From positions 1-44,254 of IMG/VR virus record IMGVR_UViG_3300032287_000776: 44,254 nt of DNA. One strand, given 5' to 3'. Source of the stretch: a virus. Under the pieces are notes generated by a model that did no database searches, was not told where the DNA came from, and saw nothing but the letters and a program-made list of their open reading frames with translations. The position numbers and the translations under genes were made by a program. Position 1 is the stretch's first letter; each line of letters begins with the position of its first letter. Positions 1 to 44,254 of the stretch are shown here, in pieces.

Positions 1-1850
1 GCTTCAGTTGCTAACAAAGAAGAAGCTGGGATTTGTGTTCTAAAAGTTAAGCCACCACCAGCACCACCACCTCCACCGATTTGTCCCGCGTTGACTCGTC
101 CAGATGCACCTCCCCCACCACCAGCAATTACAAGAACATCAACCGATCTTGCTCCTACTGGCTTCGTCCAAGTTCCTGACGAGGTAAAGATTTGAACGTC
201 AGTTGGAGTTGCTGTTCCAGCAGGGCCAGTCGCGCCTGTGGAACCCGTAGAACCATTAGTTCCTGCCACACCAGTTGCGCCAGTGCTACCAACCCCAGTT
301 GCTCCCGTACTCCCGTCATTACCAGCAACCCCAGTAGCCCCAGTCGCTCCTTGTGGCCCAAGTTGGTTATACATAACCTGCATAACAGTAATTATTACTG
401 ATGGGATCGCAGGAGCAGGAGAGACTGATGTATTATGGTCGATGCCGATGTTTGTATTGTCAGTTGACCACATCAACTGGAAATTATCTCCAGCAACAAA
501 GTTGTCCATGAAATCCCATGCCGCTACGACATAAGGAGCATTTGATGGGACAGTAAGTCTTGTTGCGGAATCTGCAATATCAGTTCCATTTTTACGGAAC
601 CAGATTTGAACTGTATTTCCAGAACCTCCACCACCATTATTATGAAATTGTGCAGAGAATTGGATGTCGTAAGTTCCAGACGAAGTAAAAGTAATTTGTG
701 ATCCGCTAACGACAGAGATTCCATTCTGCCCAACAACATTATTAACAGTCATTGGATATGCTGTGCTTGCAACAGCAGCAACTTGATCAACATTGCTATA
801 ATACGATCCATAGAATCCAGATGCACCACCAGCACCAGCAGGGCCAGTTGCACCTGTGGATCCCGACCCAGTGGGGCCAGTTGCGCCAGTCGATCCGTTA
901 TTTCCAGCAACGCCCGTGGCTCCAGTCGATCCCGTAGTTCCATCTGTTCCGTTAGTTCCTGCAACTCCCGTAGCACCAGTGCTGCCGATACCCGTGGCCC
1001 CAGTACTGCCTTGATTTCCAGTGGCTCCAGTTGCGCCTGTAGCACCAAGTGGGCCAGTTGATACATATCTCCACGAAAACCAAGTGTTAAGATCAAATGT
1101 GTTTGCGAGTGGCTGAACAAATGGAGTTGCTGATGAAAAATTCCTCTGAACACGAAGATTGATAACATCTCCAGATTCAAGATAAAATGTAGAAGCAACA
1201 CTTTGCGTGTAATTTTGCGTTGTTGCCAGAAGTGCCGATTGAGCTATTGTGACCTGTTCTGCTGTTGGAGTGCGAGTTATATCAATAGAAACAGTCCCGT
1301 TTAGTGATGTATTCCAAGTACCCCCATTTGCGGCTACGCTCGCATTAAACTCCAGTTGGTATAGTCCAGCTTGAGCTACAACGAAATCAGCGGAACTTGC
1401 GGCGTGGGTGATATACCCATTGCTATTGTTCCAAGACGCATCACCATCGAAGGTAATGTCTGTGCTTCCGTTATTAAGATTTTGCTGTGCAGTCTTGTAA
1501 TAAGTCGATTGATATAATGGAGCGGCAGGAGAAGTCAATCCTGTGGCTCCAGTCAAGCCCGTGGCCCCAGTCGATCCAGATCCTGCGGGGCCAGTGCTTC
1601 CAGTACTTCCTTGACTTCCAACTCCCGTGGCTCCAGTAGCCCCTGTAATACTTAACCCGCTTGCCCCAACTAGGCCAGTTGCGCCAGTAGCACCACTCGT
1701 ACCGATGCCAGTTGCGCCTGTGCTTCCAACGCCAGTTGCGCCTGTTGGCCCTCCAGATGGGCCTGTGGCCCCAGTAGAACCGATAGCCGCAGTTGATTGA
1801 CTGCCAGTAAAATCTAGTTTACCAGTGAAGGGGTTGAATGTAATTGCCAT
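1..1850 (-). CDS. Collagen-like tail fibre protein, C-terminus cut off by window edge
   Basis: The frame is open from ATG 1850 to the left edge, at least 616 residues. After a short head (MAITFNPFTGKLDFTG) it alternates collagen-like Gly-X-Y stretches rich in GATG and GSTG triplets (about residues 22-107, 268-345 and 486-555) with two globular inserts (about 111-265 and 346-485). The inserts look like C1q/TNF-type beta sandwiches from their length and alternating beta pattern. The last visible part (VDVLVIAGGGGGA, then GGGGGAGGG) matches the glycine-rich domain found near the tips of many phage fibres. Collagen-like trimeric fibres are well known in phages, so a host-binding or side-fibre role is inferred. 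The start follows the 87-aa gene by one base. Confidence 0.85.
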   Translation of the reverse strand, partial: MAITFNPFTGKLDFTGSQSTAAIGSTGATGPSGGPTGATGVGSTGATGIGTSGATGATGLVGASGLSITGATGATGVGSQGSTGSTGPAGSGSTGATGLTGATGLTSPAAPLYQSTYYKTAQQNLNNGSTDITFDGDASWNNSNGYITHAASSADFVVAQAGLYQLEFNASVAANGGTWNTSLNGTVSIDITRTPTAEQVTIAQSALLATTQNYTQSVASTFYLESGDVINLRVQRNFSSATPFVQPLANTFDLNTWFSWRYVSTGPLGATGATGATGNQGSTGATGIGSTGATGVAGTNGTDGTTGSTGATGVAGNNGSTGATGPTGSGSTGATGPAGAGGASGFYGSYYSNVDQVAAVASTAYPMTVNNVVGQNGISVVSGSQITFTSSGTYDIQFSAQFHNNGGGGSGNTVQIWFRKNGTDIADSATRLTVPSNAPYVVAAWDFMDNFVAGDNFQLMWSTDNTNIGIDHNTSVSPAPAIPSVIITVMQVMYNQLGPQGATGATGVAGNDGSTGATGVGSTGATGVAGTNGSTGSTGATGPAGTATPTDVQIFTSSGTWTKPVGARSVDVLVIAGGGGGASGRVNAGQIGGGGGAGGGLTFRTQIPASSLLATE

Positions 1851-1851
1851 A

Positions 1852-2115
1852 TTATGCTATGCTCACCATTACTAAATTTGCATCATTTGTAGTGGGAGGT
1901 TGCACGGAATATGTCAATGTAAGGGTTGCAACAACCACAGATGCTTTGCTGTAAACTACAGTTGCGATATTGTTCGTCGAACCATAGTAAGTCAATGCAA
2001 GTTCGTCATATTCTGGGATTTGAAATCCTTGAATAGAGTTAGCGATATTAGAAACCCCATCAAGAACAAGATGACGGAATTTTGCTGTGTCGAGGATTGA
2101 AGGGATATCGTCCAT
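1852..2115 (-). CDS. Small conserved phage protein next to the capsid gene
   Basis: This 87-residue protein (MDDIPSILDTAKFRHLVLDG start) has a central 'GFQIPEYDELALTYYGST' segment followed by beta-rich 'VVYSKASVVVATLTLTY'. I have the impression of similar short proteins beside tail-fibre or virion genes in other phages, but I cannot name a family. It lies between capsid and fibre, with its stop one base before the fibre start, so a small virion or fibre-attachment role is plausible but is inferred from position only. There are no cysteines, signal peptide or membrane segment. Confidence 0.75.
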   Translation of the reverse strand: MDDIPSILDTAKFRHLVLDGVSNIANSIQGFQIPEYDELALTYYGSTNNIATVVYSKASVVVATLTLTYSVQPPTTNDANLVMVSIA

Positions 2116-2138
2116 ATGTGTGAATGTTAAGCTGATGA

Positions 2139-2170
2139 GGTGGCAGAGTCAAGTTATTAACTCTGCCACC
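2139..2170 (-). terminator. Strong stem-loop after the capsid gene
   Basis: A perfect 11-bp inverted repeat (GGTGGCAGAGT / ACTCTGCCACC) with a 10-nt loop begins 14 bases after the capsid stop codon in the transcript. No U-tract follows on the minus strand. It is therefore either a terminator lacking the classic tail or an mRNA-stabilising or processing hairpin that separates abundant capsid mRNA from the downstream genes. Confidence 0.5.
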
Positions 2171-2184
2171 GATATCAATTCAAC

Positions 2185-3372
2185 TTACACGCAAGGTGCG
2201 GGATTCACATCATCTTGGCAACGCTTGTAGACAATCGCCACAACATTCTGTGGACGAATTGGTTGGATAGCGCGTTGGATTTGATAAATATGCTGCCCAA
2301 AGTCACCATAAAGGTTGCAATCGTTATCACGGAAGTACGTCCACTCCAGTTCACCCATCGCGAGTTGGGGAGCGAAACGGAAGGTTCCTTCACCAACGTA
2401 GCTTTCGGGGACGAGACGCTTGAACGCATTACCTGCGATAACAAACATGACTTCGTAATCGGCAGCCACCCATGCTGGGTTACGGCGTTGAGCGAAGCCA
2501 TTTGTTACGGCAGTCGAGACGATTGGGTTAACAAGGGTGAGGACACCAGCGACATTCGCGGTAGCGCGAAGGGGTTGCTGATCGATACCGAATGCAAAAC
2601 CACGATAACCCTGAAATGAGTAGCCAGAGATGGCAGTCTCACCAAGTTTGAACGAACCAGTGGTCAAGCCGATCAGATCTTCCTTAACGTCCGCATCGTT
2701 GCGGAAGTTTTCGATTTGATCAGCGGAAGCGATAACTTGGAAGAATTCACCCTCGGAGGTAGCGAATGGTTCAGCAAGCATCTCTTCACGGAGGAACGTA
2801 CCGAGTTTGTACAGAGTCTTGAAGTTCATAGGAGCGTCAGGAACCTTGTTAGCAAACAGGGTGTTGATCTGCTGCATATCGCCAGTCAAGTTAGCAGAAA
2901 AAGTAGCAGTGGAATCCACAACATATTTAATGCCAGACTGAATCAAATACTGATAACGGATGTCAGCATTAATAAGCTGGAGGATCGTCTTTTCGAGCGA
3001 AACTTGAGCTTGTAGGTAAGAACCTTTAAAAGCTGTACGGGCTTGCTTTACGCAAACACGTGGCCCAGCACCACGAAGGGTCTGAAGTTGGAACTGATAC
3101 TCAGTCGAGCCAACAACGTCAGGGGTTGCTCCAACACCGCAGAGGGTGGTGTCGTTAACGAAGGTAGGAGCAGCGAGAGAAGCGGCGGGGACTGCCATTT
3201 CCTCAACAACGCTACGGACAACGTCAGAGACGTTAGGAAGCGTTCCACCATCGATGGAGTTAATGTAAGGACTCTTACGGGCGAGAACTCGTCCGATTTG
3301 TCCGATGATACGATTTACGTCTTTGCTTGCAAAGTTTTGGATTGCAGCAAGTGAGATGCACTCTTGAGCCAT
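2185..3372 (-). CDS. Probable major capsid protein
   Basis: This 395-residue protein starts MAQECISLAAIQNFASKDVN. It is assigned mainly by position: it lies downstream of portal and scaffold, is the expected size for an HK97-fold capsid subunit, has its own promoter candidate, and is followed by a strong hairpin. The sequence is a mixed alpha/beta soluble protein with no signal peptide or membrane segment. Its C-terminal third (FRFAPQLAMGELEWTYFRDN, then cysteines near the end) is compatible with a capsid P domain, though I recognise no diagnostic motif. Two glycosyltransferase genes intervene between it and the scaffold. An alternative is another abundant head protein. Confidence 0.75.
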   Translation of the reverse strand: MAQECISLAAIQNFASKDVNRIIGQIGRVLARKSPYINSIDGGTLPNVSDVVRSVVEEMAVPAASLAAPTFVNDTTLCGVGATPDVVGSTEYQFQLQTLRGAGPRVCVKQARTAFKGSYLQAQVSLEKTILQLINADIRYQYLIQSGIKYVVDSTATFSANLTGDMQQINTLFANKVPDAPMNFKTLYKLGTFLREEMLAEPFATSEGEFFQVIASADQIENFRNDADVKEDLIGLTTGSFKLGETAISGYSFQGYRGFAFGIDQQPLRATANVAGVLTLVNPIVSTAVTNGFAQRRNPAWVAADYEVMFVIAGNAFKRLVPESYVGEGTFRFAPQLAMGELEWTYFRDNDCNLYGDFGQHIYQIQRAIQPIRPQNVVAIVYKRCQDDVNPAPCV

Positions 3373-3625
3373 AATTTTAGTTTTCTAATTAATTGTTTGT
3401 TTTGGGTTTGTTCTGCTTGAACTCCCGAAGAAAAATTCTACGGGCAACATTCAAGACGATAAGATCCGCTACGCAGTTCTTAACGATTTGTTTCTTGATT
3501 TGGTTGCCCCGGCACGTTGGGCGTTGTTCGGCCTGATTGCGGATTTTTTGACTTCCACAGAGTCACCAGAATAACGAATCTGGCACGTCGAGTTATTGAT
3601 CTTTTATATCATTACAAAAACATTG
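3373..3625. other. 253-bp gap upstream of the capsid gene with coding-like but start-less frames
   Basis: This is the longest non-annotated stretch in the left half. Two overlapping minus-strand frames look protein-like but lack an ATG. One is open from about 3600 to 3469 (segments STCQIRYSGDSVEVKKSAIR and AGATKSRNKSL; a GTG at 3558 would give 29 aa). The other is open to a TAA near 3394 (segment KNCVADLIVLNVARRIFLRE). Together they could be the remains of one frameshifted small gene, or the gap could simply be a long capsid 5' leader. A promoter candidate sits at its upstream end. Confidence 0.35.
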
Positions 3626-3629
3626 TCAA
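3603..3629 (-). promoter_or_regulatory. Candidate sigma70-type promoter for the capsid gene
   Basis: The minus strand has TTGACA (3629-3624), a 15-nt spacer and TATAAA (3608-3603). The -35 box is a perfect consensus and overlaps the stop codon of the upstream glycosyltransferase; the spacer is slightly short. Placement at the head of a 253-bp untranslated gap before the capsid supports a dedicated late promoter, but this is inferred. Confidence 0.45.
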
Positions 3630-4219
3630 ATTATATTTAAAATATTTTTTAGGTATTGAGATTTAGGAATATTATTCTCCAGTTTTGCGTGAATTAAATT
3701 CGTTTCGATTTTATCAAGTTTTCCAGATTCGTTAAAAATATCATCTTCGTTTTTTAACACTCCACCCACATGAAGATCGTTGGAAAGTATTGTGTTTATG
3801 ACGTGAGCGCACATTTCTTTAGTTGTATGAAAAATATAAGATGGTTGCCCAGACAAAAGAAGCAATGATCCAGTCTTCTCTACCTCATCAGCGAGTTGTG
3901 GAGTGAATGAAACATTAGCAACATCATAATCACTCATCCATCCACCACCAGCAGCATGGAGCGCACACCAGCGCGAAAAACGAGCGCAAATGAAAGCAAA
4001 ATTATGTTGCAACTCGTTGGGTAGAACTGGAGCGAGTCGAGTTAATTTCGTCATTAGCTTGAGGTGAAGTGGACTCCCCTGCGCGTGTGACCTATTCAGC
4101 ATCACTGGTTCCCATCCTTGAGCTTCCCAAGTCGATTTCCACACGTTTGCACAAGCAAATTGTTCGTCCTGTGGACGCAGTTGCACACTCTCGTAGTATG
4201 AATAGATTTTTGGTTTCAT
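3626..4219 (-). CDS. Small glycosyltransferase with DXD sugar-binding motif
   Basis: This 197-residue protein has the arrangement of the DXD-containing Gly_transf_sug type: an N-terminal KIYSYYESV strand, an FSRWCALHAAGGGW segment (about 81-94) and an acidic SDYDV motif with D97 and D99, which would bind the divalent metal and nucleotide sugar. It overlaps the upstream glycosyltransferase stop by one base (TAATG), suggesting translational coupling. Lying immediately before the capsid, it may glycosylate a virion component, but acceptor and sugar are unknown. It is shorter than typical members, and the C-terminal 60 residues are AT-rich and poorly conserved-looking. Confidence 0.75.
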   Translation of the reverse strand: MKPKIYSYYESVQLRPQDEQFACANVWKSTWEAQGWEPVMLNRSHAQGSPLHLKLMTKLTRLAPVLPNELQHNFAFICARFSRWCALHAAGGGWMSDYDVANVSFTPQLADEVEKTGSLLLLSGQPSYIFHTTKEMCAHVINTILSNDLHVGGVLKNEDDIFNESGKLDKIETNLIHAKLENNIPKSQYLKNILNII

Positions 4220-5208
4220 TAGTATGCCTTAATTCCAACATTAAAGACTGGAACACCCAAGTCGATGTGGGGTTGGTGTCCTGCGTCCATTGCTTTTTTG
4301 CAGAATGAAATATCGTCAGGGTAAAAAGGCCCATGTTTGATATCAGGGAACTTTTTCTTGATATCTTGAAGCACCCGACGATGGATTAGCAAACATCCAC
4401 TGCCCACCCAGTCAACCGCCTCAACAGAATCCGTGCAGACCCGTGCTTTTTTACCCAAATCTGACTTTGAACAGTCGATTGAAGCGTCATCCAAGTTAGC
4501 AAAGTACGCTGCACCAACAAGAGACTTCCCTGCGCCGATCAAACGATGAACAATGTGCTTCTGTAAGTGCGAATCGTGGATATTTCGAGCAGCACCAATT
4601 GTTGCCTTTGCCCACTGTGGTCTTCCAATGGATGGGATGATGTTATTGTCAAGCAAAAGCAACCATTTTGCGTCTGTGGCTAAGAATTTCTCTGCAAGGT
4701 CATTTCGTGACTTGTAAAAGTTGTTTTCGTCGCTAGAAACGTCAAATCGGATCTTGTCACGTCCAAAATCAAGCGCAATGTTGATTAAAGCAAGTGTAGT
4801 GATTGGATTTGTGGCTTTATTAGCCGAAAAACCAACGAAAATGTCCCTTCCTGCAAACTCTGCACGATACGATGGCAACCCCTCATTGGTTCGGGATTCT
4901 ACAATATTTGACTGTAGAGTATCGTTAAATGGTACTTTTTCGGCAACATCTTCGATAATCGGTTGTTTAATTTCTTCTGGAGTTGGTAATTCCATCTTTT
5001 CTAGCACTTTTGGAACTGGTTTGCGTCTGCGTTTAGGTTTTCGGTCTAATTTGATCATAGGTTCGTCGAGATGTGAAAAATCTCTTTGTTGTTTATTTAT
5101 TTCTGGTTGTGGTTGTGGACGCTGAACTTGTCCTTGTCTTGCAAATGGATCAAAAGAATCCAATGCATTCATGGTGATTCGCTCATCTGGCGATACTTTT
5201 GGTTCCAT
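4219..5208 (-). CDS. GT-A-like glycosyltransferase with disordered basic N-terminus
   Basis: This 329-residue protein has about 100 N-terminal residues of low-complexity, Pro/Gln/Lys-rich sequence (including KPKRRRKPVPK). The remainder resembles a GT2-like nucleotide-sugar transferase domain: FVGFSANKATNPITTLALI, then WLLLLDNNIIPSIG (about 182-195), VDWVGSGCLLIHRRVL (266-280) and a C-terminal FYPDDISFCKKAMDAGH segment. The metal-binding position that is usually D-D-D or D-X-D reads D-N-N (187-189), which could weaken or alter metal use. It sits between scaffold and capsid and is coupled to the next glycosyltransferase. The tail could anchor it to DNA or to a virion protein; this is inference. 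Confidence 0.7.
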   Translation of the reverse strand: MEPKVSPDERITMNALDSFDPFARQGQVQRPQPQPEINKQQRDFSHLDEPMIKLDRKPKRRRKPVPKVLEKMELPTPEEIKQPIIEDVAEKVPFNDTLQSNIVESRTNEGLPSYRAEFAGRDIFVGFSANKATNPITTLALINIALDFGRDKIRFDVSSDENNFYKSRNDLAEKFLATDAKWLLLLDNNIIPSIGRPQWAKATIGAARNIHDSHLQKHIVHRLIGAGKSLVGAAYFANLDDASIDCSKSDLGKKARVCTDSVEAVDWVGSGCLLIHRRVLQDIKKKFPDIKHGPFYPDDISFCKKAMDAGHQPHIDLGVPVFNVGIKAY

Positions 5209-5245
5209 AGATATAATGTGGCTTTAACTATATAAATTTATGTAT

Positions 5246-5269
5246 AAGTATACTAACTTTAGTATACTT
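5246..5269 (-). promoter_or_regulatory. Perfect 11-bp AT-rich inverted repeat between scaffold and glycosyltransferase genes
   Basis: AAGTATACTAA and TTAGTATACTT are exact inverse copies separated by two bases, abutting the scaffold stop codon. In RNA this is a tight hairpin without a following U-run; in DNA it is a good dimeric operator candidate. It marks the boundary between head assembly genes and the glycosyltransferase pair. Confidence 0.4.
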
Positions 5270-6522
5270 TAACCACCTAGTGCTTCATCAAGCCCAAGAT
5301 CAATGGCATCCATTGAATTCATCTTCAATCGGTCGTTGAGGGTGGATTTGATGCTATGCTGACCAGTGATAGTTTGACGAGGCATCTTTCCTGCACCCTT
5401 TAACTTATTGTTCTCTTCACGCAAGGCTTTTAGTTCTGCCATGTATTTAGCTTTCCCCTCCTGCTCAACTCGTAGTTGCTCAGTTAGGACGTGCGAGAAT
5501 ACTGCTGCCGCTGCCACATTAGCCCGTTCTTGCGCGTTGGTGGGCCACAGAGCAGAGTTAAACTTTTCAGCAAGGGATTGCACCTGTGCATTGTGTCTCT
5601 GGACTTGTTCTAGCTTCTCTGGGGTTGCGTCTTTAGGTGCTTCCGCAAACCTAGCCCACGGAAGTTCTTTGGTGATGGAATCGATATGCTGATCGATCTG
5701 CTCAACTTCTTTGTGATACCACTGTCCTTTCTCTTGCTCACGTTGAGCAAGAATCTGCTCTGCATTTTGTGCGGCATTTTCAATTTCTTGTTCTTGCTTT
5801 TCTTTGAGATCAACAACATCAACAAGATTGCGTTTTAGACGCTCCGAATCGGTAAGTGGTAGCTTGTCGATTGCATTGTTCTTCCACCAACTTTGATCTA
5901 CGGCATCAGGCCCGCCCGCTTTTTCAATCGATTCAATAACGTCCTCGCTTGCTCCGTTTTTGCGAAGAATGCTGTAGATATTCTCCTTAGCAGACGCAAT
6001 TGGTTGGTTGTATTTCGATTGAAACTCTGGGTCGTTTTTGATATCGAAGATTGCACGGAATTTCTTCAATTCATCGTAGTCATCAGGTGCTTTAAACTCC
6101 TGTTGACGTGATTCCATCTCGACAACACGTTGACGCAGTTGCTCTGCTTCCTCGGATTGTTTTTTGTAGGTGCTTGCCGTTTCTTGAAGTTTTCGCCAGT
6201 TAGAACGATTAACCTCCGAAAGATTGCGAGGTTGCTCGATTGAAGCAATTTCTGGATCCAATTCGACTTCTGGAGTTGCAGGTGCTTCTGGAGTCTCTGT
6301 AGATTCCGTGGTTTCAGTAACCTCTTGCTCTGGTTCCTCGATTGGTTCAATTTCCTCAGTTTCGGCAGGTTCCTCTGCGTACACTGGCTCAACTCCGCTT
6401 AGTGCAGCGTCAAGTAGTGCATCGATTTGATTTTCAGTTGATTCATCAATCGGATCTGCGTCCAATGATGGGTTTCCGTATCCAGTAACACTGGATTCTG
6501 CTTTTTCGTTTTCGTTTTCCAT
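5269..6522 (-). CDS. Probable head scaffolding protein
   Basis: About 417 residues from the ATG at 6522; an in-frame ATG at 6579 would add 19 residues and overlap the upstream gene by 34 bases. The N-terminal 100 residues are very acidic (many Glu-Pro/Thr-Glu runs). The middle and C-terminal parts are charged, Gln/Glu/Lys-rich and predicted helical or coiled coil (for example AEQLRQRVVEMESRQQ and ELKALREENNKLKGAGK). An acidic, coiled, low-complexity protein between portal and capsid is the normal scaffold profile. The downstream start is preferred because it avoids the overlap and has the same A/T-rich leader as many genes here, although an AGGA lies before the upstream ATG. No protease motif is visible. 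Confidence 0.7.
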   Translation of the reverse strand: MENENEKAESSVTGYGNPSLDADPIDESTENQIDALLDAALSGVEPVYAEEPAETEEIEPIEEPEQEVTETTESTETPEAPATPEVELDPEIASIEQPRNLSEVNRSNWRKLQETASTYKKQSEEAEQLRQRVVEMESRQQEFKAPDDYDELKKFRAIFDIKNDPEFQSKYNQPIASAKENIYSILRKNGASEDVIESIEKAGGPDAVDQSWWKNNAIDKLPLTDSERLKRNLVDVVDLKEKQEQEIENAAQNAEQILAQREQEKGQWYHKEVEQIDQHIDSITKELPWARFAEAPKDATPEKLEQVQRHNAQVQSLAEKFNSALWPTNAQERANVAAAAVFSHVLTEQLRVEQEGKAKYMAELKALREENNKLKGAGKMPRQTITGQHSIKSTLNDRLKMNSMDAIDLGLDEALGG

Positions 6523-6545
6523 AGATTTATTAATTGGTTGTTGAT

Positions 6546-6797
6546 TTACTTCATTGACTTCTCTCCACGGCACTTCCATTTTTTCCTGCTTAAATTATTT
6601 GGTGAATTTGGATCATCCTTCCAGTCACCTTTAATGTTTGCGCTTCTAGCACAATACGCATCACCTTTCGATGTGCCGGGTCGAATACGATCCTTGCCAT
6701 CCTTAGCTTTCCCGGCTTGTCCGTATTCAACTGTCCTCGTTCGACCAGTTGCCTTGTTAGTGATTGTTTTGCTGAACCTTGGTTTGATTTCTGCCAT
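6546..6797 (-). CDS. Small basic conserved phage protein
   Basis: This 83-residue, strongly basic protein contains EYGQAGKAKDGKDRIRPGTS, then KGDAYCARSANIKGDW, DDPNSPNNLSRKKWKC and RGEKSMK. The combination of a KGDAYCARS segment and a C-terminal SPNNLSRxKWKCRG tail recurs in small phage proteins as I recall, usually beside head genes; I know no function. The two cysteines (one in CARS, one in WKC) could form a metal pair. It lies between the portal group and the scaffold. Confidence 0.75.
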   Translation of the reverse strand: MAEIKPRFSKTITNKATGRTRTVEYGQAGKAKDGKDRIRPGTSKGDAYCARSANIKGDWKDDPNSPNNLSRKKWKCRGEKSMK

Positions 6798-6831
6798 ATA
6801 GTTTTGACGTAAATACTAGGTACTTTTTCCG

Positions 6832-7071
6832 TCACATAGACGTGAAGTTCCCTGCGCTTGGATCGGTGCTATCCTGTGAAGAATTTACGCAGTCATCGAT
6901 TTCTCGCAATGCCATCTCAAAACCTTGTTTCAACATGGCTTGCATTGCAACGCCTTCGACGGAAACTTCCGTTATGAAGGGAATTCGACTGCGCAAATAT
7001 AAACGCAATTGACTCCCTGTTTTCTTATCGTAGTCCCGCAGACGTGATGCGTCAGATTCTTCCCATTTCAT
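6832..7071 (-). CDS. Small hypothetical protein in the head-gene cluster
   Basis: This 79-residue soluble protein starts MKWEESDASRLRDYDKKTGS and has a helical middle (VEGVAMQAMLKQGFEMALRE). No family is recognised. It lies between a charged 115-aa protein and the basic 83-aa protein downstream of the portal gene, so a head-assembly or connector-accessory role is possible from position only. The start follows an A/T-rich leader without a Shine-Dalgarno. Confidence 0.65.
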   Translation of the reverse strand: MKWEESDASRLRDYDKKTGSQLRLYLRSRIPFITEVSVEGVAMQAMLKQGFEMALREIDDCVNSSQDSTDPSAGNFTSM

Positions 7072-7090
7072 ATTTATTTATTAATATATT

Positions 7091-7438
7091 TTATTTCATC
7101 ATCGACTTAACTTTGGATTTAACTTTTCGGTAAGCCTTTTTGCCAGCTTCGACCAATTGCTCTGGAGATACGATGCCTTGGTCGCTCATTCCTTGTTTTT
7201 CGATGCGATCATAATTTGCTTTTTCTTTTGCGGAATATTCTGCTTTCTTTTCCATTTCCTTTTCAGATTCAGAAAGCAAGTCCTCAACTTCCGCTTCTTT
7301 GTCTTTAGGCGTTGGAAGAGGTTCAACTTTTTTCATAAGTTTAGCCTCTTTTTCGCTAATAGCACCCAAAGCACCTCCTTTGGGAAATGCTGATTTATTG
7401 TCTGCAAGTTTGCTGATGATTTTGGCTCTGTCTGGCAT
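7091..7438 (-). CDS. Charged helical protein downstream of portal
   Basis: This 115-residue protein is highly charged, with a coiled middle (SESEKEMEKKAEYSAKEKAN) and a basic C-terminus (KAYRKVKSKVKSMMK). The start (MPDRAKIISKLADNKSAFPK) lies four bases after the portal stop. No enzyme motif is seen. The high Lys/Glu content suggests a small structural or assembly protein, perhaps an internal virion or decoration component. The function is unassigned. Confidence 0.65.
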   Translation of the reverse strand: MPDRAKIISKLADNKSAFPKGGALGAISEKEAKLMKKVEPLPTPKDKEAEVEDLLSESEKEMEKKAEYSAKEKANYDRIEKQGMSDQGIVSPEQLVEAGKKAYRKVKSKVKSMMK

Positions 7439-7442
7439 AATA

Positions 7443-9854
7443 TTATCCTGCTGTTACTGGTTTAGGTGGTGCAGCAATTTGACTTACTGCGTTAGTTTGT
7501 GAAGGGTTTGATGTTCCAACTGCCTCTCCCATTGCGGTAGCCTGTGCAGTCGATGGTCTACGTCCACCTCCTCCACCTCCACCACCTGCTGCTGCTGGAA
7601 ATAAATCACCTTCTGAAATTGGTGCTTGTCCTGCTGTGAGATGAGTAATTGCTTCAGAAACTGCCTTCTTGTACTCGGCAATCTGCTTCTTGTCTGCACC
7701 CTTCGCTTCAGCGTTCTGGACGTGACCGATAAAGTGCTGTACTGCCGATTGTAGGGGTTTAATCATCTCTGGAGGCATCGACCCTGCTGGAGCGTTAGCA
7801 ATGAGCGGGAATAGCTTCTCTATGATTGTCTGGATGTGAACAATATCGTTGTCCCGTGGAGAAACTGGAATGTCCTCACCTGAGATGATGCTCTGAAGTT
7901 CGATAATCTGCTGCCTCGTTGCCTCGATTGCCACTGCCTCAACCTGATCTTTAGGAAGGATGACTTGGTTAGCAATGGATTCACCCACTTTGCGTGACCA
8001 ATCCAACTTCATCAACTCGTCTTGGTTGATTTGTGGGTTACCCGTGTAGCGTTGAATCAGAAGATCAAGGATTGCCGCATCTTGACCCTCGGTTTGAGGT
8101 AAAAGTTCCTCTGCTGGTGAGAATGCCATTAAAAGTATGTCGCTAGGTGGCAAGTTGCGCTCCAACATGGACAAAACGCATGAAACTGCTTCTTCATCGA
8201 GGTGTCTAGGGATCTCAAATGGCACTAGGAACGATGGAATCTCGGATTGTGCCTGTTCAAACGCTTCTACAACCTCTTTTTTAGCCCACATTGCGTTAGG
8301 ATTCTGCAAACGAGCAAAATCAATCTGCGTTTTTAGCTCAGATGCGGCTTTAACGTGTTCTGGATGGCAAATTCCACGTTGCATACGTTCGACTGCCTTG
8401 GAATATTGTTTAACCCAACGCATTAAAATGCCTTCCCTAATCTGATTTTCCACGGCAGCAATGCGGTTAACCTCGGATGCGGTCTTATCGCCACCAGTGA
8501 TGTTCATAACACTGCTTGGCAGGAAAGTTCCCATCTGGATTTCAGCCAATCCAGACATGAATTGGTCGAGTTTAATGAAATCTTCCACGTCAGCGGGGAT
8601 TGCGGACTGAACAACGTCATATCCCTCTGCGACATAGGCAACGGGATGCATTACTTGAAGCGGAGGAATGCCTGTTTTAGCGGTTGGGCCTTTCTTAAGT
8701 AATAGCATCCCGCGCAGATACGAGTTATCGACAATGAGATTTCGAGCTTTGTCGATAGCAATGTGCGTGTTATACAAATCTCGTCCTGCGCCACGGGATG
8801 ACATCAACGCACCAGATCCAATCTCGATAGAGAATAAGGCGATTGTATCCGACATTCTGTTGTATCTATCCAATTGTGTACAGATTTCATCTCCTGACTT
8901 ATCGTCAAAAAGATAACGTGATATTTTTCCAGTTGGTTCCTTGATTAGCAATTCACCTAGTTCGACGTATTTTGCATCGTTTTCATAACTTGCTCCATAA
9001 GAACCCTCTCGCGTCCAGTCCTCATATCGGCGAGCATCATCATCAGAATCAAGCGTTCGTCCCGCTGGGGTTGCGTTGTTGATTGCCTTTACCAAGTTAT
9101 TGATGTGCCAACCTGCAAGTGCAGAGAGTCTTGGTTGCTCCAGCACTGGTAGCAATTCAGCAATCTGGTATCGACGCTTCCTAGCCCAAATCGGCGTTGA
9201 GTCCGCTTCCTGTGGGGTTTCGATGCTGAAGAACGTATAATCTTGGCGCAGGAACTCTGGTTTCCAGTCTCTCACGTCATCCCAGCACACCGCACAAAAG
9301 CCAAAGGTCGTATTCTCATGCGTTACTTGAGCCACTAGATCATCGTGACCCTTCCAACCCCGGATGCATTTCGTGATCTCTTCGCGAAAAATCTTTGTTT
9401 TGTTTTCTTCGCTTACTCCCTCCAACGGGAACTTGGAATATGTTAACGTAGGGGACTGCTCGATCACCTGTTTAAATGGTGGTTGTAAACGGCTAACCAT
9501 CGTAGACAAAAACCCAGTTGGGCGATTGCTGCGCCAATTCTGACCCATGCTTTCCAATTTTTTTGCACTATACGGAGGTTCATTGTTTAGCTTCTTCTGA
9601 ATCAATTGGTTCTTGCGGTTTCTCTCGACATTCTGTTGTTTCAACCTGCGATATGCAGAATGCGCTTGCTGGCAGTCTTTAAACGTCCGTTTAACTTGCA
9701 GTGTATCTGGATTTACAACGTCCCCAGTAGCGTTATCGTCAACAATCTCCAGTTCGGAAACACGTTGCTTGTCCGATGGTTTCATAATCCGCGCAGCTTT
9801 CGATGCGTAGACGTTGGTGACTTCTGCTGGAATTGGTTTGGTTGTATCTGCCAT
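7443..9854 (-). CDS. Portal protein
   Basis: This 803-residue protein lies downstream of the large terminase. It has portal-like features: a long alpha/beta body with a clip/stem-like stretch (FLPSSVMNITGGDKTASEVN then RIAAVENQIREGILMRWVKQ, about residues 456-495) and a helical C-terminus. The TASEVN motif preceding a long helix is typical of podoviral portals. The length resembles the large portals of P22- and N4-like phages rather than siphoviral ones. The C-terminus carries a polyglycine run of eight residues and a flexible Ser/Thr/Ala/Gln tail. In virions the portal forms a dodecameric ring at one capsid vertex, through which the terminase packages DNA. Confidence 0.85.
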   Translation of the reverse strand: MADTTKPIPAEVTNVYASKAARIMKPSDKQRVSELEIVDDNATGDVVNPDTLQVKRTFKDCQQAHSAYRRLKQQNVERNRKNQLIQKKLNNEPPYSAKKLESMGQNWRSNRPTGFLSTMVSRLQPPFKQVIEQSPTLTYSKFPLEGVSEENKTKIFREEITKCIRGWKGHDDLVAQVTHENTTFGFCAVCWDDVRDWKPEFLRQDYTFFSIETPQEADSTPIWARKRRYQIAELLPVLEQPRLSALAGWHINNLVKAINNATPAGRTLDSDDDARRYEDWTREGSYGASYENDAKYVELGELLIKEPTGKISRYLFDDKSGDEICTQLDRYNRMSDTIALFSIEIGSGALMSSRGAGRDLYNTHIAIDKARNLIVDNSYLRGMLLLKKGPTAKTGIPPLQVMHPVAYVAEGYDVVQSAIPADVEDFIKLDQFMSGLAEIQMGTFLPSSVMNITGGDKTASEVNRIAAVENQIREGILMRWVKQYSKAVERMQRGICHPEHVKAASELKTQIDFARLQNPNAMWAKKEVVEAFEQAQSEIPSFLVPFEIPRHLDEEAVSCVLSMLERNLPPSDILLMAFSPAEELLPQTEGQDAAILDLLIQRYTGNPQINQDELMKLDWSRKVGESIANQVILPKDQVEAVAIEATRQQIIELQSIISGEDIPVSPRDNDIVHIQTIIEKLFPLIANAPAGSMPPEMIKPLQSAVQHFIGHVQNAEAKGADKKQIAEYKKAVSEAITHLTAGQAPISEGDLFPAAAGGGGGGGGRRPSTAQATAMGEAVGTSNPSQTNAVSQIAAPPKPVTAG

Positions 9855-9855
9855 A

Positions 9856-10437
9856 TTATTTGAGATTTAGCCAGCAATCTACTGGCAAATTTTCTGACGG
9901 GGAAATGCTGTCTCTGGACATGAAAACTGCGGATTTATTATCGTGGCGTAACAACAAACAACCACCTAGTGCTTTGGAGGTTTTGGTTTCTTTCGCTTGT
10001 CTAATGCTGGCACTTAACCTATCCGTTGCCTTCACGCAAGCACCGCAACCGCTTTTCCATTGTGCATTTTGTTTGCAAGCAAGACAAATCTTTGCGCGTT
10101 GCTCTGCCAACTCACTGGATACAAGTGCTACTTCTTTTGAAGAATTGATAACATTTTTAGCCCAGATCGTAATGTCATTTAGCAACTCTGTCTTTTGACT
10201 AGGTGTATTAACAGATGTTACAACTACCATATCAACTCCGTGGCAGAAGTTAGGGTTCTTGCTACAGATGTACGAATTGACATCACCCTCAACGTCACCA
10301 ACTGGCAAATGGTTTTCGGCGCGAAAATTCGTGACAACCTCAAGAAGATTGTCATAGCTATGAGCAGTGAGTTTTGCATCACCATCGTAGTAATGCCAAC
10401 CCCCCGGTGGGATCATTCCAATTATCGGTTTTGCCAT
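9856..10437 (-). CDS. Cysteine-rich protein between terminase and portal
   Basis: This 193-residue protein starts MAKPIIGMIPPGGWHYYDGD. It has a conserved-looking N-terminal domain (SYDNLLEVVTNFRAENHLPV and two Cys/His around YICSKNPNFCHG), then a zinc-ribbon-like cluster CLACKQNAQWKSGCGAC, and a last cysteine near the C-terminus. The spacing C-x2-C...C-x2-C suggests zinc binding. The gene ends one base before the portal start, so it is co-expressed with packaging proteins. A role in packaging or head completion is possible, but no function is known to me. Confidence 0.75.
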   Translation of the reverse strand: MAKPIIGMIPPGGWHYYDGDAKLTAHSYDNLLEVVTNFRAENHLPVGDVEGDVNSYICSKNPNFCHGVDMVVVTSVNTPSQKTELLNDITIWAKNVINSSKEVALVSSELAEQRAKICLACKQNAQWKSGCGACVKATDRLSASIRQAKETKTSKALGGCLLLRHDNKSAVFMSRDSISPSENLPVDCWLNLK

Positions 10438-10500
10438 GAATTTTTGAGTTTTACGTCAATTTTTTAAGGTTTGCAAGCAAATTCTTACTTATTTATCAAA

Positions 10501-12363
10501 TTAATTGCTGAAATCAACGAATTCATAACTTTCAATTCCAGTATGTTTTTTCTGGAAAACAAACTTTTCTGGTTTCGGTTCGGTCATCGTAGCAACAACT
10601 CCACCCCGTTGACGCATGAGGTAGACCAGCAGGGACAGGGAATCGAGTGCGTCAGGACTATTTTGGCGAGTCCGTTTTACGAAGTCTCCCTTGCTCTCGA
10701 CTCTCACCAACCCCTGCCCCTGCTGCTTGTACCTGCGAGAAGTTGCTTGACGAACCAACTCCTCGGTACGGAAGCTCGGTGAGATTTTTAAATACTCAAA
10801 CTCTAGGTACTTTGCTAGTCCGAAAATTAGCTCAGTAACAACTCCAGAGTATAACTCATTTGCGCGTTGTGTATCATCTCCAAGAATATGGGTTTCGGAA
10901 CTAGCCCATGAATAATTGACTCCCATCACTTCGCTTCCGTACAAGGATCTCAACGCATCGTGGATTCCTGCTCCGTTTCCAGTTCGGTCAACACACAACC
11001 AATTCGCGCCGATTCTCATCTCCTTTGCGAAGCGGATAATCTCTGCGGTCTGCTCTAGTGTTGCCAATTTCGGAAACTGCATTTGCGAGTCTAATTGCAA
11101 ACACGTCTTTGGCTTTTTGAATTCTCTAAATTGTCCATCCCGTGGAGTCCAACCATCACAGAGTCCGTATCGCCCGAATGAGCAGACAACTTGATCTCGC
11201 CCCTCCAACGCCAAATCAAACGCTGCTAGAGGCACTACAGGCCCAATAAACCGCAAGCTACCCATTGCATTGTCCATCATTGCGGGCGTTATGATTGCCA
11301 TCGATATGCCTTCCTGCGGGAAGAATCCACGGGCCATCGTGTAGTATTCGGCAGTCCTACCCTTTGACTCGTATGCCATGTAACCCTCGTAGGATTGGAA
11401 GCCGGGGAACACAATCTCCTTCTCCAGTACATTCTCGCACCTAGCAGCGTCTAACCTCAAAACGTGCCATCCCTCCCTACTTTCCCATTCAAAGTCTTCC
11501 TCGCAGTCTACACTCTGCCAACCTCGTATTGGTTCACACCTTTTTCCGAATTCACTATTCCTGTCTTTCGGGTTCGATGCGCCAAAAATCTTGATGCGTC
11601 CCTTGGAATCCTTTGTGTCCGCAGCAGACAGGATGTTTTGCAGACCCTCCCACACCCCAGCGGGAACCTCTTCAGCTTCGTCAAGTACAACGTGTGTCCT
11701 ACTCATCTGACCCCATTTAGGATCTGGTTTTTGCCTTGGACTTGGATGGAACCCACGGAGCGTTCCAGTTCCACTATCACCTTTCGGTACGGCAACCAAG
11801 TGGATCCCGTTCTTGTCATCGTCATTGGCTTGAATCGACTTCACTAAGTCTTCGCTACCTTCGTACTCTGGTCTAACCAATGCAGTCCTGTAGAAGTTTT
11901 TGATTGCAGCGAATACGTTTCTCTGCGCGTGTGCCTCGGTCAACGAAACAACTTTGATACAAGTGTACTCTGGATCTCGCATCCAATCCAATAAAAACCA
12001 CGCAGCAGCATTAAACGTCTTGCCCATCGCTCCTGCGCCTTGAACTAGCAACTTATCATGCTCAAATAAGCATCTCCATGTATCCGCTGCGCTTTGTGGC
12101 CTCCAGTCATAAACCCCTGCACCCCACAAAATCGTTGCTGCTGCTTCAAACTGATCATGCTTGAGCAGATGTTGAACGAAGTTTAACACAGTCTGCCTAG
12201 CCACCTTTTCGTCCAGTGTAACCAACTTTTTCTGAGAATCCGTAAGATTTGTCAGTATAAACTGAGCGGCATAGATGATTCCATTGATATCATCCTTTTC
12301 TGCCTCAACTCGCACCTTTGTGGCAATGTTAATTGCCTGTAAAACTGACGCGGGTTTATTCAT
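10501..12363 (-). CDS. terL: Terminase large subunit (DNA packaging ATPase and nuclease)
   Basis: This 620-residue protein has both catalytic halves. The ATPase half has a Walker A, GAGAMGKT (109-116), a Walker B with catalytic acid, VVLDEAEE (225-232), and a coupling motif, IFGASNP (259-265). The nuclease half has the three acidic sites expected of an RNase H-like fold: AAFDLALEG (D383), WLCVDRTGNGAG (D459) and SPDALDSL (D571/D574). It docks on the portal, pumps DNA into the procapsid and cuts concatemers. It starts inside the last codons of the upstream 84-aa gene. The small subunit lies about 6 kb upstream, with nucleotide and sugar genes between. Confidence 0.95.
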   Translation of the reverse strand: MNKPASVLQAINIATKVRVEAEKDDINGIIYAAQFILTNLTDSQKKLVTLDEKVARQTVLNFVQHLLKHDQFEAAATILWGAGVYDWRPQSAADTWRCLFEHDKLLVQGAGAMGKTFNAAAWFLLDWMRDPEYTCIKVVSLTEAHAQRNVFAAIKNFYRTALVRPEYEGSEDLVKSIQANDDDKNGIHLVAVPKGDSGTGTLRGFHPSPRQKPDPKWGQMSRTHVVLDEAEEVPAGVWEGLQNILSAADTKDSKGRIKIFGASNPKDRNSEFGKRCEPIRGWQSVDCEEDFEWESREGWHVLRLDAARCENVLEKEIVFPGFQSYEGYMAYESKGRTAEYYTMARGFFPQEGISMAIITPAMMDNAMGSLRFIGPVVPLAAFDLALEGRDQVVCSFGRYGLCDGWTPRDGQFREFKKPKTCLQLDSQMQFPKLATLEQTAEIIRFAKEMRIGANWLCVDRTGNGAGIHDALRSLYGSEVMGVNYSWASSETHILGDDTQRANELYSGVVTELIFGLAKYLEFEYLKISPSFRTEELVRQATSRRYKQQGQGLVRVESKGDFVKRTRQNSPDALDSLSLLVYLMRQRGGVVATMTEPKPEKFVFQKKHTGIESYEFVDFSN

Positions 12364-12610
12364 TCACTTTCCAGCCATACATTAGATTAAACCAAGCAAA
12401 CTCCTTCTCTCCAGCTTTCTTGCTGCTTCTGAATACTTTTGCAAATCTATTCACAAACCACTCTTTATATTTCTCAAACTCTTCATTGCTCCAACTTTTT
12501 TTGGAATACCAATTCTCTTGGTGGGTGAATTCTTTGTCGAACCCTTCAAACCCAACTCGCTTGAACATCTCGTCCAATGCTTCCATCATAAATGTATCTA
12601 CTTTGCTCAT
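12356..12610 (-). CDS. Small acidic/aromatic hypothetical protein upstream of terL
   Basis: This 84-residue protein contains MMEALDEMFKRVGFEGFDKE, ENWYSKKSWSNEEFEKYKEW and a C-terminal FAWFNLMYGWKVNE. It is rich in Trp, Phe, Lys and Glu and predicted helical. It resembles short uncharacterised phage proteins often found near terminase genes, but I cannot name a family. It overlaps the terL start by 8 bases, indicating translational coupling. Confidence 0.7.
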   Translation of the reverse strand: MSKVDTFMMEALDEMFKRVGFEGFDKEFTHQENWYSKKSWSNEEFEKYKEWFVNRFAKVFRSSKKAGEKEFAWFNLMYGWKVNE

Positions 12611-12614
12611 AATA

Positions 12615-12854
12615 TTAATCCCAGTATAGTTGTGTTCCTGTTAGTTTTCCGCTCATCATTCTCTCCAAGACTGGCTCAACATCCCACGGGTACAATCCTC
12701 CTTCATGGCAAGTTTGCATTCCAAAGTACTCGCTAAACTTGTCTCTGTCTATTCCGTTGTTTTTCAATGCTTTATCTAGCACATCGAACTCAATATGCTC
12801 AATCGGGTTATCCGTTATAACGATCCCAAGTTGCTCAATTCTATTGTATTTCAT
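12615..12854 (-). CDS. Small conserved phage protein, GLYPWDVEPVL motif
   Basis: This 79-residue protein contains FSEYFGMQTCHEGGLYPWDV followed by EPVLERMMSGKLTGTQLYWD. The conserved-looking C-terminal half is reminiscent of other small phage proteins of unknown function, with one Cys and one His adjacent (TCHEGG). It belongs to the chain of very short genes between dCMP deaminase and terL and ends four bases before the next gene. No activity can be proposed. Confidence 0.7.
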   Translation of the reverse strand: MKYNRIEQLGIVITDNPIEHIEFDVLDKALKNNGIDRDKFSEYFGMQTCHEGGLYPWDVEPVLERMMSGKLTGTQLYWD

Positions 12855-12862
12855 TCCTCGTC

Positions 12863-13033
12863 CTACTCATCTTCCTCGTCCTCGTAACTCATCGAATTCT
12901 CAATCAACTCATGGATCTTGACCTGCAAAATCCCAACCATGCTTGCCAATGGCAAATCAAACTCGGCAATGTATGTATCAACCAATTTATCAATTTTGTT
13001 TTGTAGTTCCGTTATCTGGGCTGAGTCTTTCAT
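12863..13033 (-). CDS. 56-aa acidic helical protein
   Basis: The frame runs from ATG 13033, directly preceded by a strong GGAGG Shine-Dalgarno, to TAG at 12863. The protein (MKDSAQITELQNKIDKLVDT start) is one amphipathic helix followed by FDLPLASMVGILQVKIHELI and an acidic YEDEEDE tail. It overlaps the upstream gene by 44 bases in another frame. The strong ribosome site and helical content support a real gene; function is unknown. Confidence 0.65.
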   Translation of the reverse strand: MKDSAQITELQNKIDKLVDTYIAEFDLPLASMVGILQVKIHELIENSMSYEDEEDE

Positions 13034-13181
13034 GTTCCTCCTTTAGTTGGTGAATTTTACCTTCTTTGTTCCAAACTCTCACGTTTCCTAACTCTTCAAA
13101 TTGTTCTGACCACTCCTCTTTGGAGATGCGTCCGCACATATAGTCCTCGTTGGATTTCCGCTGCGCCTCTTGTCTTGTCAT
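12990..13181 (-). CDS. 63-aa charged protein, ATGA-coupled to zinc ribbon gene
   Basis: The start at 13181 overlaps the stop of the upstream zinc-ribbon gene as ATGA. The protein begins MTRQEAQRKSNEDYMCGRIS and is charged and helical (KEEWSEQFEELGNVRVWNKE). A longer in-frame version starting further upstream would merely read through the zinc-ribbon gene in the wrong frame and is not favoured. Its 3' end overlaps the next gene. Function is unknown. Confidence 0.6.
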   Translation of the reverse strand: MTRQEAQRKSNEDYMCGRISKEEWSEQFEELGNVRVWNKEGKIHQLKEEHERLSPDNGTTKQN

Positions 13182-13423
13182 GTCCAATGATCTAGCGGAC
13201 AACGCTCCGTGTCCATAACTACTTTTATCTCCATATTGCATCCGCAAACACCGCACTTTCCCGCACCACTGAATGCCGTTGGATCGTAATGCACACACTG
13301 GTTGCAAATAAGTAATCTCTCCTCGATCTGCTCCTTGTTGCGTATTGGCATACCTGCACGGACGAATGCCGCTGCGCTCTTCACAAAGCTAATCGCCTTC
13401 TGCGCTATGTTTGGCTCAATCAT
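13178..13423 (-). CDS. Small zinc-ribbon protein (four-cysteine phage type)
   Basis: This 81-residue protein has an N-terminal helix and the cluster C-x2-C (ICNQCVHYDP), then C-x2-C-x-C (GKCGVCGCNMEIK), and a last ERCPLDHW motif. This C-terminal pattern (paired CxxC knuckles, a downstream Lys/Met stretch and CP...W) is a common small phage/plasmid zinc-ribbon type, presumably binding zinc; partners are unknown. It is coupled by 4-nt overlaps to genes on both sides, within the late nucleotide-metabolism cluster. Confidence 0.75.
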   Translation of the reverse strand: MIEPNIAQKAISFVKSAAAFVRAGMPIRNKEQIEERLLICNQCVHYDPTAFSGAGKCGVCGCNMEIKVVMDTERCPLDHWT

Positions 13424-13641
13424 TTCATTCCAAAGATACTCTTCAATGCATCCACACCAGCACTAGTGCTATGGTATGATCTTGGTTCGTCTTGCGCTTC
13501 CTCTTCCCCGTCATACATTGCAACATCCCATGTTGTATCGAATAGCTTGCGAAGTCCTTTCGCAGACATGGTTACGTTTCCACGTCCGTTGAACGATGGG
13601 TTTTTATTGCTGTACACTTTCCAGAGTTCTTCTTTTGTCAT
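13420..13641 (-). CDS. Small phage protein (MTKEELWKVY type)
   Basis: This 73-residue protein (MTKEELWKVYSNKNPSFNGR, then GLRKLFDTTWDVA) resembles a very common family of short, uncharacterised phage proteins whose N-terminus reads about TKEELWxxYxxKNPSF. The C-terminus (SAGVDALKSIFGMK) could be an amphipathic helix. It is coupled to the dCMP deaminase upstream and the zinc ribbon downstream by ATGA overlaps. No enzyme motif is visible. Confidence 0.75.
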   Translation of the reverse strand: MTKEELWKVYSNKNPSFNGRGNVTMSAKGLRKLFDTTWDVAMYDGEEEAQDEPRSYHSTSAGVDALKSIFGMK

Positions 13642-14027
13642 ACGTTTATCAAAGCAATGTTGAATTGCGCTGCAAGCATGGTGGTCGATTCGTCAGTTGG
13701 GTAAGTCTCACGATAGACTATCCGCTTGATGCCATATGATGCAAGCGATTTCAAGCAGTTGTTACATGGCAATGTTGTTGATGCCAACAGATAGCACTCC
13801 AATGGTTTAACATGGCGCAATGCGTTCTGCTCTGCATGGACAACGTAATTCCTACGCTTTTCCCTGCAACTCCAATCCTCCTCCATGTGCGGTGGAAATC
13901 CGTTGTATCCACAGGCAGCAACAGTGTTGTCATGCCTCAACAACACAGCACCAACCTGCCTCCAAGGGTCTTTGCTCTTCTTGGCTACCACTTCCGCTAT
14001 CGACAATGCGTATTCGTCCCAGTTCAT
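13638..14027 (-). CDS. Deoxycytidylate (dCMP) deaminase family protein
   Basis: This 129-residue zinc-dependent deaminase fold has HAE (64-66) for the zinc ligand and proton shuttle, and PCNNC (87-91) for the two cysteine ligands. The upstream GYNGFPPHMEEDW and REKRRNYVVHAEQNAL segments are characteristic of dCMP deaminases. It would convert dCMP to dUMP for dTMP supply. It is somewhat shorter than cellular dCMP deaminases, and a separate allosteric (dCTP) zinc site is not apparent. It belongs with the nearby MazG gene to a nucleotide-pool module. Confidence 0.88.
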   Translation of the reverse strand: MNWDEYALSIAEVVAKKSKDPWRQVGAVLLRHDNTVAACGYNGFPPHMEEDWSCREKRRNYVVHAEQNALRHVKPLECYLLASTTLPCNNCLKSLASYGIKRIVYRETYPTDESTTMLAAQFNIALINV

Positions 14028-14200
14028 GCTTTATTTATTTCTCCCATATGATCTTCCAACCAGTAGACTGCCTGTCCAGAATCTCTAACCTCGTCTGGAA
14101 AGATACACTCGTCCGATATGATTCCGTTCAGTTGCAATGCGTTCATTACCTTGGTTGCGTTAAGTCTCTTATATTCAATGTAGTGTTCCAGAGTGTTCAT
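14024..14200 (-). CDS. 58-aa hypothetical protein coupled to dCMP deaminase
   Basis: The frame from ATG 14200 to TGA 14024 overlaps both neighbours by four bases (ATGA). The protein begins MNTLEHYIEYKRLNATKVMN, has ALQLNGIISDECIFPDEVRD and ends HMGEINKA. One cysteine; predicted helix followed by a short strand. The double coupling and good ORF integrity support translation. Function is unknown. Confidence 0.65.
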   Translation of the reverse strand: MNTLEHYIEYKRLNATKVMNALQLNGIISDECIFPDEVRDSGQAVYWLEDHMGEINKA

Positions 14201-14277
14201 TCGTCACCCTTCAGGCCATCGTACACAACATACAATATAATGACTGCTAACACGATATAGCCTATGATATATCCCAT
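14197..14277 (-). CDS. 26-aa single-pass membrane microprotein
   Basis: ATG 14277 is preceded by AAGGTG seven bases upstream and the stop overlaps the next ATG (ATGA). The peptide is one transmembrane segment (MGYIIGYIVLAVIILYVVYD) followed by GLKGDE; a GTG start nine bases upstream would add VSY. A hydrophobic helix with a charged C-terminus is typical of phage membrane microproteins, such as small holin-like or membrane-anchoring peptides. No further assignment can be made. Confidence 0.5.
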   Translation of the reverse strand: MGYIIGYIVLAVIILYVVYDGLKGDE

Positions 14278-14287
14278 ATATGACACC

Positions 14288-14752
14288 TTATTGGCAGGAC
14301 TCGCACTCTGGATCTTCGATGCGGCAAGTGCGCTCCACCTTCACTCCGTCCAGATCATCGTCATCCTTCAACACAACTGGTTCTTCGATCACATCCAGCT
14401 TGTCTGCCCGTGCAATTGCTGCTGCGTTGCTATACTGGTGTTGAGGATACCTCTTCGATAGCTTCGCAACATTTGCTTCCATGCACTCCTCAATAGTCAA
14501 GCCTAACTCGTTCAACAGACCAGTCAGGTAGAACAGGATGTCTCCTGCTTCTTCAATCACGTTGTTGATGTCTAGTTGCTTCTGATAGATAGCGTGTTTC
14601 TTGATTGCGTCAAGCAACTCACCCGCTTCGCCGCTGACCCCCACTGCCATGTGGAGAATGGATGCCTGAAGTGGCGTTAGCTGGACGAGGATATCATGCC
14701 CCGGCTTAACGATGGATTGAACGAACTGCTCGTATGGTGTAGTTAATTTCAT
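14288..14752 (-). CDS. MazG-like nucleotide pyrophosphohydrolase
   Basis: This 154-residue protein has the all-alpha NTP-PPase signature: GVSGEAGELLDAI (E42, E45) followed by NVIEEAGDILFYL (E67/E68, D71), giving the E-x2-E...E-x2-D magnesium site. Members hydrolyse (d)NTPs or, in phages, may lower (p)ppGpp or modify nucleotide pools. The C-terminal 40 residues are an acidic extension ending with CRIEDPECESCQ, which has three cysteines and no obvious counterpart in the core family. It overlaps the upstream methyltransferase by ATGA. Confidence 0.85.
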   Translation of the reverse strand: MKLTTPYEQFVQSIVKPGHDILVQLTPLQASILHMAVGVSGEAGELLDAIKKHAIYQKQLDINNVIEEAGDILFYLTGLLNELGLTIEECMEANVAKLSKRYPQHQYSNAAAIARADKLDVIEEPVVLKDDDDLDGVKVERTCRIEDPECESCQ

Positions 14753-15303
14753 TTTGTGTATATATTAAAGTATGCCAATCCGAAACAACCTGCCTCAGCT
14801 AGGTGGACTAACCTTCCCTCACGTCCTATAGCCTCGTCAAGCATCTTTTTCGTTATCATCTGAGGGTGACCTTCATGTGGCTCGATATCAACCCATTCAA
14901 AGATGCGAAGAACCTTTGCCGCTCGTAGTGCGTTGGCAATGATTAGTGCAGGGTCATCTGTATGCTGCAAGCAATTGTAAATCCAACACTCATCGAACCC
15001 CTCTTCTACCACGTCTTCACCTCGCATCACCAGACACTCAACACCATGCTCATGGTAGCGAGCGTAAGTCCACTGCGGATACTGGAGCGGATCCACTACC
15101 AATGCCCTGCCCAGTCCCTTTGCCTTTAACAGCATGGACGTTGGGCCACCCCCAATGTCCAGCACTGACTTGCCTGACAAGCTGAACCCGTAGCCAACCT
15201 GATGCAGTCCCATGAATCTGCCATAGACGTAATGCTTCTGGTCTTCATCGAACGTGTTGCAGCAGTCTCCCCAGTAATTTGCTTCAAATGTGTAGTCACT
15301 CAT
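14749..15303 (-). CDS. SAM-dependent methyltransferase-like protein
   Basis: This 184-residue class I methyltransferase-like fold has motif I VLDIGGGPTSMLL (about 47-59), an acidic motif II region (ALVVDPLQYP) and a motif IV-like ECWIYNCLQHTDDP. The C-terminal part is beta-rich (IFEWVDIEPHEGHPQM). The substrate is unknown; the N-terminus (YWGDCCNTFDEDQKHYVYGR) is reminiscent of sugar or small-molecule methyltransferases. It sits with glycosyltransferases and a second methyltransferase, suggesting decoration of a glycan. It is coupled to MazG. Confidence 0.75.
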   Translation of the reverse strand: MSDYTFEANYWGDCCNTFDEDQKHYVYGRFMGLHQVGYGFSLSGKSVLDIGGGPTSMLLKAKGLGRALVVDPLQYPQWTYARYHEHGVECLVMRGEDVVEEGFDECWIYNCLQHTDDPALIIANALRAAKVLRIFEWVDIEPHEGHPQMITKKMLDEAIGREGRLVHLAEAGCFGLAYFNIYTK

Positions 15304-15308
15304 ATTGT

Positions 15309-16208
15309 TTATGTATTAAATAATTTAACCCAACCTTCTATTCTTTTATTCCAATCAAATGTTTCAATCGCATATTCTTGTATTTTTGCACAAGTAGCCC
15401 GATACAACTGGTGGTCTTGTTTATATCTCAAGATTGCTTCTCTTGTTTCATTGATGAAATTATTTGCATCAATTGAGACTACAACTCCACCACTTTTAAC
15501 TGCATCCTCTGCATAATATCCAACAGGAGTTCCTATCGTCAGTCTTCCTGCTGCTGCGGATTCCATCATTGGCAAACCTCCAGCCTCCTCGGTTGATGAC
15601 ATCACAACGCAATCAACCCTGCCATAGTACGAAGGCATACACAAGTGATTCATCTCTGGAAATGATAACAACTCCACATCGATTCCATTTACAGCATCTT
15701 CTACCAACTTGCCCCTCTTTATCTCCTCGTTCAAGAAGTTCTTGGTTTCCTTCATCCCAGCATACCCAATTACAGATAGTCGATGAGAGATGTTGCGCTC
15801 AAAAACATCCGTATGGATTCCAAGTTTCACAATGTCAGGAACCCTGCTAACCCCAAACTCCATAGATTTGTTCTTTAGGACGCTTGATATAACAGCATAC
15901 CCTTTAAGTTGGGAATAAAAATCAACCCCATAATCTTTCCTAGCCAGCAATATGTCCCATTGACCATGAGCAACACTTACTATCTTGTCCAACGGAATCC
16001 CTCGATAATGCAACGGAATTACTGCCTCTGGAGTTGTAACGAACACATCGTATGTTCTATTCAAGAAATCAAACTCATGCTGTGAATACGGAATAGTCCA
16101 GTCAAGCAAATTTGCGTATATCCCGTGTTTATACAATTCCTTGCATAGACCATGATGAATAGACCCAAATGCCCACCTGTTTTGAGTGTAAAATAATACT
16201 TTCTTCAT
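15309..16208 (-). CDS. Glycosyltransferase, GT-B / GT4-like
   Basis: This 299-residue protein has the C-terminal signature SSTEEAGGLPMMESAAAGR (about 204-222), corresponding to the E-x7-E region of GT4 enzymes, followed by GTPVGYYAEDAV. The N-terminal half has a Rossmann-like KKVLFYTQNRWAFGS start and a VTTPEAVIPLHY region. It would use a nucleotide sugar, with retention of configuration as is usual for GT4. It overlaps the upstream methyltransferase by four bases. Together with the next gene it may build a short glycan. Confidence 0.8.
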   Translation of the reverse strand: MKKVLFYTQNRWAFGSIHHGLCKELYKHGIYANLLDWTIPYSQHEFDFLNRTYDVFVTTPEAVIPLHYRGIPLDKIVSVAHGQWDILLARKDYGVDFYSQLKGYAVISSVLKNKSMEFGVSRVPDIVKLGIHTDVFERNISHRLSVIGYAGMKETKNFLNEEIKRGKLVEDAVNGIDVELLSFPEMNHLCMPSYYGRVDCVVMSSTEEAGGLPMMESAAAGRLTIGTPVGYYAEDAVKSGGVVVSIDANNFINETREAILRYKQDHQLYRATCAKIQEYAIETFDWNKRIEGWVKLFNT

Positions 16209-16780
16209 ATGCCTAAATTCCTACGAGTTACATATCCTTTGATTGCACAATAATTGTATTCGCAATGGGTGAATTGTGGATCATTCCAATGATACCATCC
16301 AAACTTCTTTTCGTAGTGATGAATGTCGAACTTTGTAGCTAAATCAATCAGGTTAAAGTTGGATTTGTGGATCTCATACGAGTTATCCAACGCATCGTCT
16401 TGCGGCATGAAAGTAGGCCACAATGCAAATACCCAATCACTGCGATACAAGAAGTAATCGATGTAATCAATTGCTTCTGACCTAAAGAAGTGTTCAAGAA
16501 CATCTCCAAATATTACTGCATTATATCTTCTCCTTGGATTTACTTTGGCGAAATCTTGAACATTACAGTAATGAACTTTGCTATATATATCGCTCAACTT
16601 GTAGTCATCAATGTATTTCTGCGTTGGTTCGATTGCCTCAATATTAATGTTTGGCAGTATTGATTTTATTATATTACCATACTTCCCCGCTCCTGCACCA
16701 ACATCAAGAACTGACTGCGGATTGACTTTGTTAATGTGACTTGATAGCAATGTATCAAATGTTTCTGATGAAAATGGCAT
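16205..16780 (-). CDS. SAM-dependent methyltransferase-like protein
   Basis: This 191-residue class I methyltransferase has motif I SVLDVGAGAGKYG (about 23-35), an acidic IEAIEPTQKY (motif II, 45-54 region) and VIFGDVLEHFF (motif IV). DVLEH is typical of methyltransferases acting on small molecules or sugars. The C-terminus is aromatic (HHYEKKFGWYHWNDPQFTHC). It is coupled on both sides (ATGA and TAATG overlaps) within the glycosyltransferase cluster, so a sugar acceptor is the most likely guess. Confidence 0.78.
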   Translation of the reverse strand: MPFSSETFDTLLSSHINKVNPQSVLDVGAGAGKYGNIIKSILPNINIEAIEPTQKYIDDYKLSDIYSKVHYCNVQDFAKVNPRRRYNAVIFGDVLEHFFRSEAIDYIDYFLYRSDWVFALWPTFMPQDDALDNSYEIHKSNFNLIDLATKFDIHHYEKKFGWYHWNDPQFTHCEYNYCAIKGYVTRRNLGI

Positions 16781-16821
16781 TAGTTCAGTTCCTCATTAAG
16801 CTCTTCTGTTGTTTTGTTCAT
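16780..16821 (-). CDS. Possible 13-aa linking mini-ORF
   Basis: ATG 16821 begins MNKTTEELNEELN and its stop overlaps the methyltransferase start as TAATG. It lies in the only gap between the two glyco genes and could keep ribosomes moving from the upstream gene to the next start. It may equally be chance; no other support exists. Confidence 0.25.
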   Translation of the reverse strand: MNKTTEELNEELN

Positions 16822-16825
16822 CTTT

Positions 16826-17947
16826 TTATGGGTAAGTCATTGTCATTGCATCGATTCCGTTGCCTTTAGCGTACCATCCCGCTCCGTTGTGAACGTCAAG
16901 CACGTCTTGGAAATACTTCTCGTACCTCGGTGCAACCTTCTCAAGCGTAAAGTTCTCGCCAAACTTGCGGCAGTCCGCTGGTCTGATGCGGTCGATATTT
17001 TCGACTGCATCGACATAGTCACCCATCGTTCTGCATCGATACCCAGTGACCCCGTGCAGGTTATTCTCTGCGAAGGATCCCCAATCACTGGTGATGGTTG
17101 GTGTTCCAGATAGCAGGTTCTCGATCTGCACTCCACCGAATGGCTCCACATACTGTGATGGCAGGAAGGATGCCTTGGCTTTAGACATCAGTTCCTTTCG
17201 CTTTAAAACGTCAGCATAGCCCACATATTCGACGTGAGGTGGGAATGTATACCCAGCTTCCTTCTGACCCGCTACAATCAGTTTCACACCTGCCCTGCGC
17301 GTTGCATCGATTGCGATATCAACACCCTTGCCAGAGTAGACCCTGCCTAGATAAAGGAAGTAGTCTTCTTTCTGGTCATTGAAGTCGAAATCATCGATAT
17401 CAAAATAGTTCGGAATGACTACGCTATAGTTATCCTGCTGGCATTGCCCAACAGAAGCCATGCCGCAGTGAGCGTGATAGATGGCATAGCTCTCCCAGAC
17501 CTTCCACCTAGCCCAATGCCCACCCGCATATCCAATCCCCGGCTCAACGCAGATCAGGTCTGGATGGGCATCGCAGATTGGTCTGACTCCAGATCCCCAG
17601 AACGGCAGGATGAAGTCATTCTTCTGTTTACGGACTCCAATCTCCCGAATGGCATTGGCATAGAATGTCTGGTATGCATGGTCACCAGTGTCGAACTTAA
17701 AGAACGTCTTACGCCAGTCGTGTGACCCATATGACTTGGCGAAGTCCTCGTTGGCTAAGACACTAACGTGTTCGGTGCATTGCAGGTCTGAGTCCTCATG
17801 CCCGTAGTGTATCACCTCATGCCCCCTGTTGGTCATAGCTTTTGCAAATTTGACCACCTTCTGCGTGTAGGCACAGGCATTAAACTCTTTGGATGTAACT
17901 GTGTGTGGAAGTCCCAGTGCGTGGAATCTCATTTTTTCTGTTTTCAT
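16826..17947 (-). CDS. GT4-family-like glycosyltransferase
   Basis: This 373-residue GT-B protein has an N-terminal acceptor domain and a clear C-terminal donor-binding domain: YFLYLGRVYSGKGVDIAIDA (about 196-215) and the E-x7-E-type motif EPFGGVQIENLLSGTP (268-283), followed by TITSDWGSFAE. This is the classic GT4 pattern. It probably transfers a sugar from a nucleotide donor, perhaps to a virion or host surface glycan. The gene is the first of a coupled glycosyl/methyl cassette running towards dCMP deaminase. An in-frame ATG five codons downstream is an alternative start. Confidence 0.85.
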   Translation of the reverse strand: MKTEKMRFHALGLPHTVTSKEFNACAYTQKVVKFAKAMTNRGHEVIHYGHEDSDLQCTEHVSVLANEDFAKSYGSHDWRKTFFKFDTGDHAYQTFYANAIREIGVRKQKNDFILPFWGSGVRPICDAHPDLICVEPGIGYAGGHWARWKVWESYAIYHAHCGMASVGQCQQDNYSVVIPNYFDIDDFDFNDQKEDYFLYLGRVYSGKGVDIAIDATRRAGVKLIVAGQKEAGYTFPPHVEYVGYADVLKRKELMSKAKASFLPSQYVEPFGGVQIENLLSGTPTITSDWGSFAENNLHGVTGYRCRTMGDYVDAVENIDRIRPADCRKFGENFTLEKVAPRYEKYFQDVLDVHNGAGWYAKGNGIDAMTMTYP

Positions 17948-17972
17948 TATGTACTACTGCTGTTATGTGAAG

Positions 17973-18128
17973 TTATTGGTTATTTTCCTTGTTCTTCAGC
18001 TTGTTGATCAAGGACTTCTGCTTGTTTACGTCATGCTGCAATTCATGGATGATTTGCCGCAATTCTCTAATCTCCTGCTTTTGTTGCTGGATTATACGCA
18101 TCTCTGGTGTTATCTCATGCGCTTTCAT
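17973..18128 (-). CDS. 51-aa coiled-coil protein
   Basis: ATG 18128 overlaps the NrdR-like stop by four bases. The protein is a single heptad-patterned coiled coil (RIIQQQKQEIRELRQIIHEL, then QHDVNKQKSLINKLKNKENN). A longer frame extends upstream but runs through the zinc-ribbon gene in another frame. Such small coiled coils often dimerise or bind a partner; none is identified. Confidence 0.65.
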   Translation of the reverse strand: MKAHEITPEMRIIQQQKQEIRELRQIIHELQHDVNKQKSLINKLKNKENNQ

Positions 18129-18334
18129 AGGTTCTCGATGATCTCGGTTAGTTTTGCTTTCATGTTGTTGACTTGTTTTAGACTCATGTAGTCCTGTGCG
18201 CTCACTTCGTATGTTGAGTACCTGTGGTTGCACTTTCCGTTATCGCAGTACCTACGTCTTGAGAATCGATTTCCAAGATCTCTACATTCCATAACGTGTG
18301 TCGTAGAACTGCATTTTGGGCATAATTTGACCAT
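18125..18334 (-). CDS. NrdR-like zinc-ribbon protein
   Basis: This 69-residue protein has an N-terminal zinc ribbon, C5-x2-C8 (KLCPKCSS) and C30...C35 (RRRYCDNGKCNHRYSTYE). The whole resembles the N-terminal DNA-binding ribbon of NrdR, including 'R-R-R-Y-C...Y-S-T-Y-E'. The ATP-cone domain of NrdR is absent and is replaced by a short helix ending in KAKLTEIIENL. It could be a small transcription regulator; it is preceded by a 110-bp gap with repeated motifs, which could be its operator. Confidence 0.7.
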   Translation of the reverse strand: MVKLCPKCSSTTHVMECRDLGNRFSRRRYCDNGKCNHRYSTYEVSAQDYMSLKQVNNMKAKLTEIIENL

Positions 18335-18351
18335 TTATGATTTAACCCTAG

Positions 18352-18415
18352 ATATGGTGATTTTAAAATATGTTGCCACTATATGGTGATTATTATCGAC
18401 AACATCAGTGATTTT
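18352..18415. promoter_or_regulatory. Direct repeats upstream of the NrdR-like gene
   Basis: ATATGGTGATT occurs at 18352-18362 and 18381-18391, exactly 29 bp apart, and a related AGTGATTTT follows at 18407-18415, inside the 110-bp gap between the small terminase and the NrdR-like gene. The spacing and gap position suggest operator or regulator binding sites. No convincing -35/-10 pair was found with them. Confidence 0.4.
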
Positions 18416-18444
18416 GTGGTTAAAATACATTAGCTCATCGTACG

Positions 18445-18933
18445 CTATGCTGAGTTTGATTCACCGCTCGCTTCGATTCGCAGTTGCTTCTCCTCTGGTT
18501 CCCTGCCCTCGATTAGCTCTATTGGTTCAGCGTTGCGATCACCAATCGTGAATGTGACGTTGAGTGGTTTGGCTCCAGTGTTCTCTATTTCGATTTTGTC
18601 TCCGTACTGACGAGCGTTCCATTTACCTAGTAAGCGTAGTCGAGTATCGATTCGCACTCGCTTCTCTGCTGCGTCTAGCATTGGATCATCAGCAATGCGA
18701 ATGCAATCATCTGCTAGTGCGTGAGTGCCGATTTTTCTTGCGTGTGCGGATTTGTTGCGAAAGTTTTCGTTGGAAGATTCCCAACGCCATACTGTGGAGT
18801 AGTTTGGCATACCTTCGAGATTACAGATGGATGAGAGTGTTTGACCTATTGAAAGTCGTTCACATATTTCCTCTGCGAGTTCCTCGTTATACTCTGGAGG
18901 TCTACCCATTTTCTTGGATGGTTTAAAGCTCAT
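18445..18933 (-). CDS. terS: Terminase small subunit
   Basis: This 162-residue protein matches the small-terminase type with an N-terminal helix-turn-helix: GRPPEYNEELAEEICERLSI, then TLSSICNLEGMPNYSTVWRW, then the HARKIGTHALADDCIRIADD segment and DTRLRLLGKWNARQYGDK. The arrangement is the Sf6 gp1-like family. It recognises viral DNA and forms a ring that recruits TerL. It is separated from terL by about 6 kb and several glycosyltransferase, methyltransferase and nucleotide genes, which is unusual. Confidence 0.85.
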   Translation of the reverse strand: MSFKPSKKMGRPPEYNEELAEEICERLSIGQTLSSICNLEGMPNYSTVWRWESSNENFRNKSAHARKIGTHALADDCIRIADDPMLDAAEKRVRIDTRLRLLGKWNARQYGDKIEIENTGAKPLNVTFTIGDRNAEPIELIEGREPEEKQLRIEASGESNSA

Positions 18934-18947
18934 GTGGTTGCTTGGGT

Positions 18948-19352
18948 TTACGCCTTGGTAATCCTGACTTCAGTTCGTTGCTCTGCTTGGGTGCGGACTT
19001 TGACTTGCGAGAACGTGATTTCGACGCTTTCTGGGTTATCGTCTGGGATGAGGTGCGCGTATCTAATTTGGTCAATGAGAGGTTTGCTTCCTCCAGCAAG
19101 GTTATCGATGTCGAGAGTCTTGGTTGAGAATCTTGTAAGTGCGAGAGTGTACTGCGGATTGCACTTAGCAGTGCAGTCCTTGCTAGGTTCTTTTGCTTTT
19201 GGTACTTTGACCAATGGCAATTTAGGAGCGTGTTGAGTGAGGGTGTCAAGTAGCCGTCTAGATGGAGGTTTATAGTTGTCTGCATAGTAGTAATGTCCGT
19301 CAGGTGCGAGGGTGTAGCCTTTCTCTTTGAGTTGTTCAGTTGTCCAGTTCAT
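18948..19352 (-). CDS. RusA-like Holliday-junction resolvase
   Basis: 134 residues from ATG 19352, which overlaps the upstream stop as ATGA and so is preferred to a longer start at 19421. The N-terminus (MNWTTEQLKEKGYTLAPDGH) is the short 'KGY..DG' extension seen in several phage nucleases. The C-terminus has the acidic RusA signature: TLDIDNLAGGSKPLIDQIRY then HLIPDDNPES, giving the D-x-D...D-D active-site pattern, then a basic QVKVRTQAEQRT. It would resolve four-way junctions during replication. A second frame over the same DNA also looks RusA-like at its N-terminus (see findings). Confidence 0.75.
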   Translation of the reverse strand: MNWTTEQLKEKGYTLAPDGHYYYADNYKPPSRRLLDTLTQHAPKLPLVKVPKAKEPSKDCTAKCNPQYTLALTRFSTKTLDIDNLAGGSKPLIDQIRYAHLIPDDNPESVEITFSQVKVRTQAEQRTEVRITKA

Positions 19353-19513
19353 TGCTCGATTAAGTAATCTTCTGGGTTGGGATCCTGTTGTGCTTCGATT
19401 GTTTTGCCGCAGGTGTTGCACTTGCAGTTGCCGTGATCATCGACTTCCATGACGTTGTCGCAGCACTCTGGTACTTCGTCTTGTTCTGGCGGGTCATTCC
19501 AGTAGTCGTTCAT
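19349..19513 (-). CDS. 54-aa cysteine-rich protein
   Basis: ATG 19513 to TGA 19349, coupled to the resolvase by ATGA. The acidic protein starts MNDYWNDPPEQDEVPECCDN and has a C-x-C-x2-C knuckle (NCKCNTCGKTIE), together five cysteines suited to binding zinc. Function is unknown; neighbourhood suggests DNA metabolism. Confidence 0.65.
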   Translation of the reverse strand: MNDYWNDPPEQDEVPECCDNVMEVDDHGNCKCNTCGKTIEAQQDPNPEDYLIEQ

Positions 19514-19556
19514 AGCGGGTATAGTTATACATGGTTGTGTTGGGTTTATACCTTAT

Positions 19557-20126
19557 CTAGCCTAATCTTTCTACTTGAGAGTGCCATCTCCACCCCTTCC
19601 AAGATCCATGTGATTGCTTTCTTCTGGGTGATAGTATTGACAATCCACCATGTGCTTTGCAGGTGTAAGATGTTTCTTTTTTACCTTTTTGATGCCATTG
19701 AACATCATCGAAATGAAAGAGAGTTTCATTTTCTCGTATGAAGTGCATTAAGTTCTTAAAATTGTATACTTTATTTGATGGTGAAACAAGTCTCCATATT
19801 TTTGAACATTGATTCATTGGCCCCTTTTGCGCTCGCGGATCTGTTTTTTTAAATTCTTCTAATTCTTGTTTGATTCTTTCTTTTTCCCAATCTGCGTGTG
19901 GTGTTTTTCTCGTAATTCGACCACTTAGTTTCTTGGAATTTATTTCTCCGATTCTTTTTCTTGTTTCATCTGAAAGTGGTTTGTGAACTAATTCTCCGCT
20001 TGCATATCTTTTTTTAAGAGTTGCTCCCGCTCTCTGTATTGATTCTTTTGGGTTTGGTTTTCTTGTTCCAGAAGACCACTTTCTTTTTAATGAGATTGAT
20101 AGTTTTTCAATTGATTCTTTTGTCAT
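19557..20126 (-). CDS. NUMOD3-type DNA-binding protein, free-standing homing-gene relative
   Basis: 189 residues with repeated short basic motifs (SLKRKWSSGTRKPNPKESIQ, ATLKKRYASGELVHKPLSDE, TRKRIGEINSKKLSGR), resembling NUMOD3 modules of homing endonucleases. The C-terminus (IWRLVSPSNKVYNFKNLMHF and LSPRRKQSHGSWKGWRWHS) is a DNA-binding region of the kind found in HNH/GIY-YIG relatives. I see no clear HNH or GIY-YIG catalytic site, so this may be a regulator or a decayed homing gene. It sits between the resolvase group and the PD-(D/E)XK-like gene. Confidence 0.65.
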   Translation of the reverse strand: MTKESIEKLSISLKRKWSSGTRKPNPKESIQRAGATLKKRYASGELVHKPLSDETRKRIGEINSKKLSGRITRKTPHADWEKERIKQELEEFKKTDPRAQKGPMNQCSKIWRLVSPSNKVYNFKNLMHFIRENETLFHFDDVQWHQKGKKETSYTCKAHGGLSILSPRRKQSHGSWKGWRWHSQVERLG

Positions 20127-20136
20127 AATTAGTTGT

Positions 20137-20613
20137 TCATTTGATTGGTAGCGTTTCGATTGGGTTTAGTGCTGATTGCGGGACGAAGTAGCAGTCTGGA
20201 TCTCCTTCTACGAAGTACTCTGGTTTCTTACCATGCTCAGGATTGATCCAACCTCGTAGTGTTGCCTTGAGTCCACTGATTGTAACGAACACAAAGATGT
20301 AATCGTTGTTGGAGGAATCGTATAGCACAAGATGTCCGTTTGCGTGTTCTGTTGTGCGAACCTCGATGGATGCGCCTATGTCTGCTGCTTTGGTTATTTG
20401 CAGGGTGGACATCTGCGTTAGCCCGGTGAACTTTGATACAGCAATCTCACCTAGCTCACCTAAAATGCTATCTGCCAATCGCTGGGTCATTTTGCGGTAT
20501 GACTTGCCACCATGATCGTGTCCCATGCGCTTGTTCTTAATGGCAACCAACTGGCGTACCGCACCCTTCGTTGCGGCTACCATGAAATCCTCTGCTGTTA
20601 AATCGATGATCAT
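20137..20613 (-). CDS. PD-(D/E)XK-fold-like nuclease
   Basis: 158 residues with a restriction-endonuclease-like core: SILGELGEIAVSKFTGLTQ, then ADIGASIEVRTTEHANGHL, then VFVTISGLKATLRGWINPEH. The order (E, then D-x3-I-E-V-R) fits a PD-(D/E)XK core with Arg replacing the usual catalytic Lys. The expected product is a DNA nuclease, or an inactive DNA-binding relative. It is coupled to the small upstream gene by ATGA and lies with the resolvase and NUMOD gene. Confidence 0.6.
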   Translation of the reverse strand: MIIDLTAEDFMVAATKGAVRQLVAIKNKRMGHDHGGKSYRKMTQRLADSILGELGEIAVSKFTGLTQMSTLQITKAADIGASIEVRTTEHANGHLVLYDSSNNDYIFVFVTISGLKATLRGWINPEHGKKPEYFVEGDPDCYFVPQSALNPIETLPIK

Positions 20614-20891
20614 CGTGATTGCTGAATGAATTTGAGTGCGATCGCCATTAGCTCAGGGTAGTCGCGCAGTGACTCTAGGTACTGGGCAAACATATCATCG
20701 ATTGCCTGTTCAGCGAACGGGTCAGGAATGATCTCAGCTTTGACCTGTGCGTCCTCCAAGTCCTTGTTGGCTGCCCTCAGTGCAAAGATGGCAGCGGAAC
20801 AGAATACGGACAATTGTGCGGCAATGGAGCGGTAGTCTTTATCGCAGTCCTTGAGACGCTCGATCTCGGTGGCGTAGTGCGGTTCGCTCAT
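20610..20891 (-). CDS. Small hypothetical helical protein
   Basis: 93 residues (MSEPHYATEIERLKDCDKDY start) of mostly alpha-helical, soluble sequence with a moderately hydrophobic stretch QLSVFCSAAIFALRAANKD that is too charged nearby to be a confident membrane segment. It is coupled on both sides by ATGA overlaps (nuclease and coiled-coil gene). No family recognised. Confidence 0.6.
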   Translation of the reverse strand: MSEPHYATEIERLKDCDKDYRSIAAQLSVFCSAAIFALRAANKDLEDAQVKAEIIPDPFAEQAIDDMFAQYLESLRDYPELMAIALKFIQQSR

Positions 20892-21250
20892 GGTTTTAGT
20901 TTTTCCTTTTTGCGGTAGTCTCTAACCTCGGCTTGCAACACTTGGTTGCTTTCGGACATTTGTTGTGCCAACTCCCTTGCGTCAGCGAGTTCATATGTTA
21001 AATTTACCATTTTAACGTGATAGTTTTTTGCGTCTTTTAATGCCTCGTCACGTTCCAATTCTGCTCTTGCTGCCATATCAATCGCGCATTTCCACTTGTT
21101 CTCCCAACCCACAATAGCATTCCTAGCCTCGTCACGTTCTTTAATAGCTCGCAATGTTCCTAAAGCAATTTCCCTTCTTTCTTGTGGTATTGCCATCACT
21201 TCGATGAGTGATAAACACTTAAGTTCCTCTGTATCTGGTTGTTCACTCAT
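20888..21250 (-). CDS. Coiled-coil hypothetical protein with ERDEA repeats
   Basis: 120 residues, predominantly coiled coil, containing KERDEARNAIVGWENKWK and ELERDEALKDAKNY and ending in a basic KKEKLKP. The repeated ERDEA word also occurs in the adjacent gene. MSEQPDTEELKCLSLIEVMA is the N-terminus. No catalytic or metal-binding motif. Probably a small structural or partner-binding protein; tied by ATGA overlaps to its neighbours. Confidence 0.6.
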   Translation of the reverse strand: MSEQPDTEELKCLSLIEVMAIPQERREIALGTLRAIKERDEARNAIVGWENKWKCAIDMAARAELERDEALKDAKNYHVKMVNLTYELADARELAQQMSESNQVLQAEVRDYRKKEKLKP

Positions 21251-21642
21251 TTTGCGCCCTCCAATGCTTTTCTTGCAATAGTTCCCATGTTTTCGCGATC
21301 TGCGTAAATATCTGTGCCGTCAATAAATAAATCCTCGATCTTCATCAACGCCTCTCTCGCCTCGTCTAATTGCTCAAGAGCAAACGCCAAAGATTGTTGA
21401 GAATTTTTGCGATCCTCCCTAGCCTCGTCACGTTCTTGGCAGAATCGTTCTGCCCTGCATTCAGCTTGAGCAATCTGTGACAAAGCATCGTCACGTTCTA
21501 ACGCCAGTTGCTTTGCATCCTCTCGCAACTTGTAAACCTCAGTTGGTGTCCAGTCTGCGTCACAACCGCACTCGTAACTGCTACGAGCTTCGCAATCGCA
21601 ATCTTGGCCGGGGAAGTAATCTGATGTTATAATTTCGTTCAT
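21247..21642 (-). CDS. Coiled-coil hypothetical protein with N-terminal cysteine cluster
   Basis: 131 residues from ATG 21642; a longer frame with a GTG start at 21708 reads into a structured gap and is not preferred. The N-terminus (MNEIITSDYFPGQDCDCEAR, then YECGCDADW) has several cysteines possibly binding metal. The rest is coiled coil with ERDDALSQIAQAE and QERDEAREDRKNSQQ. The shared ERDEA words and direct adjacency suggest ancient duplication with the next gene. Confidence 0.6.
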   Translation of the reverse strand: MNEIITSDYFPGQDCDCEARSSYECGCDADWTPTEVYKLREDAKQLALERDDALSQIAQAECRAERFCQERDEAREDRKNSQQSLAFALEQLDEAREALMKIEDLFIDGTDIYADRENMGTIARKALEGAK

Positions 21643-21822
21643 ATATTTATAAATGGGGTGTGAGGTTTTATGTAGTTGCCTCACAGGGTCAAATGATAAC
21701 CAGCCCACATGGTGGCCGCTACATTCCCTTAAAATTGGTCAGCGTTTTTTCGGATGCGCTGCCCCCGTTGTCCCCTGCTATCTACGGGACTGACCTTTGT
21801 AGAGTAGCGAGGAAAGTGTTAG
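21643..21822 (-). other. 180-bp structured intergenic leader
   Basis: No convincing gene fits here. A 7-bp stem TGTGAGG/CCTCACA (21659-21685) lies just before the coiled-coil gene's start. Further upstream GGTCAG/CTGACC (21737-21742 / 21790-21795) closes a region that also contains CCCGT/ACGGG (21764-21768 / 21784-21788) and CAGCG/CGCTG (21740-21744 / 21757-21761). The last stem competes with the closing stem. The arrangement is compatible with a 5' regulatory RNA; no known riboswitch class is recognised. Confidence 0.35.
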
Positions 21823-22095
21823 TTAAAACGGAATGTCATCTCCATCCGAATCATTGGCCCGTGCTGGAGCAGATTTGGCCTTTGCAGGGGTTTTGGTTGC
21901 GCCTTGATCCTTTGGCTTGGCTGACAAGCTAAAGAACTTCTTACCATCCTTCTTGGACTCCTTGAGCCAACCATTGAGCCAGTAGTCAGTTCCCTCGATG
22001 TTGATGGATCCGTTGTAGTCTGGGTGGGTGTCCAGTTCTTTGCGGTCATTCTTGAAGAGTGATCCGCGATTAGTGTTATCGTATTGTTCTGCCAT
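21823..22095 (-). CDS. SSB-like DNA-binding protein
   Basis: This 90-residue protein (MAEQYDNTNRGSLFKNDRKE, then DYNGSINIEGTDYWLNGWLK, ESKKDGKKFFSLSAKPKD) resembles the short OB-like proteins used by phages as single-stranded DNA-binding factors. The C-terminus is a disordered Ala/Lys/Pro linker followed by DSDGDDIPF, the acidic tail typical of SSB that docks partner proteins. Position beside DnaB and ERF fits. It probably coats ssDNA at the fork and during annealing. A TATAAT directly precedes the ATG but looks like part of the ribosome leader. Confidence 0.75.
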   Translation of the reverse strand: MAEQYDNTNRGSLFKNDRKELDTHPDYNGSINIEGTDYWLNGWLKESKKDGKKFFSLSAKPKDQGATKTPAKAKSAPARANDSDGDDIPF

Positions 22096-22183
22096 ATTAT
22101 TATAGTTAGTTTATATTATGCATCGTTTTTGTGGTGTGATGCCACCAAGTCTGCATTTGTTTGCAGAAAGTGTAATGTTGTGG

Positions 22184-22411
22184 TTAGTCGCTCCAGCAAT
22201 CGTAGCTTCCTTCGTAGACATATCCATCCTCGTTTTTCGTTTCGTTGACCGCGAATGACTGTCCGATCATTTCGTGTCTGCCACAAATGGATTTGACCAT
22301 TTCATTAGAAAGACAGCACCTTGACGTGATGCGGAATGTTCCCCAGTCCCGTGTGCCACTGGAATTGCGCTGCTTGTCTGCCTCGACTGTGATTGTGTTG
22401 AGAGTTTTCAT
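22184..22411 (-). CDS. Small cysteine-containing hypothetical protein
   Basis: 75 residues (MKTLNTITVEADKQRNSSGT start) including TSRCCLSNEMVKSICGRHEM and a C-terminal YVYEGSYDCWSD. Four cysteines could bind metal or form a compact fold. The gene starts 15 bases downstream of a T-arm-like hairpin. The N-terminal MKT matches the small gene upstream, but the rest does not. Function unknown. Confidence 0.65.
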   Translation of the reverse strand: MKTLNTITVEADKQRNSSGTRDWGTFRITSRCCLSNEMVKSICGRHEMIGQSFAVNETKNEDGYVYEGSYDCWSD

Positions 22412-22425
22412 TTGTTAGTGGATTT

Positions 22426-22448
22426 GGAGCGGGGATTGAACCCGCTCC
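22426..22448 (-). other. tRNA T-arm-like hairpin, copy 1
   Basis: Minus-strand GGAGCGGG-TTCAATC-CCCGCTCC forms an 8-bp stem with a 7-nt loop matching the tRNA T-loop pattern TTCRAxx. It lies between the 59-aa gene and the 75-aa gene. A near-identical element is at 28969-28991. No complete tRNA surrounds it. A T-run follows it only on the plus strand, so it is not a classic terminator for these genes. Confidence 0.55.
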
Positions 22449-22457
22449 GTTTTTTAG

Positions 22458-22637
22458 TTAATCATTAATCCACTCTTCAAAAGTTTTTAGTGGTTCTCCG
22501 TTGCGAGTTATGTCTCCACCTTTTCCGTCATTGGCACATTCAATGTAGACATTGTAGCGATCAACAATCGTTCCGTTGTAACGTGTAATTGTGATCTGTG
22601 GTTGGAGTGTTCCGTTTTTGTTGATTCCTGTTTTCAT
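22458..22637 (-). CDS. 59-aa hypothetical protein
   Basis: ATG 22637 to TAA 22458; MKTGINKNGTLQPQITITRY, then NGTIVDRYNVYIECANDGKG and a C-terminal EPLKTFEEWIND. The central part is beta-rich with NG turns, compatible with a small beta sheet. No known family. It precedes the hairpin and the 75-aa gene; the pair may be one transcriptional unit with SSB. Confidence 0.6.
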   Translation of the reverse strand: MKTGINKNGTLQPQITITRYNGTIVDRYNVYIECANDGKGGDITRNGEPLKTFEEWIND

Positions 22638-22680
22638 TTGATGTTGTGTATTTATTTAACTGACGGCACTACATCTAGGG

Positions 22681-22863
22681 TCAAAATTGAAATTCGTCAA
22701 CAGAATTTTCGTCGATGTGTGAAAAATATTTATCGTAGATTTGTTTTGCCTTTTCGTATTTTTCCTGAGCGTCCGCAAACCTAGATTTGGTGCGGATCTG
22801 CCAGATTGCTGTTGCAGTGTCGAGCAGAAAGCAAGCCTCGTCGAAGTGGTGATCAATGTTCAT
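22681..22863 (-). CDS. 60-aa helical hypothetical protein
   Basis: The ATG at 22863 overlaps the helicase stop by 11 bases; a longer frame would need a GTG at 22893. The protein (MNIDHHFDEACFLLDTATAI then YEKAKQIYDKYFSHIDENSV) is helical and could be a tetratricopeptide-like hairpin or small partner. Function is unknown, but coupling to DnaB suggests a replication accessory. Confidence 0.6.
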   Translation of the reverse strand: MNIDHHFDEACFLLDTATAIWQIRTKSRFADAQEKYEKAKQIYDKYFSHIDENSVDEFQF

Positions 22864-24148
22864 CGATTTGTTCAAATCTAGAAATTTCTCCACGCATTTT
22901 TACAGGAACAAACACGTCACGTTGACCACGCCGATTCTTGTCTATTCGTACACGCGAAGTTGATTGGGTTTCTGTTTTCTTCCTGAATGATGACGCTTCT
23001 TTTTTCTTCTCGTCAGGGTGAGTGATGATGAGAAGAAAGTCAGTGTGGTGACCGATTGCGCGGGACTCGCGTACTGCGCCTTCGTCGTTGAGTTGTGATG
23101 CAGTCATCACCACGGATTTTGTTTTGAGTGCAGTTAATTTCAACCTGCGTGATAGTTCACTCACTGCCTGTTCTCGGTTGTCTGCGGTTGGCATGGTGAC
23201 GATTTGCAGGTAGTCAACCACGATGAGGTCTGCCTTGCCAAGTGATGCAAGACGTGATGCCTCTGCTACGATTTCTCCAACCTCGGAGAGATCATCTCGG
23301 ATCGTGAGGTTCATTCCCATGAGTTGGGTGATTGCGCTTGAGATATCCTTTGCTGATGCAACCCCTCTCCACTCTGTTACACCCTCCATCTCACGCAATG
23401 GAAGGATTGTTTTTCCAAGTAGATTGGAAGCTATACGTTGCAGAATAGCCTTTGCTGGCATCTCTAATGAAAAGATGGTAACTGATTTTCCATTCAACAA
23501 TGCCTGTAGTGCTGCCTGATAAAGCAGGATTGATTTACCTCCAGAGGTCTGCGCTCCTACCACTAGCATCTCCCCACGTCTTGCACCTCCTCCCAGCAGT
23601 TTGTCCAGCTTGGGAATTCCAGTTGGAAAATTCTCTAGTGGGGTCTTGTCCTCCAGATCGTCCATAAAGTCGCTCAGATGGGCTTTAACGTCCTTGCACT
23701 GGCTCTCTGGTACGATTGCATTGGCGAATGACTCAGCGAGGCTAGAAAGGTCTGCCTTCATAGCGCAAACGTCATCATGGTTATCCTCCCAAGTCTGGAT
23801 GGCATCCCGATACCCTTTTGCTTTGATGAGTTGGGATCGGTAGTCCGCAGCGGTTTCCACGCACATAGCACCGGGCGATAAGAAGATTGTCTGGAGTACT
23901 TCCATCACTCCCTCCTTGCCTCCACAAGCATTCAGCTTGCCCGTTGTCTCCAGATCACTCAATGCACCTAGTGCGTTTGTGGATCCAGTCCGTTGGTACA
24001 CTCTCTCCAGTGCGGTGTAGATTAACTTGTGTTGCGATATTGCAAATAGATCTTCTGACCATGCGAGGTGCGGAAGAACCTCTGGATCGATTGCGATTAG
24101 CGATAGTGCCGCTTTTTCTGCGGTTGTTGCGATTGGTGTATTTTTCAT
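22853..24148 (-). CDS. DnaB-type replicative helicase
   Basis: This 431-residue protein has the N-terminal helical domain and RecA-like core of replicative helicases: Walker A GAQTSGGKS (198-206), the TIFSLEMPAKAI motif (about 224-235) and Walker B LIVVDYLQIV (308-317), followed by an arginine-finger-type C-terminal region. It should form a hexamer that unwinds DNA 5' to 3'. It overlaps the upstream glycosyltransferase-like gene by four bases, with the initiator-like gene beyond it. No primase domain is fused. Confidence 0.9.
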   Translation of the reverse strand: MKNTPIATTAEKAALSLIAIDPEVLPHLAWSEDLFAISQHKLIYTALERVYQRTGSTNALGALSDLETTGKLNACGGKEGVMEVLQTIFLSPGAMCVETAADYRSQLIKAKGYRDAIQTWEDNHDDVCAMKADLSSLAESFANAIVPESQCKDVKAHLSDFMDDLEDKTPLENFPTGIPKLDKLLGGGARRGEMLVVGAQTSGGKSILLYQAALQALLNGKSVTIFSLEMPAKAILQRIASNLLGKTILPLREMEGVTEWRGVASAKDISSAITQLMGMNLTIRDDLSEVGEIVAEASRLASLGKADLIVVDYLQIVTMPTADNREQAVSELSRRLKLTALKTKSVVMTASQLNDEGAVRESRAIGHHTDFLLIITHPDEKKKEASSFRKKTETQSTSRVRIDKNRRGQRDVFVPVKMRGEISRFEQIDEH

Positions 24149-25149
24149 TTGTTTAAAAAATCGATGATTCCTTTAATTGTATTTCTTTTTTCTAAAATAA
24201 TATCGTTATGTAATTTCTTTTGTTGTTCTACTAATTCACTGTAATTTAATGAATTGATGTATTCATTCAGTTCTTGCTTGTAACAATTTTCTGGTAAAAT
24301 TGCATTTTCATTAATTTTATATCCGCTTTTTTGAATGGTTTTCATTGTGTTTGGAGCGAAAAGACAAACAACATCACACATTAACGCTTCATAAAATCGA
24401 TTTGCCATGAATGCATAGTTTTCATGCGTGTGCTTATCTTCGATGTACAAACTATACTTATAGTTTCTTAACCCTTCCATTCCAACTTCCCACTTTAATG
24501 GCTTGATGCAATTTGACGTGCATTCTAGAGCTTTGAATTTAGTCCAGTGCTTAATGCTTGCTGAGATAGTAATTCCTTGATGCAGATAATTTTTAAAATC
24601 ATCACACCTATGCTTCCTATATGTTCCGTAATATATTGTGCCAGATCTGTCTGTTTGTATCAGATCTTTTTTGATCTGAGTATCATTTCTGAATATCAAA
24701 CAATTTAAGTTGCAGGTATGCCAGTTATTGATGAAATCATTTAACTTCTTTTCAGCAATGTTTTTGCTTAGAATCCAATGACGATATCCGTTTCTTGGAT
24801 TGTTACATATCATATCGTAACTTCTTCCTCTTTCAGTGATTGCATATCTTAATAGTTGATTGTCTTCTAAATCATGGTCATTTACTAACCATATCAATCT
24901 AGCTTTTGGATTGTTGTCTAGCACCTTCCTGTATTCATTGTGTGGCATATATGGAGATGCGTAGCAGCAAATGATAACATCATAATTTTTATCCATTGCT
25001 TTTGGTATACCATACTCTCCATCTAACAAGTCTGCGTTTAACTCATTTTTTAGAATAAGAGAGTTTCTGCAATGAACTATTGAAGTATCACTGTAGTCTT
25101 CTGCCAATGGTTTTGTTTTGGATGTGGATTCAATTATTAGAATATTCAT
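24145..25149 (-). CDS. Glycosyltransferase-like protein between initiator and helicase
   Basis: 334 residues from ATG 25149 (an upstream in-frame start at 25218 would overlap the initiator gene). The N-terminus MNILIIESTSKTKPLAEDYS is Rossmann-like. The C-terminal region YSLYIEDKHTHENYAFMANR then FYEALMCDVVCLFAPNT resembles the donor-binding end of GT-B enzymes ('NRFYEAL'). The gene is noticeably more AT-rich than DnaB and the initiator, hinting at separate acquisition, yet it is integrated by ATGA overlap. A role in DNA-base or capsid glycosylation is possible; the substrate is unknown. Confidence 0.55.
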   Translation of the reverse strand: MNILIIESTSKTKPLAEDYSDTSIVHCRNSLILKNELNADLLDGEYGIPKAMDKNYDVIICCYASPYMPHNEYRKVLDNNPKARLIWLVNDHDLEDNQLLRYAITERGRSYDMICNNPRNGYRHWILSKNIAEKKLNDFINNWHTCNLNCLIFRNDTQIKKDLIQTDRSGTIYYGTYRKHRCDDFKNYLHQGITISASIKHWTKFKALECTSNCIKPLKWEVGMEGLRNYKYSLYIEDKHTHENYAFMANRFYEALMCDVVCLFAPNTMKTIQKSGYKINENAILPENCYKQELNEYINSLNYSELVEQQKKLHNDIILEKRNTIKGIIDFLNK

Positions 25150-25150
25150 A

Positions 25151-25825
25151 TCAGCAAGCCCGTTGATAAGTCTCCTGTGCCTTGAAGACCCATTCAGCTT
25201 TGAATCCCTGCCATCCACGGGAGACGCATTCGGTTATCGCATCCTCCAGCGTCCAACCTGCGTTGTCCGCTTCGTTCTGAATGGCATTGAGTGCTGTTTG
25301 AGTTAGTGGTGCTTTCTTGGCTTTACGAAGTTTAATAAAATCGTTCCAGACTTGCTCTGGAACAGAATCTGGTCTTATCAATTCTACTCTTATCTTCTCT
25401 TCTCTTATCTTATCGGTTCGCGTTGGGCTGCCCATAGGTTCGCCATGGGTTTCGATTGGGTTAGCCATGGGTAACCCATGGGTTTCACTTGGGTTAGCTT
25501 TGGGTTTCCTTCCACCCTTCTTTCCATTCTCCCAATTAGCTATCAGAGAGGAGTTATACTCATCCCATTGGTGAATTATAACATTATCACCATCTCTGCG
25601 TATGAAACCAGCAGTCACAAATGCTGATTCAAACTTTTCAGCGTCACCATTGTATCGGCACAATGCCTTCAACCCTGCTGTTGGAAGGTTTGTGAACACA
25701 CTGGTTTTCCTGTTTTGGCAATGGCCCCATATCCTGATGAGATATACGGGCGCGGACTCATCGTTGAGTAAATCAACTAACATTCTTGTTTTCCAGTGAT
25801 CTGGAAAGTCTGGAGATACTATCAT
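25151..25825 (-). CDS. Phage replication initiator-like protein, O/DnaT type
   Basis: 224 residues. The N-terminal half (PDFPDHWKTRMLVDLLNDES, then LCRYNGDAEKFESAFVTAGF and VIIHQWDEYNSS) looks like a winged-helix DNA-binding domain of phage replication proteins. A linker follows (GGRKPKANPSETHG then PMANPIETHGEPMG). The C-terminal PEQVWNDFIKLRKAKKAPLT and EDAITECVSRGWQGFKAEWV is the helical helicase-loading type seen in DnaT/O-like proteins. The gene holds a repeat and AT-rich array resembling an origin. Its product probably binds the origin and brings DnaB; the helicase lies two genes away. Confidence 0.7.
   Translation of the reverse strand: MIVSPDFPDHWKTRMLVDLLNDESAPVYLIRIWGHCQNRKTSVFTNLPTAGLKALCRYNGDAEKFESAFVTAGFIRRDGDNVIIHQWDEYNSSLIANWENGKKGGRKPKANPSETHGLPMANPIETHGEPMGSPTRTDKIREEKIRVELIRPDSVPEQVWNDFIKLRKAKKAPLTQTALNAIQNEADNAGWTLEDAITECVSRGWQGFKAEWVFKAQETYQRAC
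25373..25498. other. Candidate replication origin inside the initiator gene
   Basis: Two 23-bp repeats (25443-25465 and 25476-25498; 20 of 23 bases match) share CCATGGGTTTC and TGGGTTAGC. Between them is CCATGGGTAACCCATGG (25465-25481), an inverted repeat with 8-bp arms. A nearby 42-bp stretch (25373-25414) has no G on the plus strand and is AT-rich. Iterons plus an AT-rich strand-biased tract within the O-type gene is exactly the lambda ori layout. Confidence 0.5.
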
Positions 25826-25840
25826 ATTTTTTTAAAGAAA

Positions 25841-25894
25841 ACCCTTCCTAAAGTAAGACTCCGTCTATCGAGCGACAACGGCAGTAGGAAGGGT
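25841..25894 (-). terminator. Stem-loop with U-rich tail before the initiator gene
   Basis: Perfect 10-bp inverted repeat ACCCTTCCTA/TAGGAAGGGT around a 34-nt inner part that contains a small AGAC/GTCT stem. On the minus strand the stem is followed directly by TTTTCTTT and then, 15 bases before the initiator ATG, by A-rich sequence. It could be an intrinsic terminator/attenuator controlling initiator expression. Confidence 0.45.
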
Positions 25895-25911
25895 AAATTC
25901 ATTGGTTTTTA

Positions 25912-25946
25912 TCGATGGTCTTAAACATCGAGTCTCACAAGAGACT
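25912..25946 (-). other. Tandem small hairpins in the initiator leader
   Basis: CGATG/CATCG (25913-25917 / 25926-25930) is followed by a perfect 6-bp AGTCTC/GAGACT stem with an ACAA loop (25931-25946). Together with the larger stem nearby they make three consecutive stem-loops in a 133-bp gap without a gene. A structured leader or small RNA is possible. Confidence 0.35.
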
Positions 25947-25958
25947 AACTCAAACTAT

Positions 25959-26309
25959 CTAGTTTTTGGATTTCGTCAAATTGTTTTTTACTGACCAGTC
26001 CCATAGTTGCAAAATCTCCTCTGCCTTTTCATCCACGTTGTCTTGTTTCAACCCATGCGCCATTAGTTCAATCCATGTACCATCTGGCAACTCACCAGTG
26101 CATTTAACCTCATATCCAACTCTAGCTGCTGCGCTATACTTTCGGTGATCGTAGACGTAAACCTCAACCTGTTTCTTCTTCCCATCGTTGCAACGGCATT
26201 CCTCATGTCCTGCGAAGGTTTTGTAAAACGCAATGTCGGACTGAGCAAGGAAATCCTTAAATTGCTTCCATCCATTACTTGTTAGCTTATCAAAGTTCAG
26301 ATCGTTCAT
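25959..26309 (-). CDS. 116-aa hypothetical protein
   Basis: MNDLNFDKLTSNGWKQFKDF start, with HEECRCNDGKKKQVEVYVYD and CTGELPDGTWIELMAHGLKQ. The beta-rich middle and helical C-terminus look like a compact domain. It overlaps the Cas4-like nuclease by four bases and sits before the initiator leader, so a recombination or replication accessory is suggested only by position. No known motif; three cysteines. Confidence 0.6.
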   Translation of the reverse strand: MNDLNFDKLTSNGWKQFKDFLAQSDIAFYKTFAGHEECRCNDGKKKQVEVYVYDHRKYSAAARVGYEVKCTGELPDGTWIELMAHGLKQDNVDEKAEEILQLWDWSVKNNLTKSKN

Positions 26310-27349
26310 AGTTTTGCTTTCTTGGGTTTGTCTTCAACCAGCTTTACAATTTCCTCTGCAACATCAGGCAGGATTTGAGTGAGATCGTATCCCGCTGACT
26401 CGCAGTATTTCTGCAATTTTGTAGCAGTGATGCTACCTCCGAATAGCTTAATGCTGTCGGATAATGACATTTCGGTGCAATTTCCGATATGTTCGATAAC
26501 CTCCGCAGGGTATGTCTCACGTCCTTTCTGGCGTTGCAATTTCCACCCATAGACTTTCTCACCTGCCTGTAGCTTTTCCTTCAACAAATCCTTTGCCCAA
26601 TCGACTAGGTATGCGTTGAAAATACTGCTCTGTTTTACAAACGTGGAGAGTCGCTCAATATCACCTGCCAGATGATCCTGCATTTGCGCGAGGTTGGCCT
26701 GTAGGTCGCTTTGAACAACCTCTAGGGTGTTGGCAACTGGTCTAGTAATTTGTTCGCAAGTGGTGGAATTTTTACACCACTTACAATAATCGCAAGCGGT
26801 TGGGGTTTTGTCTGGGTCGTTGTATGCGGCAATCACTCCCTCGACAACCTGCTTGGCCTCCTCGATTGTCCAAGAATGAGTGACCACCCGTTCTTGGTCG
26901 CAGAATAGCAAGTGGCAAGTCCATTCGCGAATAGCGTATTCGCCAGTCTCGAAATCGTAGCTTGCTGCCATATTTCCGTAGGCATAGGCACATTGCTGCT
27001 CGGCATACGAACGTAGGATTCCTGACTTTAGGTCTAGGGAGGTATGGATAGCTGGAATGCGGCAATCCTCGGTTCCAACGTGGTCAATGCCGGGCGTTTT
27101 AACTTTGAGGCTATTCTCGTCGGTGACCACCTCAGAATCGCCAGCGATAGTTTTTGTCATCTCAACTGCCCACATGACCGCATCGCCATCCTTGGGATTC
27201 AGTGCTAGGAATGGTTTATTATTGCCCATGAACATTTCGCGGAATGCCTCGTCCATTTTAGTCCCGCGAGACGCAGCAGGGGAGTTACCCCCCGCTGACT
27301 CGAAACATGGACACTCAGCCAACTTTGGAAGCAAAGAATGACGGATCAT
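26306..27349 (-). CDS. Cas4/RecB-like PD-(D/E)XK exonuclease
   Basis: 347 residues from ATG 27349, which overlaps the ERF stop as ATGA; a start 15 bases upstream is less likely. The core has GTEDCRIPAIHT, then SLDLKSGILRSYAEQQCAYA: a D, then D-x-K, then a QxxxYA helix, as in RecB/Cas4-type nucleases. Cysteines in ACDYCKWCKNSTTC (C-x2-C-x2-C-x5-C) resemble an iron-sulphur or zinc site. With the ERF annealing protein it would form a strand-resecting and annealing recombination pair. The C-terminal part is unassigned. Confidence 0.72.
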   Translation of the reverse strand: MIRHSLLPKLAECPCFESAGGNSPAASRGTKMDEAFREMFMGNNKPFLALNPKDGDAVMWAVEMTKTIAGDSEVVTDENSLKVKTPGIDHVGTEDCRIPAIHTSLDLKSGILRSYAEQQCAYAYGNMAASYDFETGEYAIREWTCHLLFCDQERVVTHSWTIEEAKQVVEGVIAAYNDPDKTPTACDYCKWCKNSTTCEQITRPVANTLEVVQSDLQANLAQMQDHLAGDIERLSTFVKQSSIFNAYLVDWAKDLLKEKLQAGEKVYGWKLQRQKGRETYPAEVIEHIGNCTEMSLSDSIKLFGGSITATKLQKYCESAGYDLTQILPDVAEEIVKLVEDKPKKAKL

Positions 27350-28002
27350 TTCGATGCCTCCCATTTGGCTACTGCTGCGAGAAACTTCTCTGGAGAGACA
27401 ATGAGGTTGTCACGATACTTTCCAGCATTCAAGTCATGCCACCAATGACCATCTTTAATCTCACCTTTTGAGATTAAATATTTCGTAGCTGATTCGGCTT
27501 TATCACCAATTATTGATTCGATCTTTTTATACCAACTAGGATCCTCTTTAGGTGTTGCAGGTGCTAGTACTTTTGTGACTGCTGTCCTAGCTTGCGGAAC
27601 GCTAGTGGAGCGTCCCATTGCCATCTCACCATCATCATCGTCTGGGCAGACCATGACTAGCGATTGGAGTGCATATCGACGCGCATAGGAGATAAGGCTA
27701 CCAATGCCCTGTGGGTCTTCCTTAACTGGTTTCATGTACGTCCTGCACTTGATCCACTGCCCACTTGAATGGATTAGCATGGATTCAACGTAGTATCCGC
27801 TTGCGTCTTGAGAAGGCAACTGAACCACGGAGAGTCCGTTTGCGGTTAGTGCTGGTCGAACTGTTTCCCATACCTGCGCCAATGAAGCGTAGTTGGATTT
27901 GAAGAATGGATTCTTTGCATCCTTGTGGACTGTTCCGTTCTCTGCCTGTGCTTTTGATAAAGCGATTGCTAGGTCTGCTATGTTTTCTGATTGTGTGTTC
28001 AT
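27346..28002 (-). CDS. ERF-family single-strand annealing protein
   Basis: 218 residues. The N-terminal two-thirds (AIALSKAQAENGTVHKDAKN, PFFKSNYASLAQVWETVRP, GLSVVQLPSQDASGYYVES, then DPQGIGSLISYARRYALQSL) is the ERF recombination domain: NxxFKSxYAxL..., QP..., and SYxRRYALxxL signatures are present. The C-terminal tail (SWYKKIESIIGDKAESATKY, HDLNAGKYRDNLIVSPEKFL) may bind SSB or partners. It anneals complementary ssDNA in phage recombination and genome maturation. Confidence 0.88.
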   Translation of the reverse strand: MNTQSENIADLAIALSKAQAENGTVHKDAKNPFFKSNYASLAQVWETVRPALTANGLSVVQLPSQDASGYYVESMLIHSSGQWIKCRTYMKPVKEDPQGIGSLISYARRYALQSLVMVCPDDDDGEMAMGRSTSVPQARTAVTKVLAPATPKEDPSWYKKIESIIGDKAESATKYLISKGEIKDGHWWHDLNAGKYRDNLIVSPEKFLAAVAKWEASK

Positions 28003-28027
28003 TTTGTTTTACTGGTTTGTTGTTTGT

Positions 28028-28195
28028 TTACTGACGAGTGAAATCTTCCCATTGTTCGCAAGTGCGCTCATGTTTCTTGCGCTTGTCGCAATACTGTTTG
28101 AATCGATACAGGATGTTTTCCTGTCCAAGTCTGTAGCAAGCGAAGCAGGACGCAAAGGACAACAAGAAATATGAAACTGCGAATGTGGTGGTCAT
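28028..28195 (-). CDS. 55-aa membrane microprotein with charged tail
   Basis: ATG 28195 to TAA 28028. A hydrophobic helix FAVSYFLLSFASCFACYRLG is followed by a highly charged tail (RFKQYCDKRKKHERTCEQWE) with several cysteines. It is coupled by ATGA to the 43-aa membrane gene upstream. The pair could be holin- or antiholin-like, or membrane factors; no lysin or spanin motif was seen nearby. Confidence 0.55.
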   Translation of the reverse strand: MTTTFAVSYFLLSFASCFACYRLGQENILYRFKQYCDKRKKHERTCEQWEDFTRQ

Positions 28196-28323
28196 TGGTT
28201 TTTTGTGAGTAGGAATGTTGCGACGAGAATCGCCACTGCTGGCGAAAGTGCCTTGAACGCTTCCAGCGTATGCTGGAGCGTCACAAGCAAAGGGACTGAC
28301 GTGAATGTTTCGATGATGCTCAT
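28192..28323 (-). CDS. 43-aa membrane microprotein
   Basis: ATG 28323, stop overlapping the next start as ATGA. MSIIETFTSVPLLVTLQHTL is followed by a hydrophobic helix (KALSPAVAILVATFLLTKNQ). A longer frame upstream is a shadow of the next gene. The coding sequence contains a strong local hairpin (CGCTTCCAGC / GCTGGAGCG). A small membrane protein of unknown role. Confidence 0.5.
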   Translation of the reverse strand: MSIIETFTSVPLLVTLQHTLEAFKALSPAVAILVATFLLTKNQ

Positions 28324-28328
28324 TGGTG

Positions 28329-28529
28329 TTATTTCAAATAGACCGCTGCCTTTGATGTTCCAGATTTGAGTTCGGAAATAGTGTCGAATCCTTGTACTCC
28401 GCACCCTCGTTCGTTTGTGAAGCACCATCCTTTTGCAAGTGTCACAATTATGCTGTTCCCAATGTTGCGTTCGTCATCGATGATCTCGATCCACGGACGT
28501 TGAGCTTTTAGTTTTTGTAACGTGTTCAT
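28329..28529 (-). CDS. 66-aa hypothetical protein
   Basis: ATG 28529 follows the upstream stop by one base. The protein (MNTLQKLKAQRPWIEIIDDE, then NIGNSIIVTLAKGWCFTNER, GCGVQGFDTISELKSGTSKA) is beta-rich with Trp/Cys near the centre, and looks like a small phage/plasmid protein that I cannot name. The ATG agrees with its tight coupling to the gene before it; a longer upstream frame is not preferred. Confidence 0.6.
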   Translation of the reverse strand: MNTLQKLKAQRPWIEIIDDERNIGNSIIVTLAKGWCFTNERGCGVQGFDTISELKSGTSKAAVYLK

Positions 28530-28530
28530 A

Positions 28531-28749
28531 TTAGAAAAGAGCAAGTGCGTTCCGTGCTTCTTCGTCAGACAGGATGAGATCACTGCCGCAATCGAGGTAG
28601 GCGTGTTTGCCCGTGGACTGCTGCCAGCAGTAGAGGAGTCTGCGTCCGCTGCGTGATGTGAAGGGTTGCTCGGTTCCACCGCAAGCGGGGATCCAGTTTC
28701 CTTGTGCGGCTTTTTCTGCGAGGTGGTTGATGAGGTCTGTGATGTTCAT
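28531..28749 (-). CDS. 72-aa conserved mobile-element protein
   Basis: MNITDLINHLAEKAAQGNWI, then PACGGTEQPFTSRSGRRLLY and CWQQSTGKHAYLDCGSDLIL. The GNWIPACGGTE...PF...RLLY segment recurs in many short phage and plasmid proteins of unknown function. Helical N-terminus then a small beta sheet; Cys pair possible. The upstream TTGACA-containing promoter candidate suggests it can be transcribed separately. Confidence 0.7.
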   Translation of the reverse strand: MNITDLINHLAEKAAQGNWIPACGGTEQPFTSRSGRRLLYCWQQSTGKHAYLDCGSDLILSDEEARNALALF

Positions 28750-28758
28750 TAGGGTTGT

Positions 28759-28788
28759 AGAATAATCGAAGCGGGTTGGGATTGTCAA
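28759..28788 (-). promoter_or_regulatory. Candidate promoter before the 72-aa gene
   Basis: TTGACA (28788-28783), 18-nt spacer, TATTCT (28764-28759) on the minus strand. The -35 is perfect and overlaps the stop of the 55-aa gene; the -10 matches in four of six positions. Only about ten bases separate it from the gene start, so any transcript would have a very short leader. Confidence 0.35.
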
Positions 28789-28952
28789 CAATGTTTTTTT
28801 GGAAAGATTCCAGCGGATTTTAAAGCGTCTTTGCACTGGTCGATCAGCAACGAATCCTTGTGACCATATGCGTCAACAACCGCTTGTAGTGCTTGCACCA
28901 ATTTTGTGTGTGAAGCGTTTTTGTAGTGTTCGGAAGATTTGAATAGTTTCAT
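28785..28952 (-). CDS. 55-aa hypothetical protein
   Basis: ATG 28952 to TGA 28785: MKLFKSSEHYKNASHTKLVQ, then ALQAVVDAYGHKDSLLIDQC and KDALKSAGIFPKKHC. Helical and positively charged, no known family. It follows the second T-arm-like hairpin. The stop overlaps the promoter candidate of the next gene. Confidence 0.6.
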   Translation of the reverse strand: MKLFKSSEHYKNASHTKLVQALQAVVDAYGHKDSLLIDQCKDALKSAGIFPKKHC

Positions 28953-28968
28953 TTGATTGGTTGGGTTT

Positions 28969-28991
28969 GGAGCGGGGGTGGAACCCGCTCC
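28969..28991 (-). other. tRNA T-arm-like hairpin, copy 2
   Basis: Minus-strand GGAGCGGG-TTCCACC-CCCGCTCC, with the same 8-bp stem as the copy at 22426-22448 and only loop changes. Both copies also share flanking AC...AAA bases and sit between a short gene's stop and the next gene's ATG. They are about 6.5 kb apart. Confidence 0.55.
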
Positions 28992-29000
28992 GTTGTTAGA

Positions 29001-29228
29001 TTAAGCAAGTGAATCAGAGAATTTTTGTTCTAATTTCCAAAATGCGTTGATGACACTTTGCGGAACTTTTAAGGTTTTAGAACCACAGCTACTGTCGATT
29101 CCACCTGTGTTTTCGGCTAACGAGAGTGTGCCAGCATACTGACCCTTCTCGATATCGGCATATGTCGTTTCTCCATCATACGAGAGAGAGAGGTTGAATC
29201 CTTGAATTGTGTGAGTGATGTTTTTCAT
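29001..29228 (-). CDS. 75-aa beta-rich hypothetical protein
   Basis: MKNITHTIQGFNLSLSYDGE, then YADIEKGQYAGTLSLAENTG and SSCGSKTLKVPQSVINAFWK. Alternating beta pattern followed by a C-terminal helix. Possibly a small immunoglobulin-like or anti-host protein, but this is not supported by a motif. It has the longest untranslated leader in this block (195 bp). Confidence 0.6.
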   Translation of the reverse strand: MKNITHTIQGFNLSLSYDGETTYADIEKGQYAGTLSLAENTGGIDSSCGSKTLKVPQSVINAFWKLEQKFSDSLA

Positions 29229-29424
29229 TTTGTTTTTTTTGGTTTCGTTGCTGGCGTTGCGCCTTCAACTACAAACAAGATACCAACCTGCTTGGGTTAT
29301 GCAATAATTATTTTCATTTATTTTTCACCCAAGATAAAAATAGTTACTTAATTCTGTTGACACCCGCAGATGCCGATAGAATCAAGCTGTGCGGATAAGA
29401 ACCAAGTGAGATACTAGAATCTAA
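29229..29424. other. 196-bp A/T-rich gap with inverted repeat
   Basis: No minus-strand gene is supported. CTTGGGT and ACCCAAG form an inverted repeat about 30 bases apart. TTGCAT plus TATCTT with a 16-nt spacer is a weak minus-strand promoter candidate. On the plus strand TTGACA (29357-29362) has no good -10 at normal distance. The gap may be a leader or regulatory region. Confidence 0.3.
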
Positions 29425-29580
29425 CTAGGTTGCCGCGCAGATTTCCATCTTTCGAGGTCTGCCACCCTTCGCGCCATTAGCCCGTGCTGCCTCAACTTTT
29501 TTATCAGTAGAAACGCATCCACCCTTGCGTCCAATCTCGGACAGAAACTGCCGTACTGAATCAGGAATTGTCATCTTCAT
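29425..29580 (-). CDS. 51-aa protein with GAKGGRPRK tail
   Basis: ATG 29580, overlapping the upstream gene by 20 bases. MKMTIPDSVRQFLSEIGRKG then ARANGAKGGRPRKMEICAAT. The tail GAKGGRPRK is an AT-hook-like basic motif that is common in small phage proteins and suggests nucleic-acid binding. The rest is helical. A longer frame upstream reads through the previous gene out of frame. Confidence 0.65.
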   Translation of the reverse strand: MKMTIPDSVRQFLSEIGRKGGCVSTDKKVEAARANGAKGGRPRKMEICAAT

Positions 29581-29731
29581 TTTTGTCTCTTTCCTTGGCA
29601 ACTCGCTTGTAAGAATCCCAGTCGATATCGTCGTAATTGTCCTGATATTTTCGCTCCCAAGTCTTGGTTCTTGGCTTATCTCCCTTGCCGTTTCGATGCC
29701 ACTCATTGTTGTCAATTTTGCCCTGACTCAT
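29561..29731 (-). CDS. 56-aa GKGDKPR-type phage protein
   Basis: ATG 29731 is preceded by AAGGAG with four intervening bases. MSQGKIDNNEWHRNGKGDKP then RTKTWERKYQDNYDDIDWDS. NGKGDKPR followed by a Y-x2-N-Y-D-x-I-x-W region is a very common short phage protein of unknown function. Overlaps upstream and downstream genes by about 20 bases each. Confidence 0.75.
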   Translation of the reverse strand: MSQGKIDNNEWHRNGKGDKPRTKTWERKYQDNYDDIDWDSYKRVAKERDKNEDDNS

Positions 29732-29951
29732 CTTCTTGCTCCTTGGTTTTGAATACTCCGTCACGAACGAAAATATGCTCCATCAATTTTGCCGCTAAGA
29801 CAAACTTGAAACTCGTCTCTTGGAGCGTCCGCATCACGTCATGGTAAACGTCATGCTGGGTGATTTTGGTTAAGTCGATTTGTGAGAGGACTGCATCAAT
29901 TGCTTGTTGCGTCTCTTCTTCTCCTGCTTGTTTTGGTGTGTTTGTTGACAT
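29712..29951 (-). CDS. 79-aa helical hypothetical protein
   Basis: MSTNTPKQAGEEETQQAIDA, then VLSQIDLTKITQHDVYHDVM and RTLQETSFKFVLAAKLMEHI. Acidic N-terminus and helical core, no cysteines. The gene ends 20 bases inside the next. Function is unknown; the helix could be an anti-host or partner-binding surface, inferred only from charge. Confidence 0.6.
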   Translation of the reverse strand: MSTNTPKQAGEEETQQAIDAVLSQIDLTKITQHDVYHDVMRTLQETSFKFVLAAKLMEHIFVRDGVFKTKEQEDESGQN

Positions 29952-29956
29952 ATTTA

Positions 29957-30202
29957 TTATTGGTTGAATGTGTTTTTCTCACGCTCGATGAGCATGGCAT
30001 CTGCGTCCACGAAGGACAACTCTGCCACTATCTCAGGCAACTCGCCACTAAATTCTTCTGATGCCCTGTAGCCCCGCAGTGATGCCGCTGCGAAGTAGTC
30101 CCTCATGCCCATGCCAGAGTTTGGCTTGACGGATCCAGTCTTTGCGTCTCCACCGAAATGAGGCACTGGGAATGCAGGGTGGTTGTTGCGTTTAGTAGCC
30201 AT
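29957..30202 (-). CDS. 81-aa conserved phage protein, RDYFAA type
   Basis: MATKRNNHPAFPVPHFGGDA, then GMGMRDYFAAASLRGYRASE. The HPAFP...GM-x2-RDYFAA pattern is common in small, uncharacterised phage proteins. The last half (ELPEIVAELSFVDADAMLIE) is helical. It overlaps the previous gene by 11 bases. Confidence 0.75.
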   Translation of the reverse strand: MATKRNNHPAFPVPHFGGDAKTGSVKPNSGMGMRDYFAAASLRGYRASEEFSGELPEIVAELSFVDADAMLIEREKNTFNQ

Positions 30203-30374
30203 TTAATTTAGCGAGGAACTCGCGTTGAATTTTTCGTCTCTCTGGAGTGCGCGTCCAGAAGAACGCACAGGCTTGATCGACCACAATGGAAAGTCTGCGA
30301 ACCCATGGGTCATCGTGTTCTTCTACACCGCACTGGTTGCGTCCAATCCCTTTGACGGGTTTTGTATTTTTCAT
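30192..30374 (-). CDS. 60-aa hypothetical protein
   Basis: MKNTKPVKGIGRNQCGVEEH, DDPWVRRLSIVVDQACAFFW, TRTPERRKIQREFLAKLNGY. One central semi-hydrophobic helix between basic flanks. A membrane-peripheral or helical protein is possible. No family known. Confidence 0.6.
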   Translation of the reverse strand: MKNTKPVKGIGRNQCGVEEHDDPWVRRLSIVVDQACAFFWTRTPERRKIQREFLAKLNGY

Positions 30375-30394
30375 ATTTATTTATAGGTGAAAGA

Positions 30395-30529
30395 CTATTT
30401 TTTAGCCTTAGCTTTCTTTTGTACGGCATAGGCAATAGCGAGTGCTTGCTTCTGCGGCTTGCCGTGTTTCATTTCAGTTTTGAGATTGCGTTCAAAGCAA
30501 TTCTGTGAGGCACATTTTCGTAGTGGCAT
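30395..30529 (-). CDS. 44-aa basic phage protein
   Basis: ATG 30529, five bases after the previous stop: MPLRKCASQNCFERNLKTEM, KHGKPQKQALAIAYAVQKKA. The HGKPQKQALAIAY segment is similar to small phage proteins with a conserved GKxxxQAxAIAY motif. Basic and helical, possibly nucleic-acid binding. A longer frame starting at 30595 overlaps the previous gene and is not preferred. Confidence 0.65.
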   Translation of the reverse strand: MPLRKCASQNCFERNLKTEMKHGKPQKQALAIAYAVQKKAKAKK

Positions 30530-30533
30530 AGGT

Positions 30534-30752
30534 TTATTCTTCTTCGATTCCAAGTGCTGTTTGGAGCGCATCGTAGTCTCCGTTACCAGCATCAAGTGCA
30601 GCGTTTTTTATGTCTTCTGGAGCATCTTCAGCAACCATCAGAACCATATTGTCTGGAAGTTGGTATTCTTCAAATCCAATTTTTTTGTAGTCATTTATAT
30701 CAGACGTGTTTTTGTTAGCATCTTTTACAAGTATAGAGTAATTCTCGCTCAT
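30534..30752 (-). CDS. 72-aa acidic hypothetical protein
   Basis: MSENYSILVKDANKNTSDIN, then QLPDNMVLMVAEDAPEDIKN and an acidic ALQTALGIEEE tail. It lies just downstream of the giant polyvalent gene with a three-base gap and could be an accessory to it. No known domain. The ATG has an A/T-rich leader like the giant gene's. Confidence 0.6.
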   Translation of the reverse strand: MSENYSILVKDANKNTSDINDYKKIGFEEYQLPDNMVLMVAEDAPEDIKNAALDAGNGDYDALQTALGIEEE

Positions 30753-30755
30753 TAT

Positions 30756-33700
30756 TTATTTATTTTTCTTTTTTGAAGCTAATACCTTTTGAGTATCTTC
30801 GTCAACACGCAAAATAAATCCAGCATTTTTTCGCATTGCTCCAGCAACAGTTTCAGCAGAACCATCGACCACTGTTTCACCAGCATGAGTTTCTCTGTAT
30901 TTCTTGAATATTTGCTCTGGTTTTACTGGGTTTTTAACCAAAAAATTGTTTCCTTTTTCTGGCCCAAGCATTACCCAATCGTATGCCTCATGCTCGACAA
31001 AATCAGGATTAGCCCTCATTTCATCTCTTGCCTTGCGTTCCGCAGCAGACATTGCCGCTTCTTCTTTTGGATCATTTCCAAAATACAAAGCAAAGATATC
31101 TGGGTTTTGAGAAAGTTCAACAGCAGTTACAATATCAAGGTTTTCACCCTCTCTAAAATCTGACGATTCACGCATAACAAGACTTGGATCAAATTTGCCA
31201 AACTTAAATGACAATATACTTCCAATTGCTGAACCCCTTTCAGAGAATGTATTCCCAATATTATCAGAAATATACAATGATTTGTTATTTTTTAATAATT
31301 CATTGTATTCTTTTAGATTAACATATTTTTCTAATTTTTTATTTGCTTTTTCAATGCTGTTTTCTTCCCAATTTCCAGTCTTAACATTACTAATTGCTGT
31401 TTTAATGCTAGAAACAGCTTTAAATATTTCACCATAAAGTCCTTTAGGAGTAATATCTTCTCTTTCTTTTGTGATTTTATTTATTTTTTCATTTATTATT
31501 CTAATCTTTTCTGGATCTTTTTTAGCGGAAGACATTTGACGTTTCAAAGCAGTTATAGCTGAACTCATTGCTGATTTCTCTCCTGCAATAATTCCTGCTT
31601 GCATGGATAATGAAATGATTTCCTTTTCCCTTTGGTTTAATTTTGATTTTCGCATCATCCTATCAAGAGTCCTTGCTGTTCTCTTGTTTGATTTATGAGC
31701 AATTGGATCCATCAAGTGAACCAAAGCGTATTTCGCTCCATGAGATGCCAATCTATTTTTAGCACCAGATACAAAGGTAGAAGTCATGTTAGCCCAGACT
31801 GCCTTGTATTTCTTACCATCTGGCCCAGTAATTGTAACTTGGTTTGATTTAAGGAATGGATGCAATGGGCCACCCATATCTCCACCAGTAGCCCTTTGAC
31901 GATCCGCTTCAAGAAGAATGACTGGTTGTCCTTTTAGTTCTTTTATTAAGTCTTTGAACTTTGGAACCTCAAGGTATTCAGGATCGTAAGAGAACGACAT
32001 TTTTCTTCCACCACCAATATCAATTTCAACATTTGTTGCTTTATCCCATTTAAATCCTTTTGCTGGAGTGATTCCTTTTATTATTGTTGTTTCAAAGTCT
32101 GGAAGCGGTTCAGTTTTTCCAATTGGACGTGCTGGCATGAACTGCAAGCCAGTTGCTCTAGGCAACTCGTCTTGCACTGGCTTATCGTTCTTATCGAGAA
32201 TCTTTATAAGATTCTCATCGAATACGACATAGTTGTATGTTCCGTCTCCTTGTTTTCGGGATGTTCCGTCGAGGTAGCGGATGCCGGGGATGCCAAAGTC
32301 AAAAAGACGCATTGAAGCTGCTTCCGTATCGCCAAATGCTCCTTCTGCAAAAGCCCCGTAAATTCGCTCGCCTTTTGTTTTATTGGTTAATTCTTCACCA
32401 TTTGGCAATCTGCCATTAAGTCCCGCAAGAGATTTTTGCACCTTCTCACTCTGTTCACTCAAAGGCTTATCCCAATCAAGCAAGTCTTCGTCTTTTACAT
32501 CGAGATCAACTTTGTATAAGTTTCCTTTTGAGAATTCTAACCAATTATTTTTTTCAGCCTCATCTATTAAAGATAATTTTTGTTTATTAAAATCCCAATA
32601 TTCACGCATTTTTGAATATGCTTCTTCAATGGTATATTTATTATTATATTTAGGATGAGGTATAACTGAAGAAACAATGTCTATAAATTCTTGTTGTTTT
32701 TCTGTTAGTTTATTAAATCCACCATATTTATTCCAAACAGGAACTTCTTTAACTGTAAGTCCTTCACTTAATTGTTCTTGATATTCTTCAGCAACCTTCC
32801 TTGCCTGTGCAAAGTAAAGACCCCATCCATACGCTTGCGCTCCTTCGCCAGTGCCGATTTTCTCCAGCTTAAACTTGTCTACGTCAAATGGAGTTCCGTG
32901 GAATGCAGGAAGGAAGTTGATCAACCCTGCGGAGGATACCAATGCGTTTGAGAATGGTTTGATAACTGCGTCTGGAGCAGGTTTTGCACTGGTGGTTATG
33001 TCAGAAGATTGTATGCTTTTTTCTGAGATATCAGGGGTCAACTCCATATCTGGCAGCATAGCCTTGCCCCGCACAGGAGGCTTAATTTCACCCAGCGAGA
33101 GTGCCTTCGCTCCAACCACCTTGGTTGGTGCGGATATGCCTTCTAGGGGACGTATACGCGCAGAGATAGGCTCGTATTTGGTGGGTTGCTCTGCTGGTGT
33201 GAATTGAACACCCTTTTGTGATTCATTCCAAATATCCAGCAACTGTGCTTTTGATTTTATAGAACTTGGATCGGTAATTACAATTTCTGCTCCGGGTTGA
33301 TAACCTACATATCCTTTTTTAGAAAGCTCACCTTGAAGAGTTTTTCTCCAAGTATTTCCAGTTTCCCCTAACCAATCGTTACTGTTCCAAGGGAAATGAT
33401 ATGGAGGTTCATTTACTCCTATAGATTGTGATGCTTTTTTAAGCATCTCGTTAAATTCAACATTATCACCACCACCATTAATTATATTAAATGGTGTTAA
33501 TTCTGTATCTCCAGCAGCATCTAATATTTTTCCATCTGTGTATAATTCAATTAAATTTCTTTTTTGAAATTGTCCGCTTTTATAACGAGGTATATCACGT
33601 TCTTCAAATGTAGATACATTACCACTAAGGGTTCCTCCTTCTCTTAAAAAAGTTGGGTTTTCAGATTTTGAAAAATGAAACAATTTGCGTTTTCTAGATT

Positions 33701-36700
33701 TAACAAAATCATCTGGATTAGTAAATTTTTTAGCTTCACTTATTAAATAATTTGTTTCTGCTGGCATGAACTGCGGTTGCCCAATCGTTATTGAATCGTA
33801 TACAATATGCTCTTTGCCTCTAGATGTTTTGATTCGACCCACTTCATTTCCAAGTTTAATTTGTCCTTTTTTGGTTGGACGTAAACGGGGTTCTCCTCCT
33901 TCAGGGTATCTTGCAAGTTTTACTCCATTTGGAAAGTCAACTTTCAATGAGTAAAAATGATCAGGGTTATTTTCAACCGATATCAAAACAGGATTTGGCT
34001 TTTCTTTTGAGCCAATAGCAGCAACCTCTGGTGGGTTCTCTGAAATCCAATCCCATCCAGCAGATTTTCTAAACAAGTTCGTTTTCCATGTTCTGCCCTG
34101 CTCATCAGGCATTTCGTCGATGAGTGAATCGCTGACAAGAGATGGTCGTTTGCCAGACGCATCGATTGTGCCTGTAGCATAGTTTTTGTTGGTAATATCT
34201 TCACCCGTTTCTAGGTCGAAGAATTTGCCCCCTTCGTTAAACTCACCAATATCAAACCTTGTCCAGAATTCTGGTGGAGCGACATAGCGTCCTCTGCGCT
34301 CCTCACCCTTCTTGCCAGTTCCTGTAAATCGTTCTGGGATAGTCTGCACTGCTGGCATGAACTGCAACTGACCACCTCTCACTTTGCCTGCCATTTCGGG
34401 AGTGATGTTTACACGCCAGATTGGGGTTGTTTCTCCTTTTCGAGCAAGTTCTTGAAGCAATTCAGCATCAGTAAAATCGTCTATTTTTTTATCAGGTTTT
34501 GGCGTTACAATTTCAGATTTCTCAACCTTGCCACCCATTTTCGCTACATACTTGCCAACCTCTTTAGGCATGATTTGGTCGTAGAATCCCTTCATGCCTT
34601 CACCACCGACTGTTAAGTCATCTCCAGTGGCAGTTCCTGAGTTTTCGGCAAGAATCTTCGATGCCACTTCTTTTCCTATCACCTCGCTTAATTGCTTGCC
34701 ATTGGCATCAGCAGTATCGGAATCATAGACAGATCCATCATCGTTGATTTTACCTGCTAATACTGTGTTTCCATTTTTAATGGCAGCAAACGCTTTTTGG
34801 TAACCCTTGGGAGTGTTCCATGTGATCTCATCGACTGCCTGACGCATTGCGTTCTCGTAACGCTTTACTTGCTCAATGCCAGTAGTCCAACCAATCCACT
34901 TCTTGTCTGCATCCACGGCATCTCGCAGTGCGCGTTTGAAAAGTTGGATAGACCAGTCTTTTCGGAATGGTGCGTCTGGGATTAAATCCTTTCCATGTAA
35001 TGTAATAGATTTAAGATATTCTAAAGCATCACTTTTTGTTTTAAACTTTACAGACGGGTCATATACTCCTTTGACTCTAAACACACCATTGTCATCAAAA
35101 ATCCTATTTTCATCGATTTTTACATCCTGAATATACCCCTTCTCCCTTCCTGCCTGATGCCTGTCAGACTGCCACTCCTCAACAAACAACCCATCGTTAC
35201 CCTGTGCGTCTGTGCGCTCGTTGAGGCGCATATGCGCTACATAGTTGGGTGTGTCTGGGAAGTGGGAGGAGGTGTATGAGGGTTTGGATTCTTCTTCAAA
35301 ATCCCACGAATTAACTCTGGGATTTTTAATGTCGGGATGATTGTCGATGTGAGATTGCGCCTCTTCCTTTGTTTTGAATAAGACTCCAAGTTGTGCGGGG
35401 CCTATCCAGCTATCATAAATGATTCCCCAATTCTTGCGTTTCGTTGGTGGAATCGGCATCGTCATCACCACTTCTCGGTAGTTTGCGCCACCGGGAAGTT
35501 GGTATTTAGCAAAGCGTGTTTCATTGCTTGTTTGGTTTGCATTACTTCCTAATTGCTGGTCTTCAAATTCTAAAACCGCTTGTTCATAAGCATCCCAATT
35601 CCTTGTCCTTTGAGCTTGCCGCTCAAGAGCGTCAATTTCACTTTGCGTCCAAGTTTTAGTTGCTCCTCCAAGTGTCACCTCTTCAAACTTAACAGCACCT
35701 TCATTGCGAAGATACTCCATAACCTTGTCTTTCGGAACCTTGCCGCTATTCTCCGTTGCAAGACGATCAATTTCACCTAGCACTCCAGACCACTTGAGTT
35801 CCTCGGCTTTTGCATTCTGTGGGTTGTTGACGATTGCCTTGAGTTGTTCTGGTGACGCAAATTTGCCCGTGACTTTCTCGTCGATGGTTTTTTGTAGACC
35901 TGAGTACATTCCACGTTCGGAGGTTGGGTAGCGTTCCGTTTCCGCTGGCATGAATTGCAAGCCAGATATTTTTTGACGTTGTGTTGCTTTTTGATTGTAA
36001 ATATCGTTTGCCGCACTTTCAATTTCAGCATCCGTCACGGATGGTGAAATGTTGAATTCACCCTCGCTATCGAACACGTTGCGAATATGCTCTGCCAGAG
36101 TTTGCTCTTGGTTGTCAACCCTCCCCGTTTTGTAGTTGTTAATTGCGTCAAAAACCACGTCCTGCGGGTTCATTTCGCTTTCCGTTATGTTTTCCTCACC
36201 CTCGGTGGCAGCAGACTCTTGATCGGATTCTAGTTTCTGAAAGATGCCTTCTAGTTCGGTTTCGTAGTTGGCAATGCGCTTGTCAGTTCCACCCTCTTCG
36301 TACATCTTTTCCAACTCGGCAGATAAGAATTTTGCCCTGTCCGTTTCTTGATTTTTTACATCAACAAAATCCCCTGACTCTTCTGGCATGAATGCAGGGT
36401 CAAACATGGAAACAATACGAATATTTCCGTTTTCCTCATCAAGCGATTCCGCTGGTTTTAAGTCATCACCTTCACGCAACTTGGATTCTAGTTGATCAAG
36501 ATTTCCTGTATTGATTGCGTTACGAATTTCTTCAGCGGTTACAGACGGAAGGTCATTTGCAAAATCCTCTGGAGTTTGGAAGTCTGCCAATGGGTTCTCC
36601 GATGGCATATAGTTGTCTCTATTCAACTCATAGTTGAATGGCATCTTCTGCAAGGCAGACTCGTTGTATTGGTTTATGCGATCAATTCTTCTTGAACGAA

Positions 36701-39700
36701 CAATAACATCAATTGGATCTTTGCCTTTTTGAACTGGCAATTTAGTCCTGCGCGGATTTGCTGCTTTTGTGTCAGCATTCCATACGTTGAATAAATCGTT
36801 TACAGCATTCTTCTTTTCAAGAGCAACAGCGGCATCTGTATCAAGACCAGTTTCACCACGATCCCCCTTAGAATGGTTATCAAGCACTTTAATAACATCA
36901 CTCCAAAATTCTGTAGTATCACCATTCCACAACTTTAGATTCTCTGGTTTTTTAGCAAGCCAAGCATTCATCTTGTCATGCATCCTGCTAACGGAAATTG
37001 TTGTGATTAGAAAGTTTCCTTGTTTAGAAAACTGGAATCCAATTGGAATTTCATCTCGGATTTGGGGAGACAATGCCCTAGATTTACCTCCGCGCATTGC
37101 GGCTTGATACTCCATGTACATCCTAGTGCCATCTTTTCTACGAAGGATTTCATTAACAAATAGAATCTGACGTTTAAGATTCGGAGAAACAATGGTGTTT
37201 GGAAGTGCAAGAACAGCGTTAACCTGCGTTTCGCTCATCACACCACGATAGTTTCCGTTTCCAGTATCTTCCAATTGCAATGCACCTTTGGACAATGCAG
37301 AATCGATAGCGTTACGAATAACCTTTCCGCGATTCCGTGACCTAGCTTCAATTTCACGATTGGATAGGATCTTTGGACTTCCATCAACATTACGAGCGAT
37401 TCGTGTTCCAACCTCAACCTGCGTTCCATCAGGCATAGTGCCAAATGTGATTTCAGGCCCAAGGTTCATTGGGATTCCCTTTTCATCCACCAATTGCCCA
37501 CCTTGAATTCGGTATGTTCCAACAAATGGATCCACTCCAGCTTCAGGCGGAAGCGGAATCTCCTGTTTACTTCCATCTGGAGCGGTCATTGTTGCAACCT
37601 GCTCCTTCTCGAAAATATCGGAATTCTTGAATTTTTCCTGCAATGAACGATCAGAAAGAATCTTCGTAAGCGGAATCTCTACTTCTTCTTTTCTAGCATC
37701 GCCCTCGTAGACCATGCTCTGGTTTAAATTATTTAATTGGCGTTGGTATTGCCGAATCATTGCAAGCGATTCTGGGGTCAATTCCGCTCCAAGAACAGTG
37801 GATATGTCACCACTATCATCAACGATGATTCCACCCTTGCGGAGCGTTTCCTTTATTGTCTTTAAAACACCATTCTGTGTCTTTACCTCAATCCAATCGA
37901 CAACTTGCCTTCCAATTGAATCTAATCCAGCCCGTTTTCCACCATTAATTCTGCCAGATCTTCCTGCGATTTCTGAAAGGACTTCTTCTTTGATATACGC
38001 TCGTAGTTTATCTTGATCACCAAATTGCGCCTTAAATGACTCTCCATTGTCAGATGGTGACATTGCAGCAGCATAAGTGTCTGCATATGCGTCTAATTTT
38101 TCATCCGAATAAACTCCCTGTGTAACCTTGTTAATAGTTCCATCATCGTTAACAATGTTTTGATCAAACAACTCCCTGCGAATAGGAGTAAGCATATCAC
38201 GCACTTCAGAAAATTGGCTCAATGCGTGTTGCATTTCATGCCCAACTACATTTCGGACATTGAATCCTTCTCCTGAAAGTTGTTTTACTAAATCGCCATT
38301 GATTACAATCGTTGCTCCTTGCAAGTTCTGCTTACGCATGAATGCTGGAGTCTCGCTTCCGTCAGAAATAGCAGCACCACGGGCAGATTGCAATGAACCA
38401 ACTTCATTGTAAAACCTATCTACAACCTTCCTTGCGTTTACTAAACTCTCACTTTCTTGTGGGCTTAAATTTGGATTTCCAGTTAATTGTGAAATAACGC
38501 CTTCAGCATCTGTTAGTGTAGTCCCATAAGAGCTACGGAAAAAGCCTTCCATTTCAGACGGGTCAAGAATCTTAACTTGGATATTATTTAATCCTGCGGC
38601 CTTACCTGTTGTCTTAGCCAAATCCATTTCTTCAGCAAATGCTAAATGCACTTGACGCAAGATTTCCTTTTGTGTTTGTGGTGTAGCTTTATCTAGCGTT
38701 TCAATGGTGGTTTTAAGTTTGCTGATTTTTGACTTAATATCCTGAACGTCTGGGCCGAATGTGACATCTTTCTTTTTCTCAAGATCGTCTATTTTAGTTT
38801 GGATAGCTTTTTTGCGTTCATCAATGCTTCCTAGCTTTTCCATTCTAGGAACCAAATCTGGATCCACGGAAGATAGAAATCGCTTAATGTCAGCATCCTC
38901 GTCTGCTCTCCTAGAACTAGGGTCTGGAGTGATGATCGTATCAATTTTCTGTGCAAGACCTGTTCTTGGGTCAATCAAAGCACCTGCTCGATCCATTATC
39001 CGCGAACCACCAAATGCTCCCATTCCAAATCCAGATCCCGCAACTTCAAATCCTTGTTCGATTGATTCAATGTCTGGAAGACCAAGAATTGTGTTTAATA
39101 CAGCACCATTGACTCCTTGTTGAGTGATGGCATTACCCTGTCTAATCATCCAGTCTGCTGCCCTTGCTCTACCAAGACCACCTCTTGACTCTGCGCTAAA
39201 TAATCTTTTTGTTAATGCGCCAGAATCTGCTGATCTTCCAGCCCGTTCAACCAACCCTCTGCGTCCAGCAGCACCTCCAACGTCAACTTGAGATGCAATG
39301 TCTTTGAAGGTTCTAGCAACTTGTTTTGTTGCGATTGTTGCTGGTTTTGCCGCTAAAACCATTCCAGTAATTTCAGGTGCTTGTATAAGTCCAGCTATTG
39401 ATCCACCTCTTATCAGGGTGTCTGGATCACCAGTAACATATTCACCAAGTTTCTTTGCTCCAGTTTGAACCCCAGCAATTCCTTTTTCAATAAACTCTGC
39501 TGATTTTTCAACTCCAGTGGCAACTGGTTTTACAACTCCTTTTAAAGCCAATTCTCCACCTTTTTGAACAGCTTTACCTGTGTATTTTCCAATTGTCTTG
39601 GTGGCAATGTTAGCACCGGGTATCGATATAGGTGACATCCATTCACCAATTGCAGAAATATATGGGTTCAGTTCTTCTCTTGTAAGTCCAGATTCTAAAA

Positions 39701-40451
39701 CCAATTCAGAATACGCTTTTTCCGCTGCTTTAGCATCTTCTTCATTTCCACCTTGCATTTTTGTGGCAATTCCTGCGGCTTTTTGTAATAGCACATTTTC
39801 TGCAAGTAATGCTGCTGCACGATCTGGAGTTCCTTCTCTCCATGCTTGCTCAATTCCACGCATATCTTCACGCAGGCGATATCTATTAAATCTTTCGTCA
39901 GCAGATAATCCTTGGAGTTTATCAGTAAATGAAGTTCCAAAATTATATGCTCTAACTCCCGCATTTGAAGTTTCTTCAATGTCACTTGCAACTCCAGATA
40001 CAAAAGAACGTCCAGCAATTTCTGCATCTCTTGCTGCAACATTTGTTTCTTTTGGAGTAGCTAATCCTAAATTGTATTTTGCTCCAACATAAACAGGCTT
40101 AACCACGGCTTCCCTTGCTAACTCATATGCTCCCCTTGAAAGTTCTCCAACCTTAACTGCTGCTGCTGGAATAAACTTTTCAAGACCAATTGCAGCTTGT
40201 TCAAGCATTGGAACCTTATCTTGTTCATCAAAGATCATTCTTTGTTGAACTTCAGAAAGTGGTTTGCCTTCTGCCTTTAGTTTTTCAAGTTTAGCAACAT
40301 CAAACTCCTTTTGAGTGCTTTCTTCCTCTTGCTTCTTAAACTCATCATCTGCAATATCAAGAATTGATCCTTTATCTTGTTTTGTTTCAGGTTTATTTAT
40401 TTGTGCAAACTCCTCATCTGCAACATCAAGAAGACTCGGTTCGTTTTCCAT
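30756..40451 (-). CDS. Giant polyvalent protein with metallopeptidase and ADP-ribosyltransferase modules
   Basis: 3231 residues. The N-terminus has two copies of an acidic motif (LLDVADEEF and ILDIADDEF). A zinc peptidase motif HEMQH lies near residue 738. Around 1499-2030 is a large-polyvalent-protein module with EEWQSDRHQAGREKGY and WIGWTTGIEQ. Near 2511-2750 is the ART-PolyVal domain: FHGTPFDVDKF, then IGTGEGAQAYGWGLYFAQA, with a C-terminal NYVVFDENLIKIL. Near 2844-2920 is another known-type module, LLEADRQRATGGDMGGPLHP and HLMDPIAHKSN. Five FMPA/FTPA boxes plus two weaker variants lie between modules. Adjacent virion genes suggest it is packaged and injected, as proposed for such proteins; the ART could modify host proteins. 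Confidence 0.85.
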   Translation of the reverse strand: MENEPSLLDVADEEFAQINKPETKQDKGSILDIADDEFKKQEEESTQKEFDVAKLEKLKAEGKPLSEVQQRMIFDEQDKVPMLEQAAIGLEKFIPAAAVKVGELSRGAYELAREAVVKPVYVGAKYNLGLATPKETNVAARDAEIAGRSFVSGVASDIEETSNAGVRAYNFGTSFTDKLQGLSADERFNRYRLREDMRGIEQAWREGTPDRAAALLAENVLLQKAAGIATKMQGGNEEDAKAAEKAYSELVLESGLTREELNPYISAIGEWMSPISIPGANIATKTIGKYTGKAVQKGGELALKGVVKPVATGVEKSAEFIEKGIAGVQTGAKKLGEYVTGDPDTLIRGGSIAGLIQAPEITGMVLAAKPATIATKQVARTFKDIASQVDVGGAAGRRGLVERAGRSADSGALTKRLFSAESRGGLGRARAADWMIRQGNAITQQGVNGAVLNTILGLPDIESIEQGFEVAGSGFGMGAFGGSRIMDRAGALIDPRTGLAQKIDTIITPDPSSRRADEDADIKRFLSSVDPDLVPRMEKLGSIDERKKAIQTKIDDLEKKKDVTFGPDVQDIKSKISKLKTTIETLDKATPQTQKEILRQVHLAFAEEMDLAKTTGKAAGLNNIQVKILDPSEMEGFFRSSYGTTLTDAEGVISQLTGNPNLSPQESESLVNARKVVDRFYNEVGSLQSARGAAISDGSETPAFMRKQNLQGATIVINGDLVKQLSGEGFNVRNVVGHEMQHALSQFSEVRDMLTPIRRELFDQNIVNDDGTINKVTQGVYSDEKLDAYADTYAAAMSPSDNGESFKAQFGDQDKLRAYIKEEVLSEIAGRSGRINGGKRAGLDSIGRQVVDWIEVKTQNGVLKTIKETLRKGGIIVDDSGDISTVLGAELTPESLAMIRQYQRQLNNLNQSMVYEGDARKEEVEIPLTKILSDRSLQEKFKNSDIFEKEQVATMTAPDGSKQEIPLPPEAGVDPFVGTYRIQGGQLVDEKGIPMNLGPEITFGTMPDGTQVEVGTRIARNVDGSPKILSNREIEARSRNRGKVIRNAIDSALSKGALQLEDTGNGNYRGVMSETQVNAVLALPNTIVSPNLKRQILFVNEILRRKDGTRMYMEYQAAMRGGKSRALSPQIRDEIPIGFQFSKQGNFLITTISVSRMHDKMNAWLAKKPENLKLWNGDTTEFWSDVIKVLDNHSKGDRGETGLDTDAAVALEKKNAVNDLFNVWNADTKAANPRRTKLPVQKGKDPIDVIVRSRRIDRINQYNESALQKMPFNYELNRDNYMPSENPLADFQTPEDFANDLPSVTAEEIRNAINTGNLDQLESKLREGDDLKPAESLDEENGNIRIVSMFDPAFMPEESGDFVDVKNQETDRAKFLSAELEKMYEEGGTDKRIANYETELEGIFQKLESDQESAATEGEENITESEMNPQDVVFDAINNYKTGRVDNQEQTLAEHIRNVFDSEGEFNISPSVTDAEIESAANDIYNQKATQRQKISGLQFMPAETERYPTSERGMYSGLQKTIDEKVTGKFASPEQLKAIVNNPQNAKAEELKWSGVLGEIDRLATENSGKVPKDKVMEYLRNEGAVKFEEVTLGGATKTWTQSEIDALERQAQRTRNWDAYEQAVLEFEDQQLGSNANQTSNETRFAKYQLPGGANYREVVMTMPIPPTKRKNWGIIYDSWIGPAQLGVLFKTKEEAQSHIDNHPDIKNPRVNSWDFEEESKPSYTSSHFPDTPNYVAHMRLNERTDAQGNDGLFVEEWQSDRHQAGREKGYIQDVKIDENRIFDDNGVFRVKGVYDPSVKFKTKSDALEYLKSITLHGKDLIPDAPFRKDWSIQLFKRALRDAVDADKKWIGWTTGIEQVKRYENAMRQAVDEITWNTPKGYQKAFAAIKNGNTVLAGKINDDGSVYDSDTADANGKQLSEVIGKEVASKILAENSGTATGDDLTVGGEGMKGFYDQIMPKEVGKYVAKMGGKVEKSEIVTPKPDKKIDDFTDAELLQELARKGETTPIWRVNITPEMAGKVRGGQLQFMPAVQTIPERFTGTGKKGEERRGRYVAPPEFWTRFDIGEFNEGGKFFDLETGEDITNKNYATGTIDASGKRPSLVSDSLIDEMPDEQGRTWKTNLFRKSAGWDWISENPPEVAAIGSKEKPNPVLISVENNPDHFYSLKVDFPNGVKLARYPEGGEPRLRPTKKGQIKLGNEVGRIKTSRGKEHIVYDSITIGQPQFMPAETNYLISEAKKFTNPDDFVKSRKRKLFHFSKSENPTFLREGGTLSGNVSTFEERDIPRYKSGQFQKRNLIELYTDGKILDAAGDTELTPFNIINGGGDNVEFNEMLKKASQSIGVNEPPYHFPWNSNDWLGETGNTWRKTLQGELSKKGYVGYQPGAEIVITDPSSIKSKAQLLDIWNESQKGVQFTPAEQPTKYEPISARIRPLEGISAPTKVVGAKALSLGEIKPPVRGKAMLPDMELTPDISEKSIQSSDITTSAKPAPDAVIKPFSNALVSSAGLINFLPAFHGTPFDVDKFKLEKIGTGEGAQAYGWGLYFAQARKVAEEYQEQLSEGLTVKEVPVWNKYGGFNKLTEKQQEFIDIVSSVIPHPKYNNKYTIEEAYSKMREYWDFNKQKLSLIDEAEKNNWLEFSKGNLYKVDLDVKDEDLLDWDKPLSEQSEKVQKSLAGLNGRLPNGEELTNKTKGERIYGAFAEGAFGDTEAASMRLFDFGIPGIRYLDGTSRKQGDGTYNYVVFDENLIKILDKNDKPVQDELPRATGLQFMPARPIGKTEPLPDFETTIIKGITPAKGFKWDKATNVEIDIGGGRKMSFSYDPEYLEVPKFKDLIKELKGQPVILLEADRQRATGGDMGGPLHPFLKSNQVTITGPDGKKYKAVWANMTSTFVSGAKNRLASHGAKYALVHLMDPIAHKSNKRTARTLDRMMRKSKLNQREKEIISLSMQAGIIAGEKSAMSSAITALKRQMSSAKKDPEKIRIINEKINKITKEREDITPKGLYGEIFKAVSSIKTAISNVKTGNWEENSIEKANKKLEKYVNLKEYNELLKNNKSLYISDNIGNTFSERGSAIGSILSFKFGKFDPSLVMRESSDFREGENLDIVTAVELSQNPDIFALYFGNDPKEEAAMSAAERKARDEMRANPDFVEHEAYDWVMLGPEKGNNFLVKNPVKPEQIFKKYRETHAGETVVDGSAETVAGAMRKNAGFILRVDEDTQKVLASKKKNK

Positions 40452-40453
40452 TT

Positions 40454-42181
40454 TTATTTAGCTTGTTGCAATTGAGTTTTTAAAGATTTGTATTGTTTGA
40501 TCAATTCTTGTGCAGCGGGATCATTTGCTTGTGACTTAGGAATCGATTTCATCATTTCAGAAAGAACACTGATATCATTTGTTAATTGCGTTTTATCTAA
40601 AGGAATATCAAATGGCTTAATAATATAATCTGGATCTAATCCAGAGTCAGATGCAAGTTTTCTAATCCTTGGAATTGATTCTTTGTTTGCATTTTCTAAA
40701 GCAATTCTTACTAATCCAGTTGTTAATTGACGCATATTTTCTCGATCTGCTGGAGGAAGTTTAGCTCCCTTTGAAAACTTTTCTGTAATAAATTTAGGAT
40801 CGTATTTATTAAGAAATGCAATTGCAGATTGCATAAGCGCAACATCACCTTCTCGAACGGCAACGCCGGGGTCAATTAATCTTTGGAATGCATTAATTGC
40901 AGCAATATCTGAAAACCCATTCTCTTTTGATAATGAGGTGAATATTGTATTTTTTGAATCTCTAAATATTAATGCTTTTGAATATGTTGGGTTTTTTTCT
41001 AAATCACCTTGCATTGTTAAAACTAACTTAGCTTGATCTGCACTTAGCTTTGGAGTAGAACCCGGAGCAACATACTTTTCATTTATTTCTGGCTGCTCAA
41101 CATAATAGAATGACCTGCCTAACTCCTTGTCAGTTTCGCGTGTTATTTTTGGAGGATTATAGTTAGGCAATAACTTTTGGATTCTAGTAGCAGCGGCCCT
41201 AGCGTCTGCTGCGCTTTCGTATGGAAGTTCTGTTAAGTTTCCAACCTCTTCGTCAACCCTTTCTTGGTTTTGTAATGCCTCATCCGCTCCAGTTGCTTCT
41301 TGAATCATTTTAACTCTATTTTCTTCAAGTTTTGCCAGCATAGCAGGATTTGATTTAAATGAAGATGGTTGAGTTGTAACAGCGGTTGCAGGGAGAACTG
41401 CTGGAGTTGGAGTTGGAGTTACTTGCGGAATAGGTGCTGGAGGAACCATAATGCCTCCAGTTGAGGCTTGAATATTGGTAAGTGGGGGATTTGTAACTGC
41501 TAAAATTTGCTCTTGTGAGATAACTGGTTCAAATGGGGAAGTTGCAATCGCAGATGGTTGTTGAAATGAAATGTCAGCTAAAACACCACCTCTTTTGAAC
41601 CCACTCAAATCTCGCTTTGGAAACTCTTCATCAACGGATGATACGGGAGGAAGTAGAGGTGTTGGATCATCAACTGATGTTGGGCCTGTTGGTAATTCCT
41701 CTTCAACTGGTGGAATAACTATTGGAGTTTCACTAGCTGGAATTGCTTTGCGAACTTCTTTTTCTTCAAATGCTCCTCTTGGCCTTGATCTAACAGGAAC
41801 CTTATCTCCACCACGTTCTTTTGTTCTTAATAACAAATCATTGTATCTTGCTTGTTCATACGCAAGTTCCATTGGAGTCTTTTCTGCTTTGATTTTAGCA
41901 ATATTTATATCACGTAGGTATTTAAGTGCTTCCTTATCTGCTTCTTTAGCCTCATCATCCTTCGCTTTAAATGCACCAATAATAGGTTCAGCTAACGCTT
42001 GGAACCCCTTTGCAGCACCCATGCTGACTAACTCCTGCTGCGCGGATGGAACCTCGTATTTCGGCATGGGAGTAAACTGAATGCTTACCCCAACGTCGAG
42101 AGGTTTTAGCGCAGAAAGAGGACTCGCCCCAAGACTTGCGGTCTGTGGAGTGTACGAATAGCCACCAGTGGGTAGTGCCAT
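40454..42181 (-). CDS. Probable internal or structural virion protein, Pro-rich middle
   Basis: 575 residues. The first 120 residues include a helical EAKEADKEALKYLRDINIAK region. The middle (about 140-290) is low-complexity and Pro/Thr-rich, with PTPTPAVLPATAVTTQPSS. The C-terminal third is helical (RLIDPGVAVREGDVALMQSA and TNDISVLSEMMKSIPKSQAN). No enzyme motif. It lies two bases upstream of the giant gene and next to the shared-tail virion proteins, which fits an ejected or internal protein. The assignment is by position and composition. Confidence 0.6.
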   Translation of the reverse strand: MALPTGGYSYTPQTASLGASPLSALKPLDVGVSIQFTPMPKYEVPSAQQELVSMGAAKGFQALAEPIIGAFKAKDDEAKEADKEALKYLRDINIAKIKAEKTPMELAYEQARYNDLLLRTKERGGDKVPVRSRPRGAFEEKEVRKAIPASETPIVIPPVEEELPTGPTSVDDPTPLLPPVSSVDEEFPKRDLSGFKRGGVLADISFQQPSAIATSPFEPVISQEQILAVTNPPLTNIQASTGGIMVPPAPIPQVTPTPTPAVLPATAVTTQPSSFKSNPAMLAKLEENRVKMIQEATGADEALQNQERVDEEVGNLTELPYESAADARAAATRIQKLLPNYNPPKITRETDKELGRSFYYVEQPEINEKYVAPGSTPKLSADQAKLVLTMQGDLEKNPTYSKALIFRDSKNTIFTSLSKENGFSDIAAINAFQRLIDPGVAVREGDVALMQSAIAFLNKYDPKFITEKFSKGAKLPPADRENMRQLTTGLVRIALENANKESIPRIRKLASDSGLDPDYIIKPFDIPLDKTQLTNDISVLSEMMKSIPKSQANDPAAQELIKQYKSLKTQLQQAK

Positions 42182-42185
42182 AAGG

Positions 42186-42698
42186 TTATACCCCGCCGAA
42201 TGTTAGTCCAGATGCTGAAGGAACTGCGAATTGATTGACCCGCTGGCTACCACCACCCGCGCCAAGATTCGCCGCAGTTGTCATAGCTGGGTTCACAATC
42301 GTTGGGTTCAGCATATTTGCGCCCGTGGATGGAAGGGTTCCAGATGCCGCTCCAAGATTTGCCAACGCGCCTTGACGTGCGGCATTGACATCGTATCCAG
42401 TTCCCGTTGCTGCCGCTCCTGCACCTTGTGCCGCAAGCAAGCTACGTTGACGTGCAGCGGCATCTTCTGCTGCTTTTAAGGCATTCATACCACTAATAGA
42501 CTGCTGGGCGCGTTGTGACCCTTCACGGGCAAGCATGGAGGCTTGCTGATTTTGCGCTTCGATCATCGAATTACGTTGCGACAAATCAGTGTCTCGCCTA
42601 GCGCGAGCCGATTCCTCTCGATTTTGACGCATTTGCTCAAGCAACACTAGCGTGTTGTCTGGTGGTGGTGGTGGTGTTGGCATTGATCCTCCTCCCAT
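42186..42698 (-). CDS. Virion-associated protein with shared C-terminal tail
   Basis: 170 residues starting MGGGSMPTPPPPPDN, then a long charged helix (LEQMRQNREESARARRDTDL) and an Ala/Gly-rich region. The C-terminus is AANLGAGGGSQRVNQFAVPS then ASGLTFGGV, almost the tail of the two paralogous genes at the right edge. AAGGAG precedes the ATG with good spacing. It is probably a small internal or head-neck protein; the function of the shared tail is unknown. Confidence 0.7.
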   Translation of the reverse strand: MGGGSMPTPPPPPDNTLVLLEQMRQNREESARARRDTDLSQRNSMIEAQNQQASMLAREGSQRAQQSISGMNALKAAEDAAARQRSLLAAQGAGAAATGTGYDVNAARQGALANLGAASGTLPSTGANMLNPTIVNPAMTTAANLGAGGGSQRVNQFAVPSASGLTFGGV

Positions 42699-42745
42699 AA
42701 TATTACTCCTTAATTTTAATGTTAATTGTTTGGTTGGTTGTTAGT

Positions 42746-42774
42746 GAAATACATTTAATATTTCAAATTGTCAA
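42746..42774 (-). promoter_or_regulatory. Weak promoter candidate before the 170-aa virion gene
   Basis: TTGACA (42774-42769), 17-nt spacer and TATTTC (42751-42746). The -35 is perfect and overlaps the stop region of the cysteine-cluster gene; the -10 is weak. It is one of three TTGACA boxes placed at the end of a gene before a long gap. Confidence 0.3.
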
Positions 42775-43047
42775 TTTCTTTCTCGCTTCTTTGCAAAGAT
42801 CGGAACCGGGTTGAAATTGTCTGCAAGAATTCGGTCTATCTGCATATACCATGCAACACACTTTTTCTCCAACTTTTCCATCCAAGGCAATGCATCTAGA
42901 ATCGGTTGTTTTCATCAACGGATAGTCTTGCCTTTGCATTTCTTGCGGGATACCAGTCGCATCAGATCGATCTCGTCGCAAGACAGGCCAAGACCACTTA
43001 AAGCAACAACAAGCACCGCACTTTTCGCAGTCGTATTCATCATCCAT
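42763..43047 (-). CDS. YkgJ-type cysteine-cluster protein
   Basis: 94 residues with MDDEYDCEKCGACCCFKWSW at the N-terminus, then a second cluster (DSRCIALDGKVGEKVCCMVY, ADRPNSCRQFQPGSDLC). The CxxCGxCC...C pattern is the YkgJ/UPF0153 family, proposed to bind a zinc or iron centre. The stop is separated from the 170-aa gene by 64 bases, and its start overlaps the upstream gene as TAATG. An unusual occupant of a virion operon; perhaps a metal-dependent assembly factor. Confidence 0.8.
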   Translation of the reverse strand: MDDEYDCEKCGACCCFKWSWPVLRRDRSDATGIPQEMQRQDYPLMKTTDSRCIALDGKVGEKVCCMVYADRPNSCRQFQPGSDLCKEARKKLTI

Positions 43048-43577
43048 TAAAGCGGTTTGCGAACTTGAGCATAGGGATTGAATTCACCTCCGGGTGAGGT
43101 TGCTGGATTACCAAATTTCTGCCCATAAGCACCAATTGCAGCAGTTCCAACGGACTTAAATGCATCAGCCCATCCTTGTGATACTTTTTCCTCACCAGTC
43201 TCTGGTACGGAATATGCACCCATAGATGAAAAACCAAGACTGCCACTTCCGTCACCACTACCGCGCTGCATGGCAGACCAAGCTGAAGCGGAATCAGATT
43301 GTGATTTAGCCGCACGATCATATGGAGAAGATGCCGCTTGACCAACCTTACCAAATGCGTCTTTCAATGCATCGCCAATTTGGTTCTGTTGTTGCTTTTG
43401 CGGGTTGTAATCAGGTCTAGGTTGCGCTCCAGTTCCTAACTTTCCAGAAAATAGATTTTGCATGGTGTCACCAGTTCTGCCAATGGCATTTGATGCACTT
43501 CCAAGAAGTCCATCGAATTGACTATTTGGCACTGGTGTTCCTGCCCCTGTTGCGTTTGCTGGTTGTGATCCACCCAT
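43047..43577 (-). CDS. Low-complexity virion-type protein, MGGS start
   Basis: 176 residues, Gly/Ser/Gln/Ala-rich, starting MGGSQPANATGAGTPVPNSQ with a central QKQQQNQIGDALKDAFGKVG helix. It shares the MGGS start and the strong GGAGG leader with its upstream neighbour, but not the C-terminal tail (it ends EFNPYAQVRKPL). Probably a small structural or ejected virion protein. It overlaps the cysteine-cluster gene by TAATG. Confidence 0.6.
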   Translation of the reverse strand: MGGSQPANATGAGTPVPNSQFDGLLGSASNAIGRTGDTMQNLFSGKLGTGAQPRPDYNPQKQQQNQIGDALKDAFGKVGQAASSPYDRAAKSQSDSASAWSAMQRGSGDGSGSLGFSSMGAYSVPETGEEKVSQGWADAFKSVGTAAIGAYGQKFGNPATSPGGEFNPYAQVRKPL

Positions 43578-43678
43578 AATATTATGTTCCTCCGAATTTT
43601 AATCCGCTTGCACTTGGCATAGCAAATTGATTTGATTGTTGACCTGATCCACCCGCTCCTAAATTTGCAAGAATTTTT
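43567..43678 (-). repeat. Direct DNA repeat spanning gene junctions, copy 1
   Basis: About 112 bp here and about 113 bp at 44090-44202 share the end of one gene, its stop, the GGAGG leader and the ATG-GGT-GGA-TC start of the next. Offset is 523 bp at the ATG and 499 bp beyond an eight-codon indel. It records a recent tandem duplication. Confidence 0.6.
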
Positions 43679-44100
43679 GGTATAGGTTGAGGTGATGCAG
43701 AACTAACGCTTGTTGGAGTTGACATAACTCCAGATGGTATATTATTTAATTGTCCTTGCGTGTTAGGTGCAGGTGTTGAAATTTGATTAGGAAGTTGAGT
43801 CTGTGGTTTTGCTAATATTGGTGGTAAATATAGCCCAGATCCAGCTTGAGCTTGATTTTGCTGCACAGGTTGAGGAACTTTAATTTGATTTACTGGCTTA
43901 TACAACATAGATCCACCAGTCAATTTGCCCGTTGATCCAGCCTGTTTTGCTTGCTCAAATTGTTGTTTTTGTTCTGGGGTCAATTTTGATACCAATCTAT
44001 TAGCATATGTATCAACTCCATCATTTGAAGATGTTAATACACGGAAAGTTTCACGGATCGGTTGTTCATTTGTTTTTTGACTGTAATTTGATCCACCCAT
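43582..44100 (-). CDS. MGGS-start virion-type protein with shared C-terminal tail
   Basis: 172 residues: MGGSNYSQKTNEQPIRETFR start, a helical LTPEQKQQFEQAKQAG segment, a Pro/Gln/Ala/Ser-rich middle, then PKILANLGAGGSGQQSNQFA and MPSASGLKFGGT. The ATG has a GGAGG Shine-Dalgarno about ten bases upstream, inside a DNA repeat. It is a near-copy of the partial gene at the right edge. A small, possibly multi-copy virion protein. Confidence 0.65.
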   Translation of the reverse strand: MGGSNYSQKTNEQPIRETFRVLTSSNDGVDTYANRLVSKLTPEQKQQFEQAKQAGSTGKLTGGSMLYKPVNQIKVPQPVQQNQAQAGSGLYLPPILAKPQTQLPNQISTPAPNTQGQLNNIPSGVMSTPTSVSSASPQPIPKILANLGAGGSGQQSNQFAMPSASGLKFGGT

Positions 44101-44202
44101 AATATTATGTTCCTCCGAATTTTATTCCATTTAATTTTGGCATGGAAAATTGGTTTGTTTTTTGACCTGAGCCACCCGCTCCTAAATTTGCAAGAATTTT
44201 TT
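44090..44202 (-). repeat. Direct DNA repeat spanning gene junctions, copy 2
   Basis: The same repeat as at 43567-43678, at the right window edge. It covers the start of the 172-aa gene and the C-terminal part of the partial upstream paralogue, including CAAGAATTTTT-like coding of the ILANLGAGG peptide. Confidence 0.6.
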
Positions 44203-44254
44203 GTACGCTTGTTGGAGTTGATGTAACTCCAGATGGTATATTATTTAATTGTCC
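44105..44254 (-). CDS. Partial paralogue of the 172-aa virion-type protein
   Basis: The C-terminal 49 residues and stop are visible; the start is beyond the right edge. It ends VQKILANLGAGGSGQKTNQF then SMPKLNGIKFGGT, closely matching the neighbour's tail; an eight-residue stretch present in the neighbour is missing. Both carry PSGVxSTPTS before the tail, so the genes are duplicates. Confidence 0.7.
   Translation of the reverse strand, partial: GQLNNIPSGVTSTPTSVQKILANLGAGGSGQKTNQFSMPKLNGIKFGGT

Follow-up and report, generated by a model that had tools for sequence, protein, structure and literature searches.

Why should neighboring phage proteins end in the same peptide when their bodies differ? 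This question is raised by one end of a 44,254-nucleotide viral contig (IMG/VR record IMGVR_UViG_3300032287_000776; hereafter the window), in which three minus-strand open reading frames, labeled here by their lower coordinates 42186, 43582, and 44105, share the ending NLGAGG-x2-Q-x2-NQF-x2-P-x3-G-[LI]-x-FGG-x-stop (Table 1). The shared tail (NLGAGGGSQRVNQFAVPSASGLTFGGV in 42186, NLGAGGSGQQSNQFAMPSASGLKFGGT in 43582, and NLGAGGSGQKTNQFSMPKLNGIKFGGT in 44105) comprises ∼16 residues with the consensus N-x-F-x2-P-x3-G-[LI]-x-FGG. We propose, with a probability of roughly 0.6, that it is a C-terminal docking (packaging) peptide for proteins of the virion or of an ejection module, which would be read by one shared receptor in the virion.

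Table 1. Tail genes, their C-terminal tails, and neighboring genes in the window
Feature	Position	Strand	Basis
3231-aa giant polyvalent protein	30756..40451	minus	weak ART-PolyVal match, E 3e-5, below curated cut-off
575-aa protein encoded just downstream of the last tail gene; candidate for an ejection/virion protein	40454..42181	minus	cluster comparison
Tail gene, 170-aa protein, family A	42186..42698	minus	ORF call, 38-member family alignment, AF2 model
C-terminal tail of the 42186 protein, NQFAVPSASGLTFGGV-stop	42186..42236	minus	GGCGGGG close to the start of the next gene
CxxCxxCC metal-binding protein, conserved cluster member	42763..43047	minus	PF03692, E 1.6e-7
176-aa MGG-starting protein, tail-less, same operon, C terminus variable in relatives	43047..43577	minus	ORF call, relatives
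Tail gene, 172-aa protein, body MGGSNYSQKT... unrelated to family A, tail shared	43582..44100	minus	ORF call, tail-trimmed comparison
C-terminal tail of the 43582 protein, NQFAMPSASGLKFGGT-stop	43582..43632	minus	GGAGGA = Shine-Dalgarno-like site, next start 43577
Third tail-bearing protein, last 49 residues	44105..44254	minus	ORF call; recent tandem copy of the 43582 C terminus
C-terminal tail of the 44105 protein, NQFSMPKLNGIKFGGT-stop	44105..44155	minus	motif match

Chance was rejected as the source of the three tails, because a degenerate DNA pattern for the tail has three matches in the window and none in 100 dinucleotide shuffles; an annotation artefact was rejected as well. The original prediction held that the three proteins share this tail, that the body of the 42186 protein is unrelated to the others, and that the peptide is conserved while the DNA of the 42186 tail differs, and the comparison of the three genes bears this out. 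Over the last 28 codons, the 42186 tail DNA is identical to the other two at only 52/84 and 49/84 bases, whereas 43582 and 44105 share 71/84 bases and thus represent a recent tandem copy. The 16-mers of 42186 and 43582 have 13 residues in common, most of them specified by different codons, and two conserved serines are encoded by AGY codons in 43582 and by TCN codons in 42186. When the tails are trimmed, profile–profile comparison of these two bodies returns a probability of 0.1%; with tails, the two proteins align at 95.8% over the C-terminal 33 columns. Only the end of the 44105 protein is visible because its gene is cut by the contig end, and an uncut homologue lies at L010:6015-6419.

The tail recurs well beyond the window. 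A strict pattern matched 68 stretches of viral contigs, each match lying one or two residues before a stop codon, and a looser in-frame pattern that included the stop codon matched at least 119. A decoy built from the same letters but shifted out of frame by one base yielded one viral match, and another out-of-frame pattern yielded none. A profile of the tail detected it in 26/26 of the related records, with one to three occurrences per record; four of these records (G015–G018) had been picked solely via their terminase (TerL, ∼80% identity) and not via the motif. Applied to 786 predicted proteins, this profile matched 42 times at the C terminus and never credibly inside a protein. Every sequence used derives from public metagenomes and belongs to a single broad phage group, and genes were called mechanically. 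The phages of this group have terminase, portal-like, scaffold-like, and capsid-like genes in common across a wide range, the last three names being assigned from gene size and order; in the window, the portal-like and capsid-like genes lie at 7443-9854 and 2185-3372. We found no cultured relative of the group, for which INPHARED gave one marginal terminase match only, and no solved structure. One terminase of the group (L170:13005-15890) carries a ∼341-aa in-frame insert in its Walker A motif (GAGAMGK|T) that matches Hint and LAGLIDADG homing endonuclease domains, that is, an intein, which has no counterpart in the terminase of the window and is probably also present in L112, L114, L117, and L124.

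All 48 complete clusters recovered from relatives contain one to three tail genes (one in 20, two in 21, and three in 7 clusters at the profile cut-off used), and these nearly always abut a gene for a protein of 430 aa or more (typically ∼550 aa). The clusters begin with a ∼710-aa protein of the phage tail, small genes, and a PAPS-reductase-like gene (SGGKDS), continue often with a tail-less MGG-starting protein and then the CxxCxxCC protein and the one to three tail genes, and end with a 450–740-aa protein and a polyvalent protein of 2,200–3,500 aa. Additional tail genes lie upstream of the MGG protein in the window and in L010, so their place in the cluster is not fixed. In clusters with several slots, each slot keeps its own version of the tail across genomes: tail identity is 0.60 within the same slot, compared with 0.50 across slots between genomes and 0.49 across slots within a genome. 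This difference speaks against a general origin of the tails by recent copying, which we rejected. The tail is therefore neither absent from relatives nor confined to recent tandem copies, the outcome that would have spoken against the original prediction; the search of relatives for the same C terminus recovered it in 48/48 complete clusters, in slot-specific, long-conserved versions. The peptide-level part of the tag that had been proposed, a C-terminal tag common to unrelated proteins, is strongly supported.

Several neighbors of the tail genes have features of their own. The CxxCxxCC protein and the PAPS-reductase-like gene (for example, L164:13680-14645) occur regularly in the virion gene cluster. 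The giant polyvalent protein, with its weak ADP-ribosyltransferase-type match, varies greatly in length and content among relatives and is probably packaged and injected; phage polyvalent proteins are typically encoded near virion genes and are thought to be packaged and injected (PMC5512222). The upstream ∼710-aa protein bears only a weak resemblance to tail-hub β-propellers. Its AF2 model is poor (mean pLDDT 50), and its propeller matches, among them P22 and Pa223 tail chains at Z 8.8, are not above those to unrelated propellers. The C termini of the tail-less MGG protein and its homologues vary among close relatives (YAQVRKPL, FGGANKMG, WVPRATRA, NTFGGRLV, and others) and show a high terminal replacement rate of 0.229; the end that reads SPGGEFNPYAQVRK is similar to the N-terminal region of the protein at L156:16259-16690 (TPGGAFNPQAQVQK). 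A second shared end is the MGG(G/S) start, which occurs in 17/20 tail genes versus 27/581 other genes, counting open reading frames with MGG inside the first 30 residues. In the window, such starts lie at 42698, 43577, and 44100, and several tail-less cluster neighbors have them likewise.

How far the shared tail reflects common descent depends on the bodies that precede it. Family A, which includes the 42186 protein, combines an MGG start, a long helix, GG-x-[YF]-D and NLGAA-x-LP-x-T segments, a linker, and the tail; in the 42186 protein, the MGG start is followed by a proline-rich part, the long helix, a GYD..NLG..LPST segment, and a disordered linker leading to the tail. Family A bodies with a tail are present in 47/48 clusters, with two of them in 16 clusters. 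Many tail proteins are thus ordinary homologues, and part of the sharing is common descent. This favors plain paralogy, in which the tail genes would be diverged tandem copies of one ancestor and the slowly evolving C terminus a structural part of each protein and not portable, as does the recent duplication that produced 43582 and 44105. Other bodies that carry the tail are a GEIVIP-type protein, a protein with a cationic/hydrophobic N terminus (L004), and others, a diversity that plain paralogy does not predict. Profile–profile comparison of ten tail-trimmed body groups left 43/45 pairs at ≤4% probability, the exceptions being A–B (93.5%), again in favor of paralogy, and D–G. With tails kept, the same groups align at 11–99%, mostly over the C-terminal stretch. 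Without their tails, the bodies form about eight families with no detectable relation to each other, contrary to descent from one ancestor. The A–B fusions, which also favor paralogy, look like module shuffling upstream of a constant tail; the proteins at L212:7745-8488 and L225:4974-5603 look like another N terminus fused to a family A body. An alignment of 33 proteins mostly from outside family A has a mean column identity of 16% and only the F, P, F, G, and G of the tail as invariant columns, an invariance that is partly built in because the sequences were collected by motif; the C-terminal position, the gene neighborhood, and the terminase-selected genomes are evidence independent of this sampling.

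The predicted structure of the 42186 protein also argues against a tail that is part of each fold. In the AF2 model, residues 16–97 form a long helix, and residues 122–159 and 168–170 have a pLDDT below 50. The tail lies in this low-confidence C-terminal third, probably within a disordered stretch rather than a folded core, as is typical of short linear motifs carried on flexible arms. We therefore consider plain paralogy unlikely as the whole explanation. Searches of PHROG, Pfam, and the PDB returned nothing beyond weak single hits for any tail protein, profile searches with the tail and with the body found no match in the PDB, and no sequence similarity to known ejection proteins was found in PHROGs, Pfam, and the PDB beyond weak single hits. 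Ejection protein families diverge fast. We found no report of a phage-wide C-terminal tag in the open-access literature.

A second alternative locates the constraint in the nucleic acid, the end codons being kept as the Shine-Dalgarno or translation-coupling region of the next gene or as a recombination boundary for cassette exchange. Indeed, among the matches listed, the terminal Gly-Gly codons provide a GGAG/GAGG/AGGA site for the next start in 66/119 cases, usually with a stop-to-ATG gap of 1–4 bases, and both gene ends (MGG start and FGG end) are conserved, as such a reading would expect. In the window, GGAGGA both ends the protein and forms a Shine-Dalgarno-like site for the next gene at 43582-43632 and at 44105-44155. 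However, Gly-Gly followed by one residue ends 17/18 tail genes and only 2/282 other genes with a close downstream neighbor, so that Shine-Dalgarno use is a second role of these codons and not their cause. The 124 distinct tail DNAs use all four proline codons and mixed phenylalanine and glycine codons, the more upstream N, F, and P are retained as residues despite mixed codons, and the serine codon boxes switch between AGY and TCN, none of which a DNA-level constraint would explain.

Substitution rates among close relatives separate the two levels. In the last 16 codons of the tail, pN is 0.030 versus 0.138 in the preceding 16, and most tail-less genes of the operon have a higher terminal pN of up to 0.25; the drop at the tail assigns the low replacement rate to the peptide. 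Synonymous divergence is also reduced in these codons (pS of 0.245) and near starts, in line with the DNA-level reading, but several tail-less operon genes show the same (0.18–0.28). We therefore dropped a tail-specific effect on pS and assign the low synonymous rate to the initiation region of the next gene. The 2/282 versus 17/18 comparison and the pN profile reject a pure Shine-Dalgarno constraint and make the nucleic-acid reading as a whole improbable. Judged by these patterns, the selected unit is the peptide. The conservation of the C-terminal DNA is due in part to the ribosome-binding site of the next gene, an aspect absent from the original prediction.

As read from the genomes, the tail is conserved, strictly C-terminal, carried by unrelated bodies, confined to the virion cluster, and selected as a peptide. 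Gene position and analogy make docking, sorting, or virion incorporation its most plausible role, and we infer the presence of the tail proteins in the virion, the binding of the tail to a receptor, and the identity of that receptor. The position of the genes and the tail on a flexible arm suggest a plug by which several small proteins are attached to a single virion site. In the proposed mechanism, the tail would terminate a flexible, disordered linker on small proteins that are mostly helical and encoded in the virion gene cluster, and one common receptor would read it while the virion is growing. The likeliest places for this receptor are the portal/tail channel and the adjacent 550–650-aa ejection-type protein. 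By means of the same plug, each phage could bring one to four different proteins to equivalent sites, and further bodies could be added or swapped by attaching it. To our knowledge, the tail contains no known degron or sorting motif, which counts against a role after injection, in which it would address effectors within the host (to a membrane, a protease, or a defence target) or mark them for degradation. Such a role would suit the very diverse bodies and the adjoining giant polyvalent protein, a type that is believed to be injected (PMC5512222), but nothing points to a host receptor and the constancy of the tail across phages that have diverged elsewhere fits a phage partner better, leaving it very improbable.

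How phages choose the proteins that they carry is understood in very few systems (T4 and P1). If the docking reading is true, a 16-residue C-terminal peptide would be a simple rule to spot carried proteins in uncultivated phages, would link many open reading frames without known function to the virion, and could be used as a loading tag. More tentatively, and at somewhat less than even odds, the tail might represent a general C-terminal plug-in loading system, with one peptide, one receptor, and exchangeable unrelated small proteins across an uncultivated phage family, unrelated to known packaging signals. The Gly-Gly codons of the tail offer a clean example of dual coding, as they close one protein and contribute to the initiation of the following one.

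Among known systems, the ejection proteins of podoviruses (P22 gp7/gp16/gp20 and those of T7) and the cargo of crAss001 are protein sets stored in the virion, to which the tail proteins would be a counterpart. In crAss001, the cargo protein gp45 is bound at the portal and the tail barrel (PMC10172136). As for podovirus ejection proteins, gene order places the tail genes in the virion gene block, beside the phage tail and other late genes. In contrast, the parts of the sources at hand describe no shared C-terminal peptide for the P22, T7, or crAss001 proteins. A terminal peptide as packaging signal is known from DarB of phage P1, where 30 terminal residues suffice to bring a reporter into phage heads (PMC9024508). 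The sequence-based candidate role of the tail is similar, although the signal is N-terminal on DarB, and here it is C-terminal, which sets it outside the DarB type, and found on several small proteins and not on the giant polyvalent protein.

The capsid targeting sequence (CTS) of T4 is N-terminal and removed on maturation by a prohead protease, whereas all matches to the tail of these putatively encapsidated proteins are C-terminal. The internal proteins of T4 are diverse and share only the CTS, which directs them into the head (PMC3012670); an N-terminal packaging signal is also spoken of in PMC9024508. Like the CTS, the tail is a short peptide on otherwise diverse co-encoded proteins with exchangeable bodies, as the tail-trimmed bodies are unrelated. 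The targeting peptide of encapsulin cargo is likewise short and C-terminal, occurs on unrelated co-encoded cargo, and docks to one site of an HK97-fold shell (PMC8346489). The tail shares the C-terminal position on unrelated co-encoded proteins, which would be cargo here as well. It differs in that the GSL-type consensus SDGSLGIGSLKRS is absent and there is no GSL core, and in its context, a phage genome with terminase and portal-like genes. By analogy, the tail is thus best read as functionally similar to the T4 capsid targeting sequence or to encapsulin cargo peptides, while being a member of neither.
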